Shown: in pieces, positions 1 to 64,000 of the stretch
Numbering within the stretch: position 1 is the stretch's first letter
How the letters are laid out: each line of letters begins with the position of its first letter
NCBI RefSeq assembly: GCF_000025965.1
Contig: NC_006824.1
Coordinates: forward strand, 124,001-188,000
Direction of reading: 5' to 3'
DNA length: 64,000 nt
DNA from: Aromatoleum aromaticum EbN1
Lineage (GTDB): Bacteria; Pseudomonadota; Gammaproteobacteria; Burkholderiales; Rhodocyclaceae
Program-made: the position numbers and the translations under genes
Notes under the pieces: model-generated
Seen by the model: only the letters and a program-made list of their open reading frames with translations
Databases searched by the model: none
Told to the model about the DNA's origin: nothing

Positions 1-797
1 AGGATAAGCCGGCGCACTTCGGGGAAGCGTTCGAGCACCGTCGTGAGGGTGGGCAGGAGCGTCGTCGTCTCGGCCGCGTTGCCCGCGAACACCTCGTGAT
101 AGATCGGAAGCCCGTCGGCCGTCTGCACCACGCCAAGCATGAACTGGCGGGCAATCAACCCCTCTTTGGCCATGCCGAAGGCGCGTACGTCGCCGGCCAC
201 GTTCGTGAGCCCCTCGGCGCGGATCGTGGTGAGATCGTAGAAGACGACCGACAGGTCCTGATCGACGAGCGGGCGCAGGAGTCCCGTCACCACCGCATCG
301 ACCGCCGCCTGGTGAGCCATCAGCGCATCCATGCTGCGCAGCAATTGCTGATGCGTGATCGCCTTGACGTCGACCTCGGGCAGCGCGACCGTCTCGAGCC
401 AGCGCAGCACGCCGAGCTTGGAGTCCGGATCGCACAGGCGGTTGAGCACCATCACGCGGATGAGCGCCTCGACATCGGTCGTGTGGCGCGTACGGCGAAA
501 CACCCGGCGCAGCGCCCCGAAGCCCAACTCCTTCCACAGCTCGGTGAGCGCCCAGACGTCGCCCAGTGCGCGGGCCGATTCGAACGCGACCGAAGGGGCC
601 GCCGGGCGCTCGCCCATGGGTTCTCGGCCGGAGATCCTGAGCAGCCCGCTGATCACCGAGTCGAGCTCGCCGCCGACCTGGTCGAGGCGACCGAGCGTTG
701 CCACGGTACGCTTCTTCACCCGCCCGGCATCGTCCCGATAGGACTGGACGAGTTGAAGGTAGCGGCGGCCGCCGGAGGTGGTGATCTTGACGAACAT
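1..797 (-). CDS. IS1634-family transposase, N-terminal part (partial)
   Basis: It encodes the first ~265 residues of a DDE transposase of the IS4/IS1634 type and continues past the left window edge. The ATG at 795-797 matches the start of the intact 566-residue copy. The N-terminus (MFVKITTSGGRRYLQ) and the segment around FYDLTTI, which holds the first catalytic Asp, are intact. Scattered differences from the second copy include substitutions around residues 40-60. Its role would be cut-and-paste or copy-out transposition of its own element; whether it is functional cannot be judged from half a gene. Confidence 0.88.
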   Translation of the reverse strand, partial: MFVKITTSGGRRYLQLVQSYRDDAGRVKKRTVATLGRLDQVGGELDSVISGLLRISGREPMGERPAAPSVAFESARALGDVWALTELWKELGFGALRRVFRRTRHTTDVEALIRVMVLNRLCDPDSKLGVLRWLETVALPEVDVKAITHQQLLRSMDALMAHQAAVDAVVTGLLRPLVDQDLSVVFYDLTTIRAEGLTNVAGDVRAFGMAKEGLIARQFMLGVVQTADGLPIYHEVFAGNAAETTTLLPTLTTVLERFPEVRRLI

Positions 798-957
798 GCC
801 GCCACTTTAGCAGCACGGCATACATCGTCAAGCAAGGTCGTAGCTGTTACAAACGTGCCACCACAAGAGTTTCGGAAAAATCGGGCTGAAACCCGCATGA
901 ATGCTGAGGCGGGTTTTCAAAAAACGGCGTTTTTCGGGCTGAACTGTCGAACTCCGG
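1..957 (-). mobile_element. IS1634-family insertion sequence, copy 1 (partial, cut by window edge)
   Basis: This is the 5' end of the same element that is complete at 3254-5178, in inverted orientation and almost identical to it. Its outer end at 942-957 carries the 16-bp terminal repeat whose complement reads CCGGAGTTCGACAGTT, the same repeat that bounds the complete copy. The rest lies beyond the left window edge, so its second end and target duplication cannot be checked. A few substitutions separate the two copies, so they are not a very recent duplication. Confidence 0.9.
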
Positions 958-1064
958 TGGACCGAGTCTTGCAGCCTAAGTGTTAGGGGTAGGTTCTCGC
1001 TTTCTGAACGGCAGCAGGTGACCGGCTTCCGTCATTCAAAATCCTTTCGCTTAATGACCGGTAC

Positions 1065-1099
1065 GGCCGATTATGTGGATGCCTCGATTATGTTGAGCT
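1065..1099 (+). repeat. RIT-1 left terminal inverted repeat
   Basis: Two tandem half-sites sharing GATTATGT occur here, at 1069 and 1086. A third copy, inverted, lies inside at 1163-1176 (GAGCTCGACATAAT). The right end has the mirror-image arrangement (10536-10549, 10602-10636). Such multiple half-sites are what a tyrosine recombinase complex would bind (inference). Confidence 0.85.
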
Positions 1100-1185
1100 T
1101 CCCGAGGTGCAGTTTGTAGAGACTGATGGTCGCGGGCTTTTGCGGGCCGAGGATGGGGTTCTGAGCTCGACATAATTTCAGCGCT

Positions 1186-1214
1186 CTCCTGAAGTGGAGT
1201 TTCCACTCCAGGAG
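1186..1214 (+). promoter_or_regulatory. Hairpin burying the ribosome-binding site of ritA (RIT-1)
   Basis: CTCCT (1186-1190) and TGGAGT (1195-1200) pair with ACTCCA (1205-1210) and AGGAG (1210-1214). The AGGAG is the Shine-Dalgarno sequence of the gene starting at 1221, so the folded leader would hide it. RIT-2 has an independent but analogous hairpin at 9171-9210. Confidence 0.6.
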
Positions 1215-1220
1215 ACGCTC

Positions 1221-2177
1221 ATGAACCGAACCTCGCCGTCCCGGAGCGCGCAGCGTGTGCGCTCTTCTGCAGAAATTCCCGCTCCCATCGCTGACGAACT
1301 GCGTCGGTACGACGACCACCTGCGTGACGTACGCGGCCTTTCGGCAGGCACGCGTCGCGACCGCTGCCGCATCGTCGAACAGCTATTGAGGAAGAAGTTT
1401 GCCGATGGCGTCGTCAACATGGCCACGCTACGTGCGGTCGATGTTCGCCGCTTCATCGCTCGGCAACTGGGGGACAGCCCCTCGCATTCCGCCGCAGCCC
1501 AATTGGCATCGGCCTTGCGAAGTTACCTCCGCTACCGAACCATCTGCGGCGACTCGGTTGCCGGACTGAACGCAGTCATTTCCTCTCCGGTGCAGTGGAA
1601 GCTTGCTTCGCTGCCGCGCGCCCTCCGGCCGGACCAAGTTCAACGGCTGCTGGGTGCATTCCCCTACGGGCGCTGGCCCCGACGAGGTTATGCCATTGTC
1701 CGCTGCGCACTCGACATGGGACTGCGCGCTGGCGAGATTGCGAACCTGCTGATCGAAGACATCGACTGGCGCGAAGGCACCGTCACGCTGAAGGGCACGA
1801 AGTCGCGACGGCAGGATGTCCTGCCGCTGCCGATGGCGACCGGACAAGCGTTAGCGGACTACCTGCAGCATGAGCGTCCAGCAATCTCAAGCCGGGCGAT
1901 CTTCCTTTGCCGCCGCGGTTCGCGTGACATCCCGATCACCACTGATGCGGTTCAGAACGTGATCCGCCGTGCCTGCCGACGGGTCGGCTTGCCCGATTCC
2001 GGTTCGCACCTACTCCGTCACACGCTGGCCTGCCGTCTGGTCGAGAACGGCAGCTCGCTCAAGGAGGTTGCCGATGTCCTGCGGCACCGTTCTCTGGAAA
2101 CCACCCGGATCTACGCCAAGCTCGACACCCCAAACCTCGCCGAGGTCGCGTTGCCCTGGCCGGGGAGCGAATCATGA
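1221..2177 (+). CDS. ritA: Tyrosine recombinase, first gene of RIT-1 (RitA type)
   Basis: A 318-residue tyrosine recombinase/integrase that cuts and joins DNA through a covalent 3'-phosphotyrosine. Visible catalytic residues are Arg in LRAGEIANLL (about residue 170), Lys in KGTKSRR, the HLLRHT box (HxxR), the second His in VLRHRS and the Tyr in RIYAKLD. The N-terminal ~100 residues match a SAM-like core-binding domain. I prefer the ATG at 1221 because AGGAG sits 6 bases upstream; an in-frame ATG at 1194 lacks a site. It overlaps the next gene by 4 bp (ATGA), so translation is probably coupled. RIT genes are thought to act as a set, but individual roles are not established. Confidence 0.9.
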   Translation: MNRTSPSRSAQRVRSSAEIPAPIADELRRYDDHLRDVRGLSAGTRRDRCRIVEQLLRKKFADGVVNMATLRAVDVRRFIARQLGDSPSHSAAAQLASALRSYLRYRTICGDSVAGLNAVISSPVQWKLASLPRALRPDQVQRLLGAFPYGRWPRRGYAIVRCALDMGLRAGEIANLLIEDIDWREGTVTLKGTKSRRQDVLPLPMATGQALADYLQHERPAISSRAIFLCRRGSRDIPITTDAVQNVIRRACRRVGLPDSGSHLLRHTLACRLVENGSSLKEVADVLRHRSLETTRIYAKLDTPNLAEVALPWPGSES

Positions 2178-3148
2178 GCAGGCGCCGATGCCTGCAGGCC
2201 AGAATCGACGACTATCTGGCCGAGCGCCGCCGCCAAGGTTTCCATCTGCGCTCCCGTTACGCCTTCCTCTCCAGCTTTGCTCGCTTCGTCGAGGCCAAGC
2301 GCCATCGCGGTCCGCTGACGGCGGAACTCATGATCGAATGGGTACGTGCCGGCAAGGATGGCCATGGCGATGAGGGTACTTGGGCGCGCAGTTGGGGACG
2401 GCTGCGGCACTTCAACTATTATCTGCAGCAGTTCGAGCCGGACACCGAGGTTCCCGAGGCGTCGCTCTTCGGCCCGGAACCTGGTCGCGTTGCGCCCCAT
2501 ATCTACCGTGACGACGAGATCGACGATTTGCTCGCGGCGGCGCGCACACTCGGCCCCTCTGGCAGCCTTCGGCCATTCACCTACGAAACCCTGTTCGGCC
2601 TGATGGCCTCGACCGGGTTGCGCGTCTCCGAAGCCATTCACCTGCGCGATGCGGATGTCGACCTCAAGCGCGGGATGCTGATGATCCGGCAGACCAAGTT
2701 CGCCAAGTCCCGGCAACTGCCGATCCATCCCAGCACGGTCAAGGCGCTGGCGCGCTACCGGAAACAACGCGAGCGGCATCTTCCAACGACAACCGGTATG
2801 CCGTTCCTGATCGGCAGTCGCGGCCGCCGACTGGGACTGCCACTTGGCGAGCGGCAGGCGCACCGCGTCTTTACCGGCCTGCGTGACGGCCTCGGCTGGG
2901 TCAATCGCGGCGGACACGAGGCTCCTCGCTTGCACGACCTGCGCCACACCTTCGCGGTGCGGCGGCTGGTGCCCTGGTATGCCGATGGTGCCGAGGTCGA
3001 CCAGAAGATGCTGGCGCTGTCGACCTACATGGGTCATGCCGAGATCTTCTACACATACTGGTACCTCACCGCCGTTCCCGAGTTGGTAGCGATCGCTGCC
3101 GCCCGGTTCGAGCAATTCGCCGATCTCGCGGGAGATGATGATGCGTAA
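2174..3148 (+). CDS. ritB: Tyrosine recombinase, second gene of RIT-1 (RitB type)
   Basis: A 324-residue integrase-family protein. Catalytic positions are visible: Arg in STGLRVSEAIHL, Lys in RQTKFAKSR, the box LHDLRHTFAVRRL, His in YMGHAEIFYT and Tyr in TYWYL. The long spacer between the HxxR box and the second His (Asp/Glu-rich AEVDQKMLAL) is typical of this subfamily and differs from the first gene. It starts within the stop of ritA (ATGA) and overlaps the third gene by 8-14 bp. The C-terminal ~70 residues are closely similar to the fragment at 10092-10295, showing that another element of the same lineage was once present. Confidence 0.9.
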   Translation: MSRRRCLQARIDDYLAERRRQGFHLRSRYAFLSSFARFVEAKRHRGPLTAELMIEWVRAGKDGHGDEGTWARSWGRLRHFNYYLQQFEPDTEVPEASLFGPEPGRVAPHIYRDDEIDDLLAAARTLGPSGSLRPFTYETLFGLMASTGLRVSEAIHLRDADVDLKRGMLMIRQTKFAKSRQLPIHPSTVKALARYRKQRERHLPTTTGMPFLIGSRGRRLGLPLGERQAHRVFTGLRDGLGWVNRGGHEAPRLHDLRHTFAVRRLVPWYADGAEVDQKMLALSTYMGHAEIFYTYWYLTAVPELVAIAAARFEQFADLAGDDDA

Positions 3149-3253
3149 GCAATCCAAATCACCGCCATCGTTTCCCGCGCTCGTGCAAGCCTTCTTCGTC
3201 GAGCACCTGACGCAACAACGCGCCCTCAGCCCGCAGACGGTTGCCGCCTACCG

Positions 3254-5178
3254 CCGGAGTTCGACAGTTCAGCCCGAAAAACGCCGTTTTTTGAAAACCC
3301 GCCTCAGCATTCATGCGGGTTTCAGCCCGATTTTTCCGAAACTCTTGTGGTGGCACGTTTGTAACAGCTACGACCTTGCTTGACGATGTATGCCGTGCTG
3401 CTAAAGTGGCGGCATGTTCGTCAAGATCACCACCTCCGGCGGCCGCCGCTACCTTCAGCTCGTCCAGTCCTATCGGGATGATGCCGGCCGGGTGAAGAAG
3501 CGTACCGTGGCAACGCTTGGTCGGCTCGACCAGGTCGGCGGTGAGCTGGATTCCGTGATCAACGGACTGCTCAGGGTCTCCGGCCGAGAACCCATGGGTG
3601 AGCGCCCTGCACCCCCTTCGGTCGCGTTCGAATCGGCCCGCGCACTGGGCGACGTCTGGGCGCTGACCGAGCTGTGGAAGGAGTTGGGCTTCGGGGCGCT
3701 GCGCCGGGTGTTTCGCCGTACGCGCCACACGACCGATGTCGAGGCGCTCATCCGCGTGATGGTGCTCAACCGCCTGTGCGATCCGGACTCCAAGCTCGGC
3801 GTGCTGCGCTGGCTCGAGACGGTCGCGCTGCCCGAGGTCGACGTCAAGGCGATCACGCATCAGCAATTGCTGCGCAGCATGGATGCGCTGATGGCTCACC
3901 AGGCGGCGGTCGATGCGGTGGTGACGGGACTCCTGCGCCCGCTCGTCGATCAGGACCTGTCGGTCGTCTTCTACGATCTCACCACGATCCGCGCCGAGGG
4001 GCTCACGAACGTGGCCGGCGACGTACGCGCCTTCGGCATGGCCAAAGAGGGGTTGATTGCCCGCCAGTTCATGCTTGGCGTGGTGCAGACGGCCGACGGG
4101 CTTCCGATCTATCACGAGGTGTTCGCGGGCAACGCGGCCGAGACGACGACGCTCCTGCCCACCCTCACGACGGTGCTCGAACGCTTCCCCGAAGTGCGCC
4201 GGCTTATCCTCGTGGCCGACCGCGGGTTGCTCAGCCTGGACAACCTCGAGGCGCTCGAGGCGGTGCGGCTCGCGAGCGGTGAGCCGCTCGAGTTCATCAT
4301 CGCGGTGCCGGGGCGGCGCTATCACGAGTTCGCCGAGCTCCTCGGCCCCTTCCAGCGCACGCACTGCACGCAGGCGAGGGCCGAGGTGACCGGCGAACTC
4401 GCTTGGCAGGGGCTGCGGCTCATCGTCGCCCACGCTCCGGCGACAGCCGCGGTGCAGAGCACACGGCGCAACGGCGAGATCGCCGCGCTCATCGCGCAGG
4501 GCGAAGCCTGGGCCAGCAAGCTCGTCGAGCAAGACGGCGGGGTCAAGCACCGCGGCCGCAAACTCTCGGACAGCGGGGCCAAGGCGCGCTTCTACCACGC
4601 GGTGTGCGAGGCGCATCTGTCCAAAATCATCCGCGTCGACCTCAAGGCCGAGCTCTTCCGCTACGAAATCGACGAGACGGCCCGGCGGCTTGCCGAACTC
4701 ATGGACGGCAAGCTCCTGCTCGTGACCAACACGAAGGATCTCGCCCCTGCCGACGTCGTCACGCGCTACAAGGCGCTCGCCGACATCGAGCGCGGCTTCA
4801 AGGTGCTCAAATCCGAGATCGAGATCGGGCCGGTCTATCACCGGTTGCCCGAACGCATCCGCGCACACGCCTCGATCTGCTTCATGGCGCTGATCCTGCA
4901 CCGCATCATGCGCGCGCGGCTGCGTGCGGCGCACACCGGGCTCACCCCCGAGCGGGCGCTCGAGCAGCTGCATCGCATCCAGCACCACCGCGTCCGGCTC
5001 GGCGCCGCCGAACCTGTGACGGGGGTGTCTTCCATCAACGCACACCAGAACGAGGTCCTCAGTGCCCTGCGGGTGAAAAAACCGGTCGCGCCTGAGCAGC
5101 TGACGCTGTTGTAGGGGCACGTTTGAAAGTCGCCTCTAGCGAAATCAGATAGTTACGAGATTAACTGTCGAACTCCGG
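3254..5178 (+). mobile_element. IS1634-family insertion sequence, copy 2 (complete, 1925 bp)
   Basis: Bounded by perfect 16-bp inverted repeats CCGGAGTTCGACAGTT (3254-3269 and complement 5163-5178). The 6-bp target CTACCG is duplicated at 3248-3253 and 5179-5184. The insertion lies in ritC of RIT-1, and removing it rejoins the Tyr-Arg codons of AAYRDAF. It is an inverted copy of the element at 1-957. Confidence 0.95.
3414..5114 (+). CDS. IS1634-family transposase
   Basis: Full-length 566-residue DDE transposase of the IS4 superfamily. The catalytic residues are visible as Asp in VFYDLTTI (about 185), Asp in LILVADRGLLS (about 268) and Glu in ADIERGFKVLKSE (about 465), the YREK-like signature region. 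It moves its own element and makes the 6-bp duplication seen at the ends. It starts with ATG 157 bp inside the left repeat. No frameshift or premature stop is visible, so the enzyme may be active. Confidence 0.92.
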   Translation: MFVKITTSGGRRYLQLVQSYRDDAGRVKKRTVATLGRLDQVGGELDSVINGLLRVSGREPMGERPAPPSVAFESARALGDVWALTELWKELGFGALRRVFRRTRHTTDVEALIRVMVLNRLCDPDSKLGVLRWLETVALPEVDVKAITHQQLLRSMDALMAHQAAVDAVVTGLLRPLVDQDLSVVFYDLTTIRAEGLTNVAGDVRAFGMAKEGLIARQFMLGVVQTADGLPIYHEVFAGNAAETTTLLPTLTTVLERFPEVRRLILVADRGLLSLDNLEALEAVRLASGEPLEFIIAVPGRRYHEFAELLGPFQRTHCTQARAEVTGELAWQGLRLIVAHAPATAAVQSTRRNGEIAALIAQGEAWASKLVEQDGGVKHRGRKLSDSGAKARFYHAVCEAHLSKIIRVDLKAELFRYEIDETARRLAELMDGKLLLVTNTKDLAPADVVTRYKALADIERGFKVLKSEIEIGPVYHRLPERIRAHASICFMALILHRIMRARLRAAHTGLTPERALEQLHRIQHHRVRLGAAEPVTGVSSINAHQNEVLSALRVKKPVAPEQLTLL

Positions 5179-5991
5179 CTACCGGGATGCCTTCATGCTC
5201 TTCTTGGGCTTCGCTGAGGCGCGCCTTGGTCGGTCGCCGGCGCTGATCACGCTGGCCGACATCACGCCAGAACTGATCACGGCCTTCCTCGATCATCTGG
5301 AACGCGAGCGGCACAACAGCGTGCGCAGCCGCAATGCCCGTCTCGCGGCGCTGCGTTCATTCCTGAAGTTCGCCGCCCACCGCGACGTGTCATCGCTGCA
5401 GGTGATCGAACATGCGCTTGGCGTTCCGGCAAAGCGCTTCGAGCGCCCGATGCTTGGCTATCTGTCCCGGGAGGAAATGCTTGCGGTGATCGGAACGCCG
5501 GATGGAACATGGTTCAGCCAACGGGATCATGTGTTGCTGTTGTTGCTCTACAACACCGGCGCTCGGGTTTCCGAGATTGCCGGGGTCAAGGTCGGCGAGG
5601 TGGTGCTCGCCGATGGAGCCGCCTGCGTTCATTTGCACGGCAAGGGACGCAAGCAGAGCAGTGTGCCGCTGTGGCACTCGACCGTCAGGGCGATCCGGGT
5701 CTGGCTCCGGCGAAATCCGCAGTTTGATTCGGACTCGCCATTGCTGCCCAATCGCGACGGCCAATCGATGTCGCGATGGAACGTGATGCAGCGACTGGAT
5801 CGCGCCGTCCAGGTTGCCGCGGAATCCTGCCCCGCCTTGGCGGCACGCCAGATCTCGCCGCACGTGATTCGCCACTATCTACCCTTCCTGACTATGTCGA
5901 GTGACCCAGAGGAGCTTTCACGATCGTTCGACAAATCGCGTGGTGCCTTGCGTGGTGCCTTACACATCACCCGACATAGTTTTTGTCTGCC

Positions 5992-6990
5992 CTACAGACT
6001 ATTCAAGAAGTTCAGGAGCTGGTCTCCCGGTTTATAGCGCCCGGGCGTGCCGTGGGGTGGAGCTGTCTTCGCAAGGGCCTGCTCCTTCATTTCGAGGTTC
6101 GCATCGAGATAGATCTGCGTGGTCTCCACCGATTCGTGTCCGAGCCACAAGGCAATCACCGAACGATCAACGCCCGCTTGAAGCAGGTCCATGGCCATCG
6201 TGTGCCTCAAGCGGTGAACAGTGATTCGCTTCTGCGTCAACGAAGGGCACGCCTCCGAGGCCGCCAAGCGATGCTTGTTCAGCAAGTACTGCACGCCGTG
6301 GACGCTGAGACGCTCGCCCTTGGCGCTGGGGAAGAGCACGTCGCCCTCTCCGCGTTGCGGCTCGCGCAGCCAGGCTTTCAACACGGTGAGCGTGGACTTG
6401 GCCAGCGGCGTACAGCGTTCCTTGCGACCCTTGCCCACCACGCGCACGTGAGCGCCGGCCCCGAGGATGAGGTCGTCGCGTTTGAGCCCGGTCATTTCAG
6501 ACAAACGTAGCCCTGTCTGCACCGCCACCAGCAAAAAGGCGTGATCGCGCCGGCCAGACCACGTGTGCTGATCCGGAGCCGCCAGCAAGGCATCGACTTC
6601 GGCACGTGCGAGAAACGAGACCAAGTTGCGCGTGAAGCGCTTGCTGGGGATGGCGAGCACCCGCTGGATCTGCGCGGAATGCTCGGGGGCCTCGAATGCC
6701 ACGTAACGAAAGAAGGAGTGGATCGCAGTGAGGCGCAGATTACGGCTACGGATGCTCACCCGTCTGCACTTCTCCAAGTCATCGAGAAACGCCACGATCA
6801 ATGGGGCATCGATCTCCTCCAGGCTCAGCCGTGACGGTGACTTATGCAGCCGTTGCTGAACGAATTTCAGAAATTGACGAAAGGTATCGCGATAGGAGCT
6901 GATCGTGTGCGGACTCGCTTGGCGTTGCTGCATCAGGCGCTGGGTAAAGAAACGCTCCAACAGCGCAGCAAAGCTGGCAGGGGTGATCAT
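5992..6990 (-). CDS. ritC: Tyrosine recombinase, third gene of RIT-2
   Basis: A 332-residue integrase-family protein starting at ATG 6988-6990, which overlaps the stop of the preceding gene (ATGA). Catalytic residues: Arg in QTGLRLSEMTG, Lys in VVGKGRKERCTPL, the box VHRLRHTMAMDLL, His in LWLGHESVETT and Tyr in QIYLDAN. It resembles the disrupted RIT-1 ritC in its whole layout, including the N-terminal FTQRLMQQRQASPHTISSYR segment. Intact; presumably acts with the two upstream recombinases on the element ends. Confidence 0.9.
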   Translation of the reverse strand: MITPASFAALLERFFTQRLMQQRQASPHTISSYRDTFRQFLKFVQQRLHKSPSRLSLEEIDAPLIVAFLDDLEKCRRVSIRSRNLRLTAIHSFFRYVAFEAPEHSAQIQRVLAIPSKRFTRNLVSFLARAEVDALLAAPDQHTWSGRRDHAFLLVAVQTGLRLSEMTGLKRDDLILGAGAHVRVVGKGRKERCTPLAKSTLTVLKAWLREPQRGEGDVLFPSAKGERLSVHGVQYLLNKHRLAASEACPSLTQKRITVHRLRHTMAMDLLQAGVDRSVIALWLGHESVETTQIYLDANLEMKEQALAKTAPPHGTPGRYKPGDQLLNFLNSL

Positions 6991-7931
6991 GGCCGATCCT
7001 CCCAGCGCCGCTCGAGCCGGCGCATCGCCTCGCGCATCAGTTCCGGAGAACTGCTCAAGTACCACTGCGTATCCTCGACGTGGACATGGCCGAGGTAGGC
7101 GGACAGGATCGGCAGCTGACGCTGCGGATCTTGATCACATTGGTACCAGCGCACGAGGGTATTTGTCGCAAATGCGTGCCTCATGTCGTGCAGGCGTGGT
7201 CCGTGACTGTCCGATACCCCGCGTAATCCAATCTGCCGCGACAAGGCGTAGAAAGTTCGGTGAATATCGCCGCCGTCCAAACGATTGCCCGAGCTGGATA
7301 CGAACAGGTAGGAGGACACCGGCCGTGCCTCCCAATGACGGTTGCGTCGCGCGATGTAGTCGGCAAGTACTTCGCAGGTGGAGCCATGCAAAGGTACGAG
7401 TCGAGACTTGCCGAACTTGGCACCGCGAATCGTCAACGCCGCCGCCTCGAGATCCACGTCCTGAAGCTGGAGGTTGCGGGCTTCGCCCAGGCGCAGGCCC
7501 GAGACGCTCAGTAACCCGAAAAGGGCATGGAAGGTCCACGGGCGCAGCGCACCGCGTTCATAACGGCACGGCATCGTGAGCGCCGCGCCCAGCAAGCGCC
7601 GAATCTCCTCATCCGAGTACAGGTACGGGCGCGCTCGCTTGGGTTGAAACGGCAACAAGCCCGGCGGCGGAATCTGCGTGCGTGGGTCCGTGGCACTGTG
7701 ATGGCGAGCAAATCCGCGTACGAAACTCAGTCGCTGCGCCCAGTGCGCCGGTTGGACGTTTGAAGGTTGTTGCGCCCAGGCGAGCGCCAACTCATGCGTT
7801 ACATAGTCGGCGCGGCGCCGCTCCATGAACGTGACGAAGTCATGTAACGCCTTGCCCGCCTCGCGCAGCTTGAACCCCAGAGCGCGCCGCAGACTCAGGT
7901 ACTCTTGAACGGCCTGTCGCAGCGTGTTCAT
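6987..7931 (-). CDS. ritB: Tyrosine recombinase, second gene of RIT-2
   Basis: A 314-residue recombinase starting at ATG 7929-7931, 4-bp overlap with the gene before and after. Visible are Arg in SGLRLGEARNLQL, Lys in RGAKFGKSRLVPL, the box LHDMRHAFATNTLV, His in YLGHVHVEDTQ and Tyr in QWYLSSS. The spacing between the RH box and the second His is long, as in RIT-1 ritB. The box reads Arg-His-Ala here, not Arg-His-Thr. No disruption. Confidence 0.9.
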   Translation of the reverse strand: MNTLRQAVQEYLSLRRALGFKLREAGKALHDFVTFMERRRADYVTHELALAWAQQPSNVQPAHWAQRLSFVRGFARHHSATDPRTQIPPPGLLPFQPKRARPYLYSDEEIRRLLGAALTMPCRYERGALRPWTFHALFGLLSVSGLRLGEARNLQLQDVDLEAAALTIRGAKFGKSRLVPLHGSTCEVLADYIARRNRHWEARPVSSYLFVSSSGNRLDGGDIHRTFYALSRQIGLRGVSDSHGPRLHDMRHAFATNTLVRWYQCDQDPQRQLPILSAYLGHVHVEDTQWYLSSSPELMREAMRRLERRWEDRP

Positions 7932-9166
7932 CGCGCACCTCCGGGCCACGGCAGAGCCAGGGTGCGCAATGCCTCGAGGTCGACCTTGGTGTAGATCTTC
8001 GTGGTCTGTGGATGGCGGTGACCCAGCAGCTCGCCGATCTCGCCCAGCGAGGCGCCCTGGCGCAACATCTCGGTGGCCAATCCGTGGCGAAACTGATGCG
8101 CCCCCCTCGTAGGGGCGTGGATGCCGGCGCGCTCGATCGCGTGCCGGACCAGGGAGCACACACCGCACGCTCCCTGGAAACCGCGGTTCGGCGCTCTGGT
8201 ACGCAAGAATACGCGACGGCTGGCGCTACGCGGGCGCCCCGAGTGCAGGTAGGCGACGATCGCTTCGCCGACCTCGACCGGCAAGGGAAACTCGTTTCGC
8301 TGGCCACCTTTGCCGCGTACATGCAATTGTCCTGCGTTCCAGTCGATGTCATCGAGTTCGAGAAATGCCACTTCGCCCGAACGCAAGCCCAGTCGTGCGA
8401 GCAGCAGCAAGATGGCATAGTCACGGCGCCCTGTCGGCTGATCCCGATCGATGCTGCCCAGCAACTGACGGACTTCTTCGGCTGCGATCGCCCGCGGGAT
8501 CGACGTCATCGACCAGTTCGCCACGACCGGTACGGCGGCGGCCAGATCCCGGGTGACGTCGCCACGATAACGCGCATAGCGCAGGAAGGAGCGCAGCGCG
8601 GTGGTCATGAGCTTCGCGCGCTTCAGATGCAGGCGCGGAACTTGGCCCTGCACAAATCTCACGACATCGCTGGCATTCAGGCGCGAGAGCGTGGCGCCTT
8701 CCTCGCCAAATTGTTGCTTGAGAAACTCCCGGACGAACGGCACGTAGTTGATGATCGTTGCTGTGGCTAAACCACGTGCTTCGCACAAATACTGCGCATA
8801 GTCTTGGACACAGTGCTCAACTGCGGTCAGTCGGGTGGGCTCGACCTTCTCCTGCGGAATCACGCCCTCACGGCGCAGAAAGGTAATGAGGTGTTGAAGC
8901 ACCGCCGTATCACCGCGACCAGGTCGCAGATACCGGGCGCGATCACGTAAATACTCGACGGCGTGCGCACTGCAGATGCTGTCCACCTGGATTCCGCTTT
9001 GTCCAAGCCATCGACTAAAACCTGCAGCGATCCGAACGTGCCGCCTCAGCGAAAAAACGCTGTACCCCTGTTCGCCCACGAAGTTCGCAAATGACGCAAG
9101 GTGTGCCGCCAGCGGCCCTTCAGGCGGCCGCGATAGAACGACTTGCTCATGGATGAAGTAGGTCAT
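7928..9166 (-). CDS. ritA: Tyrosine recombinase, first gene of RIT-2
   Basis: A 412-residue recombinase, about 95 residues longer than RIT-1 ritA through an N-terminal extension. Catalytic residues: Arg in LARLGLRSGEVAFL, Lys in VRGKGGQRNEFPL, HQFRHGLATEML, His in LLGHRHPQTT and Tyr in KIYTKVD. The ATG at 9164-9166 has GAGGAG 7 bases upstream, but that site is in the 3' arm of a hairpin (9171-9210). First gene of the trio and therefore the natural point of translational control. Confidence 0.9.
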   Translation of the reverse strand: MTYFIHEQVVLSRPPEGPLAAHLASFANFVGEQGYSVFSLRRHVRIAAGFSRWLGQSGIQVDSICSAHAVEYLRDRARYLRPGRGDTAVLQHLITFLRREGVIPQEKVEPTRLTAVEHCVQDYAQYLCEARGLATATIINYVPFVREFLKQQFGEEGATLSRLNASDVVRFVQGQVPRLHLKRAKLMTTALRSFLRYARYRGDVTRDLAAAVPVVANWSMTSIPRAIAAEEVRQLLGSIDRDQPTGRRDYAILLLLARLGLRSGEVAFLELDDIDWNAGQLHVRGKGGQRNEFPLPVEVGEAIVAYLHSGRPRSASRRVFLRTRAPNRGFQGACGVCSLVRHAIERAGIHAPTRGAHQFRHGLATEMLRQGASLGEIGELLGHRHPQTTKIYTKVDLEALRTLALPWPGGAR

Positions 9167-9170
9167 GATC

Positions 9171-9210
9171 GACTCCTCTCCCCGAATTACGGGGGGTGCT
9201 GAGAGGAGTC
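9171..9210 (-). promoter_or_regulatory. Hairpin burying the ribosome-binding site of RIT-2 ritA
   Basis: GACTCCTCTC (9171-9180) and GAGAGGAGTC (9201-9210) are perfect complements. Inside them, 9180-9194 holds a second small palindrome around CCCCGAATTACGGGG. On the minus-strand transcript the 3' arm contains the GAGGAG that serves the start at 9166. Confidence 0.6.
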
Positions 9211-9295
9211 CAGATTATCTTTCTCTAAGCTGCTGCAAGTACTTGAAACTTCGGGATCTAGCGGCACAACGAGACATAGTCAGGAAGGGTAGATA

Positions 9296-10099
9296 GTGGC
9301 GAATCACGTGCGGCGAGACGTGGCGCTTCGCCAGATCCGGATAGGGCTGGGTTGCGGTATGTACAGCCAACGCCAGCCGGAGGGCGACGTTGGTGCGCGT
9401 CATCGCATGCCAGTTGCGGTTGGGCAACAACGGTGATTCTGGCTCGAGCTGAGGGTTCTGCTTCAGCCAAGCTCGGACGGCCTTGACTGTCGAGCGCCAC
9501 AGCGGAACGCTGCGCTGCTTGCGGCCCTTGCCATGCAGATGAACGCAAGCGGCACGCTCTTCCAGTACCACGTCGCCGACCTTGACCCCGGTGATTTCGG
9601 ACACACGCGCGCCGGTGTTGTAGAGCATCAGGAAGAGCACGTGGTCACGCTGACCGATCCAGGTTTTATCGGGCGCGTCGATCACGGCCAGCATCTCCTC
9701 GCGGGACAGATAGCCGAACATCGGGCGCTCGAAACGCTTCGCGGGTATGCCGAGTCCGCGTTCGACCACCTGCAGCGACGACACATCCCGGCGGCCGGCG
9801 AACTTGAGGAATGACCGCAACGCAGCCAGGCGCGCGTTACGACTGCGCACGCAGTTGTGACGCTGCTGTTCAAGATGATTGAGGAATGCCGTGATCAGCT
9901 CCGGTGTCATGTCTGCGAGCGCGATCGCGGCCGACGATTTGCCCAGCCGGGACTGAGCGAACTCGAGGAACAGCACAAAGGCGTCGCGGTACGCGGCGAT
10001 GGTCTGCGGGCTGAGTGCGCGCTGTTGGGTCAGGTACTCGGCGAAGTAGGCCTGCACGAGCGTGGCGAATGACGGCGGCGTCTTGGCGGGCTTACTCAT
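9296..10099 (-). pseudogene. RIT-3 fragment: 5' part of a RitC-type recombinase gene
   Basis: It encodes 268 residues from MSKPAKTPPSFATLV to the ...SPHVIRH box and stops there, joined to the right end of RIT-2. It is closely similar to RIT-1 ritC over the whole length but not identical, so it comes from a third, related element. The catalytic second His and Tyr are lost. The ATG at 10097-10099 overlaps the stop of the ritB fragment, preserving RIT gene order. Confidence 0.85.
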
Positions 10100-10295
10100 C
10101 GTCGCCTCCCGCCAAATCCACGAAGCGCTCGAACTTGCCACCGGCCAGGGCCATCAGTTCAGGGACCGACGAGAGATACCAGTAGGTGTGGGAGATCTTG
10201 GTATGCCCCAGGTAGGTCGACAGGGCCAGCATCATCTGGTCGATGTCGGTGCCTTCACGATGCCAACGCACCAAGCGTCTGACGGCAAAGGTATG
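10092..10295 (-). pseudogene. RIT-3 fragment: 3' part of a RitB-type recombinase gene
   Basis: It encodes the last 67 residues of a RitB-type recombinase, beginning exactly at the His-Thr of the conserved LRHTFAVRRL box (CATACC, 10290-10295) and ending with GGDDE. It contains the second catalytic His (YLGHTKI) and Tyr (TYWYLSS). Everything upstream of the RHT box is missing and is replaced by a 22-bp imperfect palindrome. Confidence 0.85.
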
Positions 10296-10298
10296 CCT

Positions 10299-10320
10299 CC
10301 TATGTCGCTGAAGAGATAGG
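10299..10320. repeat. 22-bp imperfect palindrome at the RIT-3/RIT-1 junction
   Basis: CCTATGTCGCTG...GATAGG has 5-6 bp complementary arms (CCTAT/ATAGG). It shares TATCT..TTC and the GACATAG/CTATGTC motif with the RIT-2 ends. It sits between the broken ritB fragment and the resumption of RIT-1 ritC at 10324. I read it as a residual element end or recombination core. Confidence 0.45.
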
Positions 10321-10601
10321 CGACACACGACGGCAATGCACCTGCTGCAGGCCGGCGTCGACATCACCGTCATTGCGCTTTGGCTCGGCCATGAGAGTCC
10401 GGCAACTACGCACCAATACGTCGAGGCCGATCTGGCGATGAAGGAGCGGGCGCTGGCCCGGCTTCACGAGCCAGAGGCCAAGCTCCGGCGCTATCGGGCG
10501 CCCGACTCGCTGATCGACTTCCTGCGGACGCTCTGATTATGTAGAGCTCGAAATCGGCGCCTGCCGCTCCAGACGGGCGGTTGGCGCACGACGCCGGTCC
10601 T

Positions 10602-10636
10602 GGCTCCACATAATCGAGGCATCCACATAATCGGCC
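10602..10636 (-). repeat. RIT-1 right terminal inverted repeat
   Basis: Complement of the repeat at 1065-1099, starting right after the end of ritC. An inner half-site ATTATGTAGAGCTC lies at 10536-10549, overlapping the ritC stop. Directly outside, 10637-10657 is a further palindromic copy of the motif (TTATGTTGAGCTCCACATAA). Confidence 0.85.
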
Positions 10637-10690
10637 TTTATGTTGAGCTCCACATAAGGCCGAGTTGCTGTCCGTGGCAAAATTGCTGGG

Positions 10691-10837
10691 ATGACAGCTC
10701 ATCGGTTACCTGCCATTGAATTTATGGCAGTCCCGGAAGGCCTGAATGGTTCGGAATTAGCGCCGGACTTGGGGATACTCAACCTTTTCCCGCTGGACGA
10801 CACCCAGCTCGACATCAAGCGCCGAGCCGACCCGTAA
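10691..10837 (+). CDS. Small open reading frame, unrecognised
   Basis: A 48-codon frame (MTAHRLPAIEFMAVPEGLN...) following CTGGG by one base; no strong ribosome-binding site. I recognise no family. It is the only sizeable plus-strand frame between the RIT-1 end and the minus-strand plasmid genes. It could be the truncated start of a gene cut by the RIT insertion or chance. The remainder of 10637-10932 shows nothing else. Confidence 0.2.
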   Translation: MTAHRLPAIEFMAVPEGLNGSELAPDLGILNLFPLDDTQLDIKRRADP

Positions 10838-10932
10838 GGACTTCCGCCATCGCCATGGGGGTCTTGTTGTTACCGGCCTCCTCGGCACCCAGGACGAATT
10901 AGCAACGGCCGGTCATCCCCCCAACGACGGTC

Positions 10933-11103
10933 TTAACCTGACTCGCGGTCAATAAACAGTCTACGATGTTCAACGTGACTTCGTGGTCGCCTGACTTTGC
11001 TGCCCAGTATCGGTTGGATCTTCAACGCGCCCAAGTCTCCGTTGCGGATGAACTTGGGAAAATTTCCCCACGGGGCGTGTTCGCCCATTCCCAACCCACT
11101 CAC
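10933..11103 (-). CDS. Short gene after a KorB-type operator; position of kfrC
   Basis: A 56-codon frame starting with GTG at 11101-11103, with a strong AGGAGG 6 bases upstream and a KorB-type operator 13 bases before the start. The protein (MSGLGMGEHAPWGNFPK...) is not one I recognise. In IncP-1 plasmids the order after korB is kfrA, kfrB, kfrC on one strand; the same order is seen here, so this may be the 5' remnant of a kfrC-like gene. The frame closes about 300 bp from the RIT-1 end, which may mark where the backbone was damaged. Confidence 0.4.
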   Translation of the reverse strand: MSGLGMGEHAPWGNFPKFIRNGDLGALKIQPILGSKVRRPRSHVEHRRLFIDRESG

Positions 11104-11116
11104 GTCGACCTCCTGT

Positions 11117-11129
11117 TTTAGCCGCTAAA
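11117..11129. promoter_or_regulatory. KorB-type operator (OB)
   Basis: TTTAGCCGCTAAA matches the IncP-1 KorB operator consensus TTTAGC(G/C)GCTAAA exactly, and is extended by one T/A on each side. It lies between the stop of the kfrB-like gene and the start of the next frame. KorB bound here could repress locally or act as an additional partition site. Confidence 0.85.
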
Positions 11130-11131
11130 AA

Positions 11132-11479
11132 CTACCGAGAGCGCCCTCGACTGAGCTGGATCGTTTCGGCGGACATGCTGGCCTTGCCTTGCGCGTCGTA
11201 GCTGATGCTCCTAGCGCTCCCAATTTCCGGGGTTTTATCGAAATCTGAGCGATCGTGCATGACGTAGTTCTTGCCGACTTGCTGGTATACGCGTTCCTTG
11301 TCGGCATGAAGGATTACGCCGCGGTGGGTGGCGGCCTTGTCTGCTAGGCTCGCAAGATACAAGTTGTATATACCGGGCCTCAAAGCCCCGGCCTTATCGA
11401 CCTTGTCGGTGTACCACTGGCCTTCTCGCTCGTTCTGAACGATCCGCGAACCATTCATCACAAGAAGTCTTTGTTTCAC
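11132..11479 (-). CDS. kfrB: KfrB-like IncP-1 plasmid protein
   Basis: A 115-residue protein. The segment THRGVILHADKERVYQQVGKN...MHDRSDF is the KfrB domain pattern (Gly-x-Ile/Val, then VYQ.VG, then HD) found in IncP-1 KfrB and in some conjugation proteins. Start is GTG at 11477-11479 with AGGGG 7 bases upstream. It lies downstream of a kfrA remnant on the same strand, as kfrB does in IncP-1 plasmids. KfrA, KfrB and KfrC together affect plasmid stability; with kfrA destroyed, the function here is doubtful. Confidence 0.65.
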   Translation of the reverse strand: MKQRLLVMNGSRIVQNEREGQWYTDKVDKAGALRPGIYNLYLASLADKAATHRGVILHADKERVYQQVGKNYVMHDRSDFDKTPEIGSARSISYDAQGKASMSAETIQLSRGRSR

Positions 11480-11605
11480 TAAGAGTCCCCTTTGAGTTAG
11501 GTCGACAATTCTATGATTTATCAGTCTTGTTAGCGAAAACGGTTAGCGACTGCATTCTCACCTGACTCGTGTACGGAAAACGGGTCAGAGTCGTCTATCT
11601 GATCG

Positions 11606-11761
11606 CTAGGACCAGTCGATGTGCGGGTCGCGTTCGACGAGGTCGACGCAAACCTTCCGATCGACGCTCTGGCCATCGCCAAGCTCAGTCGTTCCAGTGT
11701 CGAGGATCAGCGCGTTGGCGTCGAGTTGCCCCACCCGGGCGAAGGCCTGCTCAAGTATTGT
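11606..11761 (-). pseudogene. Open segment after the kfrA remnant, possible frameshifted tail
   Basis: In the frame next to that of the kfrA remnant the DNA stays open and codes a plausible acidic segment (LTILEQAFARVGQLDANALILD... to DPHIDWS). There is no start codon with a ribosome site. It may be the true C-terminus of the same protein after a frameshift, or the end of a different gene. I cannot name a family. Confidence 0.25.
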
Positions 11762-11925
11762 CAGCGCCCCTTGCCATTGATCTCTTCCAGCAGTTCTGCG
11801 TTCTGCGCTTGGAGCATCTCGACCTGACCGGTGAGACGCGCGGTGCTTTCGCGCACCCCAGCGGCCTCCTTGGCGACCGCGTCGCGGTGGTCTTGCTCTT
11901 GCGCCCCGCGGTCGTAATGGGTAAC
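11761..11925 (-). pseudogene. kfrA 3' remnant (coiled-coil C-terminus)
   Basis: About 55 residues with a coiled-coil pattern (AQEQDHRDAVAKEAAGVRES... and VEMLQAQNAELLEEI) ending at a TGA at 11761. It lies between korB and the kfrB-like gene on the same strand, exactly where IncP-1 plasmids carry kfrA, whose product is an N-terminal DNA-binding domain plus a long coiled coil. The upstream part has been replaced by an IS1595 relic. Confidence 0.5.
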
Positions 11926-12102
11926 TGCCGGTCGGTGATGGCCAAGTAGGTTTCATCGACTTCGACCAGCCCAGGCAGTTTTTCGCGCTCCGGGCGCACC
12001 ATGGCTCGGCGAAAGCGGTGCAGCATCGTCCACGCCGTCTGGTAACTGCCTAGGCCAAGCACTGTCACTGCCGGATGTAAGTTGATACGGGCTGCCGATT
12101 GA

Positions 12103-14012
<1,910 letters not shown>

Positions 14013-14480
14013 GGGCCGCGCGACGGAGCGCCCCTGCGGTCGGGCCTTCGGCCCTCCCTTCGGGGCGCTCCGTCGCACATGTCAATGGGATAGAGGTGTA
14101 TCAGTTTTAAATCGGCAACCGCCGGGAAAGCGTGTCAGTTTTAAATCGGCATTGACAAGCACCCGCTGCAAGCCGAGGGCACTCACGCCCAGCTTCTGGT
14201 TGGTTGCATCCCAAGCCCCCGCCAACCATACGCGCAACGGCGTGCGCGTCTTCTCGAAGATCGTCTCGGTCGTGACCGACGTCTGATGCCGGCAACTGCG
14301 GCACATCAAGCGCCCCGGCTGGCGCGGTACGGCGGCTCGACCACCCCACACGCCGGACAGGTGAAATCGTGCCGCCAGCGAAGCCGCTCGACAAAGGCCA
14401 TGCAGGCCTCCTCCGTCGGGAACCAGTCCAAGAACTCGTTCCACGTTCGGGGGTAGTCCCTCCCTGCAACCGGAGCTATC

Positions 14481-14496
14481 ATATATAAATATACAG
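14481..14496 (+). promoter_or_regulatory. LexA-like box upstream of umuDC
   Basis: The 16 bp ATATATAAATATACAG carries one perfect SOS half-site (ACAG) and an AT-rich centre like the LexA consensus CTGT-N8-ACAG; the other half is degenerate. It lies 64 bp before umuD and overlaps the start of the IS1595 relic. SOS control is expected for umuDC but only half supported by sequence. Confidence 0.4.
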
Positions 14497-14559
14497 TAGC
14501 CCGGGGTCGGTGGAGCTAAATGGATACCCCATATAAAGTTACAGCTAAAGGCAATGATT

Positions 14560-15030
14560 ATGACCCTGCTCACTCCCCTTTCGGACTTGTCCCCTGCCGC
14601 GGTTGCCGGTCTCCGCTATCCGTCGCCGACCCGGGGGTGCCTGGCAATCCCGCTTGGGCTCGCTCCCGTATCGGCTGGCTTCCCATCGCCGGCCGAGGAC
14701 TATGAAGACAAAAAGCTCGACATCAACGATTACTTGGTGCGCAACCCGGTCTCGACTTTCTACTTCCCCGTCAAGGGCGACTCCATGCAGGGAGCGCAGG
14801 TCTTCGACGGCGACATTCTGGTGGTCGACCGCAGCGTTATGCCGGCTCACGGGCATGTCGTCATCGCCTTCGTGAATGGCGAACGCTTGGTGAAGCGCTT
14901 TCACCGTCGCGGCGACCGGATCGCACTCCTGGCGGAAAACCCCGGCTATCCGCCACTCGAATTGACCGAAGGCAGCGAGCTGGTGATCTGGGGCGTGGTG
15001 ATCGGCAAGTTCAGCCGAATCCCCACATGA
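14560..15030 (+). CDS. umuD: UmuD-like SOS mutagenesis protein
   Basis: A 156-residue S24-type protein. RecA-stimulated self-cleavage would occur at Ala39-Gly40 (VSAGFPSPAEDY); the nucleophile Ser75 (KGDSMQ) and Lys112 (ERLVKRF) are 37 residues apart, the family spacing. The shortened form joins UmuC to make the translesion polymerase. ATG 14560 is preferred over 14554 because AAAGG is 8 bases upstream. The gene overlaps umuC by 4 bp (ATGA). The pair sits on the opposite strand between korB and the kfrA remnant, as an accessory load. Confidence 0.95.
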   Translation: MTLLTPLSDLSPAAVAGLRYPSPTRGCLAIPLGLAPVSAGFPSPAEDYEDKKLDINDYLVRNPVSTFYFPVKGDSMQGAQVFDGDILVVDRSVMPAHGHVVIAFVNGERLVKRFHRRGDRIALLAENPGYPPLELTEGSELVIWGVVIGKFSRIPT

Positions 15031-16319
15031 GTTCACCGCCCCCGGTTTTCGCGCTGGTCGACTGCAACAACTTCTACGCCAGCTGCGAAAAACTCTTCGA
15101 CCCTCGGCTCGCCGGCCGGGCGGTCGTGGTGCTGTCGAACAACGACGGCTGCGTGGTCGCCCGCTCGGCCGAGGCGAAGGTCCTCGGAGTCCCGATGGGC
15201 GCGCCCTGGTTCAAACTCGCCGGGCTCGCCCAGCGGCACGGAATCATCGCCCTGTCCTCGAACTACGCGCTGTACGCGGACATGAGCAACCGTGTGATCG
15301 AGGTTCTGGCCAGCTTCACGCCGCGGCTCGAGGTCTACAGCATCGACGAGTGCTTTCTCGATTTAGCGGGGTTTGCTCAGCTCGACCTCGTGGAGTACAG
15401 CTACCGGATCCGCGACCGCGTCAGCCAATGGCTCGGGCTGCCGGTATGCATCGGGATCGCCCCGACGAAAACCCTCGCCAAGCTCGCCAATCATCTTGCC
15501 AAGAAGCGCCTGCAGTACGCTGGCGTCTGCGACCTGCGCACAATCCAGCCAGCGCAACGGGCGGCCCTATTCGCTGAAATCGGTGTCGGCGAGGTGTGGG
15601 GCGTCGGTGGCCGGCTGCAGGACCGCTTGGCCACGATGGCGATCCGCACCGTTGAAGACCTGCGTCGGGCCAACCCCGAATTAATCCGGCGCCGCTTCTC
15701 GGTCGCCCTCGAACGCACGGTGCGCGAGCTCAATGACATGTCCTGCCTCGAACTCGAAGAGGTCGCCCCGCCCAGGCAGCAGATCATTGCCAGCCGCTCG
15801 TTCGGCAACGCCGTCTTCCTCTTGGAAGAGCTGCGGGAAGCGGTCGCAAGCCACATCAGCCGGGCAGCGGAGAAGCTGCGCGCGCGAGGATCCGAGGTAG
15901 GGGCGCTGACGGTGATGATCTGCACCAATCCGTTCAAGCCCCAAGATCCGCAATACCAGCGCGCGGTCACGGTTCCGCTGAGCGACCCGACCAGCGACAC
16001 CCGCAAGCTGATCGCAATCGCGCTGCGGGTGCTCGACGGTCTCTACCGGTCAGGCTTCGCATACCACAAAGCTGGAATCATGCTCGCCGAGCTCATGCCG
16101 GCCGGAAAACGGCAACAGAGCCTGTTCGACGAGCTGGCGAGCGATACGCGCGCACAAGCCGTCATGGTGGCAATGGATGCGATCAACCACCGATGGGGCC
16201 GCAGCACGCTGAAATCCTCCGTCATCGGCACCCGGCAAGGCTGGAAGATGCGCCAGGAACGGCGGACACCGGACTATACGACGTCCTGGAGCGATTTACC
16301 GGTGGTGGTGGCACGCTGA
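15027..16319 (+). CDS. umuC: UmuC-like Y-family DNA polymerase V subunit
   Basis: A 430-residue error-prone polymerase that copies past DNA lesions together with processed UmuD. The first carboxylate is in FALVDCNNFYASCEKLF (residue 11), and the catalytic Asp-Glu in YSIDECFLDL (about 100). The palm, finger, little-finger and UmuC C-terminal extension (AMDAINHRWGRSTL) are all present and the length is normal. Plasmid-borne umuDC increases survival and mutation under DNA damage. About 126 bp separate its stop from that of korB, which converges on it. Confidence 0.96.
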   Translation: MSSPPPVFALVDCNNFYASCEKLFDPRLAGRAVVVLSNNDGCVVARSAEAKVLGVPMGAPWFKLAGLAQRHGIIALSSNYALYADMSNRVIEVLASFTPRLEVYSIDECFLDLAGFAQLDLVEYSYRIRDRVSQWLGLPVCIGIAPTKTLAKLANHLAKKRLQYAGVCDLRTIQPAQRAALFAEIGVGEVWGVGGRLQDRLATMAIRTVEDLRRANPELIRRRFSVALERTVRELNDMSCLELEEVAPPRQQIIASRSFGNAVFLLEELREAVASHISRAAEKLRARGSEVGALTVMICTNPFKPQDPQYQRAVTVPLSDPTSDTRKLIAIALRVLDGLYRSGFAYHKAGIMLAELMPAGKRQQSLFDELASDTRAQAVMVAMDAINHRWGRSTLKSSVIGTRQGWKMRQERRTPDYTTSWSDLPVVVAR

Positions 16320-16445
16320 CCGGCAGTCAGCCTTCGAGCCAGGGGGTCCGTCGGGATGAAGAAGTGTTCACGCTTGAGGGGCCGGCGTTGGAATTGACCA
16401 ACAGACGGAGCCAGCCCGCCTTGCATCGGAGCTGCGTCCCTCCCG

Positions 16446-17489
16446 TCAGCCCTCGATCAGCGCAACGAGTTTCACCTGGATCAAGTCGGCCTCGAACTCC
16501 ATTCCGTCATCCTCATACTTCAACCAGGCCCAGCCCTCGGTCGGCGGGCGCTTGTTGAGGATCAGCCGGGCAGGGCGGCCATTGTGCTTGACCTGGATGA
16601 TCACCTTCTTGAGCTTGTCCGAGTCGGCCTCCTTCTTCTCCTTCTTGGAATCCGACCCTTCCGACCCTTGCTCGCCTTCCTCAGCAGCGGCGTCAGTCTC
16701 GCTGCTCGTGGCGTCCGCCGTATTCGGATTGAACTCGTCCTCGTCACCATGCCGGCGCTTGTCCTCCAAGAACTCGCGCAGCAGCTTGACCGATCCCCGC
16801 GTCAGCTCCTGGCTGTCGTCGGCCAACCAGACGCCAACTTCTTGCGGGTTCTTCTTGAACGCCGTCACCAGTTCGTTGACCACGGTCACGTCGTTGGCCC
16901 GACCGGTGTTGAACGCCTTGGCGATCGGGTCGGGTAGATCGAGCAGCGTCACGTGCTGGGTCACGAATGCCGGGGACTTGCCGATCTCGCGGGCGATCTC
17001 GCTCTTCTTCTTGCCAGTCGCCAGCTCGCGGCCGATGAAATCCGCGATCTCGCGCGGGGTGAGCTCGTTGCGTTGGAGGTTCTCGATGACCTGGTCGGCG
17101 TGGTTGTAATCGTTGTCGATAAAGGCCGGAATGGTCGCTCTCTCGGCCCACTGAGATCCACGGTAGCGGCGCGCGCCGTGGTTGATGATGTAGCGCCCTT
17201 CAGCCTGCGGGTTCTCGCGCACCGAAATCGGCGACTTCACGCCCCGGTATTTGATCGTCTGCCCAATCTCTGCGATGCTTTCGCGCGAGAAGCCGGGGTT
17301 GTCTGCGGTGCGGGGCTGGTCTGGATCTTCATCGATCAGCTCCAAAGGCAATTCCAAGGGGCCAGCGCCGCGCGCAACCGACTCGGGCTCGTTCAGGAGG
17401 CCCGACAGGTCGCCAATGCTATCCAGGCCCAGCCCGGACGCCCGGGGCTGCTCGACGACCTTCTTCTTGGCGTTCTTAACGGCGGTCAT
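16446..17489 (-). CDS. korB: KorB, IncP-1 global repressor and ParB-type partition protein
   Basis: A 347-residue ParB-family protein. ParB N-domain motifs include the CTP-binding GARRYRG (about residues 107-113); the helix-turn-helix is KSEIAREIGKSPAFVTQHVTLL (about 168-190); a flexible acidic linker (DATSSETDAAAEEGEQG) precedes the SH3-like C-terminal dimer domain. KorB binds TTTAGC(G/C)GCTAAA operators, two of which lie at 11117 and 18665, and partitions the plasmid with IncC. Its ATG shares one base with the incC stop. IncP-1 korB is usually followed by korF/korG and kfrA; here umuDC follows instead. Confidence 0.95.
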   Translation of the reverse strand: MTAVKNAKKKVVEQPRASGLGLDSIGDLSGLLNEPESVARGAGPLELPLELIDEDPDQPRTADNPGFSRESIAEIGQTIKYRGVKSPISVRENPQAEGRYIINHGARRYRGSQWAERATIPAFIDNDYNHADQVIENLQRNELTPREIADFIGRELATGKKKSEIAREIGKSPAFVTQHVTLLDLPDPIAKAFNTGRANDVTVVNELVTAFKKNPQEVGVWLADDSQELTRGSVKLLREFLEDKRRHGDEDEFNPNTADATSSETDAAAEEGEQGSEGSDSKKEKKEADSDKLKKVIIQVKHNGRPARLILNKRPPTEGWAWLKYEDDGMEFEADLIQVKLVALIEG

Positions 17490-18256
17490 TACGCAATCTC
17501 CATCTTCGTAAATACATAGTCGGCCACGTCGCGGACTTCCTTCGCCGCCTTGCGCGCTGCGGTTTTCTTGATCTTCCAGACAGGCACGCCGCTCGCCAAA
17601 GCATCGGCGATGCTGCTGCGAAGGCCGACGCTGGCCGGAATCATCAGTTGCGGATACGCCTTGTGTAGCTCGTCCAAGTGCCGCAAGTGCCGGGGGTTCC
17701 GGGCGTCCACCTTGCTCGGCATCATCCCGAGGAATTTCAGCTTGGTATTGACCTTGCGGACGTTCGCAATCGTCGTGACCATCCTCTTGATGCCCTGCAT
17801 GCTGTACGCCTCCAGCTCGATGGGCGACAGCACATAGTCAGCCGCGAACAGCGCGGCCGCCATTCCGACGCCAAGGGAAGGAGCGGTATCCACCAGCACC
17901 ACGTCAAAACCGCAATCGGCAAGCGCCGCCACGTTGGCCTTGAAACTCGCGCTCGCCTCGGATACGCCGCGCTTCTCCATGTCCGCCAAGCGGGCATCGG
18001 ATGCGATCAGATGAATAGCTGGCCCGTCCACGCGGCCAGTGAACCACTGTCGCAGGCGGTCGACGTCTAGGTCGAACATCTGGCTCGCCAGATAGCCACT
18101 TTGGTGGCCCTGCAAAGTGAAGGACGCATTGGCTTGGGTGTCCAGGTCGATCACGGCAACCCGCAAGCCGCGCTCGAGGAAATCGAAAGCGACATGCACC
18201 ACCGTCGAAGTCTTCCCGACGCCACCCTTTTGGTTTGCCGTGACCATCGTTTTCAT
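17489..18256 (-). CDS. incC: IncC, ParA-type ATPase of the IncP-1 partition system
   Basis: A 255-residue ParA-family ATPase, matching the short IncC2 form. Deviant Walker A NQKGGVGKTST near residue 8, Asp in VIDLDTQAN, and Walker B VVLVDTAPSLG (about residue 117). It overlaps the korA stop (ATGA) and the korB start. In IncP-1 plasmids a longer IncC1 form starts within korA in another frame; I did not find clear support for it here. It potentiates KorB repression and drives segregation. Confidence 0.94.
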   Translation of the reverse strand: MKTMVTANQKGGVGKTSTVVHVAFDFLERGLRVAVIDLDTQANASFTLQGHQSGYLASQMFDLDVDRLRQWFTGRVDGPAIHLIASDARLADMEKRGVSEASASFKANVAALADCGFDVVLVDTAPSLGVGMAAALFAADYVLSPIELEAYSMQGIKRMVTTIANVRKVNTKLKFLGMMPSKVDARNPRHLRHLDELHKAYPQLMIPASVGLRSSIADALASGVPVWKIKKTAARKAAKEVRDVADYVFTKMEIA

Positions 18257-18573
18257 GCTTTAGGTTCCTGTTTTTTCTTGGCGTCCTCGGCCCACTTCTT
18301 CACGATGAACGCCTGGTGCTCGGGTAGTACTGCCGTGACTCGCTCAAATCCATCCGGTATTGCCTTGGTTATGTGCGCCCCCCACACTCGTTCCACCGCT
18401 TGCCAGACTGCTCCCTTGGTCACGCCCAAGGCTGTCACGTACCCGGCCTGCTTCTTTCCCTCGACCAGCACACCCCACGCGATTTCGCGGGTCTGCTTCC
18501 CTATTTCGAGGCCCTTAATGGCCTCTAGAAACTGCGCTTCGGTTAACCTCTTCTTCATGATGATGGACTGCAC
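18253..18573 (-). CDS. korA: KorA, IncP-1 transcriptional repressor
   Basis: A ~101-residue protein with the KorA/TrbA layout: helix-turn-helix around GYVTALGVTKGAVWQAVERV and a C-terminal segment RVTAVLPEHQAFIVKKW followed by DAKKKQE, almost the signature of IncP-1 KorA. KorA binds GTTTAGCTAAAC-type operators; one near-match lies in its own promoter at 18634-18645. Two starts are possible: GTG 18571-18573, which has GGAG 8 bases upstream, or ATG 18556-18558, which matches the usual MKKRLTE N-terminus. Confidence 0.94.
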   Translation of the reverse strand: MQSIIMKKRLTEAQFLEAIKGLEIGKQTREIAWGVLVEGKKQAGYVTALGVTKGAVWQAVERVWGAHITKAIPDGFERVTAVLPEHQAFIVKKWAEDAKKKQEPKA

Positions 18574-18632
18574 TCATAACACTCCGCCCTGATGATTGAA
18601 ATCAGCGGCACCAACCGCCAATCATGCGCTAA

Positions 18633-18677
18633 AGTTTAGCTATACTTATTCAGCATGTCAATATTTTAGCGGCTAAA
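18633..18677 (-). promoter_or_regulatory. korA promoter with KorA- and KorB-type operators
   Basis: On the minus strand TTGACA (18656-18661) and TAAACT (18633-18638) are 17 bp apart. The KorA-type site GTTTAGCTATAC (one mismatch to consensus) overlaps the -10 box at 18634-18645. A perfect KorB operator TTTAGCGGCTAAA lies just upstream of the -35 at 18665-18677. This is the layout of the autoregulated IncP-1 central control promoter. Confidence 0.9.
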
Positions 18678-19164
18678 ATTCCTCCGCAAGCGCTCCGTCA
18701 GAGCAGTCGTTTCCGCCCTAACGCGACCCCAGTGGACTTTCTGTCAACCCCGTCCCTACAGACCGTCCGCATACCGGTTGTGCCGTTGATCATGCGTTCA
18801 TCGTCATTCCTGGCGTGATCGGTTCTCGACTGCGGGCCTTTGGACAAGGGCAGAACAGACTTTCTTTCCCCAATCGAGCTTGTTCGACGCTGTGCGCCGG
18901 AGCCTGCGACTACCCGCTCCGGCTGGTCTCAATGACTCATCGGTGCGGACGAGGCATGGAGATCAGTCGCGCCACCCTTGGGTGTCAGCCAGGGAGGCTC
19001 TCAATCGGTCGGCCTGACCTGCTCCCTGCGCTTCTCGGGTCCGTTTTCCTCTTGCGAACACGCGCCTGGCCTGCGAGCTGTCGTCATGACTTTTGATTTG
19101 CTGGCCGAACCCAGGTGCTCGGTCGGTCGCCGTCCACAGGCGGACCTGCCGCGCTATTTTCAGG
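18678..19164. other. Intergenic DNA upstream of the korA promoter, no gene recognised
   Basis: About 490 bp without a convincing coding frame, ribosome site or repeat. Both strands carry short open frames, but none resembles a known protein. It probably holds scars of insertions, because an IS3 transposase tail follows immediately. Confidence 0.5.
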
Positions 19165-19286
19165 CTTGGCAGGAGATCGCCGAGTACACCGAAATCTTCT
19201 ACGATTGTTAGCGAAAGCAGGCCCGACTGGGCTACCTGTCACCTGCTTCCTTCCGGCAGCAGTACTACATACAGATGGTGGCTTGA
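19165..19286 (+). pseudogene. IS3-family transposase tail
   Basis: Reads IAEYTEIFYDC, a stop, then RKQARLGYLSPASFRQQYYIQMVA and a stop: the C-terminus of an IS3-type OrfB (consensus EYIEIFYNRQRRHSALGYLSP) with an in-frame TAG. Nothing of the rest of the element is visible next to it. Confidence 0.75.
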
Positions 19287-19336
19287 ACGCTTGAACTCCA
19301 CGCTTGCCGACCCACCTCAGTCGAGGATCAGGAGAC

Positions 19337-20296
19337 TCATGGCGCGTCTCCGCGGGCGCCGGGCGGCGTGGTCGGTGATGCGACATGCTTCTCTCGATGC
19401 CGTTGTACCTTAGCCAAGATCTTCTTCACCGCGGCCAGTTCCTCCTGGGCGACCTCCGCGCGTCCCTGCCAACGTGCTGCCTCATCCCGGGCCGTGTAGG
19501 CCTGCTTCCGATAAGACTCCGCCGCCACTTTCTGTCCCTCGAGCTGCTCCCGCAAAGGCTCCGCCTGCAGCTTATGCGCCTGGCGCAGGTCGTCGGTCTG
19601 CTGCATGAAGTGCCTGCGGTCGGCCTCGGCCTGGCTATGCACCTGGGTAAGTTCTGCTCCATGGCGCTCTCGCTCCTGGCGCATGGACTCATCGTGTTGA
19701 TGCCGTACAGCCTGGAGCACCTCGTCGTGGCGGGTGCGCTCGGACTCGAGTGTCGTCATCGCCCTTGCCAAGTCTTCCCGCAATGCCGTTATCTGATGGT
19801 CGCGGGCGGCGAGGGCGGCCTGCTGCTCCCGAAGGCGTGTCTCCAGTTCGGCCAAGCTGTGTTCTCGAGCCTGTAGCGTTGCCTTTGCCTCCTTGAGTTC
19901 TCCATTCAGGAGGAGGTTCTCGCGTTCGACCGCTGCCACCTTCTCATCTGCAGCTTCGAGTCGCACCTGCCACTCAGCCTCTTTCATTGCCAGCTCGCCG
20001 AGCTTCCGCTGGTAGCTTTCCTCGGCCCGGGCCAGGGCCAGCTTCCAGACGGTTTCCACCAAGTTGTCGGATGCGGCTACCAGTTCTTCTGGAAGGGCAG
20101 TGTTTTCGCGCTTTGCTGTGATGGTCGCGGCGGTCTCCTGGCGCCAGCGCCGGATCATGTCGCTGACTACCTGCTGCCCACCTCGACTGCCGATGGCGGA
20201 ATAGACCTTTGCAAAGGACACGGTTTCGCCCGCTCGGAACAGTTCCGTGCACGCCTTCTCAACCTGGTCGTACTGGACTTCAGTGATGCGGACCAT
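19337..20296 (-). CDS. KfrA-like DNA-binding coiled-coil protein
   Basis: A 319-residue protein with an N-terminal KfrA_N-type DNA-binding region (VRITEVQYDQVEKACTELFRAG...VYSAIGSRGGQQVVSDMIRRW, about 1-60) and a continuous coiled coil from about 85 to 300 rich in Glu, Gln, Ala and Arg. KfrA proteins autoregulate and form a nucleoprotein scaffold that aids plasmid stability; TnpT of Tn4651-type transposons has the same layout, and the two cannot be separated by eye. Start ATG at 20294-20296. The gene before it on the same strand is split by an IS21-family element. Confidence 0.65.
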   Translation of the reverse strand: MVRITEVQYDQVEKACTELFRAGETVSFAKVYSAIGSRGGQQVVSDMIRRWRQETAATITAKRENTALPEELVAASDNLVETVWKLALARAEESYQRKLGELAMKEAEWQVRLEAADEKVAAVERENLLLNGELKEAKATLQAREHSLAELETRLREQQAALAARDHQITALREDLARAMTTLESERTRHDEVLQAVRHQHDESMRQERERHGAELTQVHSQAEADRRHFMQQTDDLRQAHKLQAEPLREQLEGQKVAAESYRKQAYTARDEAARWQGRAEVAQEELAAVKKILAKVQRHREKHVASPTTPPGARGDAP

Positions 20297-20804
20297 TCTC
20301 GGTTTCCTGTTCGATCTGTACTTCAAGTTCCCGGGCAGCCTCAATCTCCCCCATCTCGCGGTACGCCGCGGGCCCACGGCAACTGCTGCGCGCGGGTGGG
20401 TCTTGAATCTTGCCAGGAGCGCGTCGCCTCCTGGGTCTGAACGCCAAGCTGAAGGCCGTGCCCATGCTTCAGCAGCCGGTCCATATCGTCCTGGGCAAGG
20501 AACGCGGGGGCAGCGGTTGCCGGCGAGCAGTCGAAGTGCTGGCGAATACGCGCTGCATACGCGAGGTCGCCAGCAGACTCCATGTACTCCGCCAACTCCT
20601 GACCAGGCGTCGCGTAGTGCGCCACGAGCAACGACGCCAAGTCCGGATGACCGAGCTTGTAGGCCTCCAGTGCAATGCTGGCCAGCATCGAGGCATACCT
20701 ATTGGTAACGACCCATGCAGCCTCGGCCATGGCCTGCCCGGCGTCAATTACCGTGGCCTGTCGACGTCAATTATCCTGGCCGGTGGAAGCGAGGCATGAG
20801 GGGT

Positions 20805-21602
20805 TCAGCCTTTCGGTTTCGAGGTTGTGGGTTTGCGTTGCTCAGAAGGGGCGAGCCCCTTCTGAGCAACGCGGCGGCGGAAGCTCTCGACGTTCATCTC
20901 GAAGATCGTGGCGTGATGTACAAGACGATCGACTGCGGCCAGCGTCATGGCCGGTTCGGCAAAGACGTGGTCCCAGCCGGAGAATGGCTGGTTGGCCGTG
21001 ATGGCCAAACTCTTTCGCTCGTAGCGTTCGGCGATGAGTTCGAACAGCACCGAGGTCTCGCCCTGGTCGCGGCGGACATAGCTGAAGTCGTCACAGATCA
21101 GCAGATCGAAGCGGTCGAGCCTGGCCAGTTCGGCCGGCAGCCGCAGATCGCGCCGAGCCGCCTGCAACCGCTGCACCAGATCGCTCGTGCGGGTGAAGAG
21201 CACGCGGTATCCGCGTTCGACGAGCGCGTGGCCCAGGCCGGCGATCAAGTGTGTCTTGCCGACACCTGGCGGACCGAACAGCAGGATGTTGGCGCCTTGC
21301 TCGAGCCAGCTGTCGCCCTCGGCGAGCGCAGTGACGTGAGCCTTGGAGACCGTCGGCACGGCAGCGAAGTCGAACGCCGACAGCCGCTTGTCGGGCGGCA
21401 AGGCCGACTCGGCCCGATGGCGATCGATACGGCGCCGCTCGCGCTCATTCATTTCGTGCTCGCACAGTGCCGCCAGAAACCGCTCGGCAGGCCAACCCTC
21501 GCGGTTGGACTGCTCGGCCAGGGCCGGCCACAGACGCTTGATGGTGGGCAAGCGCAGTTCGGTGAGCATCATCGGCAGCGTGGCGGCCTCGAGCGCGCTC
21601 AT
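20805..21602 (-). CDS. istB: IS21 helper ATPase IstB, copy C
   Basis: A 265-residue AAA+ ATPase. Walker A LLFGPPGVGKTHL (about 105), Walker B LLICDDFSYV (about 165), and the C-terminal SFRRRVAQKG. Start ATG 21600-21602 overlaps the istA stop (ATGA). Length and motif order are those of IstB from the longer-IstA IS21 subgroup. Intact. Confidence 0.92.
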   Translation of the reverse strand: MSALEAATLPMMLTELRLPTIKRLWPALAEQSNREGWPAERFLAALCEHEMNERERRRIDRHRAESALPPDKRLSAFDFAAVPTVSKAHVTALAEGDSWLEQGANILLFGPPGVGKTHLIAGLGHALVERGYRVLFTRTSDLVQRLQAARRDLRLPAELARLDRFDLLICDDFSYVRRDQGETSVLFELIAERYERKSLAITANQPFSGWDHVFAEPAMTLAAVDRLVHHATIFEMNVESFRRRVAQKGLAPSEQRKPTTSKPKG

Positions 21603-23095
21603 GCCGCCACCGCGAACAAGTCGTCGTAGGCCGACAGCGTCGGCAACGACACGGTGACCACCGGCATCGGTGTCTCGCGCGGTGCGAAGCGCTCCGCCAG
21701 CGTGTCCAGATCGGGCACGGCGTCCGCCTGCAGCACCTCGCCGAGCACCTGTGCCAGTTGCGCTTCACAGGCACCGCGTGCGGCCAGATCGAGCAGGCCG
21801 ACCATGAGCTTGCACGCCTGGCGCTCGGGTAGTTTCTCGACGAGCCGCTCCCAGGTCTGCCGGTACTCTGTGCGGGGGAACATCTCGTCGCGCAGCGCCC
21901 AGCGGGCGAAGGCGCCGGGCTTGCGCTTGAGCGCGGGCAACAGGTGGCGGTAGTCGATCTGCTTGCCGCGTGGTTTTCCCGCCGGCACCGTCCCACGCAC
22001 GCTCTCGAACACGGACACTCCGCCGAGCCAGCCTTCCAGGCGCTCCGGGTAGAGACGGAACTGGAGCCGGTGGCCGATCAGGCGCGAGGGCACGCTGTAG
22101 AGCACGCGCCGGATGCTGACCGTACCGAACTTGGTCACGCGTGCCTCGATCTCCTCGTACTCGCTGGTGCGGCGAATCGGCAGCGCCTTGAGTTGGCTGC
22201 GCTCCTCGGTCAGCTGCGTCTGGATGCGTCGGTTCAGCCGTGCAACGACATCGGCGACGACGCGTTGGTAGTCGGCGACCGTGGCAAAGTCGCGATGCCC
22301 GCGCAGCAGCAATGCCTGATCGAGCGCGCCCTTGAGACTGCCCTGGCGCGATTCGATCGCGCCGTTCTCGTGCGACTGCCCAAGATTGTTCCGCGTCGGA
22401 CGCATGCCATAGTGCCGGCACAGGTCTGCATAGCGGCGCGTGAGCGTTTCCGCTTCGGCCAGGTTGTTGAAGGCGGCCGACAGGCTGTCGGTGCGGTGCT
22501 CTTCGGGCACGCCGCTCAGGGCCCACAAGGCATTCTGCAGCCCCTGCGCCAGCGCGGCGAAGCTCTCGCCGCCGCACACGAGCTCGGCATGGCGCCAGCC
22601 TGAGTAGGCGAGCGCGAACTGGTACAGGCGATGCTCGAAGTGCTCGCCGGCGATCGAGACATTCAGTTCGTTGCACACGGTGAAGTCGGACAGTGCCAGC
22701 CGCCCGGGCGGGTTGGACTGGGCGAAGAAGACCTCCTTCTCCTGACCATGCTCGGCCCGCCACAGGCGAATCCGCCGCTGCAGCGTGCGTAGCACGCCAT
22801 CGCCGAACACCTCACCGTGCCGGCGCTGCAACTCCTCGAGCAGCGTACGGCCCTGCAGCCCCGGCTCGCGCTCGAGCAGCGGTACCAGCTCTTCCTCCCA
22901 CACCCCCGCCAGCGGGTCGGCACGCGTTCGCCATGTCCTCGCTCCTTCTTGCGACGGCAGTCCGTCGGCCTGCTCGATGCGCCGTGCCGAGCGTACGCTG
23001 ATGCCCATCCGGGCCGCGGCGATCTGCTGCGTCGCCTGCCTTCTTGCTTCCTTGTATTTGCGCACTTGTTCGTCCGTGATCTTCCTGCCGGGCAC
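21599..23095 (-). CDS. istA: IS21-family transposase IstA, copy C
   Basis: A 498-residue transposase. N-terminal helix-turn-helix (ATQQIAAARMGISVRSARRIEQ, about 20-42), DDE core with Asp in ALSDFTVCNELN, Asp in EEHRTDSLSAAF and Glu in GQSHENGAIESRQG, then the C-terminal Mu-type domain (SVPSRLIGHRLQFRLYPERLEGWLGG). Starts with GTG at 23093-23095. No disruption; the element may be active. Confidence 0.9.
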   Translation of the reverse strand: MPGRKITDEQVRKYKEARRQATQQIAAARMGISVRSARRIEQADGLPSQEGARTWRTRADPLAGVWEEELVPLLEREPGLQGRTLLEELQRRHGEVFGDGVLRTLQRRIRLWRAEHGQEKEVFFAQSNPPGRLALSDFTVCNELNVSIAGEHFEHRLYQFALAYSGWRHAELVCGGESFAALAQGLQNALWALSGVPEEHRTDSLSAAFNNLAEAETLTRRYADLCRHYGMRPTRNNLGQSHENGAIESRQGSLKGALDQALLLRGHRDFATVADYQRVVADVVARLNRRIQTQLTEERSQLKALPIRRTSEYEEIEARVTKFGTVSIRRVLYSVPSRLIGHRLQFRLYPERLEGWLGGVSVFESVRGTVPAGKPRGKQIDYRHLLPALKRKPGAFARWALRDEMFPRTEYRQTWERLVEKLPERQACKLMVGLLDLAARGACEAQLAQVLGEVLQADAVPDLDTLAERFAPRETPMPVVTVSLPTLSAYDDLFAVAA

Positions 23096-23540
23096 TGAGC
23101 GTCTCCCAACGTCTCTCGTCAGAAGAGCACTCTATCCCTCGCTTCCGGACCTTCCCGGCTACAGATCCAACCGGCCAAGATAGTTGTCGTCGACCGGCCA
23201 GGCTAATTGTCACCGACCAATGGCCCGGGTCTGCAGTTGGTCTGGCACCGGGGGCCTCGGCTGACGTAGCGGCACTCCCATCATCAAGACAGACACCTGG
23301 GCGACGAATAGCGGCGCGTACTTGCGTTCCCGCAACAGCGTAATGGGCTGATGACCATGCTCTTGCGCATCCCCGGCCCCCTTCGGCAGAAGGCTATGGG
23401 CCAAGAATTCGTTTTCTTCTCTTGCAACCTCGAGCCAGGCATGTAGCAGCAAGGCCTCGAGGTCGTCACCAGCCGCCTTCGGGGCGGCGTCATGGGATTA
23501 CGGGGCATGTGGGCTCCAATACGATGGAAGCCTAGCAAAT

Positions 23541-23570
23541 ATACGTGCATACGTGTTGATACGCACGTAT
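23541..23570. promoter_or_regulatory. 30-bp palindrome upstream of the split gene/KfrA-like operon
   Basis: ATACGTGC at the left and GCACGTAT at the right are perfect complements, and the core repeats TACGTG/CACGTA around GTTGAT. It lies about 90 bp upstream of the first gene of the KfrA-like operon in its original arrangement. KfrA-type proteins bind inverted repeats in their own promoters, so this is a good operator candidate (inference). Confidence 0.5.
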
Positions 23571-23947
23571 AGCGTTATATTTGTGTCGTTTTGTCTTAGT
23601 TTCTGGTCTTTATTCCCATTATGACCAGTTTCTTTTACCCTACGTTGGCGAACTCAAAACACCCTTCGAATAGCCCAAATGTTCCACGGAGAAATCAAGC
23701 TGATCGGCGCATGAAAGCCGCGCCGTTGCTGGACTCTGAGCCTTCCAGGTCGAAGTGTTTTTTCTTTCTTCGTTGTTCCACGCGCCCCCTGAAAAGGAGT
23801 TCGCATGCCCGCAACAGACGACAACCAGAAATTAGTAACTGATCGCCGGCCAACCGTTCATCGCCGGCGTCACCAGCTGGCCCGACGACCGTTTCGAGTA
23901 CCGAATCTTCGGCGGCACTCATCTGCTGCAGATCTGCCTGGCTAACC
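23571..23947 (+). other. Region without a secure gene
   Basis: A short plus-strand frame starts at 23803 (MPATDDNQKLVTDRRPT...) after AAAAGGAG with good spacing. It closes after 47 codons, and in the next frame the text QPFIAGVTSWPDDRFEYRIFGG reads more like protein, so a small gene with a frameshift, truncated by the IS630 relic, is possible. Nothing else is seen. Confidence 0.3.
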
Positions 23948-24780
23948 TAGTGTGCTGAGTTAGAAATTCGCAGACAAAACCGTTCAATGTTGGCGAGAAT
24001 TTCGTCGGCTGATTTGGTCCATGCGAATGGTCTTGGATCTTCGTTGTAGCGTGTGAGGTAATCGCGGATGACCTGCTCGAGCTGGCGAGTGGAGCGGTGC
24101 GTACCGCGGCGGCTCTGTTTCTCGGTGAGGGCGGCAAACCAGCGCTCGATCTGGTTGATCCAGGAGGCCGAGGTCCGGGTGAAATGGACGTGGAAGCGCG
24201 GATGACGGACAAACCAGTTCCTGATCTTGGGCGTCTTGTGCGTGCCGTAGTTGTCCATCACCAGAGGGATGTCGAGATCGGCCGGGACGTTGGCTTCGAT
24301 GGTGCGCAGAAACGTCAGAAACTCGCCGCTGCGGTGGCATCGGTGCAACTCCCCGATGACTTCTCCCGTGGCGATATCGAGCGCAGCGAACAATGTCGTC
24401 GTGCCGTGGCGCATGTAGTCATGCGTGCGACGTTCGGGAAGCCCCGGCGCCAGCGGCAGGATCGGCTGGGTGCGGTCGAGCGCCTGGATCGGGCTCTTCT
24501 CATCGACGCACTACACCATCGCTTTGACCGGGGGATCCAGATACAGCCCGTCGATGTCGCGGACTTTGTCGACGAACAGTGGATTGGTCGAGAGCTTGAA
24601 CGTTTCCTGCCGGTGCGGTTGCAGACCGAAGGCGCGCCAGATGCGGCTGACGGCGGTTTGCCACAGCCCGCTCTCGCGCGCCATGCTGCCACGCTTCGAG
24701 CTGCTCACGCTCGCCGTCGTTCAGCACGATCTATGCCTTCGGTCTGCCCATCACTTTCTCCCGCCGCCAATCTTATGGCA
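23947..24780 (-). pseudogene. IS630-family transposase, interrupted
   Basis: The C-terminal half is readable: [31 protein letters not shown] (Asp) and [15 protein letters not shown] (Glu) are the IS630 DDE landmarks. Upstream, DPPVKAMV is followed by an in-frame TAG where family members read Leu, then [16 protein letters not shown]. The N-terminal DNA-binding region is shortened and shifted between frames. Not functional. The TAG stop is completed by the duplicated TA of the insertion. Confidence 0.88.
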
Positions 24781-24832
24781 TGCGAGACAAGCCGATGAGC
24801 CATTTATTCATGCAATTTACAACTCACCACGC
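23950..24832 (-). mobile_element. IS630-family element, decayed
   Basis: The ends share GTGTGCTGAGTTAGAAATT / complement GCGTGGTGAGTTGTAAATT and are flanked by TA (23948-23949, 24833-24834), the IS630 target duplication. About 883 bp, shorter than usual. Confidence 0.85.
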
Positions 24833-25344
24833 TAGCTGAACAGATACAGCAGCCCGACGACGAGCGCCGCATAGAAGGCGAACTTAATCAGGACGCCAAG
24901 CACCTTCATCGCAAGGCCGAGCACCACGAGGGCGACATACACTGCAACCCCTCCGGCCGCGCCCCACAGCGCGCCTTTCACGCCCCAGGCAAACAGCACC
25001 GAGTCGGCCACGATGTTCAACCCGAAGACGGCGTATGCGACCATCAACAGCGCGCCCAGGACGGCGCAACCCTTGACGCAACCGGCGAGGCTCGGCGCTC
25101 CACCGCTGCCAGCGGCGGCGACGGCCGAAGGACCATAGGAGGCGGACCCTGGCGCAGGGCGCGTCAGCGATGCGGCGTACTTCAGCTGCTTCTCGAGGTG
25201 CTCCTGGCCTTCGCGCTCGGACTGTCGCCGCGCCGCTTCCTCGGCGCGCCGCTCCTCCTCGAGTCGCGCCCAGCGCCCCATCTTCGCTTCATAGGTGTGC
25301 TGCGCGCCGGTGGAGAAATACCCTTTGTTGAACTCGTCGCTCAT
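24832..25344 (-). CDS. Small membrane protein, unrecognised
   Basis: A 170-residue protein starting at ATG 25342-25344 with GGAGGTG close upstream. The N-terminal half is charged (EAKMGRWARLEEERRAEEAARRQSEREGQEHLEKQL), likely helical; the C-terminal half has two or three hydrophobic segments (CVKGCAVLGALLMVAYAVFGL, WGAAGGVAVYVALVVLGLAM, FAFYAALVVGLLYLFS). Topology suggests an inner-membrane protein with a cytoplasmic coiled N-terminus. Its stop codon TAG coincides with the IS630 target TA, and the uninterrupted DNA would also have had TAG, so the protein is probably full length. Function unknown. Confidence 0.75.
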   Translation of the reverse strand: MSDEFNKGYFSTGAQHTYEAKMGRWARLEEERRAEEAARRQSEREGQEHLEKQLKYAASLTRPAPGSASYGPSAVAAAGSGGAPSLAGCVKGCAVLGALLMVAYAVFGLNIVADSVLFAWGVKGALWGAAGGVAVYVALVVLGLAMKVLGVLIKFAFYAALVVGLLYLFS

Positions 25345-25435
25345 CGCACACCTCCGCGCCGCGCGAGGGCGGCGGTCCTTCCTCAGACTCCTACTATAGA
25401 AGGGCGCGGGGCGCTTGCAACGACGCTTTTGGCGA

Positions 25436-26092
25436 TCAGTCCTCCGCCACGACGAAACCCGCGCGCGCGGCCGCCTCGAGCAACATTTTCCAGCCCGCGG
25501 GCGTCTCGAAGCTCGTTTGCCGGTCGACGCCGAGCTCGCCGTCACGAACCCGATCGCCGAAAAACAGCACGCAATCGCTCTCGTCATGCTGGCGCGAGCG
25601 CCAGACAAGGCCGTCGATGTCGGCGAAGGCGGCGTGCAGGGCTTCGCCCCAGCGCGCAGTGCGCCCGTAATGGCTCGGACCGGGCTCGAGGAGCTGCGCG
25701 CGCAGCAGCGCGAGCTGTCGCAGGTTGTCGCCGCCCAGGCGCAGCAGCCGCAACGGACGGCGCGGGACGATTAGCGCGTAGGCATGGCGCAGCACGCGCT
25801 TTTTCGGCACCGCCGCGCGGCCCGGATAGCCCGCTGAAGGCTCGAGCCGAAAAAGCGTCTCGCACAGGGCGCCGACGAGCGTCGAGCCGCCGTAGAGCGT
25901 CGGTATCGACGCGCCGCCGAGGCGGGCGATCGGATGGAAGCGCCCCTTGCCTTTGCCGGGATTGAAGCTGCTCGCCCCGTGCTCGAGCTCGTGAATGTGG
26001 TACAGCGCCCGCCCGCGCAGCCAGAATTCGGGCTCGAGCGGAAGAGTTCGAAGCGCAGCCGCGTCGGGCGGCAGCGGGACGAGCTCAGCCAT
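25436..26092 (-). CDS. RES-domain toxin
   Basis: A 218-residue RES-domain protein: RGRALYHIH...GRFHPIA, LYGGSTLVGALCETLFR (conserved Glu) and the later Ser-containing region give the Arg-Glu-Ser signature. Characterised members of this toxin class degrade NAD+ and stop growth until neutralised. Its ATG (26090-26092) overlaps the end of the upstream gene by 8 bp, the normal antitoxin-toxin order. C-terminal WKMLLEAAARAGFVV fits the family. No disruption. As part of a plasmid it likely serves as an addiction module. Confidence 0.85.
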   Translation of the reverse strand: MAELVPLPPDAAALRTLPLEPEFWLRGRALYHIHELEHGASSFNPGKGKGRFHPIARLGGASIPTLYGGSTLVGALCETLFRLEPSAGYPGRAAVPKKRVLRHAYALIVPRRPLRLLRLGGDNLRQLALLRAQLLEPGPSHYGRTARWGEALHAAFADIDGLVWRSRQHDESDCVLFFGDRVRDGELGVDRQTSFETPAGWKMLLEAAARAGFVVAED

Positions 26093-26744
26093 GGAACATG
26101 TCGTGTTCCTCGCGCGCCGCGGCAGCGACCCGATCACGTTTGGCGGGCCAAACGTCAAGCGGTGCGGCCCCGTCGAGCCAGTCGTTGGGAGTGATGAACC
26201 AGATCCCGAGCGACCACCCTTCGTAATCGGGGGCGAGGGCCTCGATGATTGAGCGCACCTCCGAATAAGGCCGGCTGGTGCCCGGGTCGAACTGGAAGGC
26301 CGGGAACAGCATAGCCTTGTCTCGTACGCCGAAAACCCGCTTTTCGGCGGACCAGCGCGAGGTGAGGGCGTGCCGGTTCTCGGCCGAGGACTTGGCGAAC
26401 TCGGCGACTTTGGCGGCGCTCCACAGCTGCGTACGCTGGGCGAACTGCTCCCGCAGGACGAGGTTTGCGTCCAGGTGCGCTGCGAGCGCGGGCGAACGCT
26501 GCAACAGCGCCTCGGTGCGCTCCTTCAGGAGCGATTGCAGGCCGGGGTCGCGTGCGCCGCCGGGTGCTTGGCGATCGGCAGCTGCGTCGCCGGCCGGCGC
26601 CACGTAGTTCCTATTCTCGAACCCACGAACGACGATCCGTAGATCCTGCGTAAAGACGACCCGGCGCTTGCGAGGGCCGGCGGGCGACAGCGGCCGGTAG
26701 CGAGACTGAGCAACCAGTCGGCCGAGCTTGGGTTCGTTGGGCAT
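26085..26744 (-). CDS. Antitoxin-like partner of the RES toxin
   Basis: A 219-residue protein starting at ATG 26742-26744 with CGGAG 6 bases upstream. The C-terminal ~60 residues (FQFDPGTSRPYSEVRSIIEAL...EGWSLGIWFITPNDWLDGAAPLDVW) follow the toxin-binding domain pattern of Xre/MbcA/ParS-type antitoxins. The N-terminal part is longer than in the usual ~150-residue antitoxins, and I see no clear Xre helix-turn-helix. A TATAAT-like -10 box (complement at 26773-26778) lies 29 bp upstream. Assignment rests on the C-terminal pattern and the operon. Confidence 0.72.
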   Translation of the reverse strand: MPNEPKLGRLVAQSRYRPLSPAGPRKRRVVFTQDLRIVVRGFENRNYVAPAGDAAADRQAPGGARDPGLQSLLKERTEALLQRSPALAAHLDANLVLREQFAQRTQLWSAAKVAEFAKSSAENRHALTSRWSAEKRVFGVRDKAMLFPAFQFDPGTSRPYSEVRSIIEALAPDYEGWSLGIWFITPNDWLDGAAPLDVWPAKRDRVAAAAREEHDMFHG

Positions 26745-26908
26745 GCGCCGCTCCGGTTGGTATATGAGTTCAATTATAGCAACCCTCCGCTAACGACGCT
26801 CACTTTCAGGAGGAGCGAAGGGACGAAAGTGGCGGGCGGCCGGGACTTGAGGTAGCCTGACGAAAATGGACACTCCCGGTTGGTAGACTTGCGGAACGGG
26901 AGCAGCAG

Positions 26909-27091
26909 ATGCAAAGAAAATGTCAGCATTACACGCCGGAGTTTCCGCCGGGGGGGCGGTCGGTCGCGGAACTGGAGGCCGAAAACGCCCGGTTGCGCAA
27001 AGAGTTGGCGGAAGCCCGGATCGAGCGCGACGCAATAAAAAAGGCCGTCGCGTACTTTGCCAGGGAGTCGCTGCCCGGTACGCGTTCATGA
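26909..27091 (+). pseudogene. IS3-family OrfA, internally deleted
   Basis: Sixty residues. It begins MQRKCQHYTPEF like a normal OrfA, but the helix-turn-helix region is missing and the text jumps in frame to PGGRSVAELEAENARLRKELAEA, the leucine-zipper part, ending FARESLPGTRS. Overlaps orfB by 4 bp. OrfA normally gives DNA binding; this one cannot. Confidence 0.75.
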
Positions 27092-27540
27092 AGCACTGGC
27101 GACTCCGCTTTCCAGTCAAGGTCATGAGCCGCGTGTTCGACGTCTCACGCAGCGGCTTTTACGCTTGGCTGAAACGGCCGCCGTCGTGCAAGCGCCAGTC
27201 GGACGAGCGGCTGAAAGTGGCGATCAACGTCGCCCACCCGCGCAGCCGCGAGACTTACGACGTACCTCGTCTGCAGCCGGAGCTGGCCGCGGGCGGCTTT
27301 GCTGCCGGCCGCGACCGCATCGCCCGCCTGTGGCGCGAGCTGGGCCTTCGCTGCCGACAAAAGCGCAAATTCAAGGCGACGACGAACTCGAATCACAGCT
27401 TGCCGGTGGCAGAGAACGTGCTCGGACAGACCTTTGCCCCGCGCGCACCGAATCAGGGGTGGGTCACCGATCTGACGTACCTCCCGACAGGCGAAGGCTG
27501 CCTGTACCCTGCCCTACCTCGCATGGACGCTCTCTATTGA
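27088..27540 (+). pseudogene. IS3-family OrfB, truncated
   Basis: About 150 residues from MKHWRLRFPVKVMSRVFDVSRSGFYAWLKRPP through the RCRQKRKFKATTNSNHSLPVAENVL linker to NQGWVTDLTYLPTGEG, which holds the first catalytic Asp. After it the frame slips (GCLYPALPRMDALY) and ends. The second Asp and the Glu are absent. Dead. Confidence 0.8.
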
Positions 27541-27610
27541 CCCTGCGGCCACAGAGCAAGCGGGCCCGTGGGCGACGCGATGCGTGCGTTCCCGGCTACC
27601 ATTTAACGCC

Positions 27611-28903
27611 ATGCCCGACTTTCCGGTAATCGCCACCCACCCCCTCTCCCCTGCCCTGCCTGTCCAACCGGGGAAGCTGATTGTGGGCGCGAACGCCGGC
27701 ACTCGGACGCTTACCCGGGCCGAGACGGACATAGAGGCCGTGAGCGGCTGGCTCGCAAAGTACGTCGACAACCGGAACACCTTCGAGGCCTACAAACGGG
27801 ATGTCGAGCGCCTCCTCACGTGGGCCGGAACAAGAGGGAAGGGGCTCGCCGATCTGATGGTGGAAGACCTGACCGACTACGGGCTGTTTCTCCGCGACCC
27901 TCAGCCCATCGAGGACTGGTGCTTGGTAAAACTGCCACGCTACCTCGAGGACGGCACCGACAATCCGAAATGGCGGTCGGTGCAGCGCCCTCCCCGCTTC
28001 CTGGCGGATGGCTCACCGAACCCGGAATGGCGGCCCTTCGTCGGCGCCCTCTCCTCGTCCGCCGCGGGTCAGTCCCTCACTGTGCTGTTCGGGATGTTCG
28101 AGCATCTCTGCGGCGTTGGCTACCTGGCCGGCAACCCGCTCCGTGCCGCTCGGAAGAAAGGCTACAAGCCGCGGCGGACGACGGTCGACCGCTATCTCGA
28201 GCAGGATCTCTGGCAGCTCGTGCTCTCTCATCTGGAGACGTGGCCACGTGAGACCGCCCGCGACGAAGCGCACTATCAGCGCACACGGTTCCTGGCGGGT
28301 TTCCTCAAACTGACCGCGCTTCGTCGCTTCGAGATGGCGAAAGCGAGCACGGCGGACGTCACGCGCATCGAAGGGCGCTGGTGGCTCAAAGTAGTCGGGA
28401 AGGGCAGCGTCGACCAGCCCATTCCACTCACGCGCGAGGCAATGCGACTCCTCGGAGCGTACCGGGCATCGACGAGGCGCCCTCCCCTCCCCTCCCCCAA
28501 CGTTGTCGAGCCGCTTCTGATGGACATCACCGGCACTGGCCGCGCGGTCAGCGTGAAAACCATCCACGCGATCCTGAAGAAGCTGTTTCTGTCCGCCGTT
28601 CAGGCCTGCACGGATCCTTATCACGCCGAGAAGTTGAAGGCCGCGAGCGCACACTGGTTGCGGCACACCGCCGCGACTCATTTGCTCCAGGACGGGGCCA
28701 GCTTGCTTCACACCCGGGATGCCCTCAGACATGCCTCCGTGCAGACAACCGAGATCTACATCTCAACGAATCAACGCGCCTTCCACGAGGACATGGAAGC
28801 CCGGCAGCGTCTCACAAGTGCCGACCAGCTTGCTGCAGACAGCGAAACGAAGTTGCCTACAACCAACGCGAACGTCGCCTCCAAACCGGCAGATCTCGAC
28901 TGA
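27611..28903 (+). CDS. Plasmid-type tyrosine integrase
   Basis: A 430-residue integrase. The N-terminal SAM-like domain spans about 35-140 (SGWLAKYVDNRNTFEAYKRDVERLLTW). Catalytic residues: Arg in LTALRRFEMAKA (about 240), Lys in VVGKGSVDQPIPL, the box HWLRHTAATHLL (about 355), His in ALRHASVQTT and Tyr in EIYISTN. ATG 27611 is preferred over an in-frame ATG at 27584. It could resolve plasmid dimers or move an island; no attachment site is evident nearby. The next gene starts 13 bp downstream. Confidence 0.88.
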   Translation: MPDFPVIATHPLSPALPVQPGKLIVGANAGTRTLTRAETDIEAVSGWLAKYVDNRNTFEAYKRDVERLLTWAGTRGKGLADLMVEDLTDYGLFLRDPQPIEDWCLVKLPRYLEDGTDNPKWRSVQRPPRFLADGSPNPEWRPFVGALSSSAAGQSLTVLFGMFEHLCGVGYLAGNPLRAARKKGYKPRRTTVDRYLEQDLWQLVLSHLETWPRETARDEAHYQRTRFLAGFLKLTALRRFEMAKASTADVTRIEGRWWLKVVGKGSVDQPIPLTREAMRLLGAYRASTRRPPLPSPNVVEPLLMDITGTGRAVSVKTIHAILKKLFLSAVQACTDPYHAEKLKAASAHWLRHTAATHLLQDGASLLHTRDALRHASVQTTEIYISTNQRAFHEDMEARQRLTSADQLAADSETKLPTTNANVASKPADLD

Positions 28904-28915
28904 AGGGAATCCGGT

Positions 28916-29344
28916 ATGCGCAGCTCACCTCTCATTGAAGCCGAAATCGAGCAAACCGCGTTGCGGCTTTTCGCAAGAGGCGGGAACTTGGCGCCGACCA
29001 CCATGGAGGCTGCGCCCCGTCGTGCGGAACTGATTCTGGAACAGCAGTATTCCCCTGTCGCAGCCCTCGAGAGCTATGGGCGCGCCATGGGCACCAAGCT
29101 CCTTCAGCCCAAGCCCCCCGTCCCTTTGCGGCAACAAAGCATCGAAATGGCCAATCAGCTGACCGACTCCGGGGCTGGCTCGCTCAGCGCGCTATCCGCC
29201 CTGGCCGTTGCAGTCTGCCGCTACAACCAGAAGGCGCCGCCCCAATCCTGGTGTTACAACATAACGCGTCGGCCGGACCGCTCTATGCTGAGGCAGCTCT
29301 GTGCAGCGATAGCGGGATGTCGGCGAAGCTTCGCTCCCGCGTGA
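28916..29344 (+). CDS. Unrecognised small protein after the integrase
   Basis: A 142-residue protein starting 13 bp after the integrase stop, with AAGGGAAT upstream, so probably co-transcribed. Sequence begins MRSSPLIEAEIEQTALRLFARGG and contains AVAALESYGRAMG; helical, soluble, no motif I recognise. Its C-terminus turns Arg/Cys-rich (RQLCAAIAGCRRSFAPA), which may mean a late frameshift. Function unknown; proximity suggests an accessory to the integrase. Confidence 0.5.
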   Translation: MRSSPLIEAEIEQTALRLFARGGNLAPTTMEAAPRRAELILEQQYSPVAALESYGRAMGTKLLQPKPPVPLRQQSIEMANQLTDSGAGSLSALSALAVAVCRYNQKAPPQSWCYNITRRPDRSMLRQLCAAIAGCRRSFAPA

Positions 29345-29560
29345 CCCCTGCCGAGCGCGAAGTGATCCCGGCACAGTTTCGGCGGTAGCTGAAAAACCGC
29401 CACGACGTCGGATCCAGCGGACCCGCCTGCCACCGAACCCCGAGCGAACCGCCGCGCTCCGTGCCCTTCGTCGCTAAGCTTTGCCCTTTTCCGCTGCAAA
29501 GCTTGGCGTGATAATGCAGCCTGCGTAATCAACCAAGGCCTTCCATGGCTACCCCCACTT

Positions 29561-29845
29561 CTGAACAAGCTTGCCGCGCTCAAACGCCTCTGGACTGTCG
29601 CCAATGGTCACTCCGGCCAGTGCAAGTACATCGCTGAGTTCCTTCTTGGCCTGTATAACGGCATCCGTTTTCCCGTCGACTTAACCGGTTTCCGGGCGCT
29701 CGATCAAGCAATCTTCCGAGACTGTCTCACCGTCCTCCAGATGGATAGCCAGCCGCAGCAAGAGGTTCACCTGCTACTGGGGTGCTTGAATGGCGAATTC
29801 GAGAAACTCGCCGAAGATTGGCGCATTCCCGACCGCTCCGTATAG
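29561..29845 (+). CDS. DUF7673-like small plasmid protein, start unclear
   Basis: Ninety-four codons reading LNKLAALKRLWTVANGHSGQCKYIAEFLLGLYNG and EVHLLLGCLNGEFEKLAEDWR, a pattern I associate with the small DUF7673 proteins of proteobacterial plasmids. In this frame there is no ATG/GTG at the right place; an ATG at 29544 with a plausible context is one frame off, so a frameshift near the start is likely. Upstream, 29345-29543 holds only a 9-bp inverted repeat (29476-29484/29496-29504). The next gene starts 32 bp downstream. Confidence 0.45.
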   Translation: MNKLAALKRLWTVANGHSGQCKYIAEFLLGLYNGIRFPVDLTGFRALDQAIFRDCLTVLQMDSQPQQEVHLLLGCLNGEFEKLAEDWRIPDRSV

Positions 29846-30057
29846 TAGCCTCCTCCTCATTGCACAGAGGTCCAACGATGATGTTCATCGCGGCGAAGAT
29901 CAACAATGTTGACATGATTCGACTCCGAGACCGAGTGCTGTCACTGCCGGATGTAAGTTGATACGGGCTGCCGTAAGCGGTAACTGACCGGCGTTATTCC
30001 AGGGCACGTGATCGACGTGGACAATTGCCTCCAGGGTCAACAATGGAGGGATCGTTC

Positions 30058-30363
30058 ATGGCAGGGGTGCTCAAGCGCAAATGGCGCCGGCGCAGCCGAG
30101 AGGAGTGGCAGGAGGTGTTCGCCCGCCACGGTTCGAGCGGGCTGAGCGTCACGGCATTCTGCGCGCACGAGTCGATCAGCGTCTCGAGCTTTCAGCGCTG
30201 GCGTGCGATCGTCGGGCCGGTGTGCGGCAAGGCCGTCGCGGTGGGGCCGGCTCGGCAAGAGGCGTTCGTCGATCTGGGAGTGCTGGGTTCGGGCGGCGCT
30301 TCGCGCTGGGAGTTGAAGCTTGACCTGGGTGACGGCGTGGTGCTGCACCTGGTGCGCGGCTGA
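30058..30363 (+). CDS. tnpA: IS66 TnpA accessory protein
   Basis: A 101-residue protein with an N-terminal helix-turn-helix (REEWQEVFARHGSSGLSVTAFCAHESISVSSFQRWR), the usual IS66 orf1 layout. ATG 30058 has GGAGGG 7 bases upstream. Its stop overlaps the tnpB start (TGATG). Required with TnpB for IS66 transposition, probably for DNA binding; exact role unsettled. Confidence 0.85.
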   Translation: MAGVLKRKWRRRSREEWQEVFARHGSSGLSVTAFCAHESISVSSFQRWRAIVGPVCGKAVAVGPARQEAFVDLGVLGSGGASRWELKLDLGDGVVLHLVRG

Positions 30364-30722
30364 TGTTCTTTCCCGAAGGCGCGGTGCGGGTGCATCTGTA
30401 CGGGCGCCCGGTCGACATGCGCAAATCCTTCGACGGCTTGTATGCGCTGGCGCGCCACGGCGTGGGACAGGATCCGTTGTCGGGGCATCTGTTCGTGTTC
30501 ATCAACCGGCGCGCGACCCAGATGAAGGTGTTGTACTGGGACCGCAGCGGGTTTTGCATCTGGGCCAAGCGGCTCGAGTCGGGTCGCTTCGTGTCGGACT
30601 GGTCGCGGGCGACGAGCCGCGAGATGGACTGGACGGGGCTGAAGCTGTTGCTCGAAGGCATCGAGCCGGCACGCTTCAAAAAGCGCTTCGCGCTGCCCGC
30701 AAGTCACCGCAAACCCGCATGA
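30363..30722 (+). CDS. tnpB: IS66 TnpB (Orf2)
   Basis: A 119-residue protein with the family signature VHLYGRPVDMRKSFDGLYALARHGVGQDPLSGHLFVFINRRATQMKVLYWDRSGFCIWAKRLESGRF. Length and sequence are typical of IS66 Orf2. Intact. Lies between tnpA (overlap) and tnpC (28 bp gap). Confidence 0.95.
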   Translation: MFFPEGAVRVHLYGRPVDMRKSFDGLYALARHGVGQDPLSGHLFVFINRRATQMKVLYWDRSGFCIWAKRLESGRFVSDWSRATSREMDWTGLKLLLEGIEPARFKKRFALPASHRKPA

Positions 30723-30750
30723 ATGCTGGCTTTTTTGGTAAAATGACGCC

Positions 30751-32367
30751 ATGCCTCCGACGCCTTTGACGCAGCTGCCGACCCGTGAAGAAGCCGCCCG
30801 GTGGACGGCCGATCAGGTCGTCGAACTGGCGGGCGCGCATCTGGCGCAGCAGCGCCAGTTCGAGGTCATCAAAGGCGAATGCGAGGCGATGCGCCACCAG
30901 CTCGACTGGTTCCGGCGCCAGCTCTTCGGGGCGAAGAGCGAGAAGCGCCTCGTGGACGCCAACCCGCATCAGATGAGCCTGGGCGAGTTGCCGGTGCCCG
31001 AATCCTCGCCGCCGCCCCCCGGTCAGGACATTGCCGCCCACACCCGCCGGGCCCGCACCAGCGACTGCGCCAAGGGCGACGCATCGGCGCTGTTCTTCGA
31101 CGAGGCCCGCGTGCCGGTCGAGACCATCGAGGTGCCCAACCCCGAGGCCGAGGGGCTCGCCCCCGACCAGTTCGAGGTGATCGGCGAAAAGGTCAGTCAC
31201 CGCCTGGCGCAGCGCCCGGGCAGCTACGTGATCCTCAAGTACGTGCGTCCGGTGATCAAGCGCCTCGACACCCAGGCGATTTCCTGCCCGGCGGCACCCG
31301 GGGGGGTGATTCGCGGCAGCCGCGCCGATGTGAGCTTCGTCGCCGGGCTCATCACCGACAAGTTCTGCTACCACCAGCCGCTCTACCGCCAGCACCAGCG
31401 GCTCGGCGACAATGGCATCAGGGTGTCGCGCCCGTGGCTCACGCAGCTCACCCACGGGGCGCTCGCGCTGCTCGAACCGATCTTTACGGCCCAACTCGAC
31501 TCGATCCGCGCGAGCCGCATCAAGGCGATGGACGAGACCCCGATCAAGGCCGGCCGTGCGGGCCCCGGCAAGATGAAGGGCGGCTACTTCTGGCCGGTCT
31601 ATGGCGAACGTGACGAGATCTGTTTCGTCTATCGCGAGAGCCGCAAGGCGCAGCACATCGAGCAGATCCTGGGCACCGACCCGCCGCCCGAGGGGGCGGT
31701 GCTGCTCACCGATGGCTATGGCGCCTACGAACGCTATGCCGAGAAGTGCGGGCTCACGCACGCGCAATGCTGGGCGCACTCGAGGAGGAAGTTCTTCGAC
31801 GCCCAGTCGGTCGAGCCCGAGCGCGCGGGCCGGGCGCTGGAGATGATCGGCAAGCTCTATGCGGTCGAAAAACGCATCCGCGAGGCCACGCTCGTCGGCG
31901 AGGCGTGCCGGGCGTACCGGATCGAGCATGCACAGCCCGTGGTCCACGAGTTCTTCGCCTGGGTCGATGCCCAGTTCGACACCCACGGCCTGTTGCCCAG
32001 CTCGCCGCTCACCACCGCCATGGCTTATGTGCGGGAGCGCCGGGCCGCCCTCGAGGTGTACCTGCGCGATCCTGAAGTGGCGATCGACACAAACCATCTC
32101 GAGCGGGCGCTACGCGTGGTGCCGATGGGTCGTCGCAACTGGCTCTTTTGCTGGACCGAGGTCGGCGCCAAATACGTCGGTATCGCGCAGAGCCTGATCG
32201 CCACCTGCCGGCTGCACGACATCGATCCGTACGACTATCTGGTCGATGTGCTGCAGCGTGTCGGCCAACACCCCGCTGCCGACGTCGCGCAACTCACCCC
32301 CCGTCTGTGGAAGCAGCACTTCGCTGCCAACCCGCTGCGATCCGATCTCTTCGGGATCTCGAAGTAG
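30751..32367 (+). CDS. tnpC: IS66 transposase TnpC
   Basis: A 538-residue DDE transposase. N-terminal coiled coil and LZ_Tnp_IS66 region (QFEVIKGECEAMRHQLDWFRRQLFGAKSEK), zinc-finger-like segment (SCPAAPGGVIRGSRADV, degenerate), then the core with Asp in KAMDETPIK, Asp in LTDGYGAYERY, and the Glu in DTNHLERALR; conserved HAQCWAHSRRKF. C-terminal domain QHPAADVAQLTPRLW is present. Intact. Confidence 0.94.
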   Translation: MPPTPLTQLPTREEAARWTADQVVELAGAHLAQQRQFEVIKGECEAMRHQLDWFRRQLFGAKSEKRLVDANPHQMSLGELPVPESSPPPPGQDIAAHTRRARTSDCAKGDASALFFDEARVPVETIEVPNPEAEGLAPDQFEVIGEKVSHRLAQRPGSYVILKYVRPVIKRLDTQAISCPAAPGGVIRGSRADVSFVAGLITDKFCYHQPLYRQHQRLGDNGIRVSRPWLTQLTHGALALLEPIFTAQLDSIRASRIKAMDETPIKAGRAGPGKMKGGYFWPVYGERDEICFVYRESRKAQHIEQILGTDPPPEGAVLLTDGYGAYERYAEKCGLTHAQCWAHSRRKFFDAQSVEPERAGRALEMIGKLYAVEKRIREATLVGEACRAYRIEHAQPVVHEFFAWVDAQFDTHGLLPSSPLTTAMAYVRERRAALEVYLRDPEVAIDTNHLERALRVVPMGRRNWLFCWTEVGAKYVGIAQSLIATCRLHDIDPYDYLVDVLQRVGQHPAADVAQLTPRLWKQHFAANPLRSDLFGISK

Positions 32368-32409
32368 TCAAGAACGCTCGTCAGTTACCGCTTACGGGCT
32401 GCCGATTGA

Positions 32410-34319
<1,910 letters not shown>

Positions 34320-34924
34320 GGGCCGCGCGACGGAGCGCCCCTGCGGTCGGGCCTTCGGCCCTCCCTTCGGGGCGCTCCGTCGCACATGTCAATGGGATAG
34401 AGGTGTATCAGTTTTAAATCGGCAACCGCCGGGAAAGCGTGTCAGTTTTAAATCGGCATTGACAAGTGCTGACCGCGCCGGTCCTCCGTGGTACGCCCGG
34501 GGACTTTCCCTGGGATCGATTCGAGGCCGCCGCGCTCGAAGCCGGCGTTTCGAAGGATCTCGCGAATCTTGGTCGCGCGATTTTCCGGGAAGCTTTTCAG
34601 CATGACTGGAGCGACGAGCTCAAAGTCGAATGCGGCTGGTTGGACGGCGGGCAACGGCTGGTCTACCAAGCCTTCGCGTTTCCACAAGACTGCACCGCGC
34701 GTTGGCAGCATCTGCTCGAAACCGACGGGGTCCCGGACGACGTCGAGGTCCCGCCCGTCACAGTCGACCCGTATGACCTGGCCGACGGCCTCGGCGCTGT
34801 AGGGATCAAGACGAACTTCATACGGTAAGCCCATCCGCGCGACCCACCCCCGTTTTAACCACCCTACCCCTACCCTTCTTGCTAGTGCAGTGCATCATTT
34901 TTACTAAGTAACTGATTATTGGCG

Positions 34925-34941
34925 TTATTGCAGGTTGATAA
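34925..34941. repeat. Copy 1 of a 17-bp motif flanking rep (candidate parS/iteron)
   Basis: TTATTGCAGGTTGATAA, just after the rep stop; TTAT/ATAA are complementary arms. A second copy with longer arms lies at 36541-36561 just after the parB stop. Confidence 0.4.
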
Positions 34942-34953
34942 GCGCCGAGAGAG

Positions 34954-36135
34954 TCAATCCGCCGCGAACTCTGGCTCATAGCAAACTTCGGGGTCCGGGC
35001 GGCGCAGTACGATGTCGCCCTCCTCCCACGACTCGACCAGCCGCGCGTTGACCGGCAGTGTGCGACGAACGTTCTGGTCGTCTAGACATTCGACGTACCC
35101 GCCATCGCCCATGCGCCTAAGCACGCCGATCAGCTTGCCTCGTCGGGTGACAACCTGCATGCCGTCTCCCCGCTCGAGGAACATCGGCAGCTTCGTGTTG
35201 AGCCGCTCGAGGACCGCTTTCGACGCGCTATCTCTGTCCTCGAACCGGTCTTGGATCTCGAGCAGGCGGGCAAAGTCCTTCCGCTGCCGAACAAGCGTAG
35301 CCAGATACGCGAAAGCGGCTTTTGCGTTGAATTGCTGGATGCGATGCCACACCAGGGCGACGACTGCTCCGAGCTTGCCCCCGTTGCCATGCTCACGGGC
35401 CAGCTTCATGAGCGCGCAGATACGGCTTCGAGAAAGGCCGAGCGATATGAGTCGAACCAGCTCTGCCGGCAGCCGGGTTTTCTTGTCGATCCTATTTTCT
35501 CGAGATCCCCCTGCCCTCTCCTGGTCGGTTTCGCGTGGCGCTTCGGGTGGGGGCTGTTCTTTCGAAGAAAGTTGTTGATTAGGGGAAAGTTCAATCTCTT
35601 GTATACGGTCTCTCACGGTGAGAGACCGCCCCTGTGGAAAACTGCACTCCGGCTGGCCAGCGACCTCTTCCTTGGTAGCCAGTTGTTCCTGGTAGACGCC
35701 CTTGCTGGCCTGTGCTTGTCCAGCCAGGCCGAGCAGCTGCAATGCCTTCTCGGTGAGCCAAATGCGGCTTACCGAATACTGGCCGAAGGCTTCCCTCGCC
35801 CGTCTGCGGCCTTGCTCGCGCGTGATGTACCCCCTCGTTACAAGGTCCGCGAGACCGCGGTAAAGAGTGGGGTGGCTGCCGAGGAGCGACTCGGCGCAGA
35901 TGCTGTCTCGACTGGCGAAGACTGGCTCAGTGGGACGCTTTACGTCGAAGAAGGCCAAGATGCCGTAGAGGGCCTGACGGGCCGTTCTGGCGAGGTCGAG
36001 GCAGTTTCGCCGGTTAAGCGCTGCTGCCCGGGCACGGATGAGCGGCGCCGGCAGAAACCGGGCCTTGGGCCCAGAAGGGGAGGGGAGGGGGGCGTTGAGT
36101 TGAACAACCCCCTCGCAAGCCAGTGAAATTGGCAC
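34954..36135 (-). CDS. Putative plasmid replication initiation protein
   Basis: A 393-residue protein transcribed in line with parA and parB, the place occupied by rep in many large betaproteobacterial plasmids. The N-terminal third looks like a winged helix-turn-helix (TARQALYGILAFFDVK...DSICAESLLGSHPTLYRGLADLVTRGYITREQG); the middle is Gln/Glu/Pro-rich and probably disordered; the C-terminal third (LIGVLRRMGDGGYVECLDDQNVRRTLPVNARLV) is beta-rich. Start is GTG 36133-36135 with AAGGA 5 bases upstream inside a hairpin. I do not recognise a named Rep family, so the assignment rests on context and layout. Confidence 0.55.
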   Translation of the reverse strand: MPISLACEGVVQLNAPLPSPSGPKARFLPAPLIRARAAALNRRNCLDLARTARQALYGILAFFDVKRPTEPVFASRDSICAESLLGSHPTLYRGLADLVTRGYITREQGRRRAREAFGQYSVSRIWLTEKALQLLGLAGQAQASKGVYQEQLATKEEVAGQPECSFPQGRSLTVRDRIQEIELSPNQQLSSKEQPPPEAPRETDQERAGGSRENRIDKKTRLPAELVRLISLGLSRSRICALMKLAREHGNGGKLGAVVALVWHRIQQFNAKAAFAYLATLVRQRKDFARLLEIQDRFEDRDSASKAVLERLNTKLPMFLERGDGMQVVTRRGKLIGVLRRMGDGGYVECLDDQNVRRTLPVNARLVESWEEGDIVLRRPDPEVCYEPEFAAD

Positions 36136-36139
36136 GATA

Positions 36140-36161
36140 GTCCTTTTTGAGCAAAAAGGAC
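36140..36161 (-). promoter_or_regulatory. Hairpin burying the ribosome-binding site of rep
   Basis: GTCCTTTTTG and CAAAAAGGAC are perfect 10-bp complements separated by 2 bases. On the rep transcript the 3' arm contains the AAGGA 5 bases before the GTG start, so folding would block translation. Confidence 0.65.
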
Positions 36162-36172
36162 CCCTTTCGGTA

Positions 36173-36200
36173 TTGACACCAACTCGCCGCTCATTAAACT
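36173..36200 (+). promoter_or_regulatory. Plus-strand promoter in the rep leader
   Basis: TTGACA (36173-36178) and TAAACT (36195-36200) 16 bp apart, pointing against rep. A factor-independent terminator follows about 70-100 bp downstream, so the product would be a short RNA. Confidence 0.5.
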
Positions 36201-36206
36201 ACGGAC

Positions 36207-36301
36207 ATGCAACTGTCGCGTAACCGGTTCCCGCCGGTGAGCGTTAAGTCAGGGTTCAATCCCTAGCAGAGGCCAACTTTCCAGAGTTGGCCTTTGTCTT
36301 T
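36207..36301 (+). ncRNA. Candidate short antisense RNA opposite the rep leader
   Basis: About 95 nt between the promoter at 36173-36200 and a terminator at 36270-36301. No coding frame with a ribosome site. It would be complementary to the untranslated leader of rep if that transcript starts upstream of 36301. Antisense RNAs of this size set copy number in several plasmid families; here this is an inference from layout alone. Confidence 0.4.
36270..36301 (+). terminator. Factor-independent terminator
   Basis: AGGCCAACT (36270-36278) and AGTTGGCCT (36285-36293) form a perfect 9-bp stem with a 6-base loop, followed by TTGTCTTTT. Confidence 0.8.
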
Positions 36302-36370
36302 TCAGGGGTCAGTTGATCTCTGCGTTGTCGCTAGTCGATTCCTCTTACGTTGTCCAAACGACAGCCGTCA

Positions 36371-36448
36371 GTCTCGTGTTCCCGCACGAGACGAATGCCG
36401 CCCCCAATGCTCAGAAAGCTGCCCTGTGGACGATGGGCAGCTTTCTGA
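36371..36448. repeat. Two perfect hairpins between parB and rep
   Basis: GTCTCGTG (36371-36378) pairs with CACGAGAC (36385-36392) and TCAGAAAGCTGCCC (36411-36424) pairs with GGGCAGCTTTCTGA (36435-36448), loops of 6 and 10 bases. The 36302-36540 stretch holds no credible gene. Likely part of an origin, a strand-initiation site or a structured RNA. Confidence 0.5.
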
Positions 36449-36540
36449 ACATTCGGAAGGGTAGAGGAGGGCCGTACGTCCAAAACAGTCATCTGGCACC
36501 TCCCTTTCGCTTCATTTTAAGTTAAGTTCTTGTTTTTCTG

Positions 36541-36561
36541 GATTATTGCAGGTCGATAATC
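36541..36561. repeat. Copy 2 of the rep-flanking motif (candidate parS)
   Basis: GATTAT at 36541 and ATAATC at 36556 are complementary arms around TGCAGGTCG; shares TTATTGCAGGT(C/T)GATAA with 34925-34941. It overlaps the parB stop codon. Confidence 0.45.
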
Positions 36562-37651
36562 ACTTTTTGTTGCCTTTGGCGGCGCTGGCCCGCTCTTTGA
36601 TAAGCTCAGTAATGAGCGCGAACGTCGCCTCTGCTTCTTCAGCCGAAGCAAACGAGAGGCGGACGGTCTTGTCGCTGCGAAGCGCTTCACAATACTTCGT
36701 CTTGCCCTGACGAAAGGTGACTGGTTCGGGTCGGGCAGGGCGCTTCAAGGTGGCACTTGCTTTTGCTTGCTGCACTGCAGCAATTTGGGAAAGCTCCGAC
36801 GTTACGATCTTCTGAACGGCCTCAATGACCTTAGCTGCTTTGCCCTGTTTGGTGAGTTGAGCAAGCTGCTGCACGGCCTTGGCACCGAAGAGGGCAGGGG
36901 CGTCGGCGATGCATGCCAAGGCCTCCTCGGGCAGCTCGTCAAACGCCATGAGGGAGCTGATGTACGGCTGGCTGACCCCGGCTTCGGCAGCCACCTGCGC
37001 TTGCCTCAGCTTCTTCTTCTCCATCCGCCCTTTGAAGCCGAGATACTTCTCGTAGTCCGTGAGGCTCGGGGCGAGGAGGTTGGAGTAGAACGCCGTCCGG
37101 TCGGTCTCGTCGTCGTCGAGGTCGAGAATGTTGATGTCGATCTCGTCCCGGCCAAGCTCGCGGAAGAGGCTTACGCGGTTGTTGCCGGCGATGATCTCGT
37201 AGCCGCCCTCAGGTCGCAGTCGTACAGTGACCGGGTTCGCCAACGGGTTGTGTCGCAGGTTTTCGCGCAACTCCGCATATTGCTGGGCGGTGAGTTTGCG
37301 GCGTCGCCCCGGAATCTCGTGGAGCTCGTCGAGTTTGGCCGTCTGGTGTGGCTGGCTTTCAAGCGCAGTCGCCAGCGCTGCTTCCGCTTCGGCAAGCTTG
37401 CGATGAGCTTCTGCCAGCGCCTCCTTGGAGCCATGCTCCGCCTTGAGCTTGGCCAGCTCTGCTTCCGCCGCTTCGGCACGTGCCATGGCGTCCGCCAGTT
37501 GGCCGGAGAAAATTGCCAGCTGTCCGGGAGCCGTACGAGCTTCATCTGGCTTCTCTGGAAGCCTTTTCGCCACACCGCCGCTGGCCGTTCGCGCTTGCAT
37601 GGCGGCCAAGAGGTCGGTGTTCTTCGACTTCATATCCTTCGCGCCGGCCAT
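36560..37651 (-). CDS. parB: ParB, plasmid partition DNA-binding protein
   Basis: A 363-residue ParB of the RepB/SopB type: N-terminal coiled-coil-prone region (DAMARAEAAEAELAKLKAEHG), ParB domain (LHEIPGRRRKLTAQQYAELRENLRHNPLANPVTVR...GGYEIIAGNNRVSLFRELG, about 115-175; the GNNR matches the GERR-type nucleotide-binding motif), helix-turn-helix (LRQAQVAAEAGVSQPYISSLMAF, about 225-247) and a C-terminal dimer region. Starts one base after the parA stop (TGAT ATGG). It loads on a parS, for which the palindrome at 36541-36561 is my candidate. Confidence 0.9.
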   Translation of the reverse strand: MAGAKDMKSKNTDLLAAMQARTASGGVAKRLPEKPDEARTAPGQLAIFSGQLADAMARAEAAEAELAKLKAEHGSKEALAEAHRKLAEAEAALATALESQPHQTAKLDELHEIPGRRRKLTAQQYAELRENLRHNPLANPVTVRLRPEGGYEIIAGNNRVSLFRELGRDEIDINILDLDDDETDRTAFYSNLLAPSLTDYEKYLGFKGRMEKKKLRQAQVAAEAGVSQPYISSLMAFDELPEEALACIADAPALFGAKAVQQLAQLTKQGKAAKVIEAVQKIVTSELSQIAAVQQAKASATLKRPARPEPVTFRQGKTKYCEALRSDKTVRLSFASAEEAEATFALITELIKERASAAKGNKK

Positions 37652-37652
37652 A

Positions 37653-38849
37653 TCAAGCCCCCTCGTACCAAGCTTTCACGATCTTGTTGTCAATGATTTC
37701 GACGACCTGGTCGTAAGCGTCACGAATACGGCTGTAGGTTTTGGCGCCGCCCTCCCACTTGCTGACGTCGTAGACGGTGCCGAAGCCGGTGGCGGTGGTG
37801 CCGATGACGCTCGAGAAGGGTATCTCGACGGGCAGGACCTTAGCGGTGTAGGTCGAAACGATCCACTCGCGGACCACGGAGGCCGACGCCTCCTGCGCAT
37901 TCACCGCGCTCAAGAGGATGTTCACGAAGTCGAACTCTTTGACGAAGTTCCGCTTCTCGAACGAGCTCGCCAGGTCGGAGAACAGCGACCAGTATTGAGC
38001 GGCTGAGGCGAAGTCCAAGCTCTTGGGCGGCAGCGGCATCAGCATCCCGTCCGCGGCCATCAGGGCGTTGATGGTAAGGTACGAGAGAGAAGGCGGCGTG
38101 TCTAGCACGATGGTGTCATAGTCCACCGCCAAGTCTTGGAGGGCAGGGGCGAGGATGTCCCAGAATTCAAAGCCGGGCTTCTCGGCCACTTTGTGAGGGA
38201 TGACGAACTCGGCCGAGAAGAGGGTAGGGGCACCGGGAATCAGATCCAGCCCGTCCCAGTATGTGGGTTGGATTGCGTATCGGAGATCCTTCTGGTCCCC
38301 GAAAATAAGGGGCATCACCGTCGCGTCGCTGTCGACTTCGGCTGAGGGCAGCAGCCCGCACAGAGAAGAGAGCGATGCCTGCGGATCCAGGTCGACGATG
38401 AGCACTTTCCGGCCGCGCAGAGTCAGGCCTTGAGCCAACGACATCGCGGTCGTCGTCTTGGTCGAGCCCCCTTTGAAATTGCTGACGACTACAATGCGGC
38501 CGCGTTTTCCCTCGGGGCGTTTCTTGATCTTGCTCTCAGCCTGGACCCATTGCCGGGTCTCAGCCAAGGTGAAGACCCGCCCACGGCCCGCGCCCTGCGC
38601 GACCCCTGGTGGCAGGTCACCCTTGCCGATGAGATAATTGATGCGCGCCCGGTCGATGCCGCAGAGCGTCGCAAGCTGAGTGGTTGTGTATTCAGGTGGG
38701 TTTTTGCGCGGGTGCGGCTTGAGCATGCTGTCGCGCACCAATGCCAACATGTCGTCTGCGATACCCGCGAGTTCGATGAGTTGAGCTGGGCCGACTTTCG
38801 CTTCGATGGGCTTCAGCTTGAGATCAGATTCGGGTGTCGTCAGTGCCAT
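37653..38849 (-). CDS. parA: ParA, plasmid partition ATPase with N-terminal DNA-binding domain (type Ia)
   Basis: A 398-residue ParA. The N-terminal ~100 residues hold a MerR-like helix-turn-helix (TTTQLATLCGIDRARINYLIGKGDLPPG), which in type Ia proteins represses the par promoter. Walker A is VVVSNFKGGSTKTTTA, Walker A' VLIVDLDPQASLS, Walker B TIVLDTPPSLS. ATG 38847-38849 is preferred because GAAGG is 6 bases upstream; an in-frame ATG at 38921 has no site. Drives segregation with ParB. Distinct from IncC, which lacks the N-terminal domain. Confidence 0.92.
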   Translation of the reverse strand: MALTTPESDLKLKPIEAKVGPAQLIELAGIADDMLALVRDSMLKPHPRKNPPEYTTTQLATLCGIDRARINYLIGKGDLPPGVAQGAGRGRVFTLAETRQWVQAESKIKKRPEGKRGRIVVVSNFKGGSTKTTTAMSLAQGLTLRGRKVLIVDLDPQASLSSLCGLLPSAEVDSDATVMPLIFGDQKDLRYAIQPTYWDGLDLIPGAPTLFSAEFVIPHKVAEKPGFEFWDILAPALQDLAVDYDTIVLDTPPSLSYLTINALMAADGMLMPLPPKSLDFASAAQYWSLFSDLASSFEKRNFVKEFDFVNILLSAVNAQEASASVVREWIVSTYTAKVLPVEIPFSSVIGTTATGFGTVYDVSKWEGGAKTYSRIRDAYDQVVEIIDNKIVKAWYEGA

Positions 38850-39076
38850 GGCAAGCCTTCTTTGTTTTAGGATCGCGCCTCTTGCACTGAGGCGACGACT
38901 AAGCTTCCATTCGACGCTCATGGTGCAAAATAACTCCGAAGCGGAGAATACGCGGTGATGCAGCGGGGCGCAAGTCCACCTCGCATATTCCCACCTACCG
39001 CAGACTCTAAAAGAATCAGTCGATTACGCTGGTTACCTGGAATGAAGGGTGAAGGTTGCCTAGCTCCTAGCGCATT

Positions 39077-39200
39077 TGCAATTAACCATCTTACCGGTTT
39101 GCTTTGTATCCCTTAAAAATGGTTTTCTTGACATTCGTTGATGTGCTCAGACGTCGGCGTAGGAGGTTGTAGACTGGGAAGTCTAAGATGGTTAATTGCA
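39077..39200. repeat. 17-bp perfect inverted repeat upstream of parA
   Basis: TGCAATTAACCATCTTA (39077-39093) and its complement (39184-39200) are 90 bp apart. It lies 230-350 bp upstream of parA and encloses an AT-rich segment with TTGACA-like text at 39128. It might be an operator pair, a partition site or the ends of a tiny non-coding mobile element. The remaining 38850-39076 has no gene. Confidence 0.55.
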
Positions 39201-39232
39201 TTTAGCGAGAGTGAGACTATGATTTTCAATAG

Positions 39233-39424
39233 CTGCTGGGAGGAGAGCCTGACGTCCTTGCTTTTCGTTTTGAGGAGGAGCGCTGGGACGCCAATCCTTC
39301 CCGGTACTTGCTCGAGATTGGCCTGAGCCCCCTGCTTGTTGAGGAGCTGGCGTCTAATCCGGACCACGAATGGATGCAGCATAGCGGCGACTCTGATACC
39401 GGAGCGGTCTTGACTTACGCTTGA
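39233..39424 (+). pseudogene. Open segment, remnant of a small gene
   Basis: Sixty-three codons read LLGGEPDVLAFRFEEERWDANPSRYLLEIGLSPLLVEELASNPDHEW..., protein-like and acidic, ending TGA at 39422. It has no start: a TAG precedes it, while an ATG at 39220 after GAGAGTGAG is in another frame, so a frameshift near the start is likely. Family unknown. Confidence 0.35.
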
Positions 39425-39548
39425 CGTAACGCGCCGGCGTTGAGGTGAGCTGCCCTACCAGACGGCCAAGACCGAACACTGCGCCGCACAGGAGAACCGC
39501 AGTCGGGCTTACCTGGCATCCAAAACAAGCCCGATTTGCTAGCAGATA

Positions 39549-40648
39549 CTAACTTTCCCGAAAGTAATGCCATATGGGCGATAATATGCGGCATGAAATG
39601 CAAGCGAACTTCCGACGGTCGCGCCCACGATCATCACACCTTGCAGGTGATGCGGCAGCAGGCCATCAAAGCGGTGCGTGAGGGGCAGACCGTGCAGAGC
39701 GTCGCCGCCTCGTTCGGCGTGAATCCTCGCAGCGTCTTCCGCTGGCTGGCCGACTTCGCCAACGGCGGCCAGAACGCCCTGCTCGCCAAGCCGATCCCGG
39801 GACGTCCGCCCAGGCTCAGCGCCGAGGAGATGGCCTGGCTCGCCCGCGCGGTCCGCGACCACACCCCGCAGCAGTTCAAGTTCGAGTTCGGGCTGTGGAC
39901 GCTGACGCTGATCCGTCACCTGATCAATCGTCAGCTCAAGAAGGAACTGTCGGTTTCCTCGGTCCACCGGCTCATGAAGATCCTGGGCTTCAGCGCCCAG
40001 AAACCGCTCTATCAGGCCTGGCAGCAGGATCCCGTGCTGGTGCGGACCTGGGAGACCGAGACCTATCCCGCCATTCGCGCCGAAGCGCGTGCGACGGGCG
40101 CGACGATCTACTTTGCCGACGAGTCGGGAATCCGTTCCGACTACCACACCGGCACCCCCTGGGCGCCGCAGGGCCAGACGCCGGTGGTGACGGCCACCGG
40201 CCGGCGCTTTTCGCTGAACATGATCTCGGCGGTGAGCGCGCAGGGCGAGTTTCGGTTCATGCTGCATGAAGGCTCGGTCGGTGCGAAGGTCTTTCTGGAG
40301 TTCCTCAAGCGCTTGATGATCGGCGCTCAGAAGCCGGTGTTCGTCATCGTCGATGGTCATCCGATCCACAAGGCAAAGTTGATCAAGACCTATGTCGACA
40401 GCCTCGGCGGCCGGCTGAAGCTGTTCTACCTGCCGCCGTATTCGCCGCACCTGAACCCGGACGAAACGGTCTGGGCGCAGGTGAAGCGCAAGGTTTCGCG
40501 CCAGGTGGTCGAGAGCAAGGAGGACATGAAGCGCCTCGCACTCGGGGCCCTGCGCAGCATTCAGAAACTCCCCGAGCTCGTGAAGTCATTCTTCCGGCAA
40601 CCAGAGTGTCAATACGCTCTATAGTGACACTACTTATTGAAAAGTTAG
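39549..40648 (+). mobile_element. IS630-type element, copy 1 (1100 bp)
   Basis: Ends CTAACTTTCC.../complement CTAACTTTTC..., flanked by TA at 39547-39548 and 40649-40650. An apparently identical element in inverted orientation is at 62007-63106. Confidence 0.93.
39593..40624 (+). CDS. IS630-type transposase, copy 1
   Basis: A 343-residue transposase: N-terminal helix-turn-helix (AIKAVREGQTVQSVAASFGVNPRSVFRWL), winged-helix region (LTLIRHLINRQLKKELSVSSVHRLMKILGFS) and a DDE core with Asp in IYFADESGIRSD, Asp in FVIVDGHPIHKA and Glu in HLNPDETVWAQVKRK. Start ATG 39593, 44 bp inside the left end. Uninterrupted and the same protein as copy 2, so likely recently active. Confidence 0.94.
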   Translation: MKCKRTSDGRAHDHHTLQVMRQQAIKAVREGQTVQSVAASFGVNPRSVFRWLADFANGGQNALLAKPIPGRPPRLSAEEMAWLARAVRDHTPQQFKFEFGLWTLTLIRHLINRQLKKELSVSSVHRLMKILGFSAQKPLYQAWQQDPVLVRTWETETYPAIRAEARATGATIYFADESGIRSDYHTGTPWAPQGQTPVVTATGRRFSLNMISAVSAQGEFRFMLHEGSVGAKVFLEFLKRLMIGAQKPVFVIVDGHPIHKAKLIKTYVDSLGGRLKLFYLPPYSPHLNPDETVWAQVKRKVSRQVVESKEDMKRLALGALRSIQKLPELVKSFFRQPECQYAL

Positions 40649-40805
40649 TAAGGCGGAGGCGTCCTCCCCCGATGTTGAGCTCGCCCACCCTGCAGCTCAG
40701 AGTCGCCGCTGACAGCCCTCGGGTGCCCTCATGGACGCATTCGCATTCGGGCGCCTGCATCCCTTGGTAGAGCACGAGGTTCCAGCCAGTGGACCCCGAA
40801 CGAAA

Positions 40806-40825
40806 ACGGAGCCCTCAGGCTCCGT
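40806..40825 (-). terminator. Factor-independent terminator of the nucleotidyltransferase operon
   Basis: ACGGAGCC and GGCTCCGT form a perfect 8-bp stem with a 4-base loop; on the minus strand TTTTCG follows. It is 25 bp after the stop at 40850. Confidence 0.8.
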
Positions 40826-40849
40826 CGTCAATGAGTTCCGCCAACCAGG

Positions 40850-41263
40850 TCAGGCAGCCGCTTTGGTCCTGTCCAGAGCATACTGCCTCGTCTGGTATGG
40901 CATCAGCTCGCCCAAGCGGCTGGTGAGGTCCATCGAGGCGCCCCATGCCACCGCCAAAGGATCCTTGCAACCGGCGGCCTCCGCCTTGGGTGCAGGTGAG
41001 GAGGGCTGGAACTGGCGGATAGCCGAAAGCAGCCGTAGCTTCCGCTCCTTCGGCAAGACGTTGAAGCGGGCCAGCCTGTCGACCAGGTAGCCGGCATCTG
41101 GCCGGAGGTTGACGGGCACATCAGCCAGGTTGGGAACCTCGCCGGCGTACCAGAGGCGTTCAGCGACCTCGCGCAGCAGCCCAGAATCGACACGCGCGAA
41201 GCCTTGGCGCGCTACGTCGCCAAGCATTCTCTCTAGTGCCGCTCCTCGAGCCAACCGTTTCAC
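40850..41263 (-). CDS. Unrecognised protein coupled to a nucleotidyltransferase
   Basis: A 137-residue protein starting GTG 41261-41263 inside the stop of the preceding gene (GTGA). Begins MKRLARGAALERMLGDVARQGFARVDSGLLREVAERLWY and is helical with a Pro/Ala linker (FQPSSPAPKAEAAG). I recognise no family and see no HEPN RX4-6H signature. The strict coupling to a small nucleotidyltransferase and shared terminator suggest a two-gene module, perhaps toxin-antitoxin or defence. Confidence 0.55.
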   Translation of the reverse strand: MKRLARGAALERMLGDVARQGFARVDSGLLREVAERLWYAGEVPNLADVPVNLRPDAGYLVDRLARFNVLPKERKLRLLSAIRQFQPSSPAPKAEAAGCKDPLAVAWGASMDLTSRLGELMPYQTRQYALDRTKAAA

Positions 41264-41841
41264 GAAGGTCTCCTCTCGTCAAATTTTCTTCTAACATGGG
41301 CCAAATTCGGGGTCAAGTCAGGCCCCACGTAGTATTTGGCTGCCTCCAGCGCCAATTGTTCAAACCGTTCCCACGAGGCCTCCGGCAGGGCGAGGAGGGT
41401 GAGGATGTCCTCCAGATCCACGTCACCTAGGCGGCCGAGCTTGGACAGGGCAATGTCCTCGATGCTCGGCAGCATCACGACTACGGGTGACTCGCGGATG
41501 CCCTCGAGGGGCACGGCGTGGTCCTGGTAGTCCATGTGGAGCGGGCCCAGGGTCGGGTTGAAGGTCGGGTCGTAGGCCAGCTGCGAGGGCCCCTCCTCCG
41601 GATCGTCGTAATCCACCGGTGGCAGGTCAGCAAGGATGAGCATCAGTTCGCTCTTGAGCGGCTGCGGATACGCGAACTCGGCGTCGACGTCCGTGCTGGC
41701 CCGGGACTGGGCGTAGAGATGCACCGCGCAGCCCCCGAAGATATATGCGTGGACGGCGCCGGGCGGCACTTGGCGCCGAGCGAGTTCCTCGCCTAGGTTG
41801 CTGAAGAGCTGCAGGATCGCATCCGTCATCGGGGTGTTCAT
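41260..41841 (-). CDS. Nucleotidyltransferase-like protein (DUF6036/AbiEii type)
   Basis: A 193-residue protein with a minimal nucleotidyltransferase core: AYIFGGCAVHLYAQSRASTDVDAEFAYP carries the Gly-Gly and the Asp-x-Asp pattern of polymerase-beta-like folds (about 38-65), and later LPSIEDIALSKLGRLGDVDLEDI resembles the Lys/Asp region of DUF6036 and AbiEii proteins. Start ATG 41839-41841. Such proteins act as toxins or as antitoxins by nucleot(id)ylating partners in several systems. First gene of a two-gene operon. Confidence 0.65.
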   Translation of the reverse strand: MNTPMTDAILQLFSNLGEELARRQVPPGAVHAYIFGGCAVHLYAQSRASTDVDAEFAYPQPLKSELMLILADLPPVDYDDPEEGPSQLAYDPTFNPTLGPLHMDYQDHAVPLEGIRESPVVVMLPSIEDIALSKLGRLGDVDLEDILTLLALPEASWERFEQLALEAAKYYVGPDLTPNLAHVRRKFDERRPS

Positions 41842-42007
41842 GATGCCTCCAAGAGTGCTGCCTGCAATTGTATCGGGATAGCGTGGAAGGCCAGACTCAA
41901 GTTTCGCAGCTGAAGCACAGCAGAGGAGGCGGCCGCAGTCCTGCGTCGCCTCCGATTCTCCTGGTAAGGCGGGCGTAGGCCGACTCCCATGTCGCCAGGT
42001 CGATCCC

Positions 42008-42041
42008 GTCAGGCTTGTCTGGGTTGCCAGACAAGCCTGAC
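42008..42041. repeat. 15-bp perfect hairpin
   Basis: GTCAGGCTTGTCTGG (42008-42022) and its complement (42027-42041) with a 4-base loop, followed by TTGCTAGCA. The text ACAAGCC(T)GA(C)TTGCTAGCA recurs with two mismatches at 39525-39544, also beside a smaller hairpin. No T-tract, so not a simple terminator. Confidence 0.7.
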
Positions 42042-42080
42042 TTGCTAGCAATTCACTTCGAAGCGTTGCCATCCCCAAAG

Positions 42081-42361
42081 TTAAGCTGGCGCACCCGGCA
42101 GCCCAGGCATGGTGCTCGCAAGTTCGAACTGGACCGGCCGCTGCGGCTTTTTCTGGACGACCGCTGTGCGGGACAGCACTGGGGTGCGGTGCGTGACGTC
42201 ACCAACCCGCAGGGCGACGAGGTCGCATCCGCGAAGCTTGCTGTCGATGGCGAGATTGAACATTGCCAGATCGCGCACGCGGTGTGCGTTCTGGAGGTGA
42301 ATGCGGATGGCCCAGATATCCTTGGGCTTCAGCGGTGCCTTCTGGCGTTGATGCGGGCCAT
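42081..42361 (-). pseudogene. Short integrase fragment
   Basis: From ATG 42359-42361 it reads MARINA, slips one frame, then APLKPKDIWAIRIHLQ...RDLAMFNLAIDSKLRGCDLVALRVGDV and RTAVVQKKPQRPVQFELA, the N-terminal half of a common small tyrosine recombinase (the SKLRGCDLV Arg is the first catalytic residue). It then breaks off. The HxxR box and Tyr are absent. An IS5 end lies 14 bp upstream of its start. Confidence 0.75.
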
Positions 42362-44110
42362 GATGTTTCTCCTAAGAACCTATCCCGGTAGGTCGACTGT
42401 CAAATCGCCGGGGGGTTGATTTGAGAGGACACGGCGATGGGACTGGTCTGCAAGGATGACGGGTGGCGGCTGCCGGACGAGTTGTGGGCGAAGATGGAGC
42501 CGTTGTTGCCAGCGCGCAAAGCGCACCCGCTGGGCTGTCATCGGCCGCGGGTGCCGGACCGAATCGCGATGAATGCGATTCTGCTGGTACTGCGCACCGG
42601 GATGCAGTGGAACGCGCTCAACGGCAGCGGGATTTGCTCGAGCAGTTCGGCGTACCGGCGGTTTGCCGAATGGCGCGATGCGGGCGTTTTTGGGCGCTTC
42701 TGGCACGAGGGTTTGCTCGAGTACGATCGCCTCGAGGGCATTGACTGGAGTTGGCTGTCGTTGGATGGGGCGATGACCAAAGCGCCGTTGGGTGGGGAAA
42801 AAAACCGGCCCCAACCCTACGGATCGCGGCAAAGGCGGCGTCAAGCGCAGTCTGTTGACCGAGGCGAGCGGCATTCCGCTGGCCATTGAAATCGATGGCG
42901 CGAACCGCCACGACATGAAGCTGGTCGAGGCGACGCTGGGCAAGCTGATGGTCAAACGGCCAACCCCGAGCATGACACGACCGCAGGGCCTGTGCCTGGA
43001 CAAGGGATACGACTACGACGAAGTGCGGGAGCTGGTAGCCGGCCTCGGATTTACTGCCCATATCCGCGCCCGCGGCGAGGAACAGCGTGACATCCTGCGG
43101 ATTCCGACCCAACGTGACCGCTGATTCCGAAATAGTGTGACCGGTGAATCCGCGGGTCGTGACCGCGGATTCCGATTTGATCGTGACCGATTTCGGCCAG
43201 TTGTCGGAATGGGCGGTCACGTTGTCGGAATCGTCGGTCACGATCAAATCGGAACGGGTTTGTGAGGCCAAGCGTGGCAACGTCGTTTGTCAGGCCGGCT
43301 ACCCTCGCGCGCTTTGCGCGGAGACCGAGGATGCCGGCGGAGCGGATTGCCATGCACAAGATCAGGGAGCTGTTGCGGCTCAAATACGACTGCACGCTGT
43401 CGCACGAGCGCATTGCCCGCGCGCTGTCGATTTCCAAAGGAGTGGTCGCCAAGTATGTGAAGGCGGCCGAGGAGTGCGGCCGGCCGTGGGCCGAGTTGTC
43501 AGCGGCCGACGAGGCCGAGCTGCGCCGGGTGCTGGGGGTGACCAGGCGTGGACGTGGCGCGAGCGTGGGCTACGCGGCGCCGGATCTGGCGGCGGTGCAT
43601 CAGGGGCTCAAGCGAAAGAACGTCACGCTGGCGTTGCTGTGGGAAGAGTACGCGCAGACGGCCGACGGGCCGAGCTATCAGTACTCGCGCTTTTGCGACC
43701 TGTACCGCGCGTTCGCCCGCACGCTCAAGCGCTCGATGCGCCAAGTGCACCGCGCCGGCGAGAAACTCTTCATCGATTACGCGGGCCACACGGTGCCGAT
43801 CGTCGACGCCGACACGGGCGAGATTTCGCGCGCGCAGATCTTCGTCGCGGTGCTCGGCGCCTCGAGCTATACGTTCGCCTGCGCCACGGCGACGCAGTCG
43901 CAGGCCGACTGGCTGGGCTCGCTCGCCCGGGCGCTGGCCTTCATCGGCGGCGTGCCCGAGCTCGTCGTGCCCGACAATACGCGCTCGCTCATCGGTCAAG
44001 CCGACCGGTATGAGCCGCAACTGCAGCGCACCACCGCCGAGTTCGCCGCGCACTACGGCGTGGCGATCCTGCCCGCGCGCCCTTACAAGCCGCAGGACAA
44101 GGCGAAGGCT

Positions 44111-46195
44111 TCATATTGCACCTTGTGTGGTTGATGAAACGGCGATGAGCGTCGGCGACCTGCTTCCATAGCGCCCGCCGGCCCCCTTGGTGACGAGGAC
44201 CTCTCCGACTGGCTCGTACAGGCAACGGTGATTGTTGCCGTAGAGATGGCGCCGCAGCAAGCCTTGCCGCCCCCACTGGTGAATGGTGGTGGGGCATACG
44301 TCCAGTTGCTTTGCCAACTCGTCCCCGGTCCGCATGCCGCGCTCACGCAGGCGTTCGAAGCGGCTCTTCAGGTGATAGGCATTGCGCAGGACGATCACCT
44401 TCTTGAAGGTGAAGCTCTGGCCTTGCCAATTGCGGTAGCCCAGTTCGTTGAGTCGCGCTGCGACCTGCCGGTCCGTGCAGGTCTCGAGCAGTTCGTCCAC
44501 CGTCTGCACTACCTGCGGCGACGTCTTGCGGATCTGGGCGATCGGCTTCGGCTTGTCGATCAGCAACGAGCGGGTCTTGCCACCGCGGAAGCGAACGTGA
44601 ATGGACACCCGGTCGGCCTTGACGAGCGTCACATCTTCGATGAGCAGCGCCATCATGCGCTTGCGCTCGATCGGCTCGGTGCGCGGATCATTCCAGACAT
44701 GCCGGAACTCCTTCGCGAGCGCGAGGATGCGTCCGCGCGCCTCCTCGCCGAGCAGCCCCTGGTCGGCGGCGCGCTGGCGCTCATGCTCGCGCTGCAGCGC
44801 ATCGAGCTGACGCAGCCGCGCGTTCCAGTCTGCCTCCAGCGCGTCGGCCACCAGGCGATTGTCCGGATCGACCTTGAGGTAACGACGCCGCGCGAGTTCC
44901 GCTTCGTACCGTGCCCGCTCCAGTTGCGAGGCGCGCAGCGTCTCGGCCTGCTCGAGGCGCCCGGCGATCTCTTCCTGCACCGCAAGGGCGACCTCGATGG
45001 CCGCCGGTGCCACGCTCTCCAGCAGCAGCGCACTGATCGCCTCGTCGATCGGGCGCCCGCGCACCGACTGACACAGCTTGCCGGCGCGGCGTACCACCGC
45101 GTCCGTGCACTGGTAATACGGTTCGAGACGGCCCTCGACCTCCTGATAGCGCACGCGCATGCGCGCCCCGCACAGGCCGCAAACCACGCGCCCCTGCAGC
45201 AGCCCCGTGCCCTCGCGCGGCACCCGACCTCGGGACGCCTCACCAAAGCCGCCCACGTTCTGCTTGAGTGTCGCCTGATTGCGCTCGTACTCCTCCCAGT
45301 CGATGTACCCCACATGCGCATCGCGGATCAGAACGTGCCACTGTTCGCGCGCCACCTTGTGCTGAACGGACTTGAGCTGCGCGTTGCGCCCGCCACGGGT
45401 GCGCCCATAGACGAAGGCGCCGGCATAGCGCGGGTTGTGCAGGATCTGCACCGCGCGCGAGTGGTCCAGCGTCGCCCACAGCAATTCGCCCTTGCCGATG
45501 CCGCCACGGATGCGGCGCGGGAACGCCCACCCCTCGCGTTGAAACCGGCGCACCACGGCGCTTGCCGAGCCGCATTCGGCAAAGCTCACGAACAGCAGGC
45601 GCAGCGTGTCCTGGATCTGCCGGTCGGGGTCCAGAACGACCGAACCGTCGGCACCATAAACGAGCCCGATCGGCAGGGCCAATTCCAACTCGCCGCGGCG
45701 CGCCTTGTTGCGGATGCCGCCCTGCAGGCGAGCCCTGAGTACATGCAGTTCGGCCTCGCTCATCGTGCCCTTCAGCCCCAGCAGCAGCCGGTCGTTGAAA
45801 TGCGCCGGATCGTAGATCCCATCCTCGTCCAGAATCAGGGTGTGGGAGAGCGCTGCCAGTTCGATCAGGCGATGCCAGTCCGCGTTGTTGCGCGCCAGGC
45901 GCGAGACCTCCAAACCGAGCACGATGCCGGCATGGCCAATCGCCACCTCGCTGACCAGCTGCTGGAAGCCGTCCCGCCCCTCGGCGCTCGCTCCCGAGCG
46001 CCCCAGGTCGCTGTCGATCACATGGATGCGCTCGATCGGCCAGCCCAGTGCGCTCGCCCGCTCGCGCAGGGCATACTGACGCTTGGTGCTCTCGGTGTTC
46101 TCGAACACTTGGCGCAGCGAGGACTGGCGCACATAGAGGAAGGCATCGCGGCTGAGATGATCGGCAGTGACCTTCTGATGGGTTTCAGTAAACAT
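44111..46195 (-). CDS. Large serine recombinase
   Basis: A 694-residue recombinase. Resolvase-type catalytic domain: nucleophile Ser in AFLYVRQSSLRQV (about residue 24), Arg cluster in EVSRLARNNADWHRL (about 102) and LGLKGTMSEAELHVLRARL; then the recombinase domain, a zinc ribbon (CGLCGARM...YYQC...CQS) and a coiled coil (EQAETLRASQLERARYEAELARRR). The C-terminus has an extra helix-turn-helix region (RTGDELAKQLDVCPTTIHQW). Start ATG 46193-46195 with GGAGG 6 bases upstream, overlapping the upstream frame by 11 bp. Probably integrates and excises the element at short target cores. Confidence 0.9.
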   Translation of the reverse strand: MFTETHQKVTADHLSRDAFLYVRQSSLRQVFENTESTKRQYALRERASALGWPIERIHVIDSDLGRSGASAEGRDGFQQLVSEVAIGHAGIVLGLEVSRLARNNADWHRLIELAALSHTLILDEDGIYDPAHFNDRLLLGLKGTMSEAELHVLRARLQGGIRNKARRGELELALPIGLVYGADGSVVLDPDRQIQDTLRLLFVSFAECGSASAVVRRFQREGWAFPRRIRGGIGKGELLWATLDHSRAVQILHNPRYAGAFVYGRTRGGRNAQLKSVQHKVAREQWHVLIRDAHVGYIDWEEYERNQATLKQNVGGFGEASRGRVPREGTGLLQGRVVCGLCGARMRVRYQEVEGRLEPYYQCTDAVVRRAGKLCQSVRGRPIDEAISALLLESVAPAAIEVALAVQEEIAGRLEQAETLRASQLERARYEAELARRRYLKVDPDNRLVADALEADWNARLRQLDALQREHERQRAADQGLLGEEARGRILALAKEFRHVWNDPRTEPIERKRMMALLIEDVTLVKADRVSIHVRFRGGKTRSLLIDKPKPIAQIRKTSPQVVQTVDELLETCTDRQVAARLNELGYRNWQGQSFTFKKVIVLRNAYHLKSRFERLRERGMRTGDELAKQLDVCPTTIHQWGRQGLLRRHLYGNNHRCLYEPVGEVLVTKGAGGRYGSRSPTLIAVSSTTQGAI

Positions 46196-46470
46196 GGACC
46201 ACCTCCGACTGGGTTCGCAGCAGCATGTTGGCGAGCAGGCGCACGAATTGACGGTTGTTCGGGATGGGGGCGACGGCGCCTGCCGGGGCACTCTGGACGA
46301 AGGACGCAACGGGCGGGCTCGTCAGGATCAGCGTCAATCCGTTTAGCATGCCGTGATAGACGATGGCGCCGAGCCCCTCGGGGCGGGCCTGACCCGTCAG
46401 GACTTCGGTACGCAGCGCCTCGTAAGTCTCGACGACAGTGAGCGGGAGCCGCTGCAGATCGCCATGCCTT
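46185..46470 (-). CDS. Second frame of the helix-turn-helix gene, probably reached by -1 frameshift
   Basis: About 94 residues, TLRHGDLQRLPLTVVETYEALRTEVLTGQARPEGLGAIVYHGMLNGLTLILTSPP...RQFVRLLANMLLRTQSEVVHVY. In this frame no start codon exists before the middle. The upstream gene ends in a run of nine A residues, and a -1 slip there fuses the two frames into a ~245-residue protein. Family not recognised. Its end overlaps the recombinase start, so all are one operon. Confidence 0.6.
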
Positions 46471-46921
46471 AGGGTTTTTTTTTGCGCGCCATCGCGCGCT
46501 CGATGCTGCGGGGATGCACCGACACGCCCAACTCGGTCTCCAGGTTGAGCGCCAGCATGCGGGCGTGGATTTGACCGTCGCCTTCGAGGTGCTGCTCGAT
46601 GAAGCTCATCACCTCGGGCTTGAGCTTGTGCGCGCCCTTCGGCCCCCGCTGGCGCGGCAGCAGCCCCGCCAGTCCGTCGCGGGCAAAGGCCGCTTCGGCC
46701 TGATAGAAGGTGGGACGCGACAGACCGAACAGCGCCGCGGCATCGGCTTTGGACGCGCCCTCGAGGCTCACCTGCCGCAACATCTCGTACTTCACCTGCA
46801 CCAGATCGCGGGCGTCGAAGAACCCGCCTGTCTGGAACCAGGGGGCGCGCACCCGCTCCGGGTTCGGGTTGAGCACGCCGAGTTGTTTGAGGCGCTCGGC
46901 CTTGGCATCGCGCTTGGACAT
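46469..46921 (-). CDS. Helix-turn-helix protein of the serine-recombinase element
   Basis: A 150-residue protein starting ATG 46919-46921. Contains a transposase-like helix-turn-helix (YEMLRQVSLEGASKADAAALFGLSRPTFYQAEAAFARDGLAGLLPRQRGPKG, about 45-95) and a second helical part (LALNLETELGVSVHPRSIERAMARKKKP). It ends right after nine A residues (complement 46476-46484). Likely a DNA-binding accessory or regulator for the recombinase. A near-perfect promoter lies 31 bp upstream. Confidence 0.75.
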   Translation of the reverse strand: MSKRDAKAERLKQLGVLNPNPERVRAPWFQTGGFFDARDLVQVKYEMLRQVSLEGASKADAAALFGLSRPTFYQAEAAFARDGLAGLLPRQRGPKGAHKLKPEVMSFIEQHLEGDGQIHARMLALNLETELGVSVHPRSIERAMARKKKP

Positions 46922-46952
46922 GAGAGCAGATCTCGTGGAACGTATGTATTGT

Positions 46953-46981
46953 AAAATATGCCGCACAATAACCGCTGTCAA
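46953..46981 (-). promoter_or_regulatory. Promoter of the helix-turn-helix/recombinase operon
   Basis: On the minus strand TTGACA (46976-46981) and TATTTT (46953-46958) with a 17-bp spacer, 31 bp before the ATG at 46921. Confidence 0.7.
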
Positions 46982-47097
46982 GGTGCAGAACCACAGAGTG
47001 CGCGCGGATATCCTTAAACATCCGGGCATATCTACGCCTGCTCGGCCGAAGTGCAGCACTCATAGCGGCGAAATTTAGCTTACGTGCGCGGCACAAT

Positions 47098-47400
47098 TTA
47101 CTTGACACGACGGCCTCTGCGTTGCAGTGCTGGCCGCAGATCCTCGAGTAGCGCGGCGAGCTTGAGCAGGTCGTCCGTACGAAACCAGGAGCGTCCCGCG
47201 GAGATCTGGCTGAAGAGATCATCACCGGCGAGATTCGTCCACGAGATCAGCATCGAGCGCAATCGCGCTCGGCTATCGAAGTACATGACCCGATCTTCGC
47301 CCCAGTTCCACTTGCGCGTGACCAGCATAAACTCGACCCCGCGCAGGGGATGGAACGGATGGGTGATCTCGAAGGTTATGGGCGCTTGACTACCCTCACG
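47098..47400 (-). CDS. DUF5372-like protein, start unclear
   Basis: Reads ITHPFHPLRGVEFMLVTRKWNWGEDRVMYFD...LISWTNLAGDDLFSQISAGRSWFRTDDLLKLAALLEDL, the pattern of DUF5372 proteins that accompany recombinase genes. The frame is open to the element border, but no ATG, GTG or TTG precedes ITHPFHP, so the native start is missing or non-standard; the first ATG (47326-47328) would cut the conserved N-terminus. Function unknown. Confidence 0.6.
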   Translation of the reverse strand, partial: REGSQAPITFEITHPFHPLRGVEFMLVTRKWNWGEDRVMYFDSRARLRSMLISWTNLAGDDLFSQISAGRSWFRTDDLLKLAALLEDLRPALQRRGRRVK

Positions 47401-48237
47401 GGCAGCAGTTGCTGACTTGATAGAAGGCCAAGGTCGAAGTCGGCGTGCAGATCGTGCAGCGCTGGATTCTGGCGCGGCTGCGTCACCGGCGTTTCTTCTC
47501 GCTGGGGGAGTTGAACGAGGCGATCGCCGCGTTACTCGAGCCGCTGAACACGCGTGCCTTCCGGCGCCTGCCAGGCTCGCGCCACGAAGCGTTCGAGACG
47601 CTCGATCGGCCGGCGCTGCGCCCGTTGCCCGCCACCGCGTTCCAGTTCGCCCAATGGAAACGGGCCAAGCCCAACATCGACTACCACGTCGAGTTCGACG
47701 GGCATTACTACAGCGTGCCGTATGCGCTCGCCGGCCAACCGGTGGAGTTGCGCATCACCGCGAGCAGCATCGAATGCTTTGCCGCGGGCCGCCGCGTTGC
47801 GGTGCATGCGAGAAGCCACCGGCACGGGGCTTTCACCACGCTCACCGAGCACATGCCCGCATCGCATCAGGCGCACCGCCAGTGGTCCCCGGGCAAACTC
47901 ATCGGGTGGGGCGCCACGGTCGGACCTCACACCGAGCAGGTGGTCAGCCACCAACTCGAACGCATGCCGCACCCCGAGCAGGGCTACCGGGCATGCCTCG
48001 GGCTGATGCGCCTCGGTCGTCAATACGGCAACGAACGCCTCGAAGCCGCGGCGACCCGCGCCGTCACCCTCGGGGCGATGCGTTACCGCAACGTCGCCTC
48101 GATCCTCAAGAGCGGGCTCGACCGCGCGCCGCTGCCCGCATCCACTGCGCAGCAAAGCGAGCTTGCGCTACCGGCCGCTCACGAGAACCTGCGCGGTGCG
48201 CGCTACTACCACTGATTCCACCCACCGGAGAACATCG

Positions 48238-48972
48238 ATGCTGATGCAACACAGCCTGCAACAACTGCGCACCCTGCGCCTGGAAGGCATGGCCCGCGCC
48301 TTCGAGGAGCAGCTCACCCAGCCCGCCATCACCGCGCTCAGCTTCGAGGAGCGTTTCGCCCAGCTCATCGATCGCGAGATTCTGCTGCGCGACGGCAAAC
48401 GCATCGATCGGCTGCTCAAGGCCGCCCGCATCAAAGCCGCTGCCGCCTGCCTGGAGGACGTCGACTACCGCGCCGGGCGCGGCCTCGAGCGCAGCCAGAT
48501 CGCCGCGCTCGGCACCGGTCAATGGATTCGTCACCACCAGAACTGCCTCATCACGGGCCCCACCGGCAGCGGCAAGACCTGGCTCGCCTGCGCGCTCGCC
48601 AACGCGGCGTGCCGGCAGGGCCTCGCGGCCTACTACGTGCGTCTGCCGCGGCTCTTCGAGGAGCTGCGCATCGCGCATGCCGACGGCAGCTTCAGCCGAC
48701 GCCTCATGCAGCTCGCGCGCATGGATCTCATCGTCATCGACGATTGGGGCCTGGCCGCGCCGTCGGCTCAGGAGCGAAGCGACCTGCTGGAGCTGCTCGA
48801 CGACCGGGTCGGCACGCGTTCGACCGTGATCACCAGCCAGCTGCCGATCGAGCACTGGCACACCTACTTGGGCGACCCGACCTTCGCCGATGCCATTCTC
48901 GATCGCGTCGTGCACGCCGCGCACAAGCTCGCCCTCAAGGACGAGTCGATGAGAAGAAAGGAAAAGGCATGA
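48238..48972 (+). CDS. istB: IS21 helper ATPase IstB, copy D
   Basis: A 244-residue AAA+ ATPase: Walker [13 protein letters not shown] (about 100), Walker [11 protein letters not shown] (about 165), sensor [11 protein letters not shown] and the C-terminal [10 protein letters not shown]. Start ATG 48238 with CCGGAG 7 bases upstream. Unlike copies A-C, it does not overlap istA but follows after 22 bp. Intact, although its IstA partner is split. Confidence 0.92.
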
Positions 48973-49363
48973 GGCCGTGCGCGCGAGACGCCTTACCCAC
49001 AGGCGCCCGCCCGCCAGCGTATGAGGCGCGCTGGCGGCCGCCTGTGGATAAGTCTGCATCAGGCCTCGAATCGAGCGTCATCGTGACCAACGCGGTTAGA
49101 ATCTGAACACCACGCTTCGCGCGCAGACCCCACCGGTCACGTTCGTCGGTGCAGGCGGTCACGTTCGTCGGAATGCGCAGACATCCGGGAACTCGGCTAT
49201 CGAGCGCGGCGGTGGGTCGTCGAGCGGACCCACGGCTGGCTCAATCGCTATCGTCGCCTGTTGATACGTTGGGAGAAGAAAGCCGACTCCTACCTCGCCA
49301 TGCTGCACTTTGCCTGCGGCATCATCACTTGGCGGGCCACTGGCCTACTGGAATAGGTTCTAA

Positions 49364-50814
49364 TACTACAGTTGCAGATCATTCTTGTCCGACGCCTGTC
49401 AAAGCGAGGTTGGCTGCAGTCGAGGGTGGCAGTGATGTTGAGGCAGGCGGTTGAGTTGGCGCCCCACCGGGCGTTCTCCGAAGTGGAGCGCTGGTCAGAG
49501 CAGTTCGAAGCGCTGGTGCAGGAGATCGGGTGGCGTTTTTCGCGCAAGGATGTTCGCCGACATGCCATGGATTATTTGCGTGGCCTGCTCGGACCGGCCG
49601 AGCGCAAGAACGGCTGGCAGTTAGCCGAAGCGGCCGGTGAGGCAAGCCCGGCGGCGATCCAGCATTTGCTCGGGCGCGCGGTGTGGAATGCCGACGCGGT
49701 CCGCGACGATCTGCGCACCTATGTGACGAGGCATCTGAAAGATCCCGAAGCGGTATTGGTCGTCGATGAGACGGGCTTTCTCAAGAAGGGGCGCCACTCG
49801 GTCGGGGTGCAGCGCCAGTACAGCGGCACGGCCGGGCGCATCGAGAACTGCCAGATCGGCGTCTTTCTCGCCTATGCCGGCGAGCACGGGCGCGCCTTCA
49901 TCGACCGCGAGTTGTACCTGCCGCGCGAATGGACGGACGATGCGGCGCGCTGCGAAGCGGCCGGTGTACCCAGGGACACCGGCTTTGCCACCAAACCGCA
50001 GCTGGCCCGGCGCCTGATCGAGGGCGCCATCGAGGCGAGCACCCCTTCGCCTGGGTAGCGGGTGATGAGGTGTACGGCAATGACCGGCGCCTGCGGGTGT
50101 GGCTCGAGGAGCAGGATCGTTCCTATGTGCTGGCCATTGCCCGCACCCAGCATCTTTGGCGCGAGACTATGCGCCAGCAAAGAGCGCGGGCCATCGCGCA
50201 GGAGATTCCCGACTCAGGGTGGCAACGACTGTCGGCCGGCGATGGCGCCAAGGGGCCGCGTCTGTACGACTGGGCCTTTGTGCCGATGCTCAGTTGGATG
50301 ACGTCCCAGCAGCGGGGCCTGCTGGTGCGCAGAAGCCTGGGTGAGGACCGGGAGCTGGCCTACTATGCGGTCTATGCCCCCTTCGGCACCGCGCTGCCCG
50401 AGCTGGTGCGCGTGGCCGGACGGCGCTGGGCGATCGAGGAAGGGTTCGAAGCGAGCAAACAGCTCGTGGGCCTCGACCACTATGAGGTGCGCAGTTGGAC
50501 CGGATAGTACCGGCACATCACACTGGCCCTACTCGCCCACGCCTATTTGGCTGTGCTGCGCCGGGCGGCGATCGACTTCGACCTCAAAAAAAGTCCCGCC
50601 CCTCCGCGCTCCTCGCTGCAGGCGTTCAAGGCCCGGCGGGGCTGCTACCCCTGACCGTGCCCGAGATCCGGCGCCTGCTGCTTGCCCTGGTCTGGCACCG
50701 CCCGCCTCAACCGGCCGCAACCCTCGCCTGGTCCTACTGGCGACGACGACACCAAGCCTATGCCAAGGACTGTCATTACCGCCGTGTAATTCAAGAGCAT
50801 CTGCAACTGTAGTA
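49364..50814 (+). mobile_element. IS701-type element, decayed (about 1.45 kb)
   Basis: Inverted ends TACTACAGTTGCAGAT at 49364-49379 and 50799-50814. It abuts the TAA duplication of the neighbouring IS5 element; no matching duplication of its own is seen. Confidence 0.8.
49435..50811 (+). pseudogene. IS701-type DDE transposase, with frameshifts and a stop
   Basis: Begins [37 protein letters not shown]; catalytic Asp in [13 protein letters not shown], a frameshift near 50040 (EGAIEASTP / [13 protein letters not shown], the second Asp region), Glu in WAIEEGFEASKQLVGLDHYEVRSWTG followed by TAG where Trp is expected, then YRHITLALLAHAYLAVLRRAA and a further shift. Not functional. Confidence 0.88.
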
Positions 50815-50910
50815 CTAGAGATCGCTGTTGACGATGAGCGACGTGGGCAGCCGCGGAGGAGAGCCCGCGTCGCTTTCAGCGCGCCGAGGCGCAGTCGATG
50901 CGGCGGAGCA

Positions 50911-52833
50911 TTATTTGCCATCGACGCTGAACACGAGCAATGCATTCCCCGGCATTTTGAAGGAGAAACCGTAGCCCGAATTGACCAGCACATGCCCGTC
51001 GGCCAGAGTCGCCCCCGGCCCGCTCATGGAGCCGCCCTGTGCCATCACCCCCTCGCCGTTGACGGCGGGGAACTGCCGGGCGGTGTCGAATTCCCAGAGA
51101 ATCTTTCCGGTCTCTCCCTCATAGGCGCGAAACCAGCCGTTCCAGTGCCCAGCAAACACCACGCCGGGCATTGCGGTTACGGCGGCCGACACGCCCGGTT
51201 CGCAGAATTTCCGGCCGTGGCACAGTTCCTCAGGCTCGCGGTGCGTCCACAGCGTCACACCATTGCGCGCGTCGATCGCATTCAGTCCCGGGGCTCCGGC
51301 CTGATCGTGCGGTGTGCCATCGGCCTTCATCATCACGTCGACGACCGGCACATAGACCCGCCAGCCTTCTGCAGCCATGCCGAAATGCGTGCCGCCCTGG
51401 ATGCTTCCCTGTCCGACCCGGCTCTGCCAAACCTGCCTGCCGGTATTCGGGGAGAGTCCATGCACATTGCCGGATTTCGGAGCCACGACCAGGATATCCC
51501 GGCCTTTGCCGGCTTCAACCTTGAGGACCGAGGCGGCGATGTCGAAATCGGGGCCGTTCTCCTCAGGGCAGTTGGGATGGCCGGTGGCAAATGAGCAGGA
51601 GCCATTCCAGGAGTCTCGAGAGGTCGTCTGGAACTGCCAGCGGCGCTCGCCAGTCTTCAGGTCCACGGCGAATACCGCGTCCGAGTTGCGGTCGGCCGGC
51701 GAGGAATAGTTCTCGCCGCTGCCGAAGTACAGCACGCCCCGGGCCGCATCAATGGTCGGACTGTTCCACACCGGCGCGCCCGAGGGCCCGAGGATGGGCG
51801 TACCGACAGTGGTCTTGCCTTTAACCGCCGGCTTCTCCTCAACCGTGAAGTGGCGCCACCGAATTTCGCCCGTGTTCATGTCCAGCGCTGTCACTGAGCC
51901 GCGGAAGGTGCAGCACGCATATTTCTCGTCGAGCGCGTTCAACACTTCGAGGGAGGACACGGGCACATAAAGCAGGCCGTCGTGGGGTACGGGCGTTCCC
52001 GTGATGGTGGCGTTCGCGTGATCGTCGGGCCGCGTTCTCCACAACACCTTTCCGGTGAGGGCATCCATCGCGTACACGTTGCCCAGGTAATCGCCGAAGA
52101 ACAGGCGCGGCAACCGGCCGGGTGCAGCCTCGGGCGGCAGCTGCTCGGCCACCACCGTGGTGCGCACCTCGCCTGAGACCTGGCTGGTCCACTTGGCGCA
52201 CCCGGTCTCCAGATCGAACGCGTATACCGTTCCATCCTGGCTTCCCACATAGACGGCGCCATAAGCTACAACCGGCTGTGACCGAGCCTGTTTCGCGTCG
52301 GGGAAAGCATAGGCCCACTTGAGTTTCAGCTTGGGCACGTCTTCTTTGGTCAAGCCGGACGCCGACGTGGGCACGAAGCGCCGGTTGTCATAGCCCCAGC
52401 CCGCTGGCGCCGGCGGCTTGGACAGGTCGAAACCGCGCCGCTCCGGGGCGCACATCTCCGCTGCGGGGGGCGGGTTGTATGTAGCCAAATTCTTCTCCGT
52501 CAGGTATTCGGCAACTTGGCGCCGTTCCTCTGCGCTCAGAGGGGCTGCCTGGTCCTTCATGACCCCCTTGTCGAGCGCCCTGAGAATGGCTGCCGGCGAC
52601 ATCGCCCGCAAGAATTCGGCGTGCGGCGCCTTCGGGACCCCACCGTTGTGACAAGTCGCGCAGATCTTCGCAAACACGGCTTTCCCCGGATGCCTGTCCC
52701 GATCGAAATCGGCCCCGCTCCGGTCAATAGGCAACGATGCCGCCGCCTGCACTTCGAGCGCAGTCCATGCCGTCCACATCAGCAGGCCGACGAAGCGTCC
52801 GGTCGTGCGGTTCTTGTCGAAACCCCGACTCAT
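50911..52833 (-). CDS. Quinohemoprotein (PQQ + cytochrome c) alcohol dehydrogenase, polyvinyl-alcohol-dehydrogenase type
   Basis: A 640-residue periplasmic enzyme. Signal peptide about 1-30 (GRFVGLLMWTAWTALEVQA), an N-terminal cytochrome c domain with heme motif CATCH at 58-62, then an eight-bladed PQQ beta-propeller with repeated W motifs (YAFDLETGCAKWTSQ, YAMDALTGKVLWRTR, TALDMNTGEIRWRHF, FAVDLKTGERRWQFQ, NAIDARNGVTLWTHR, YEGETGKILWEF). This N-terminal-heme order is that of cytochrome-type polyvinyl alcohol dehydrogenases, which oxidise secondary alcohols and pass electrons to the respiratory chain. AGGAG is 9 bases before the ATG. The true substrate cannot be told. Confidence 0.88.
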   Translation of the reverse strand: MSRGFDKNRTTGRFVGLLMWTAWTALEVQAAASLPIDRSGADFDRDRHPGKAVFAKICATCHNGGVPKAPHAEFLRAMSPAAILRALDKGVMKDQAAPLSAEERRQVAEYLTEKNLATYNPPPAAEMCAPERRGFDLSKPPAPAGWGYDNRRFVPTSASGLTKEDVPKLKLKWAYAFPDAKQARSQPVVAYGAVYVGSQDGTVYAFDLETGCAKWTSQVSGEVRTTVVAEQLPPEAAPGRLPRLFFGDYLGNVYAMDALTGKVLWRTRPDDHANATITGTPVPHDGLLYVPVSSLEVLNALDEKYACCTFRGSVTALDMNTGEIRWRHFTVEEKPAVKGKTTVGTPILGPSGAPVWNSPTIDAARGVLYFGSGENYSSPADRNSDAVFAVDLKTGERRWQFQTTSRDSWNGSCSFATGHPNCPEENGPDFDIAASVLKVEAGKGRDILVVAPKSGNVHGLSPNTGRQVWQSRVGQGSIQGGTHFGMAAEGWRVYVPVVDVMMKADGTPHDQAGAPGLNAIDARNGVTLWTHREPEELCHGRKFCEPGVSAAVTAMPGVVFAGHWNGWFRAYEGETGKILWEFDTARQFPAVNGEGVMAQGGSMSGPGATLADGHVLVNSGYGFSFKMPGNALLVFSVDGK

Positions 52834-53010
52834 AGTGTCTGTCTCCTAATTTTCCTGCTCTTCGCTTGTCGCCACGGCCGGCTGTGCGCGCCGCGGCGAC
52901 GCGGCAAACGTGGCGGCGGGCTAGGGCGCGAAACACCGTCGTCGAAAAGCACGCGACGAGCCGCTGCCCCTCGGTCGCAGTCCGCTAGCGCGCCCTCGGC
53001 AGTAGCCGTC

Positions 53011-54101
53011 TCAGCCTTCGTTATGCTTGCCTGTCGCGTGCGCGCCGGCGATTTAGCCGAAGGTGAGCGCAACACCGATCGTGTGTCCGGCTCCGTAATA
53101 CGCCTCCCGCGATATGCTGGCCGCGCAGTTGCCCGCCGCCTAGAGACCGGGAATCGGGCGGTTGTGGGCATCGAGCACCTGCGAGTGCTCGTTGGCCGCC
53201 GGACCGCCGCTCGTGCCGAGCGCACCGGCGGCGAGGATGAACGCGTAATACGGCCCCATTCGGCCAACGGATGCATGGTGACGTTGGGCCGCGGGTTGAC
53301 GGGTTGAGCCGTGCCTTTGCGCATCGAAGAGAACGTGGCCGGCCAATCCCGATCGTAGGCGTGCAGGCCGCGTCCGAATTCCTCATCGCGACCGCTCTTC
53401 GCGTACCCGTTGAACCGGGCGACGGTTTCCCGAAGCGTCGCCGTAAAGTACGGCGACAGCGTGAAGGAACCGATTTCCGATCGGTGCTTCTGCAGACGGG
53501 CAGTGATGTTGGTGGTCAGTTCCGCAAGCGTTGCCCCTTGGATCAGGAAGGGGTGCGACTGCCCGTTGGGGAGCGGGAAGGCGCCACCGAAGCCGTCCAG
53601 CGTGCGCTCATCGAAGATCATGAACTGGCATTGGTTCGGGTATTCCTTGGCGACGGGATCGAAGACGAAATGTAGTTCGGTGCGATCGTTATAATTGATC
53701 TTCTCGTTGACGATGCGCTTCCCGTATTTGTTAACCACGACCATCGAATCGCCCGGCAGCACAAAAGCGCCCAGACCGATGGCGTGGTTCTCCAGCGCCT
53801 CTTCCAGCACGACCTGCGTGCGCCAGGCCGTGCCGAGCGCACCCATGCCGGCGCCAGCGTCAGCGGCTATCGACATGAAGTCTCCCGTTGAGCCGGACAT
53901 TGCGCAGCTGCCGTAGAGGCCAGGCTGATGGATGCCGACCAGTTCGGTATTGTGGGCGTAGCCGCCGCTGCCGAAGTTCACCGCGCGCCGCGCCTTGACG
54001 CGAACAGGCTTGCCGTCCTTGATGGGTTCGATGCCAACGACGCGTGCGCCATCCGTAGGTATTTCACCCCCGCTTTTCGCGCCCTGGCGCCCTGGCGCCC
54101 C
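53011..54101 (-). pseudogene. FAD-dependent dehydrogenase (fumarate reductase/3-ketosteroid dehydrogenase type), decayed
   Basis: The readable part begins after IS5 DNA with DGARVVGIEPIKDGKPVRVKARRAVNFGSGGYAHN and runs to GTAQPVNPRPNVTMHPLAEWG. One base is missing at about 53254, so the rest lies in the next frame: PYYAFILAAGALGTSGGPAANEHSQVLDAHNRPIPGL, a TAG where Tyr is expected, then [35 protein letters not shown]. The N-terminal FAD-binding part is lost. It ends 178 bp upstream of the quinohemoprotein gene on the same strand and was probably in one operon with it. Confidence 0.85.
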
Positions 54102-54102
54102 A

Positions 54103-55085
54103 TCAGGATGCACCTCGGGCGTGAAGCGCCAACAACGGTCGGTGCGCCATAAACAGATTAGCCAGACCGAATAGCGAGAAGAGCTGCGCCTCGTTCTTCG
54201 CCAGTCCGCGGTAACGGGTCTTTCGGTGCTTGAAGAAGTTCTTCACGACATGGAACGGGTGCTCGACCTTGGCGCGGATGCTCGCCTTCGCGCGCTCGAG
54301 CTTCTCGAGGAGCTTGCCCAGCCGGTTCTTCGGCAGCGCCTTGCGTTTGCTGCGCTTCATGGCGATGTGCCAAGTCGCTTTGTTGTCGCGGTTTTCCTCG
54401 CGCTTCTCGACGCCCTGATAGCCCGCGTCACCCAGCACTTCCGTCTCCTCTCCGTGCAGCAGCTTGTGCGTCTGGCTCACGTCGCTCTCGTTGGCCGCCG
54501 TGGCCACCCCGCATGCACCAGGCCCGATTCGGCATCGACGCCGATGTGCGCTTTCATCCCGAAATGCCACTGATTGCCCTTCTTCGTCTGGTGCATCTCG
54601 GGATCACGTGCCTTCGCGCGGTTCTTGGTCGAAGGGGGCGCGGCGATGAGCGTCGCATCGACGATGGTGCCCTCGCGCATCATCAGGCCCCTCTCCGCGA
54701 GGTGCGTCTTGATCGCCTCGAAAATTTTGCGCGTGAGCCCGTGCGTTTCCAGTAGGCGGCGAAACTTCAACAGTGTGGTCGCGTCGGGCGCCGCTTCACG
54801 GGCCAGGTCGATCCCGAGGAAGCGGCGGATCGCCTGGCTGTCGTAGATCGCGTCCTCGATCCCTTCGTCCGACAATCCGAAGCACTGCTGCGCCAGGTAC
54901 ATCCGCAGCATCCGTCCCACCCCGATCAGCGGCCGACCGCGGCCTTCGCCCTTCGGATAGAACGGCTCGATCTCGACCTCAAGCGCCGACCACGGCGTCA
55001 CCGCCTCGATCTCGGCGAGGAATCGGTCGCGCCGCGTCTGCTTCTTCTTCGCGGCGTACTCCAGCTCGGAAAAGCTCGATTGCAT
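54103..55085 (-). pseudogene. IS5-family transposase, frameshifted
   Basis: Starts MQSSFSELEYAAKKKQTRRDRFLAEIEAVTPW, contains FGLSDEGIEDAIYDSQAIRRFLGIDL, the Asp in GTIVDATLIAAPPSTKN, and HFGMKAHIGVDAESGLVHA. A one-base deletion at about 54512 moves the rest (ATAANESDVSQTHKLLHGEETEVLGDAGYQGVEKRE..., Glu in VEHPFHVVKNFF) to another frame. Element ends could not be defined; it has replaced the 5' part of the flavoprotein gene. Confidence 0.88.
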
Positions 55086-55121
55086 CGGTCGCAGTCTGGT
55101 CGTGATGGCAACAGCCGCCAT

Positions 55122-55697
55122 TATCTGAAAGGCATGCCGCCAGCTGGGCGGCGGCGGACGAATAAATCAGCGCTTCCCTAGGCCTGCGCCCGGTCCTGCT
55201 CACTGCCACTACAGTTACGGGAAAGCAGGGCGTGTCACCGCGCTTATATTTCCTTTTCGCTTAGTCCGCGGTCGAGTTGCGTCGAGCAAATGAATTATAC
55301 GATCGTTGGCGAAGATGACCTGTGTGAAGCGATGGTAAAATATAATCTCCCAGCAAGCAATATATTCTTTTTCGTTGCGGAAGTTTCATTTGCTTCCCCC
55401 CGACAACGGCGTAACAAGCGGCAGGCGACGGCGGTTTTCCCCTGGTCGGCATAATGGACCCTGCCCTTTTATCATCGATAGAGCTAGTAAAGATGGGGCG
55501 GCAGCGAGTATTGTCGGCACGCGCCAGAATATATTGCATAGACTGAAAAATATATTTAACATGAGGCCTATGCATATGATGGAACCAAGCCCGGACGCCT
55601 GACGTGTCACCTCGTATCCGGACTCAGGCTCATCGGCAGGCGGTTTTTGCGCCTGGAGCGCCACTTCATAAGAATCAGAAGATAGGGAGCAGTTCGA
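55122..55697. other. AT-rich intergenic region
   Basis: No credible gene in 576 bp. AATATATT occurs at 55359, 55528 and 55549, the last two 21 bp apart, inside a stretch clearly richer in A+T than its surroundings. It lies between the minus-strand dehydrogenase genes and the plus-strand MOSC gene and so is a likely control region; no regulator gene is next to it. Confidence 0.5.
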
Positions 55698-56624
55698 ATG
55701 CCAATTGGCAGGATTGTCGAAATCTGGCGCTACCCGGTGAAGTCGATGGGCGGCGAGTCGATCACGAGCGCTTCGGTCGGCAAGCTCGGCATCGCGGGCG
55801 ACCGCTGTTGGGCCGTGCGCGATCCCGGAGACAAAGGGGAAATTCGTACTGCGCGAAAGTTTCCTCGGCTGTTGCAGTGCTCGGCACGCTGCGTCGGCGA
55901 ACCGGTGGCCCAGGGCGATGCCGACATGATTGACGTCGATTGGACGAAGCGAGGTCGTCCCTTGCGCGTCGCCCGCAAGTCCCCGCGCATCGAGGTGGAC
56001 TTTCCCGACGGTGGCCGCCTAGGCAGTCACGAGCCGGGGATGTCGGACGATTTGTCGAAGGTAGTCGGCATTCCGGTCGACCTCTGCCCGCTACAGCCGG
56101 CCGACGACGCCGCTCACCATCAGCGCTTTCGCCGGCGTCGTCAAGAGCTCGATCAGGAGTTCAAGGATATGCTGGCGCGCTTGCCCGATGAGCCCTATCC
56201 CGACCTGGTCGCGCAGTTCGGCACCGACGTGATGGATTTCGTCACGCCCCCCGGCACGTACTTCGACGCCATGCCGCTGCACTTGATCACCACTGCGGCG
56301 TTGCGCGAGCTTGAGCGCTTGAATCCGCACGGCTCATTCGACCGACGCCGCTTCCGGGCCAACTTCGTCGTCGAGGTGGACGACGCGTCCGGCTTCGTTG
56401 AGTTCGACTGGTGCGGACGATCGCTGCGCCTCGGCGCCCTGACGACCAGCGTTCACATCCCGGTCGTGCGCTGTGTGATGCTAACGTTGGCGCAGCGCGA
56501 TCTACCGAAAGACCCTTCCGTGCTGCGTACCGTGGTGCGCCACGCCAAACAGAACTTCGGGGTCTACCTCACCGCGGCCGAGCCTGCGACCGTCCGGGTT
56601 GGCGATCCGATCGAGCTGATCTGA
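55698..56624 (+). CDS. MOSC-domain protein
   Basis: A 308-residue protein with the MOSC N-terminal beta-barrel (GRIVEIWRYPVKSMGGESITSASVGKLGIAGDRCWAVRD, 4-45) and a MOSC domain (about 150-300: FDAMPLHLITTAALRELERLNPHGSFDRRRFRANFVVEV...VHIPVVRCVMLTLAQRDLPKD). MOSC proteins carry or transfer sulfur or bind the molybdenum cofactor. The sulfur-carrying Cys is probably that in PVVRCVMLT. AGGGAG lies 9 bases upstream of ATG 55698. It may assist a molybdoenzyme not in the window, or act as a reductase component. Confidence 0.85.
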   Translation: MPIGRIVEIWRYPVKSMGGESITSASVGKLGIAGDRCWAVRDPGDKGEIRTARKFPRLLQCSARCVGEPVAQGDADMIDVDWTKRGRPLRVARKSPRIEVDFPDGGRLGSHEPGMSDDLSKVVGIPVDLCPLQPADDAAHHQRFRRRRQELDQEFKDMLARLPDEPYPDLVAQFGTDVMDFVTPPGTYFDAMPLHLITTAALRELERLNPHGSFDRRRFRANFVVEVDDASGFVEFDWCGRSLRLGALTTSVHIPVVRCVMLTLAQRDLPKDPSVLRTVVRHAKQNFGVYLTAAEPATVRVGDPIELI

Positions 56625-56639
56625 TAGGCAGAATAAGAA

Positions 56640-57058
56640 TGTCAAAACAGGGACGAAAGCTGTTGAATCCGGCGGGTATCGAGGCGTTGTCGCGCCGTCT
56701 GGGTTTTTCTCAGGCAGTGCAGGTTGGCGATACGATCTGGGTATCCGGCCAAGTCGGCTGGGACGACGAAGGAAACATCGCCGAGGGCATCAAGGAGCAG
56801 TCCCGGCTGGCGCTCAAGAATCTGCGGCGTGTTCTCGCCGAGGCCGGAGCGACGCTTGACGACATCGTTGAACTCGTCACATTCCAAGTGGACATGTCCG
56901 ACCTCGCGGCCTTTGCACAGGTGAAGTCGGAGCTGATGCCCAATGCCTATCCGGCGTGGACGGCGGTGGGCACGACGGCGCTTGCCTTTCCGGCGCTGCT
57001 CATCGAGGTGCGGGCCACTGCGGTGCGGCACTGCCTCGATCAGTCTGCGAAACCATAG
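56640..57058 (+). CDS. ridA: RidA/YjgF-family protein
   Basis: A 139-residue RidA-family protein: FSQAVQVGDTIWVSGQVGWDDEGNIAEGIKEQSRLALKNLRRVLAEAGATLDDIVELVTFQVD and the conserved Arg in PALLIEVRATAV that binds carboxylates. RidA hydrolyses reactive enamines/imines; paralogs in catabolic clusters act on pathway intermediates. It begins 15 bp after the MOSC gene, so the two are likely co-transcribed. Length is slightly above the usual ~128. Confidence 0.9.
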
Positions 57059-57285
57059 CGGATCGGGGTTGCTCGGATTCGCCCCAATAGGGTGCCGACC
57101 AAGCCGCCCTGTGGCTCGCTCCGGCTCTTCATCAAGGGCACGACGAACCTGAAAATTGCTTGGGCCGCTAAGCTTGGGGAGGCACTGGCAACCGGCGGCC
57201 CAGCGATTTGATGGCGTGAGGCGCTCTGCGGCATCGCAGGTGCCAACATAGCCCCTAGCGGGCGATACGAGGAAGGAGTTGTGAG

Positions 57286-58029
57286 ATGCGTTTAGAAAAA
57301 AAAATCGCGATCGTGACAGGCGCCGCTTCGGGGATTGGACAGGCGACGGCATTGCGGTTGGCAAAAGAAGGTGCTCATGTTGCTTGCTTTGACTTCAAGA
57401 GCCTGGACAGCACCATGAAGGCCATCGAGGCGGCGGGTGGCAATGCCAGCGCCTTCCAGGGAGATGTGAAACGAGCCTCCGACTGGGCGGAGATGGTGAA
57501 GCAGACTGTGGAACGCTTCGGGCGCGTGGATGTGCTAGCTAACATCGCCGGTGTCGTCTCTATCGGGTCGGACAATATCCTGGATCAGACCGAGGAGGGT
57601 TGGGACCGCATCATGGACATCAACGTCAAGGGTACCTGGCTGGGAATGAAGGAGGTCATGCCGGTGATGATGAAGAACGGTGGCGGGAAAATCGTCAATG
57701 TGGCATCCCTGGCCGCTCATGTGGGTCTGACTAACCTGGCGGCCTATTCGGCTTCCAAGGGGGCAGTCGTGGCCCTGACCCGGTACGCCGCCATGGAATA
57801 CGCCAAAGACAATATTCAGGTCAACGCGGTTTCGCCGGGCATCATCCAGACCCCCATCCTGGGCGACACCACCCCGGAGATGACCAAGCTGTTCAGCGCC
57901 GACACACCGGCAGGAAGGTTGGGCAGGCCTGAGGAAATTGCCAACATGGTCCTGTTCCTTGCTTCCGATGAGGCTGATTTCATTACCGGTATCACCCACA
58001 TCGTCGACGGTGGCTGGGGATCTCACTAG
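57286..58029 (+). CDS. Short-chain dehydrogenase/reductase
   Basis: A 247-residue classical SDR: cofactor motif TGAASGIG (11-18), Asp-Phe after beta-2 (CFDFKS) suggesting NAD(H), NIAG near 89, active-site Ser in VNVASLAAH, YSASKG (Tyr and Lys) near 152, and PGIIQTP. Strong GGAAGGAG 7 bases before ATG. Likely oxidises or reduces a hydroxyl/keto intermediate such as a 3-hydroxyacyl-CoA or cyclic alcohol. The 227 bp before it hold no gene. Confidence 0.92.
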   Translation: MRLEKKIAIVTGAASGIGQATALRLAKEGAHVACFDFKSLDSTMKAIEAAGGNASAFQGDVKRASDWAEMVKQTVERFGRVDVLANIAGVVSIGSDNILDQTEEGWDRIMDINVKGTWLGMKEVMPVMMKNGGGKIVNVASLAAHVGLTNLAAYSASKGAVVALTRYAAMEYAKDNIQVNAVSPGIIQTPILGDTTPEMTKLFSADTPAGRLGRPEEIANMVLFLASDEADFITGITHIVDGGWGSH

Positions 58030-58159
58030 GGCTTTGGGGGAGCTGCACGAATGGCGCATGACACACGGATCCGAGGACTACTGGAACGACGCGGTCGGAC
58101 GTCTCGTGCTCGCGAGTTCCCATCCGACCGTGATCGATTTCGTTCGTCTCGGCGGGTAG
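58030..58159 (+). pseudogene. C-terminal gene fragment
   Basis: After the SDR stop, in another frame, the text ALGELHEWRMTHGSEDYWNDAVGRLVLASSHPTVIDFVRLGG ends in TAG at 58157. It is protein-like and looks like the tail of a larger enzyme whose body has been deleted. I cannot assign the family. Confidence 0.3.
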
Positions 58160-58207
58160 GCGGTTCACGCCACGGGCCACGGCGCGATGGCGGTGGCGGG
58201 GAAGCAC

Positions 58208-59221
58208 ATGACCATGCAGGCGGCGATACTCGAGTCACCCGGAATCGAAAACGTGCGCGTACGCGCGATACCCATGCCGACAGCGGGCCCGGGGACAGCC
58301 CTTGTCCGCATGCGCGCAGCCTCGCTCAATTACCGCGACCTGGTCGTGGTCAACGGAGGCTTCGGGTCGCGGCAGAAGCAGAGCGGCCTCGTCCTGCTCT
58401 CTGACGGTGCGGGCGAGATCGTCGAATTGGGTGAGGGCGTGTGTGAGTTCAACATCGGCGACCGGGTTGCCAGCTGCTTCTACGAGGACTGGGCTGGCGG
58501 CCGGCCTACCGCGGCGCGGTTGGCAACCGCGCTGGCGGCCGGACGTGACGGCATCGCGTGCGAGTACCGGGCGCTTGCGGCAACAGGCATCATGCGCGTA
58601 CCCGATCATCTGAGCTGGATCGAGGCGGCCACTCTTCCATGCTCTGCGCTGACCGCCTGGAGTGCAGTCGTGGCGCACGGCGCAACGAAAGCCGGCGAGA
58701 CTATAGTGACCCAGGGTTCCGGCGGCGTTTCGCTGTTCGCCGCCCAGTTTGCCCTTGCCTGCGGTGCGCGGCTCATATCCACGTCGTCATCGGAGGCCAA
58801 GCTCGCGCGACTGAAGGAAATCGGAGCACACGAGCTCATCAACTACCGCGCAGAACCGGAATGGGGGCGGCGGGCACGGGCGCTGAGCGGGGAGGGGGCT
58901 GACTTGGTAATCGACATCGGGGGCCGCGCGACCCTCAAGCAGTCCATGCTCGCGCTGCGCCCGGGGGGCACCGTCGCGCTCATTGGTGCGGTCAGCGGCC
59001 AGCGCGCCTCTCTCAACCTCGGTGCTGCCGTGGCCAATTCGATCCGCCTGCAGGGAATTGCCGTCGGCCATCGCGAGAGCTACGCTGAGATGATGCGCGC
59101 CGTGTCGTTCCATAAGATCAGGCCGGTGACCGACGAGGTGTTTCCCCTGGCCGATATTCAGGCGGCGCTCAGATTCTTGGCATCCGGGCAGCACGTGGGC
59201 AAAGTGTGTATCGAGATCTGA
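58208..59221 (+). CDS. Zinc-independent medium-chain dehydrogenase/reductase
   Basis: A 337-residue MDR protein. GroES-like N-domain with SLNYRDLVVV in place of the catalytic Cys-His of zinc enzymes, and no four-Cys structural zinc loop; nucleotide-binding motif VTQGSGGVSLFAAQFA (about 165-180), then DLVIDIGGRATLKQSM. Quinone-oxidoreductase/enoyl-reductase-like. ATG 58208 is preferred with GGGGAAG upstream; ATG 58187 is in frame. Second redox gene in the plus-strand cluster. Confidence 0.9.
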   Translation: MTMQAAILESPGIENVRVRAIPMPTAGPGTALVRMRAASLNYRDLVVVNGGFGSRQKQSGLVLLSDGAGEIVELGEGVCEFNIGDRVASCFYEDWAGGRPTAARLATALAAGRDGIACEYRALAATGIMRVPDHLSWIEAATLPCSALTAWSAVVAHGATKAGETIVTQGSGGVSLFAAQFALACGARLISTSSSEAKLARLKEIGAHELINYRAEPEWGRRARALSGEGADLVIDIGGRATLKQSMLALRPGGTVALIGAVSGQRASLNLGAAVANSIRLQGIAVGHRESYAEMMRAVSFHKIRPVTDEVFPLADIQAALRFLASGQHVGKVCIEI

Positions 59222-59292
59222 CGCCGTCGTCCTGATAAAGCGCTGACCGGGCGATCCGTTCGGCCAGCTTCCCCTGCTCCGCCTCTCCCTGT

Positions 59293-59355
59293 TCAGGGAT
59301 TGCCACCTCCGTGGAATACCGGCGTTCGCTTTTCCATGAATGCCGCGACGGCTTC
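59293..59355 (-). pseudogene. Enoyl-CoA hydratase C-terminal fragment
   Basis: Twenty codons, EAVAAFMEKRTPVFHGGGNP, plus stop. This matches the typical crotonase tail and the end of the enoyl-CoA hydratase gene at 63250 (EAVAAFLEKRAPVFGMAKED) but is a different gene. It is cut exactly at a codon boundary by the IS at 59356; the rest of the gene is not found on the other side. Confidence 0.8.
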
Positions 59356-61102
59356 TGGGGCGCGACAATCATCATGGCCGGCGTGTTGCCTCACGGAAGG
59401 ATGTTACTCCGGCGTAATCGTCGCCTCGGGATTGTTCTGCGGTGGAGGCTGACGCCGCGTAGCGGCGGCAGCCTCCACCGCGTCGGCGTCGCCGAGTATT
59501 CGGGTTACGAGTTCCCTGGCGCGATTTGCCCGCCATTCTTTAACACGCCGCTGCAGGGTGCGCAGTTGGGCGCCGGAATAGAGCTCGGGCATCATCTCGG
59601 TGAGCCGTTTCTGCAGCTGTTGCGCGCTGACGCCGGGTTCCGTTTCGAGCCACTGCTGTATTTTCGGCCACGTGTGCGCGAAAGGATCCCGGCGCGAGCG
59701 CCAATCACGCACCGCGCGAGCTTTCCGACCATGGGTCGGGCGTACCTCGCCGGCCTGCCACGCCGTACTCAAACTGGTCAGGAACTCCGCAATCGGTACC
59801 TCACTGTCCGTCCTGACGCCTGTCACCCCAGAGCCCGTCGCCGAGCATTCGGCCACCTGCCGCTGAGCCTCGCGCATACGGCGCAGGAGGTCGACCGGAT
59901 CGAGCGCGCGAAACTCCTCCTGCAGGCGCTGCCGGGTCGCCTCCGACACCGATGTTGAGCGCAGCACGCGCTCGAGCGGCGTCAGCGGCGTCTCGTAGTG
60001 CTTCGTTACCCGGGCCCCATGGCGTGTCTTCGACTTCAGCTTGAATGACGGCTGGAAGTAGTTGATGTACAGCCGCGAGACCCGATACAAGGACGCCAGC
60101 GTTTCCGTCGCTTGCAGTCCCCGCAGCTTGCCGTAGCCCACCAGCCGCCGCACGATCGAACCGTTCTTCTGCTCGACCCACGCCTGATCGTTCTTCTTGT
60201 AGGCCCGCGAGCGGGTCAGCTCGATACCCGTGTTCTTGCAGAACTCGAACACGCCTTCGTTCATGAAGACCGTGTCGTTATCGCTATCGAGACCTCGCAG
60301 CGGAAAGGGCAGTGCGGCACGCACGCGCTCGACGTGCTCAATGACGAATGTTTGGTTGCGAAACGGCATCGCCAGACACTCGGTCCAGCCCGTCGCAATG
60401 TCCGTCATCACCAGACTGTGCACGAAGTCGCCGTCGATCTTGATGCCGCCGCAATGCTCGACGAGGTCGATCTCGAGATAGCCGGGCAGCGGATCGACCC
60501 AGTCGGCAAACGTGCGGACGGGGACTGCGCGGCGAATCGCGTTGCCCACGCCTCCTGCACGTTTGCGTTGCCCGCCAAAGGCGTGTTGGCGGACGTCCCG
60601 GAGCAACCGGTCGATCGTCGCCGCGCTGATGCCCAGGAGCCTCTCGCGCAGCTCGTCGGCCAGCGACAGATGACCATACCGCGTCATCGACTCGAGCAGC
60701 GTCGGAATCACCGCCTTCAGCCGCTTGCCGCAGATCCGGTCGGCCGCTTCCCACAGCGTGATCAGCGCGGCACGACTCTCATCGTCGTAGCGCCGGCGTG
60801 GGCCCGGCCTTGCCTTCTGTGGCTGCGCTTCACGGCCCAGCACACGGATCGCGTGCTTGCGGTGATAGCCCGTCAGTTTGAGAAACTCATCGAGGATCTG
60901 TTGCTTGCCGCTGCGGCTGGAACGCCGGTACCGCTCCCCGACTGCCGTAATCAATTCCCGTCGTGTCGTCATGCTCAGTCGCCTCGCCATCGGTCGCCCC
61001 TGTCAGGCCTCTGACAGGTAGCAAAGTAGGTGAGGCAACCGCTGCGGCTCGGTAACAATTAATTCGAGTCAATGCGCCGGACAAGATGATTGTCGCGCCC
61101 CA
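59356..61102 (-). mobile_element. rve-type insertion sequence (about 1.75 kb)
   Basis: The ends are inverted copies of TGGGGCGCGACAATCATC followed by weaker similarity (TTGTCCGGCGC / ATGGCCGGCGT). One gene fills the element. No target duplication is apparent, and the flanking genes do not match across it, so a deletion probably accompanied or followed insertion. Confidence 0.82.
59404..60990 (-). CDS. Integrase-core (rve) DDE transposase, IS481/ISNCY-like
   Basis: A 528-residue transposase: N-terminal helix-turn-helix (SRSGKQQILDEFLKLTGYHRKHAIRVL, about 20-50), a core with Asp in LEIDLVEHCGG, Asp in GLDSDNDTVFMN and Glu in NDQAWVEQKNGSIVRR, and an Arg-rich C-terminus. This type is common in proteobacteria as a stand-alone transposase; family naming is uncertain. 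Starts ATG 60988-60990, intact. Confidence 0.85.
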   Translation of the reverse strand: MARRLSMTTRRELITAVGERYRRSSRSGKQQILDEFLKLTGYHRKHAIRVLGREAQPQKARPGPRRRYDDESRAALITLWEAADRICGKRLKAVIPTLLESMTRYGHLSLADELRERLLGISAATIDRLLRDVRQHAFGGQRKRAGGVGNAIRRAVPVRTFADWVDPLPGYLEIDLVEHCGGIKIDGDFVHSLVMTDIATGWTECLAMPFRNQTFVIEHVERVRAALPFPLRGLDSDNDTVFMNEGVFEFCKNTGIELTRSRAYKKNDQAWVEQKNGSIVRRLVGYGKLRGLQATETLASLYRVSRLYINYFQPSFKLKSKTRHGARVTKHYETPLTPLERVLRSTSVSEATRQRLQEEFRALDPVDLLRRMREAQRQVAECSATGSGVTGVRTDSEVPIAEFLTSLSTAWQAGEVRPTHGRKARAVRDWRSRRDPFAHTWPKIQQWLETEPGVSAQQLQKRLTEMMPELYSGAQLRTLQRRVKEWRANRARELVTRILGDADAVEAAAATRRQPPPQNNPEATITPE

Positions 61103-61422
61103 CATTAGGGCAAACTGTTCACGTCGGAGGCAGCGGCTCTTGCAAACCCGGGGCGGACCATACATTTTTTCCCGCGATCTCCTTCATGACCTCGATCTCG
61201 AGGTCGCGCTCGGCCAGCAACTTCTTCAGCCGCGCGTTCTCCTGTTCGAGCTGGCGCAGCCGCTTGACCTCATCGGGCGTCCATCGTCCCGAAGTGCTTG
61301 CGCCACGTGTAGATCGTCTGCTCGCTCACCCCGTGCTTCTTCGCCACTTCGGCGACCGGCGCCTTATCCGCTTCGCGCAAGATCGTCACCGTCTGGGCTT
61401 CCGTGAATCGGCTCTTTCGCAT
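61103..61422 (-). pseudogene. IS3-family OrfA, frameshifted
   Basis: MRKSRFTEAQTVTILREADKAPVAEVAKKHGVSEQTIYTWRKHFGTM is a complete helix-turn-helix, but an extra base at about 61284 ends the frame after DAR; the next frame continues PDEVKRLRQLEQENARLKKLLAERDLEIEVMKEIAGKKC, the zipper and slippage region. OrfB is missing, cut by the rve-type IS. Confidence 0.85.
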
Positions 61423-61459
61423 GACTTCCTCTTCTTGTTGGAAGCCATCCTCTCAAGTT

Positions 61460-61822
61460 TCACGTGGTCCGAAAATCCCCTGGCAGGTCAACCGTCTGTT
61501 GCCGTCGGATCTCGATCCGAATGTCGCCTGAGGGTTCGGCGGAGGGCGACTGCACGGTGACCGGCACAAAGGTAGGTGGGGCCTCCTTGCTCGGCTCTGC
61601 TGCATGAACATCACGCACGTTTGCCGAGACCTCCTGCAGCGCCTGCTCCCGGTGGGCCTTAACCCATTTACGCACGAAGTTGGTATTGCGCTGGTTGGCC
61701 AACGCCACCGCCGCAATAGAGATCCCCGGCTGCAAGCAGGCTTCGATTATCCGCGCCTTGAATTCCGGTGAATGTCGCCACCGTGTCCGAGGCGCGGGAA
61801 GAGAAATGAGTGCCGAGTCCAT
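61460..61822 (-). CDS. IS66-family accessory protein TnpA, orphan
   Basis: A 120-residue protein, MDSALISLPAPRTRWRHSPEFKARIIEACLQPGISIAAVALANQRNTNFVRKWV, a helix-turn-helix of the IS66 Orf1 type; the second half is a Pro/Glu-rich linker ending VDLPGDFRTT. No tnpB or tnpC is near, so it is a remnant even though its frame is open. Upstream, 61823-61856 holds a 9-bp inverted repeat GTGTCCACG/CGTGGACAC. Confidence 0.7.
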   Translation of the reverse strand: MDSALISLPAPRTRWRHSPEFKARIIEACLQPGISIAAVALANQRNTNFVRKWVKAHREQALQEVSANVRDVHAAEPSKEAPPTFVPVTVQSPSAEPSGDIRIEIRRQQTVDLPGDFRTT

Positions 61823-62006
61823 GTGTCCACGTGTCCGCAAAAAACGTCGTGGACACTATGCTCATCATCCGCAGGCGGCTCAGAAAGGTGGGGCGGCTGA
61901 ACGCTTACTCACCAGCGCTACGCCATGCGGGCCCACGCCCAGGCGGCAATTCGCGAATACGTGGAAATCTTCTACAACCGCCAACGGCGCCACTCGCGCC
62001 TTGCTA

Positions 62007-63106
62007 CTAACTTTTCAATAAGTAGTGTCACTATAGAGCGTATTGACACTCTGGTTGCCGGAAGAATGACTTCACGAGCTCGGGGAGTTTCTGAATGCTG
62101 CGCAGGGCCCCGAGTGCGAGGCGCTTCATGTCCTCCTTGCTCTCGACCACCTGGCGCGAAACCTTGCGCTTCACCTGCGCCCAGACCGTTTCGTCCGGGT
62201 TCAGGTGCGGCGAATACGGCGGCAGGTAGAACAGCTTCAGCCGGCCGCCGAGGCTGTCGACATAGGTCTTGATCAACTTTGCCTTGTGGATCGGATGACC
62301 ATCGACGATGACGAACACCGGCTTCTGAGCGCCGATCATCAAGCGCTTGAGGAACTCCAGAAAGACCTTCGCACCGACCGAGCCTTCATGCAGCATGAAC
62401 CGAAACTCGCCCTGCGCGCTCACCGCCGAGATCATGTTCAGCGAAAAGCGCCGGCCGGTGGCCGTCACCACCGGCGTCTGGCCCTGCGGCGCCCAGGGGG
62501 TGCCGGTGTGGTAGTCGGAACGGATTCCCGACTCGTCGGCAAAGTAGATCGTCGCGCCCGTCGCACGCGCTTCGGCGCGAATGGCGGGATAGGTCTCGGT
62601 CTCCCAGGTCCGCACCAGCACGGGATCCTGCTGCCAGGCCTGATAGAGCGGTTTCTGGGCGCTGAAGCCCAGGATCTTCATGAGCCGGTGGACCGAGGAA
62701 ACCGACAGTTCCTTCTTGAGCTGACGATTGATCAGGTGACGGATCAGCGTCAGCGTCCACAGCCCGAACTCGAACTTGAACTGCTGCGGGGTGTGGTCGC
62801 GGACCGCGCGGGCGAGCCAGGCCATCTCCTCGGCGCTGAGCCTGGGCGGACGTCCCGGGATCGGCTTGGCGAGCAGGGCGTTCTGGCCGCCGTTGGCGAA
62901 GTCGGCCAGCCAGCGGAAGACGCTGCGAGGATTCACGCCGAACGAGGCGGCGACGCTCTGCACGGTCTGCCCCTCACGCACCGCTTTGATGGCCTGCTGC
63001 CGCATCACCTGCAAGGTGTGATGATCGTGGGCGCGACCGTCGGAAGTTCGCTTGCATTTCATGCCGCATATTATCGCCCATATGGCATTACTTTCGGGAA
63101 AGTTAG
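62007..63106 (-). mobile_element. IS630-type element, copy 2 (1100 bp)
   Basis: Inverted copy of the element at 39549-40648, with the same ends and TA at 62005-62006 and 63107-63108. Confidence 0.93.
62031..63062 (-). CDS. IS630-type transposase, copy 2
   Basis: 343 residues, the same protein sequence as copy 1 (39593-40624), with intact helix-turn-helix and DDE residues (ADESGIRSD, VDGHPIHKA, NPDETVWAQ). Inserted in an IS3 tail. Identical copies 22 kb apart indicate recent movement within this replicon or between replicons of the host. Confidence 0.94.
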   Translation of the reverse strand: MKCKRTSDGRAHDHHTLQVMRQQAIKAVREGQTVQSVAASFGVNPRSVFRWLADFANGGQNALLAKPIPGRPPRLSAEEMAWLARAVRDHTPQQFKFEFGLWTLTLIRHLINRQLKKELSVSSVHRLMKILGFSAQKPLYQAWQQDPVLVRTWETETYPAIRAEARATGATIYFADESGIRSDYHTGTPWAPQGQTPVVTATGRRFSLNMISAVSAQGEFRFMLHEGSVGAKVFLEFLKRLMIGAQKPVFVIVDGHPIHKAKLIKTYVDSLGGRLKLFYLPPYSPHLNPDETVWAQVKRKVSRQVVESKEDMKRLALGALRSIQKLPELVKSFFRQPECQYAL

Positions 63107-63249
63107 TATCTGGCGCCGGCCGTGTTTGCTCAACAATTCAGCAGACAGGCCGTCGCCGCTTGAGGCGGGAGTGTGCACGGTAGACAGGACATCTCAGTCG
63201 CAGGCCGACTGGCTGGGGGCGACGGATGATTCCGGACCCCGGTGCGCGA

Positions 63250-64000
63250 TCAATCCTCCTTTGCCATGCCAAAGACCGGGGCACGCTTCTCCAGGAATGC
63301 CGCAACGGCTTCCTTGTGGTCGGGTGCCTGGTGGGCCAACACTTGGAACGCAGCGGACATCTCCAATAGCGTGTCCAAGCGCGTATGCAGGGCCTCCCGC
63401 ATCAGCCGTTTGGCCAAGCGCACCGCGTGCGGCGGATTGGCGGCGATTTGCGCGGCCAGCTCATGGGCGGCAGTTAGCAACTCGTCCGCGGGAACTACGC
63501 GAGACACGAGATCCCAAGCCAAAGCCTGCTCCGCGTCGATCGTCCGGCCGGTAAAGGTGAGCTCTGCCGCGCGTGACAGACCGACAACCCGTGGCAGCAG
63601 CCAGGCGCCGCCGTCGCCGGGAATCAGGCCGAGCTTGACGAAGCTCTCGGCGAACTTGGCTTGGGTCGAGGCGATGCGGATATCGCACATGCAGGCCACG
63701 TCCAAGCCGGCGCCGATAGCCGAGCCGTTGATCGCGGCAATGACCGGGACCTCAAGGGTGAACAGCGCCAGCGGCAGGCGCTGGATTCCGCTGCGGTAGC
63801 CCTGCCGAATGTCCATCCCACCGATCTCGCCTGAGGCCTGGCGTTCCATCTCCTTGATGTTCCCCCCGCAGGAAAAGGCGCTGCCGGCACCGGTGACAAT
63901 CACCGCGCGAACGCTCTGGTCCTGCTGTATGCGGTCGATGGCATCAAGAAAACCCTCCACGATGCGATTGCCAGTCAGGGGGTTGCGCTGCTCGGGTTGA
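63250..64000 (-). CDS. Enoyl-CoA hydratase/isomerase (crotonase family), 5' end outside window
   Basis: About 249 C-terminal residues. Oxyanion-hole segments AFSCGGNIKEM and NGSAIGAGLDVACMCDIRIAS, and the active-site stretch FAESFVKLGLIPGDGGAWLLPRVVG, are present; the tail is EAVAAFLEKRAPVFGMAKED. The frame is open to the window end (NPLTGNRIVEGFLDAIDRI...), only the first residues being missing. Hydrates or isomerises a 2-enoyl-CoA in beta-oxidation-like degradation. It faces the plus-strand SDR/MDR genes across IS debris. Confidence 0.92.
   Translation of the reverse strand, partial: QPEQRNPLTGNRIVEGFLDAIDRIQQDQSVRAVIVTGAGSAFSCGGNIKEMERQASGEIGGMDIRQGYRSGIQRLPLALFTLEVPVIAAINGSAIGAGLDVACMCDIRIASTQAKFAESFVKLGLIPGDGGAWLLPRVVGLSRAAELTFTGRTIDAEQALAWDLVSRVVPADELLTAAHELAAQIAANPPHAVRLAKRLMREALHTRLDTLLEMSAAFQVLAHQAPDHKEAVAAFLEKRAPVFGMAKED

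Follow-up and report, generated by a model that had tools for sequence, protein, structure and literature searches.

RIT elements, named for recombinase in trio, consist of three consecutive tyrosine-recombinase genes with short overlaps, measure about 3.5 kb, and are bounded by inverted repeats, with a palindrome near their ends (Van Houdt 2012, PMC3414803; PMC2864759). The encoded proteins fall into the established recombinase subgroups RitA, RitB and RitC (PMC8138268). Several identical copies are found per genome, and truncated RIT genes occur in complex clusters, for example on pHG1 (PMC3414803; PMC2864759). The mobility of the elements remained to be demonstrated (PMC3414803), and their target specificity is listed as not tested (PMC10214605). 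Insertion points have been reported in radC, in IS66 tnpA and in a Tn6049-type transposase gene, with no target rule given (PMC3414803; PMC2864759).

The window analysed here, the whole stretch of 64,000 nucleotides from Aromatoleum aromaticum EbN1, contains an element, RIT-2, with an organization analogous to that of the described RITs. RIT-2 is 3420 bp long, ends in perfect 23-bp repeats (0 expected in shuffles), and comprises three PF00589 genes with 4-bp overlaps at 7928-7931 and 6987-6990, which are labelled ritA, ritB and ritC by gene order and not by a subgroup model. In two further copies, L007 and L008, a palindrome, termed module X, lies beside the ritC end, and the presence of three identical copies at different places in one genome suggests mobility. 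The differences from the reported RITs lie in the target, which is the catalytic box of a tyrosine recombinase, and in the palindrome, which stands as a module of its own between inverted cores. Very probably, RIT-2 and its relatives are RIT transposons that integrate in the DNA for a catalytic box of other tyrosine recombinases, a conclusion that includes the circle mechanism and the window history proposed below.

Other mobile elements share part of this design. Tn554-type transposons have a site-specific target inside radC, and inteins and homing elements sit in those active-site codons that are most conserved in a gene family, with inteins splicing out and sparing the protein. The likeness of RIT-2 to inteins and homing elements is one of strategy only, in the occupancy of active-site codons; RIT-2 truncates the target protein instead. 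Tn554-type elements resemble RIT-2 in encoding several proteins that include tyrosine recombinases and in their 6-bp footprint (PMC10214605), but differ in their target and in their gene set of TnpA, TnpB and TnpC, the last of which is not a tyrosine recombinase, whereas all three RIT-2 proteins are PF00589 recombinases. Strand-biased circularizing integrative elements (SEs) and GInts carry several tyrosine recombinases per element, and SEs also have inverted-repeat ends (PMC10214605, PMC5385486). Both have four conserved genes (IntA, Tfp, IntB and Srap, or GinA-D) and other targets, and no X module is described for them in the text consulted; between the RIT-2 ends, only ritA, ritB and ritC were recognised. 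One copy of the 6-bp SE core is described as remaining native while the other comes from the donor (PMC10214605). An Ensifer target (L086) is consistent with this rule, in that comparison with the uninterrupted gene identifies the core CGC beside the terminal inverted repeat (TIR) as native and the core CGG beside X as foreign; the core pattern of the window is ambiguous.

The features of the window that bear on the insertion are as follows.

1065-1098, plus strand: left terminal repeat of RIT-1, the broken host element, which is of another RIT type than RIT-2; 97% inverted repeat with 10603-10636
1194-2177, plus strand: RIT-1 ritA, open reading frame of 327 aa with the box ...SHLLRHT
2174-3148, plus strand: RIT-1 ritB, open reading frame of 324 aa with the box ...LHDLRHTFAV
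3138-5875, plus strand: N-half of RIT-1 ritC, split by an IS (about 3253-5178) and ending ...SPHVIRH, codons CGC CAC; PF00589 Phage_integrase match at 5546-5875 (3.3e-14)
5876-9295, minus strand: RIT-2 element, 3420 bp, one of three identical genomic copies
5876-5898, plus strand: RIT-2 terminal inverted repeat, ritC side (TATCTACCCTTCCTGACTATGTC)
5992-6990, minus strand: RIT-2 ritC (PF00589, 1.1e-32)
6987-7931, minus strand: RIT-2 ritB (PF00589, 1.2e-21)
7928-9166, minus strand: RIT-2 ritA (PF00589, 1.2e-26)
9273-9295, minus strand: RIT-2 terminal inverted repeat, ritA side
9296-10099, minus strand: N-half of RIT-3 ritC, ending in Arg-His (...SPHVIRH) at 9296; putative captured cargo that tiles onto a Paraburkholderia sprentiae RIT
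10092-10298, minus strand: C-half of RIT-3 ritB, starting at the core AGG CAT (Arg-His); putative captured cargo
10299-10320, no strand: module X palindrome CCTATGTCGCTGAAGAGATAGG, here between two recombinase C-halves
10321-10536, plus strand: C-half of RIT-1 ritC, starting CGA CAC ACG (R-H-T-T-A-M-H-L), with the His codon at 10324
10603-10636, minus strand: right terminal repeat of RIT-1, followed by its own X-like palindrome

The IS that interrupts RIT-1 ritC bears a transposase and has a second, partial and inverted copy at the left edge of the window (1-960 versus 3251-4210; 98% over 960 nt).

The original prediction, made from the letters of the window, described recombinase genes broken at the same codons, and its reading of the breakpoints is exact. 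RIT-1 ritC is interrupted after Arg-His at 5875 and resumes with His-Thr at 10324, confirmed to the base (R-H-T codons 10321-10329); this C-half shares 81% DNA identity with P. sprentiae ritC. The inverted RIT-3 ritC ends after Arg-His at 9296 on the minus strand, and the RIT-3 ritB fragment starts at its own His codon (10295-10293), preceded by AGG (10298-10296). Two of the breaks adjoin the perfect 23-bp RIT-2 repeats, as had been stated; the palindrome that had been placed at another break, the 22-bp sequence at 10299-10320, is abutted by both the third and the fourth. The first 21 nt of this palindrome are identical to the X adjoining RIT-2 in L007 and L008, and the window palindrome is a regular component of these elements, not a chance neighbour.

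The EbN1 genome, in which 42 PF00589 matches exceed the cut-off, contains six instances of the terminal repeat, corresponding to three identical 3,420-bp elements, and all three are located directly after the Arg-His codons of a tyrosine-recombinase gene. The copy L007 (C1:281359-284778) is a clean insertion in RIT-5 ritC, reading ...SPHVLRH, element, TTAMHLLQAGVPFNVISLWLGH. The copy L008 (C3:105734-109153), 24 kb from the window copy on the same replicon, has RIT-4 ritB (...RLHDLRH) at its left flank and a C-half of RIT-4 ritC at its right flank. The window copy (5876-9295) targets RIT-1/RIT-3 ritC. In L007 and L008, about 30 bp separate the ritC-side repeat from the C-half of the target, and consist of an inverted core CGCCAC, X (CCTATGTCGCTGAAGAGATAG) and a second core AGGCAC or AGGCAT, after which the C-half begins.

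A wider search for the terminal repeat with tabulation of its flanks, as the prediction had proposed, was run on about 85,000 species, each represented by a single genome, with a degenerate pattern of the repeat alone and no flank in the query. It yielded at least 118 public loci and, with plasmid loci and the host's own copies, about 150 informative flanks; 38 of the at least 118 loci served as a check set and agree with the other 80 on the flank pattern. Among the matches listed, own and plasmid loci included, the unique outward flanks comprise 63 open frames ending ...HxLRH, 9 ending ...VQLLLGHTKLD or close variants (the second catalytic box, LGHxLD), 77 in which X, a palindrome of 22-24 bp, adjoins the repeat, and 8 that run into the end of another mobile element instead of X. 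Two flanks are unexplained (L025 and the right flank of L069), one belongs to a chance match without rit genes, and 10 are at contig ends. X was scored by a fixed-centre palindrome test with manual correction of six cases. Before this correction, 74 of the 81 flanks provisionally scored as X among the matches listed had Arg-His, or Leu/Val-Glu in the clade that uses the second box, at a fixed offset after the palindrome, and continued as a recombinase C-half (with sequences such as TTAMHLLQAG, SFATHLLE and STVRYLGIEV); of the seven that did not, one is L101 and the other six were N-halves of recombinases wrongly scored as X.

An open frame of at least 30 aa ending in Arg-His adjoins 55 of 153 TIR flanks, a proportion for which about half is the ceiling because a simple insertion has one N side only, as against 0.29% when 60,000 positions were drawn at random from these loci, which are rich in recombinases. 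Chance is excluded as the cause of the Arg-His breakpoints. When N-halves were scanned singly, 42 of 50 matched PF00589. Nearly all independent insertions among the matches listed lie in a recombinase catalytic box, mostly the Arg-His box with an NGNCAC core, which supports the proposal that RIT-2-type elements target this DNA. The further claim that RIT elements insert into each other holds: about half of the broken targets are ritC genes of other RITs, the rest being other integrases. Among the matches listed, the N-halves that end at the first box and measure at least 30 aa were nearest to RitC in 32 cases, to RitB in 9 and to RitA in 2, with 12 lacking a RIT match; the C-halves of the targets are most often RitC-like too.

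Joined across the element, the flanks give continuous recombinase sequences, such as ...KRVSMHTLRH^SFASHLLEQKVDIRAIQVLLGH, ...FHDLRH^IWASWHVQSG and ...VQLLLGHSKLD^STVRYLGIEV. Near-identical uninterrupted genes (94-98%) are present on Sinorhizobium meliloti plasmids for two targets, namely the NGR234 target, with a homologue on pEm1132b at 94%, and the Ensifer target of L086. An order-wide pattern search of 399 genomes gave only one further genome, with divergent ends. Plasmid relatives of about 71-76% DNA identity occur on pHG1 and pNGR234a and in Paraburkholderia, Cupriavidus, Marinobacter and Microvirga. They end in a TATNTN...TATRTC repeat, and those with both ends seen have an LRH-type box directly before the repeat on one side and X or the end of another element on the opposite side.

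At several loci, a different mobile element seems to start a few bases from the core, replacing X; its ends are GCGG(G/T)TTAGT in L033, L048, L111, L113 and L116, and GCTAAAAA in L014, L046 and L128. In L113 and L033 the adjoining sequence resembles the beginning of a tyrosine integrase gene. Other elements may use the X palindrome itself as a target.

The RitB tree separates the elements by target. An LGHxLD clade (7 rows, support 100/99) is sister to an HxLRH clade (38 rows, 95/80); members of the latter insert immediately after the Arg-His codons and those of the former in the LLGHxxLD/E box. One integrase gene, at L060:2053-5553, is broken twice, in its Arg-His box by an element of the HxLRH clade and in its LGHAKLD box by one of the LGHxLD clade. 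Both clades nest in a wider RIT set on the RitB tree, and the targets have been worked out for the two clades alone. RIT-1 (1065-1098 and 10603-10661 in the window) and the P. sprentiae RIT (L150:905-943 and 4062-4130) have the same layout of a long repeat plus palindrome. Neither showed a recognisable recombinase box when inspected for a target of this type; the core of both is GGCC and their palindrome is a different one, and for this reason the recombinase-box rule is not extended to every RIT. The targets of other RIT clades are probably different.

The order of an occupied target is N-half, core (NGNCAC), TIR, ritABC, TIR', inverted core, the 22-24 bp palindrome X, core and C-half. In all 24 paired elements X lies towards the C-terminal part of the target, and the orientation of the element varies, the N-half joining the ritA side in 13 of them and the ritC side in 11. 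This arrangement is consistent with a mobile form that would be a circle, in which two equivalent TIR-core-X attachment sites, inverted relative to each other, divide the gene segment from X. Recombination with the target in the recombinase gene could take place at either of them, and the asymmetric core would turn X towards the C-half. With either site usable, both orientations would arise equally and X would be set towards the C-half, as is seen. The core at the X-C1 join of the window reads GCGACA and that beside X in other copies TCGCCA, which counts against a settled strand-exchange rule there. Because the insertion removes its C-terminal catalytic part, the target protein is expected to be inactive.

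Two 408-bp derivatives without rit genes, at L026:4103-4510 and L121:3840-4247, are 77% identical, have the same ends and lie in recombinase boxes. The one compared with full elements is homologous to both their ends. The pair look like non-autonomous miniature RITs, and since they occupy the same kind of target without genes, the ends plus the core appear to be sufficient in cis.

The RIT-2 copy of the window departs from the usual order in having an N-half on both sides, with X 1 kb away between two C-halves. Two N-halves also flank the element in L087 and L091, and X is on both sides in L028 and L101, the counterpart of the double N-half. The alternative named in the original prediction, recombination between nested copies, holds in part: it is needed as an extra step because the window RIT-2 carries two N-halves, but it does not explain the targeting. 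In the history proposed here, one RIT (RIT-3/RIT-4) would have taken RIT-2 insertions in ritB and in ritC, and recombination between both direct RIT-2 copies would have freed a circle containing RIT-2, X and the segment from the ritB C-half to the ritC N-half. The deletion at L008, which is without just what the window carries, would be the remainder after this release. Using the TIR-core-X site on its ritC side, the circle would then have entered RIT-1 at the ritC box, giving the nested structure. The pieces at L008 and in the window tile one P. sprentiae RIT (1954-2786, 2785-3771 and 3782-4089) at 71-77% identity, with a 2-bp overlap at one join and a 10-bp gap at the other; as an alignment, the tiling speaks for complementary pieces and not for origin from one molecule. 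A possible but less probable course, for the window only, is site-specific inversion between the inverted TIR-core-X sites of two integrated copies, with no circle capture. Inversion is in line with the existence of N-main-N, X-main-X and C-X-C arrangements (window, L087, L028 and L101), but L008, 24 kb away on the same replicon, corresponds to the deletion expected from circle release.

With regard to target specificity itself, it is unlikely that the elements read a short DNA motif (about CAYNNNNTNMGNCAY...GC) that is merely common in recombinase genes, the gene itself being irrelevant. A recombinase does read DNA and not protein, and conservation within the target falls on the codons for His, Arg, His and, further downstream, Ala, whose wobble positions are free. 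The host genome, however, has 66 copies of the minimal motif, most of them outside recombinase genes as compared with the PF00589 coordinates, and no insertion in a recognised non-recombinase gene was found among the insertions recovered. Either recognition must draw on a longer part of the arms than the minimal motif covers, or a further constraint or factor must act; a strictly extended attB pattern was too narrow and gave zero matches in the host genome. Broad insertion followed by survival only in dispensable recombinase genes is very improbable: the integrases of other mobile elements are, as is generally known, dispensable to the cell, but so are most genes and intergenic DNA, none of which was found occupied among the insertions recovered, and the position within the gene is fixed to the base. 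Hardly credible is the spread of one ancestral nested structure by homologous recombination between RITs with no target specificity, since the two N-halves around the element in the window, L087 and L091, although they need recombination and leave it possible as a local step in the window, are outweighed by very different targets (ritC, ritB, SFATHLLE-type, HIWASW-type and LLGHTKLE-STVRY-type) in both orientations and several phyla, which refute it as a general cause.

RIT elements, their ends and the flanking palindrome are already known (PMC3414803). In the open literature, which here does not include the main RIT paper (Ricker 2013), no description of recombinase catalytic boxes as RIT targets was found, and the novelty is provisional for that reason. 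A literature search for mobile elements that target integrase genes brought up no relevant report. Beyond the target itself, we favour, with some reserve, a broader interpretation in which these elements form a transposon lineage specialised on the recombinase genes of other elements, with each clade using a different catalytic box of its own enzyme superfamily, a two-module circle of gene module plus palindrome with two equivalent inverted sites, and the disarming of competitors as an effect.

Knowledge of RIT elements goes back well over ten years, but both where they insert and how they move are listed as untested in the open literature. A fixed target gives them an address that simplifies the design of integration assays. 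It also accounts for the groups of truncated RIT genes found on pHG1 and similar plasmids. With active-site codons of their own superfamily as target, the elements have sites in nearly every genome that harbours other mobile DNA, and the burden on the host is probably small. Insertion would disable competitors, so that mobile elements would inactivate one another at a predictable place, and sister clades on two boxes would allow the study of target change in a tyrosine recombinase.
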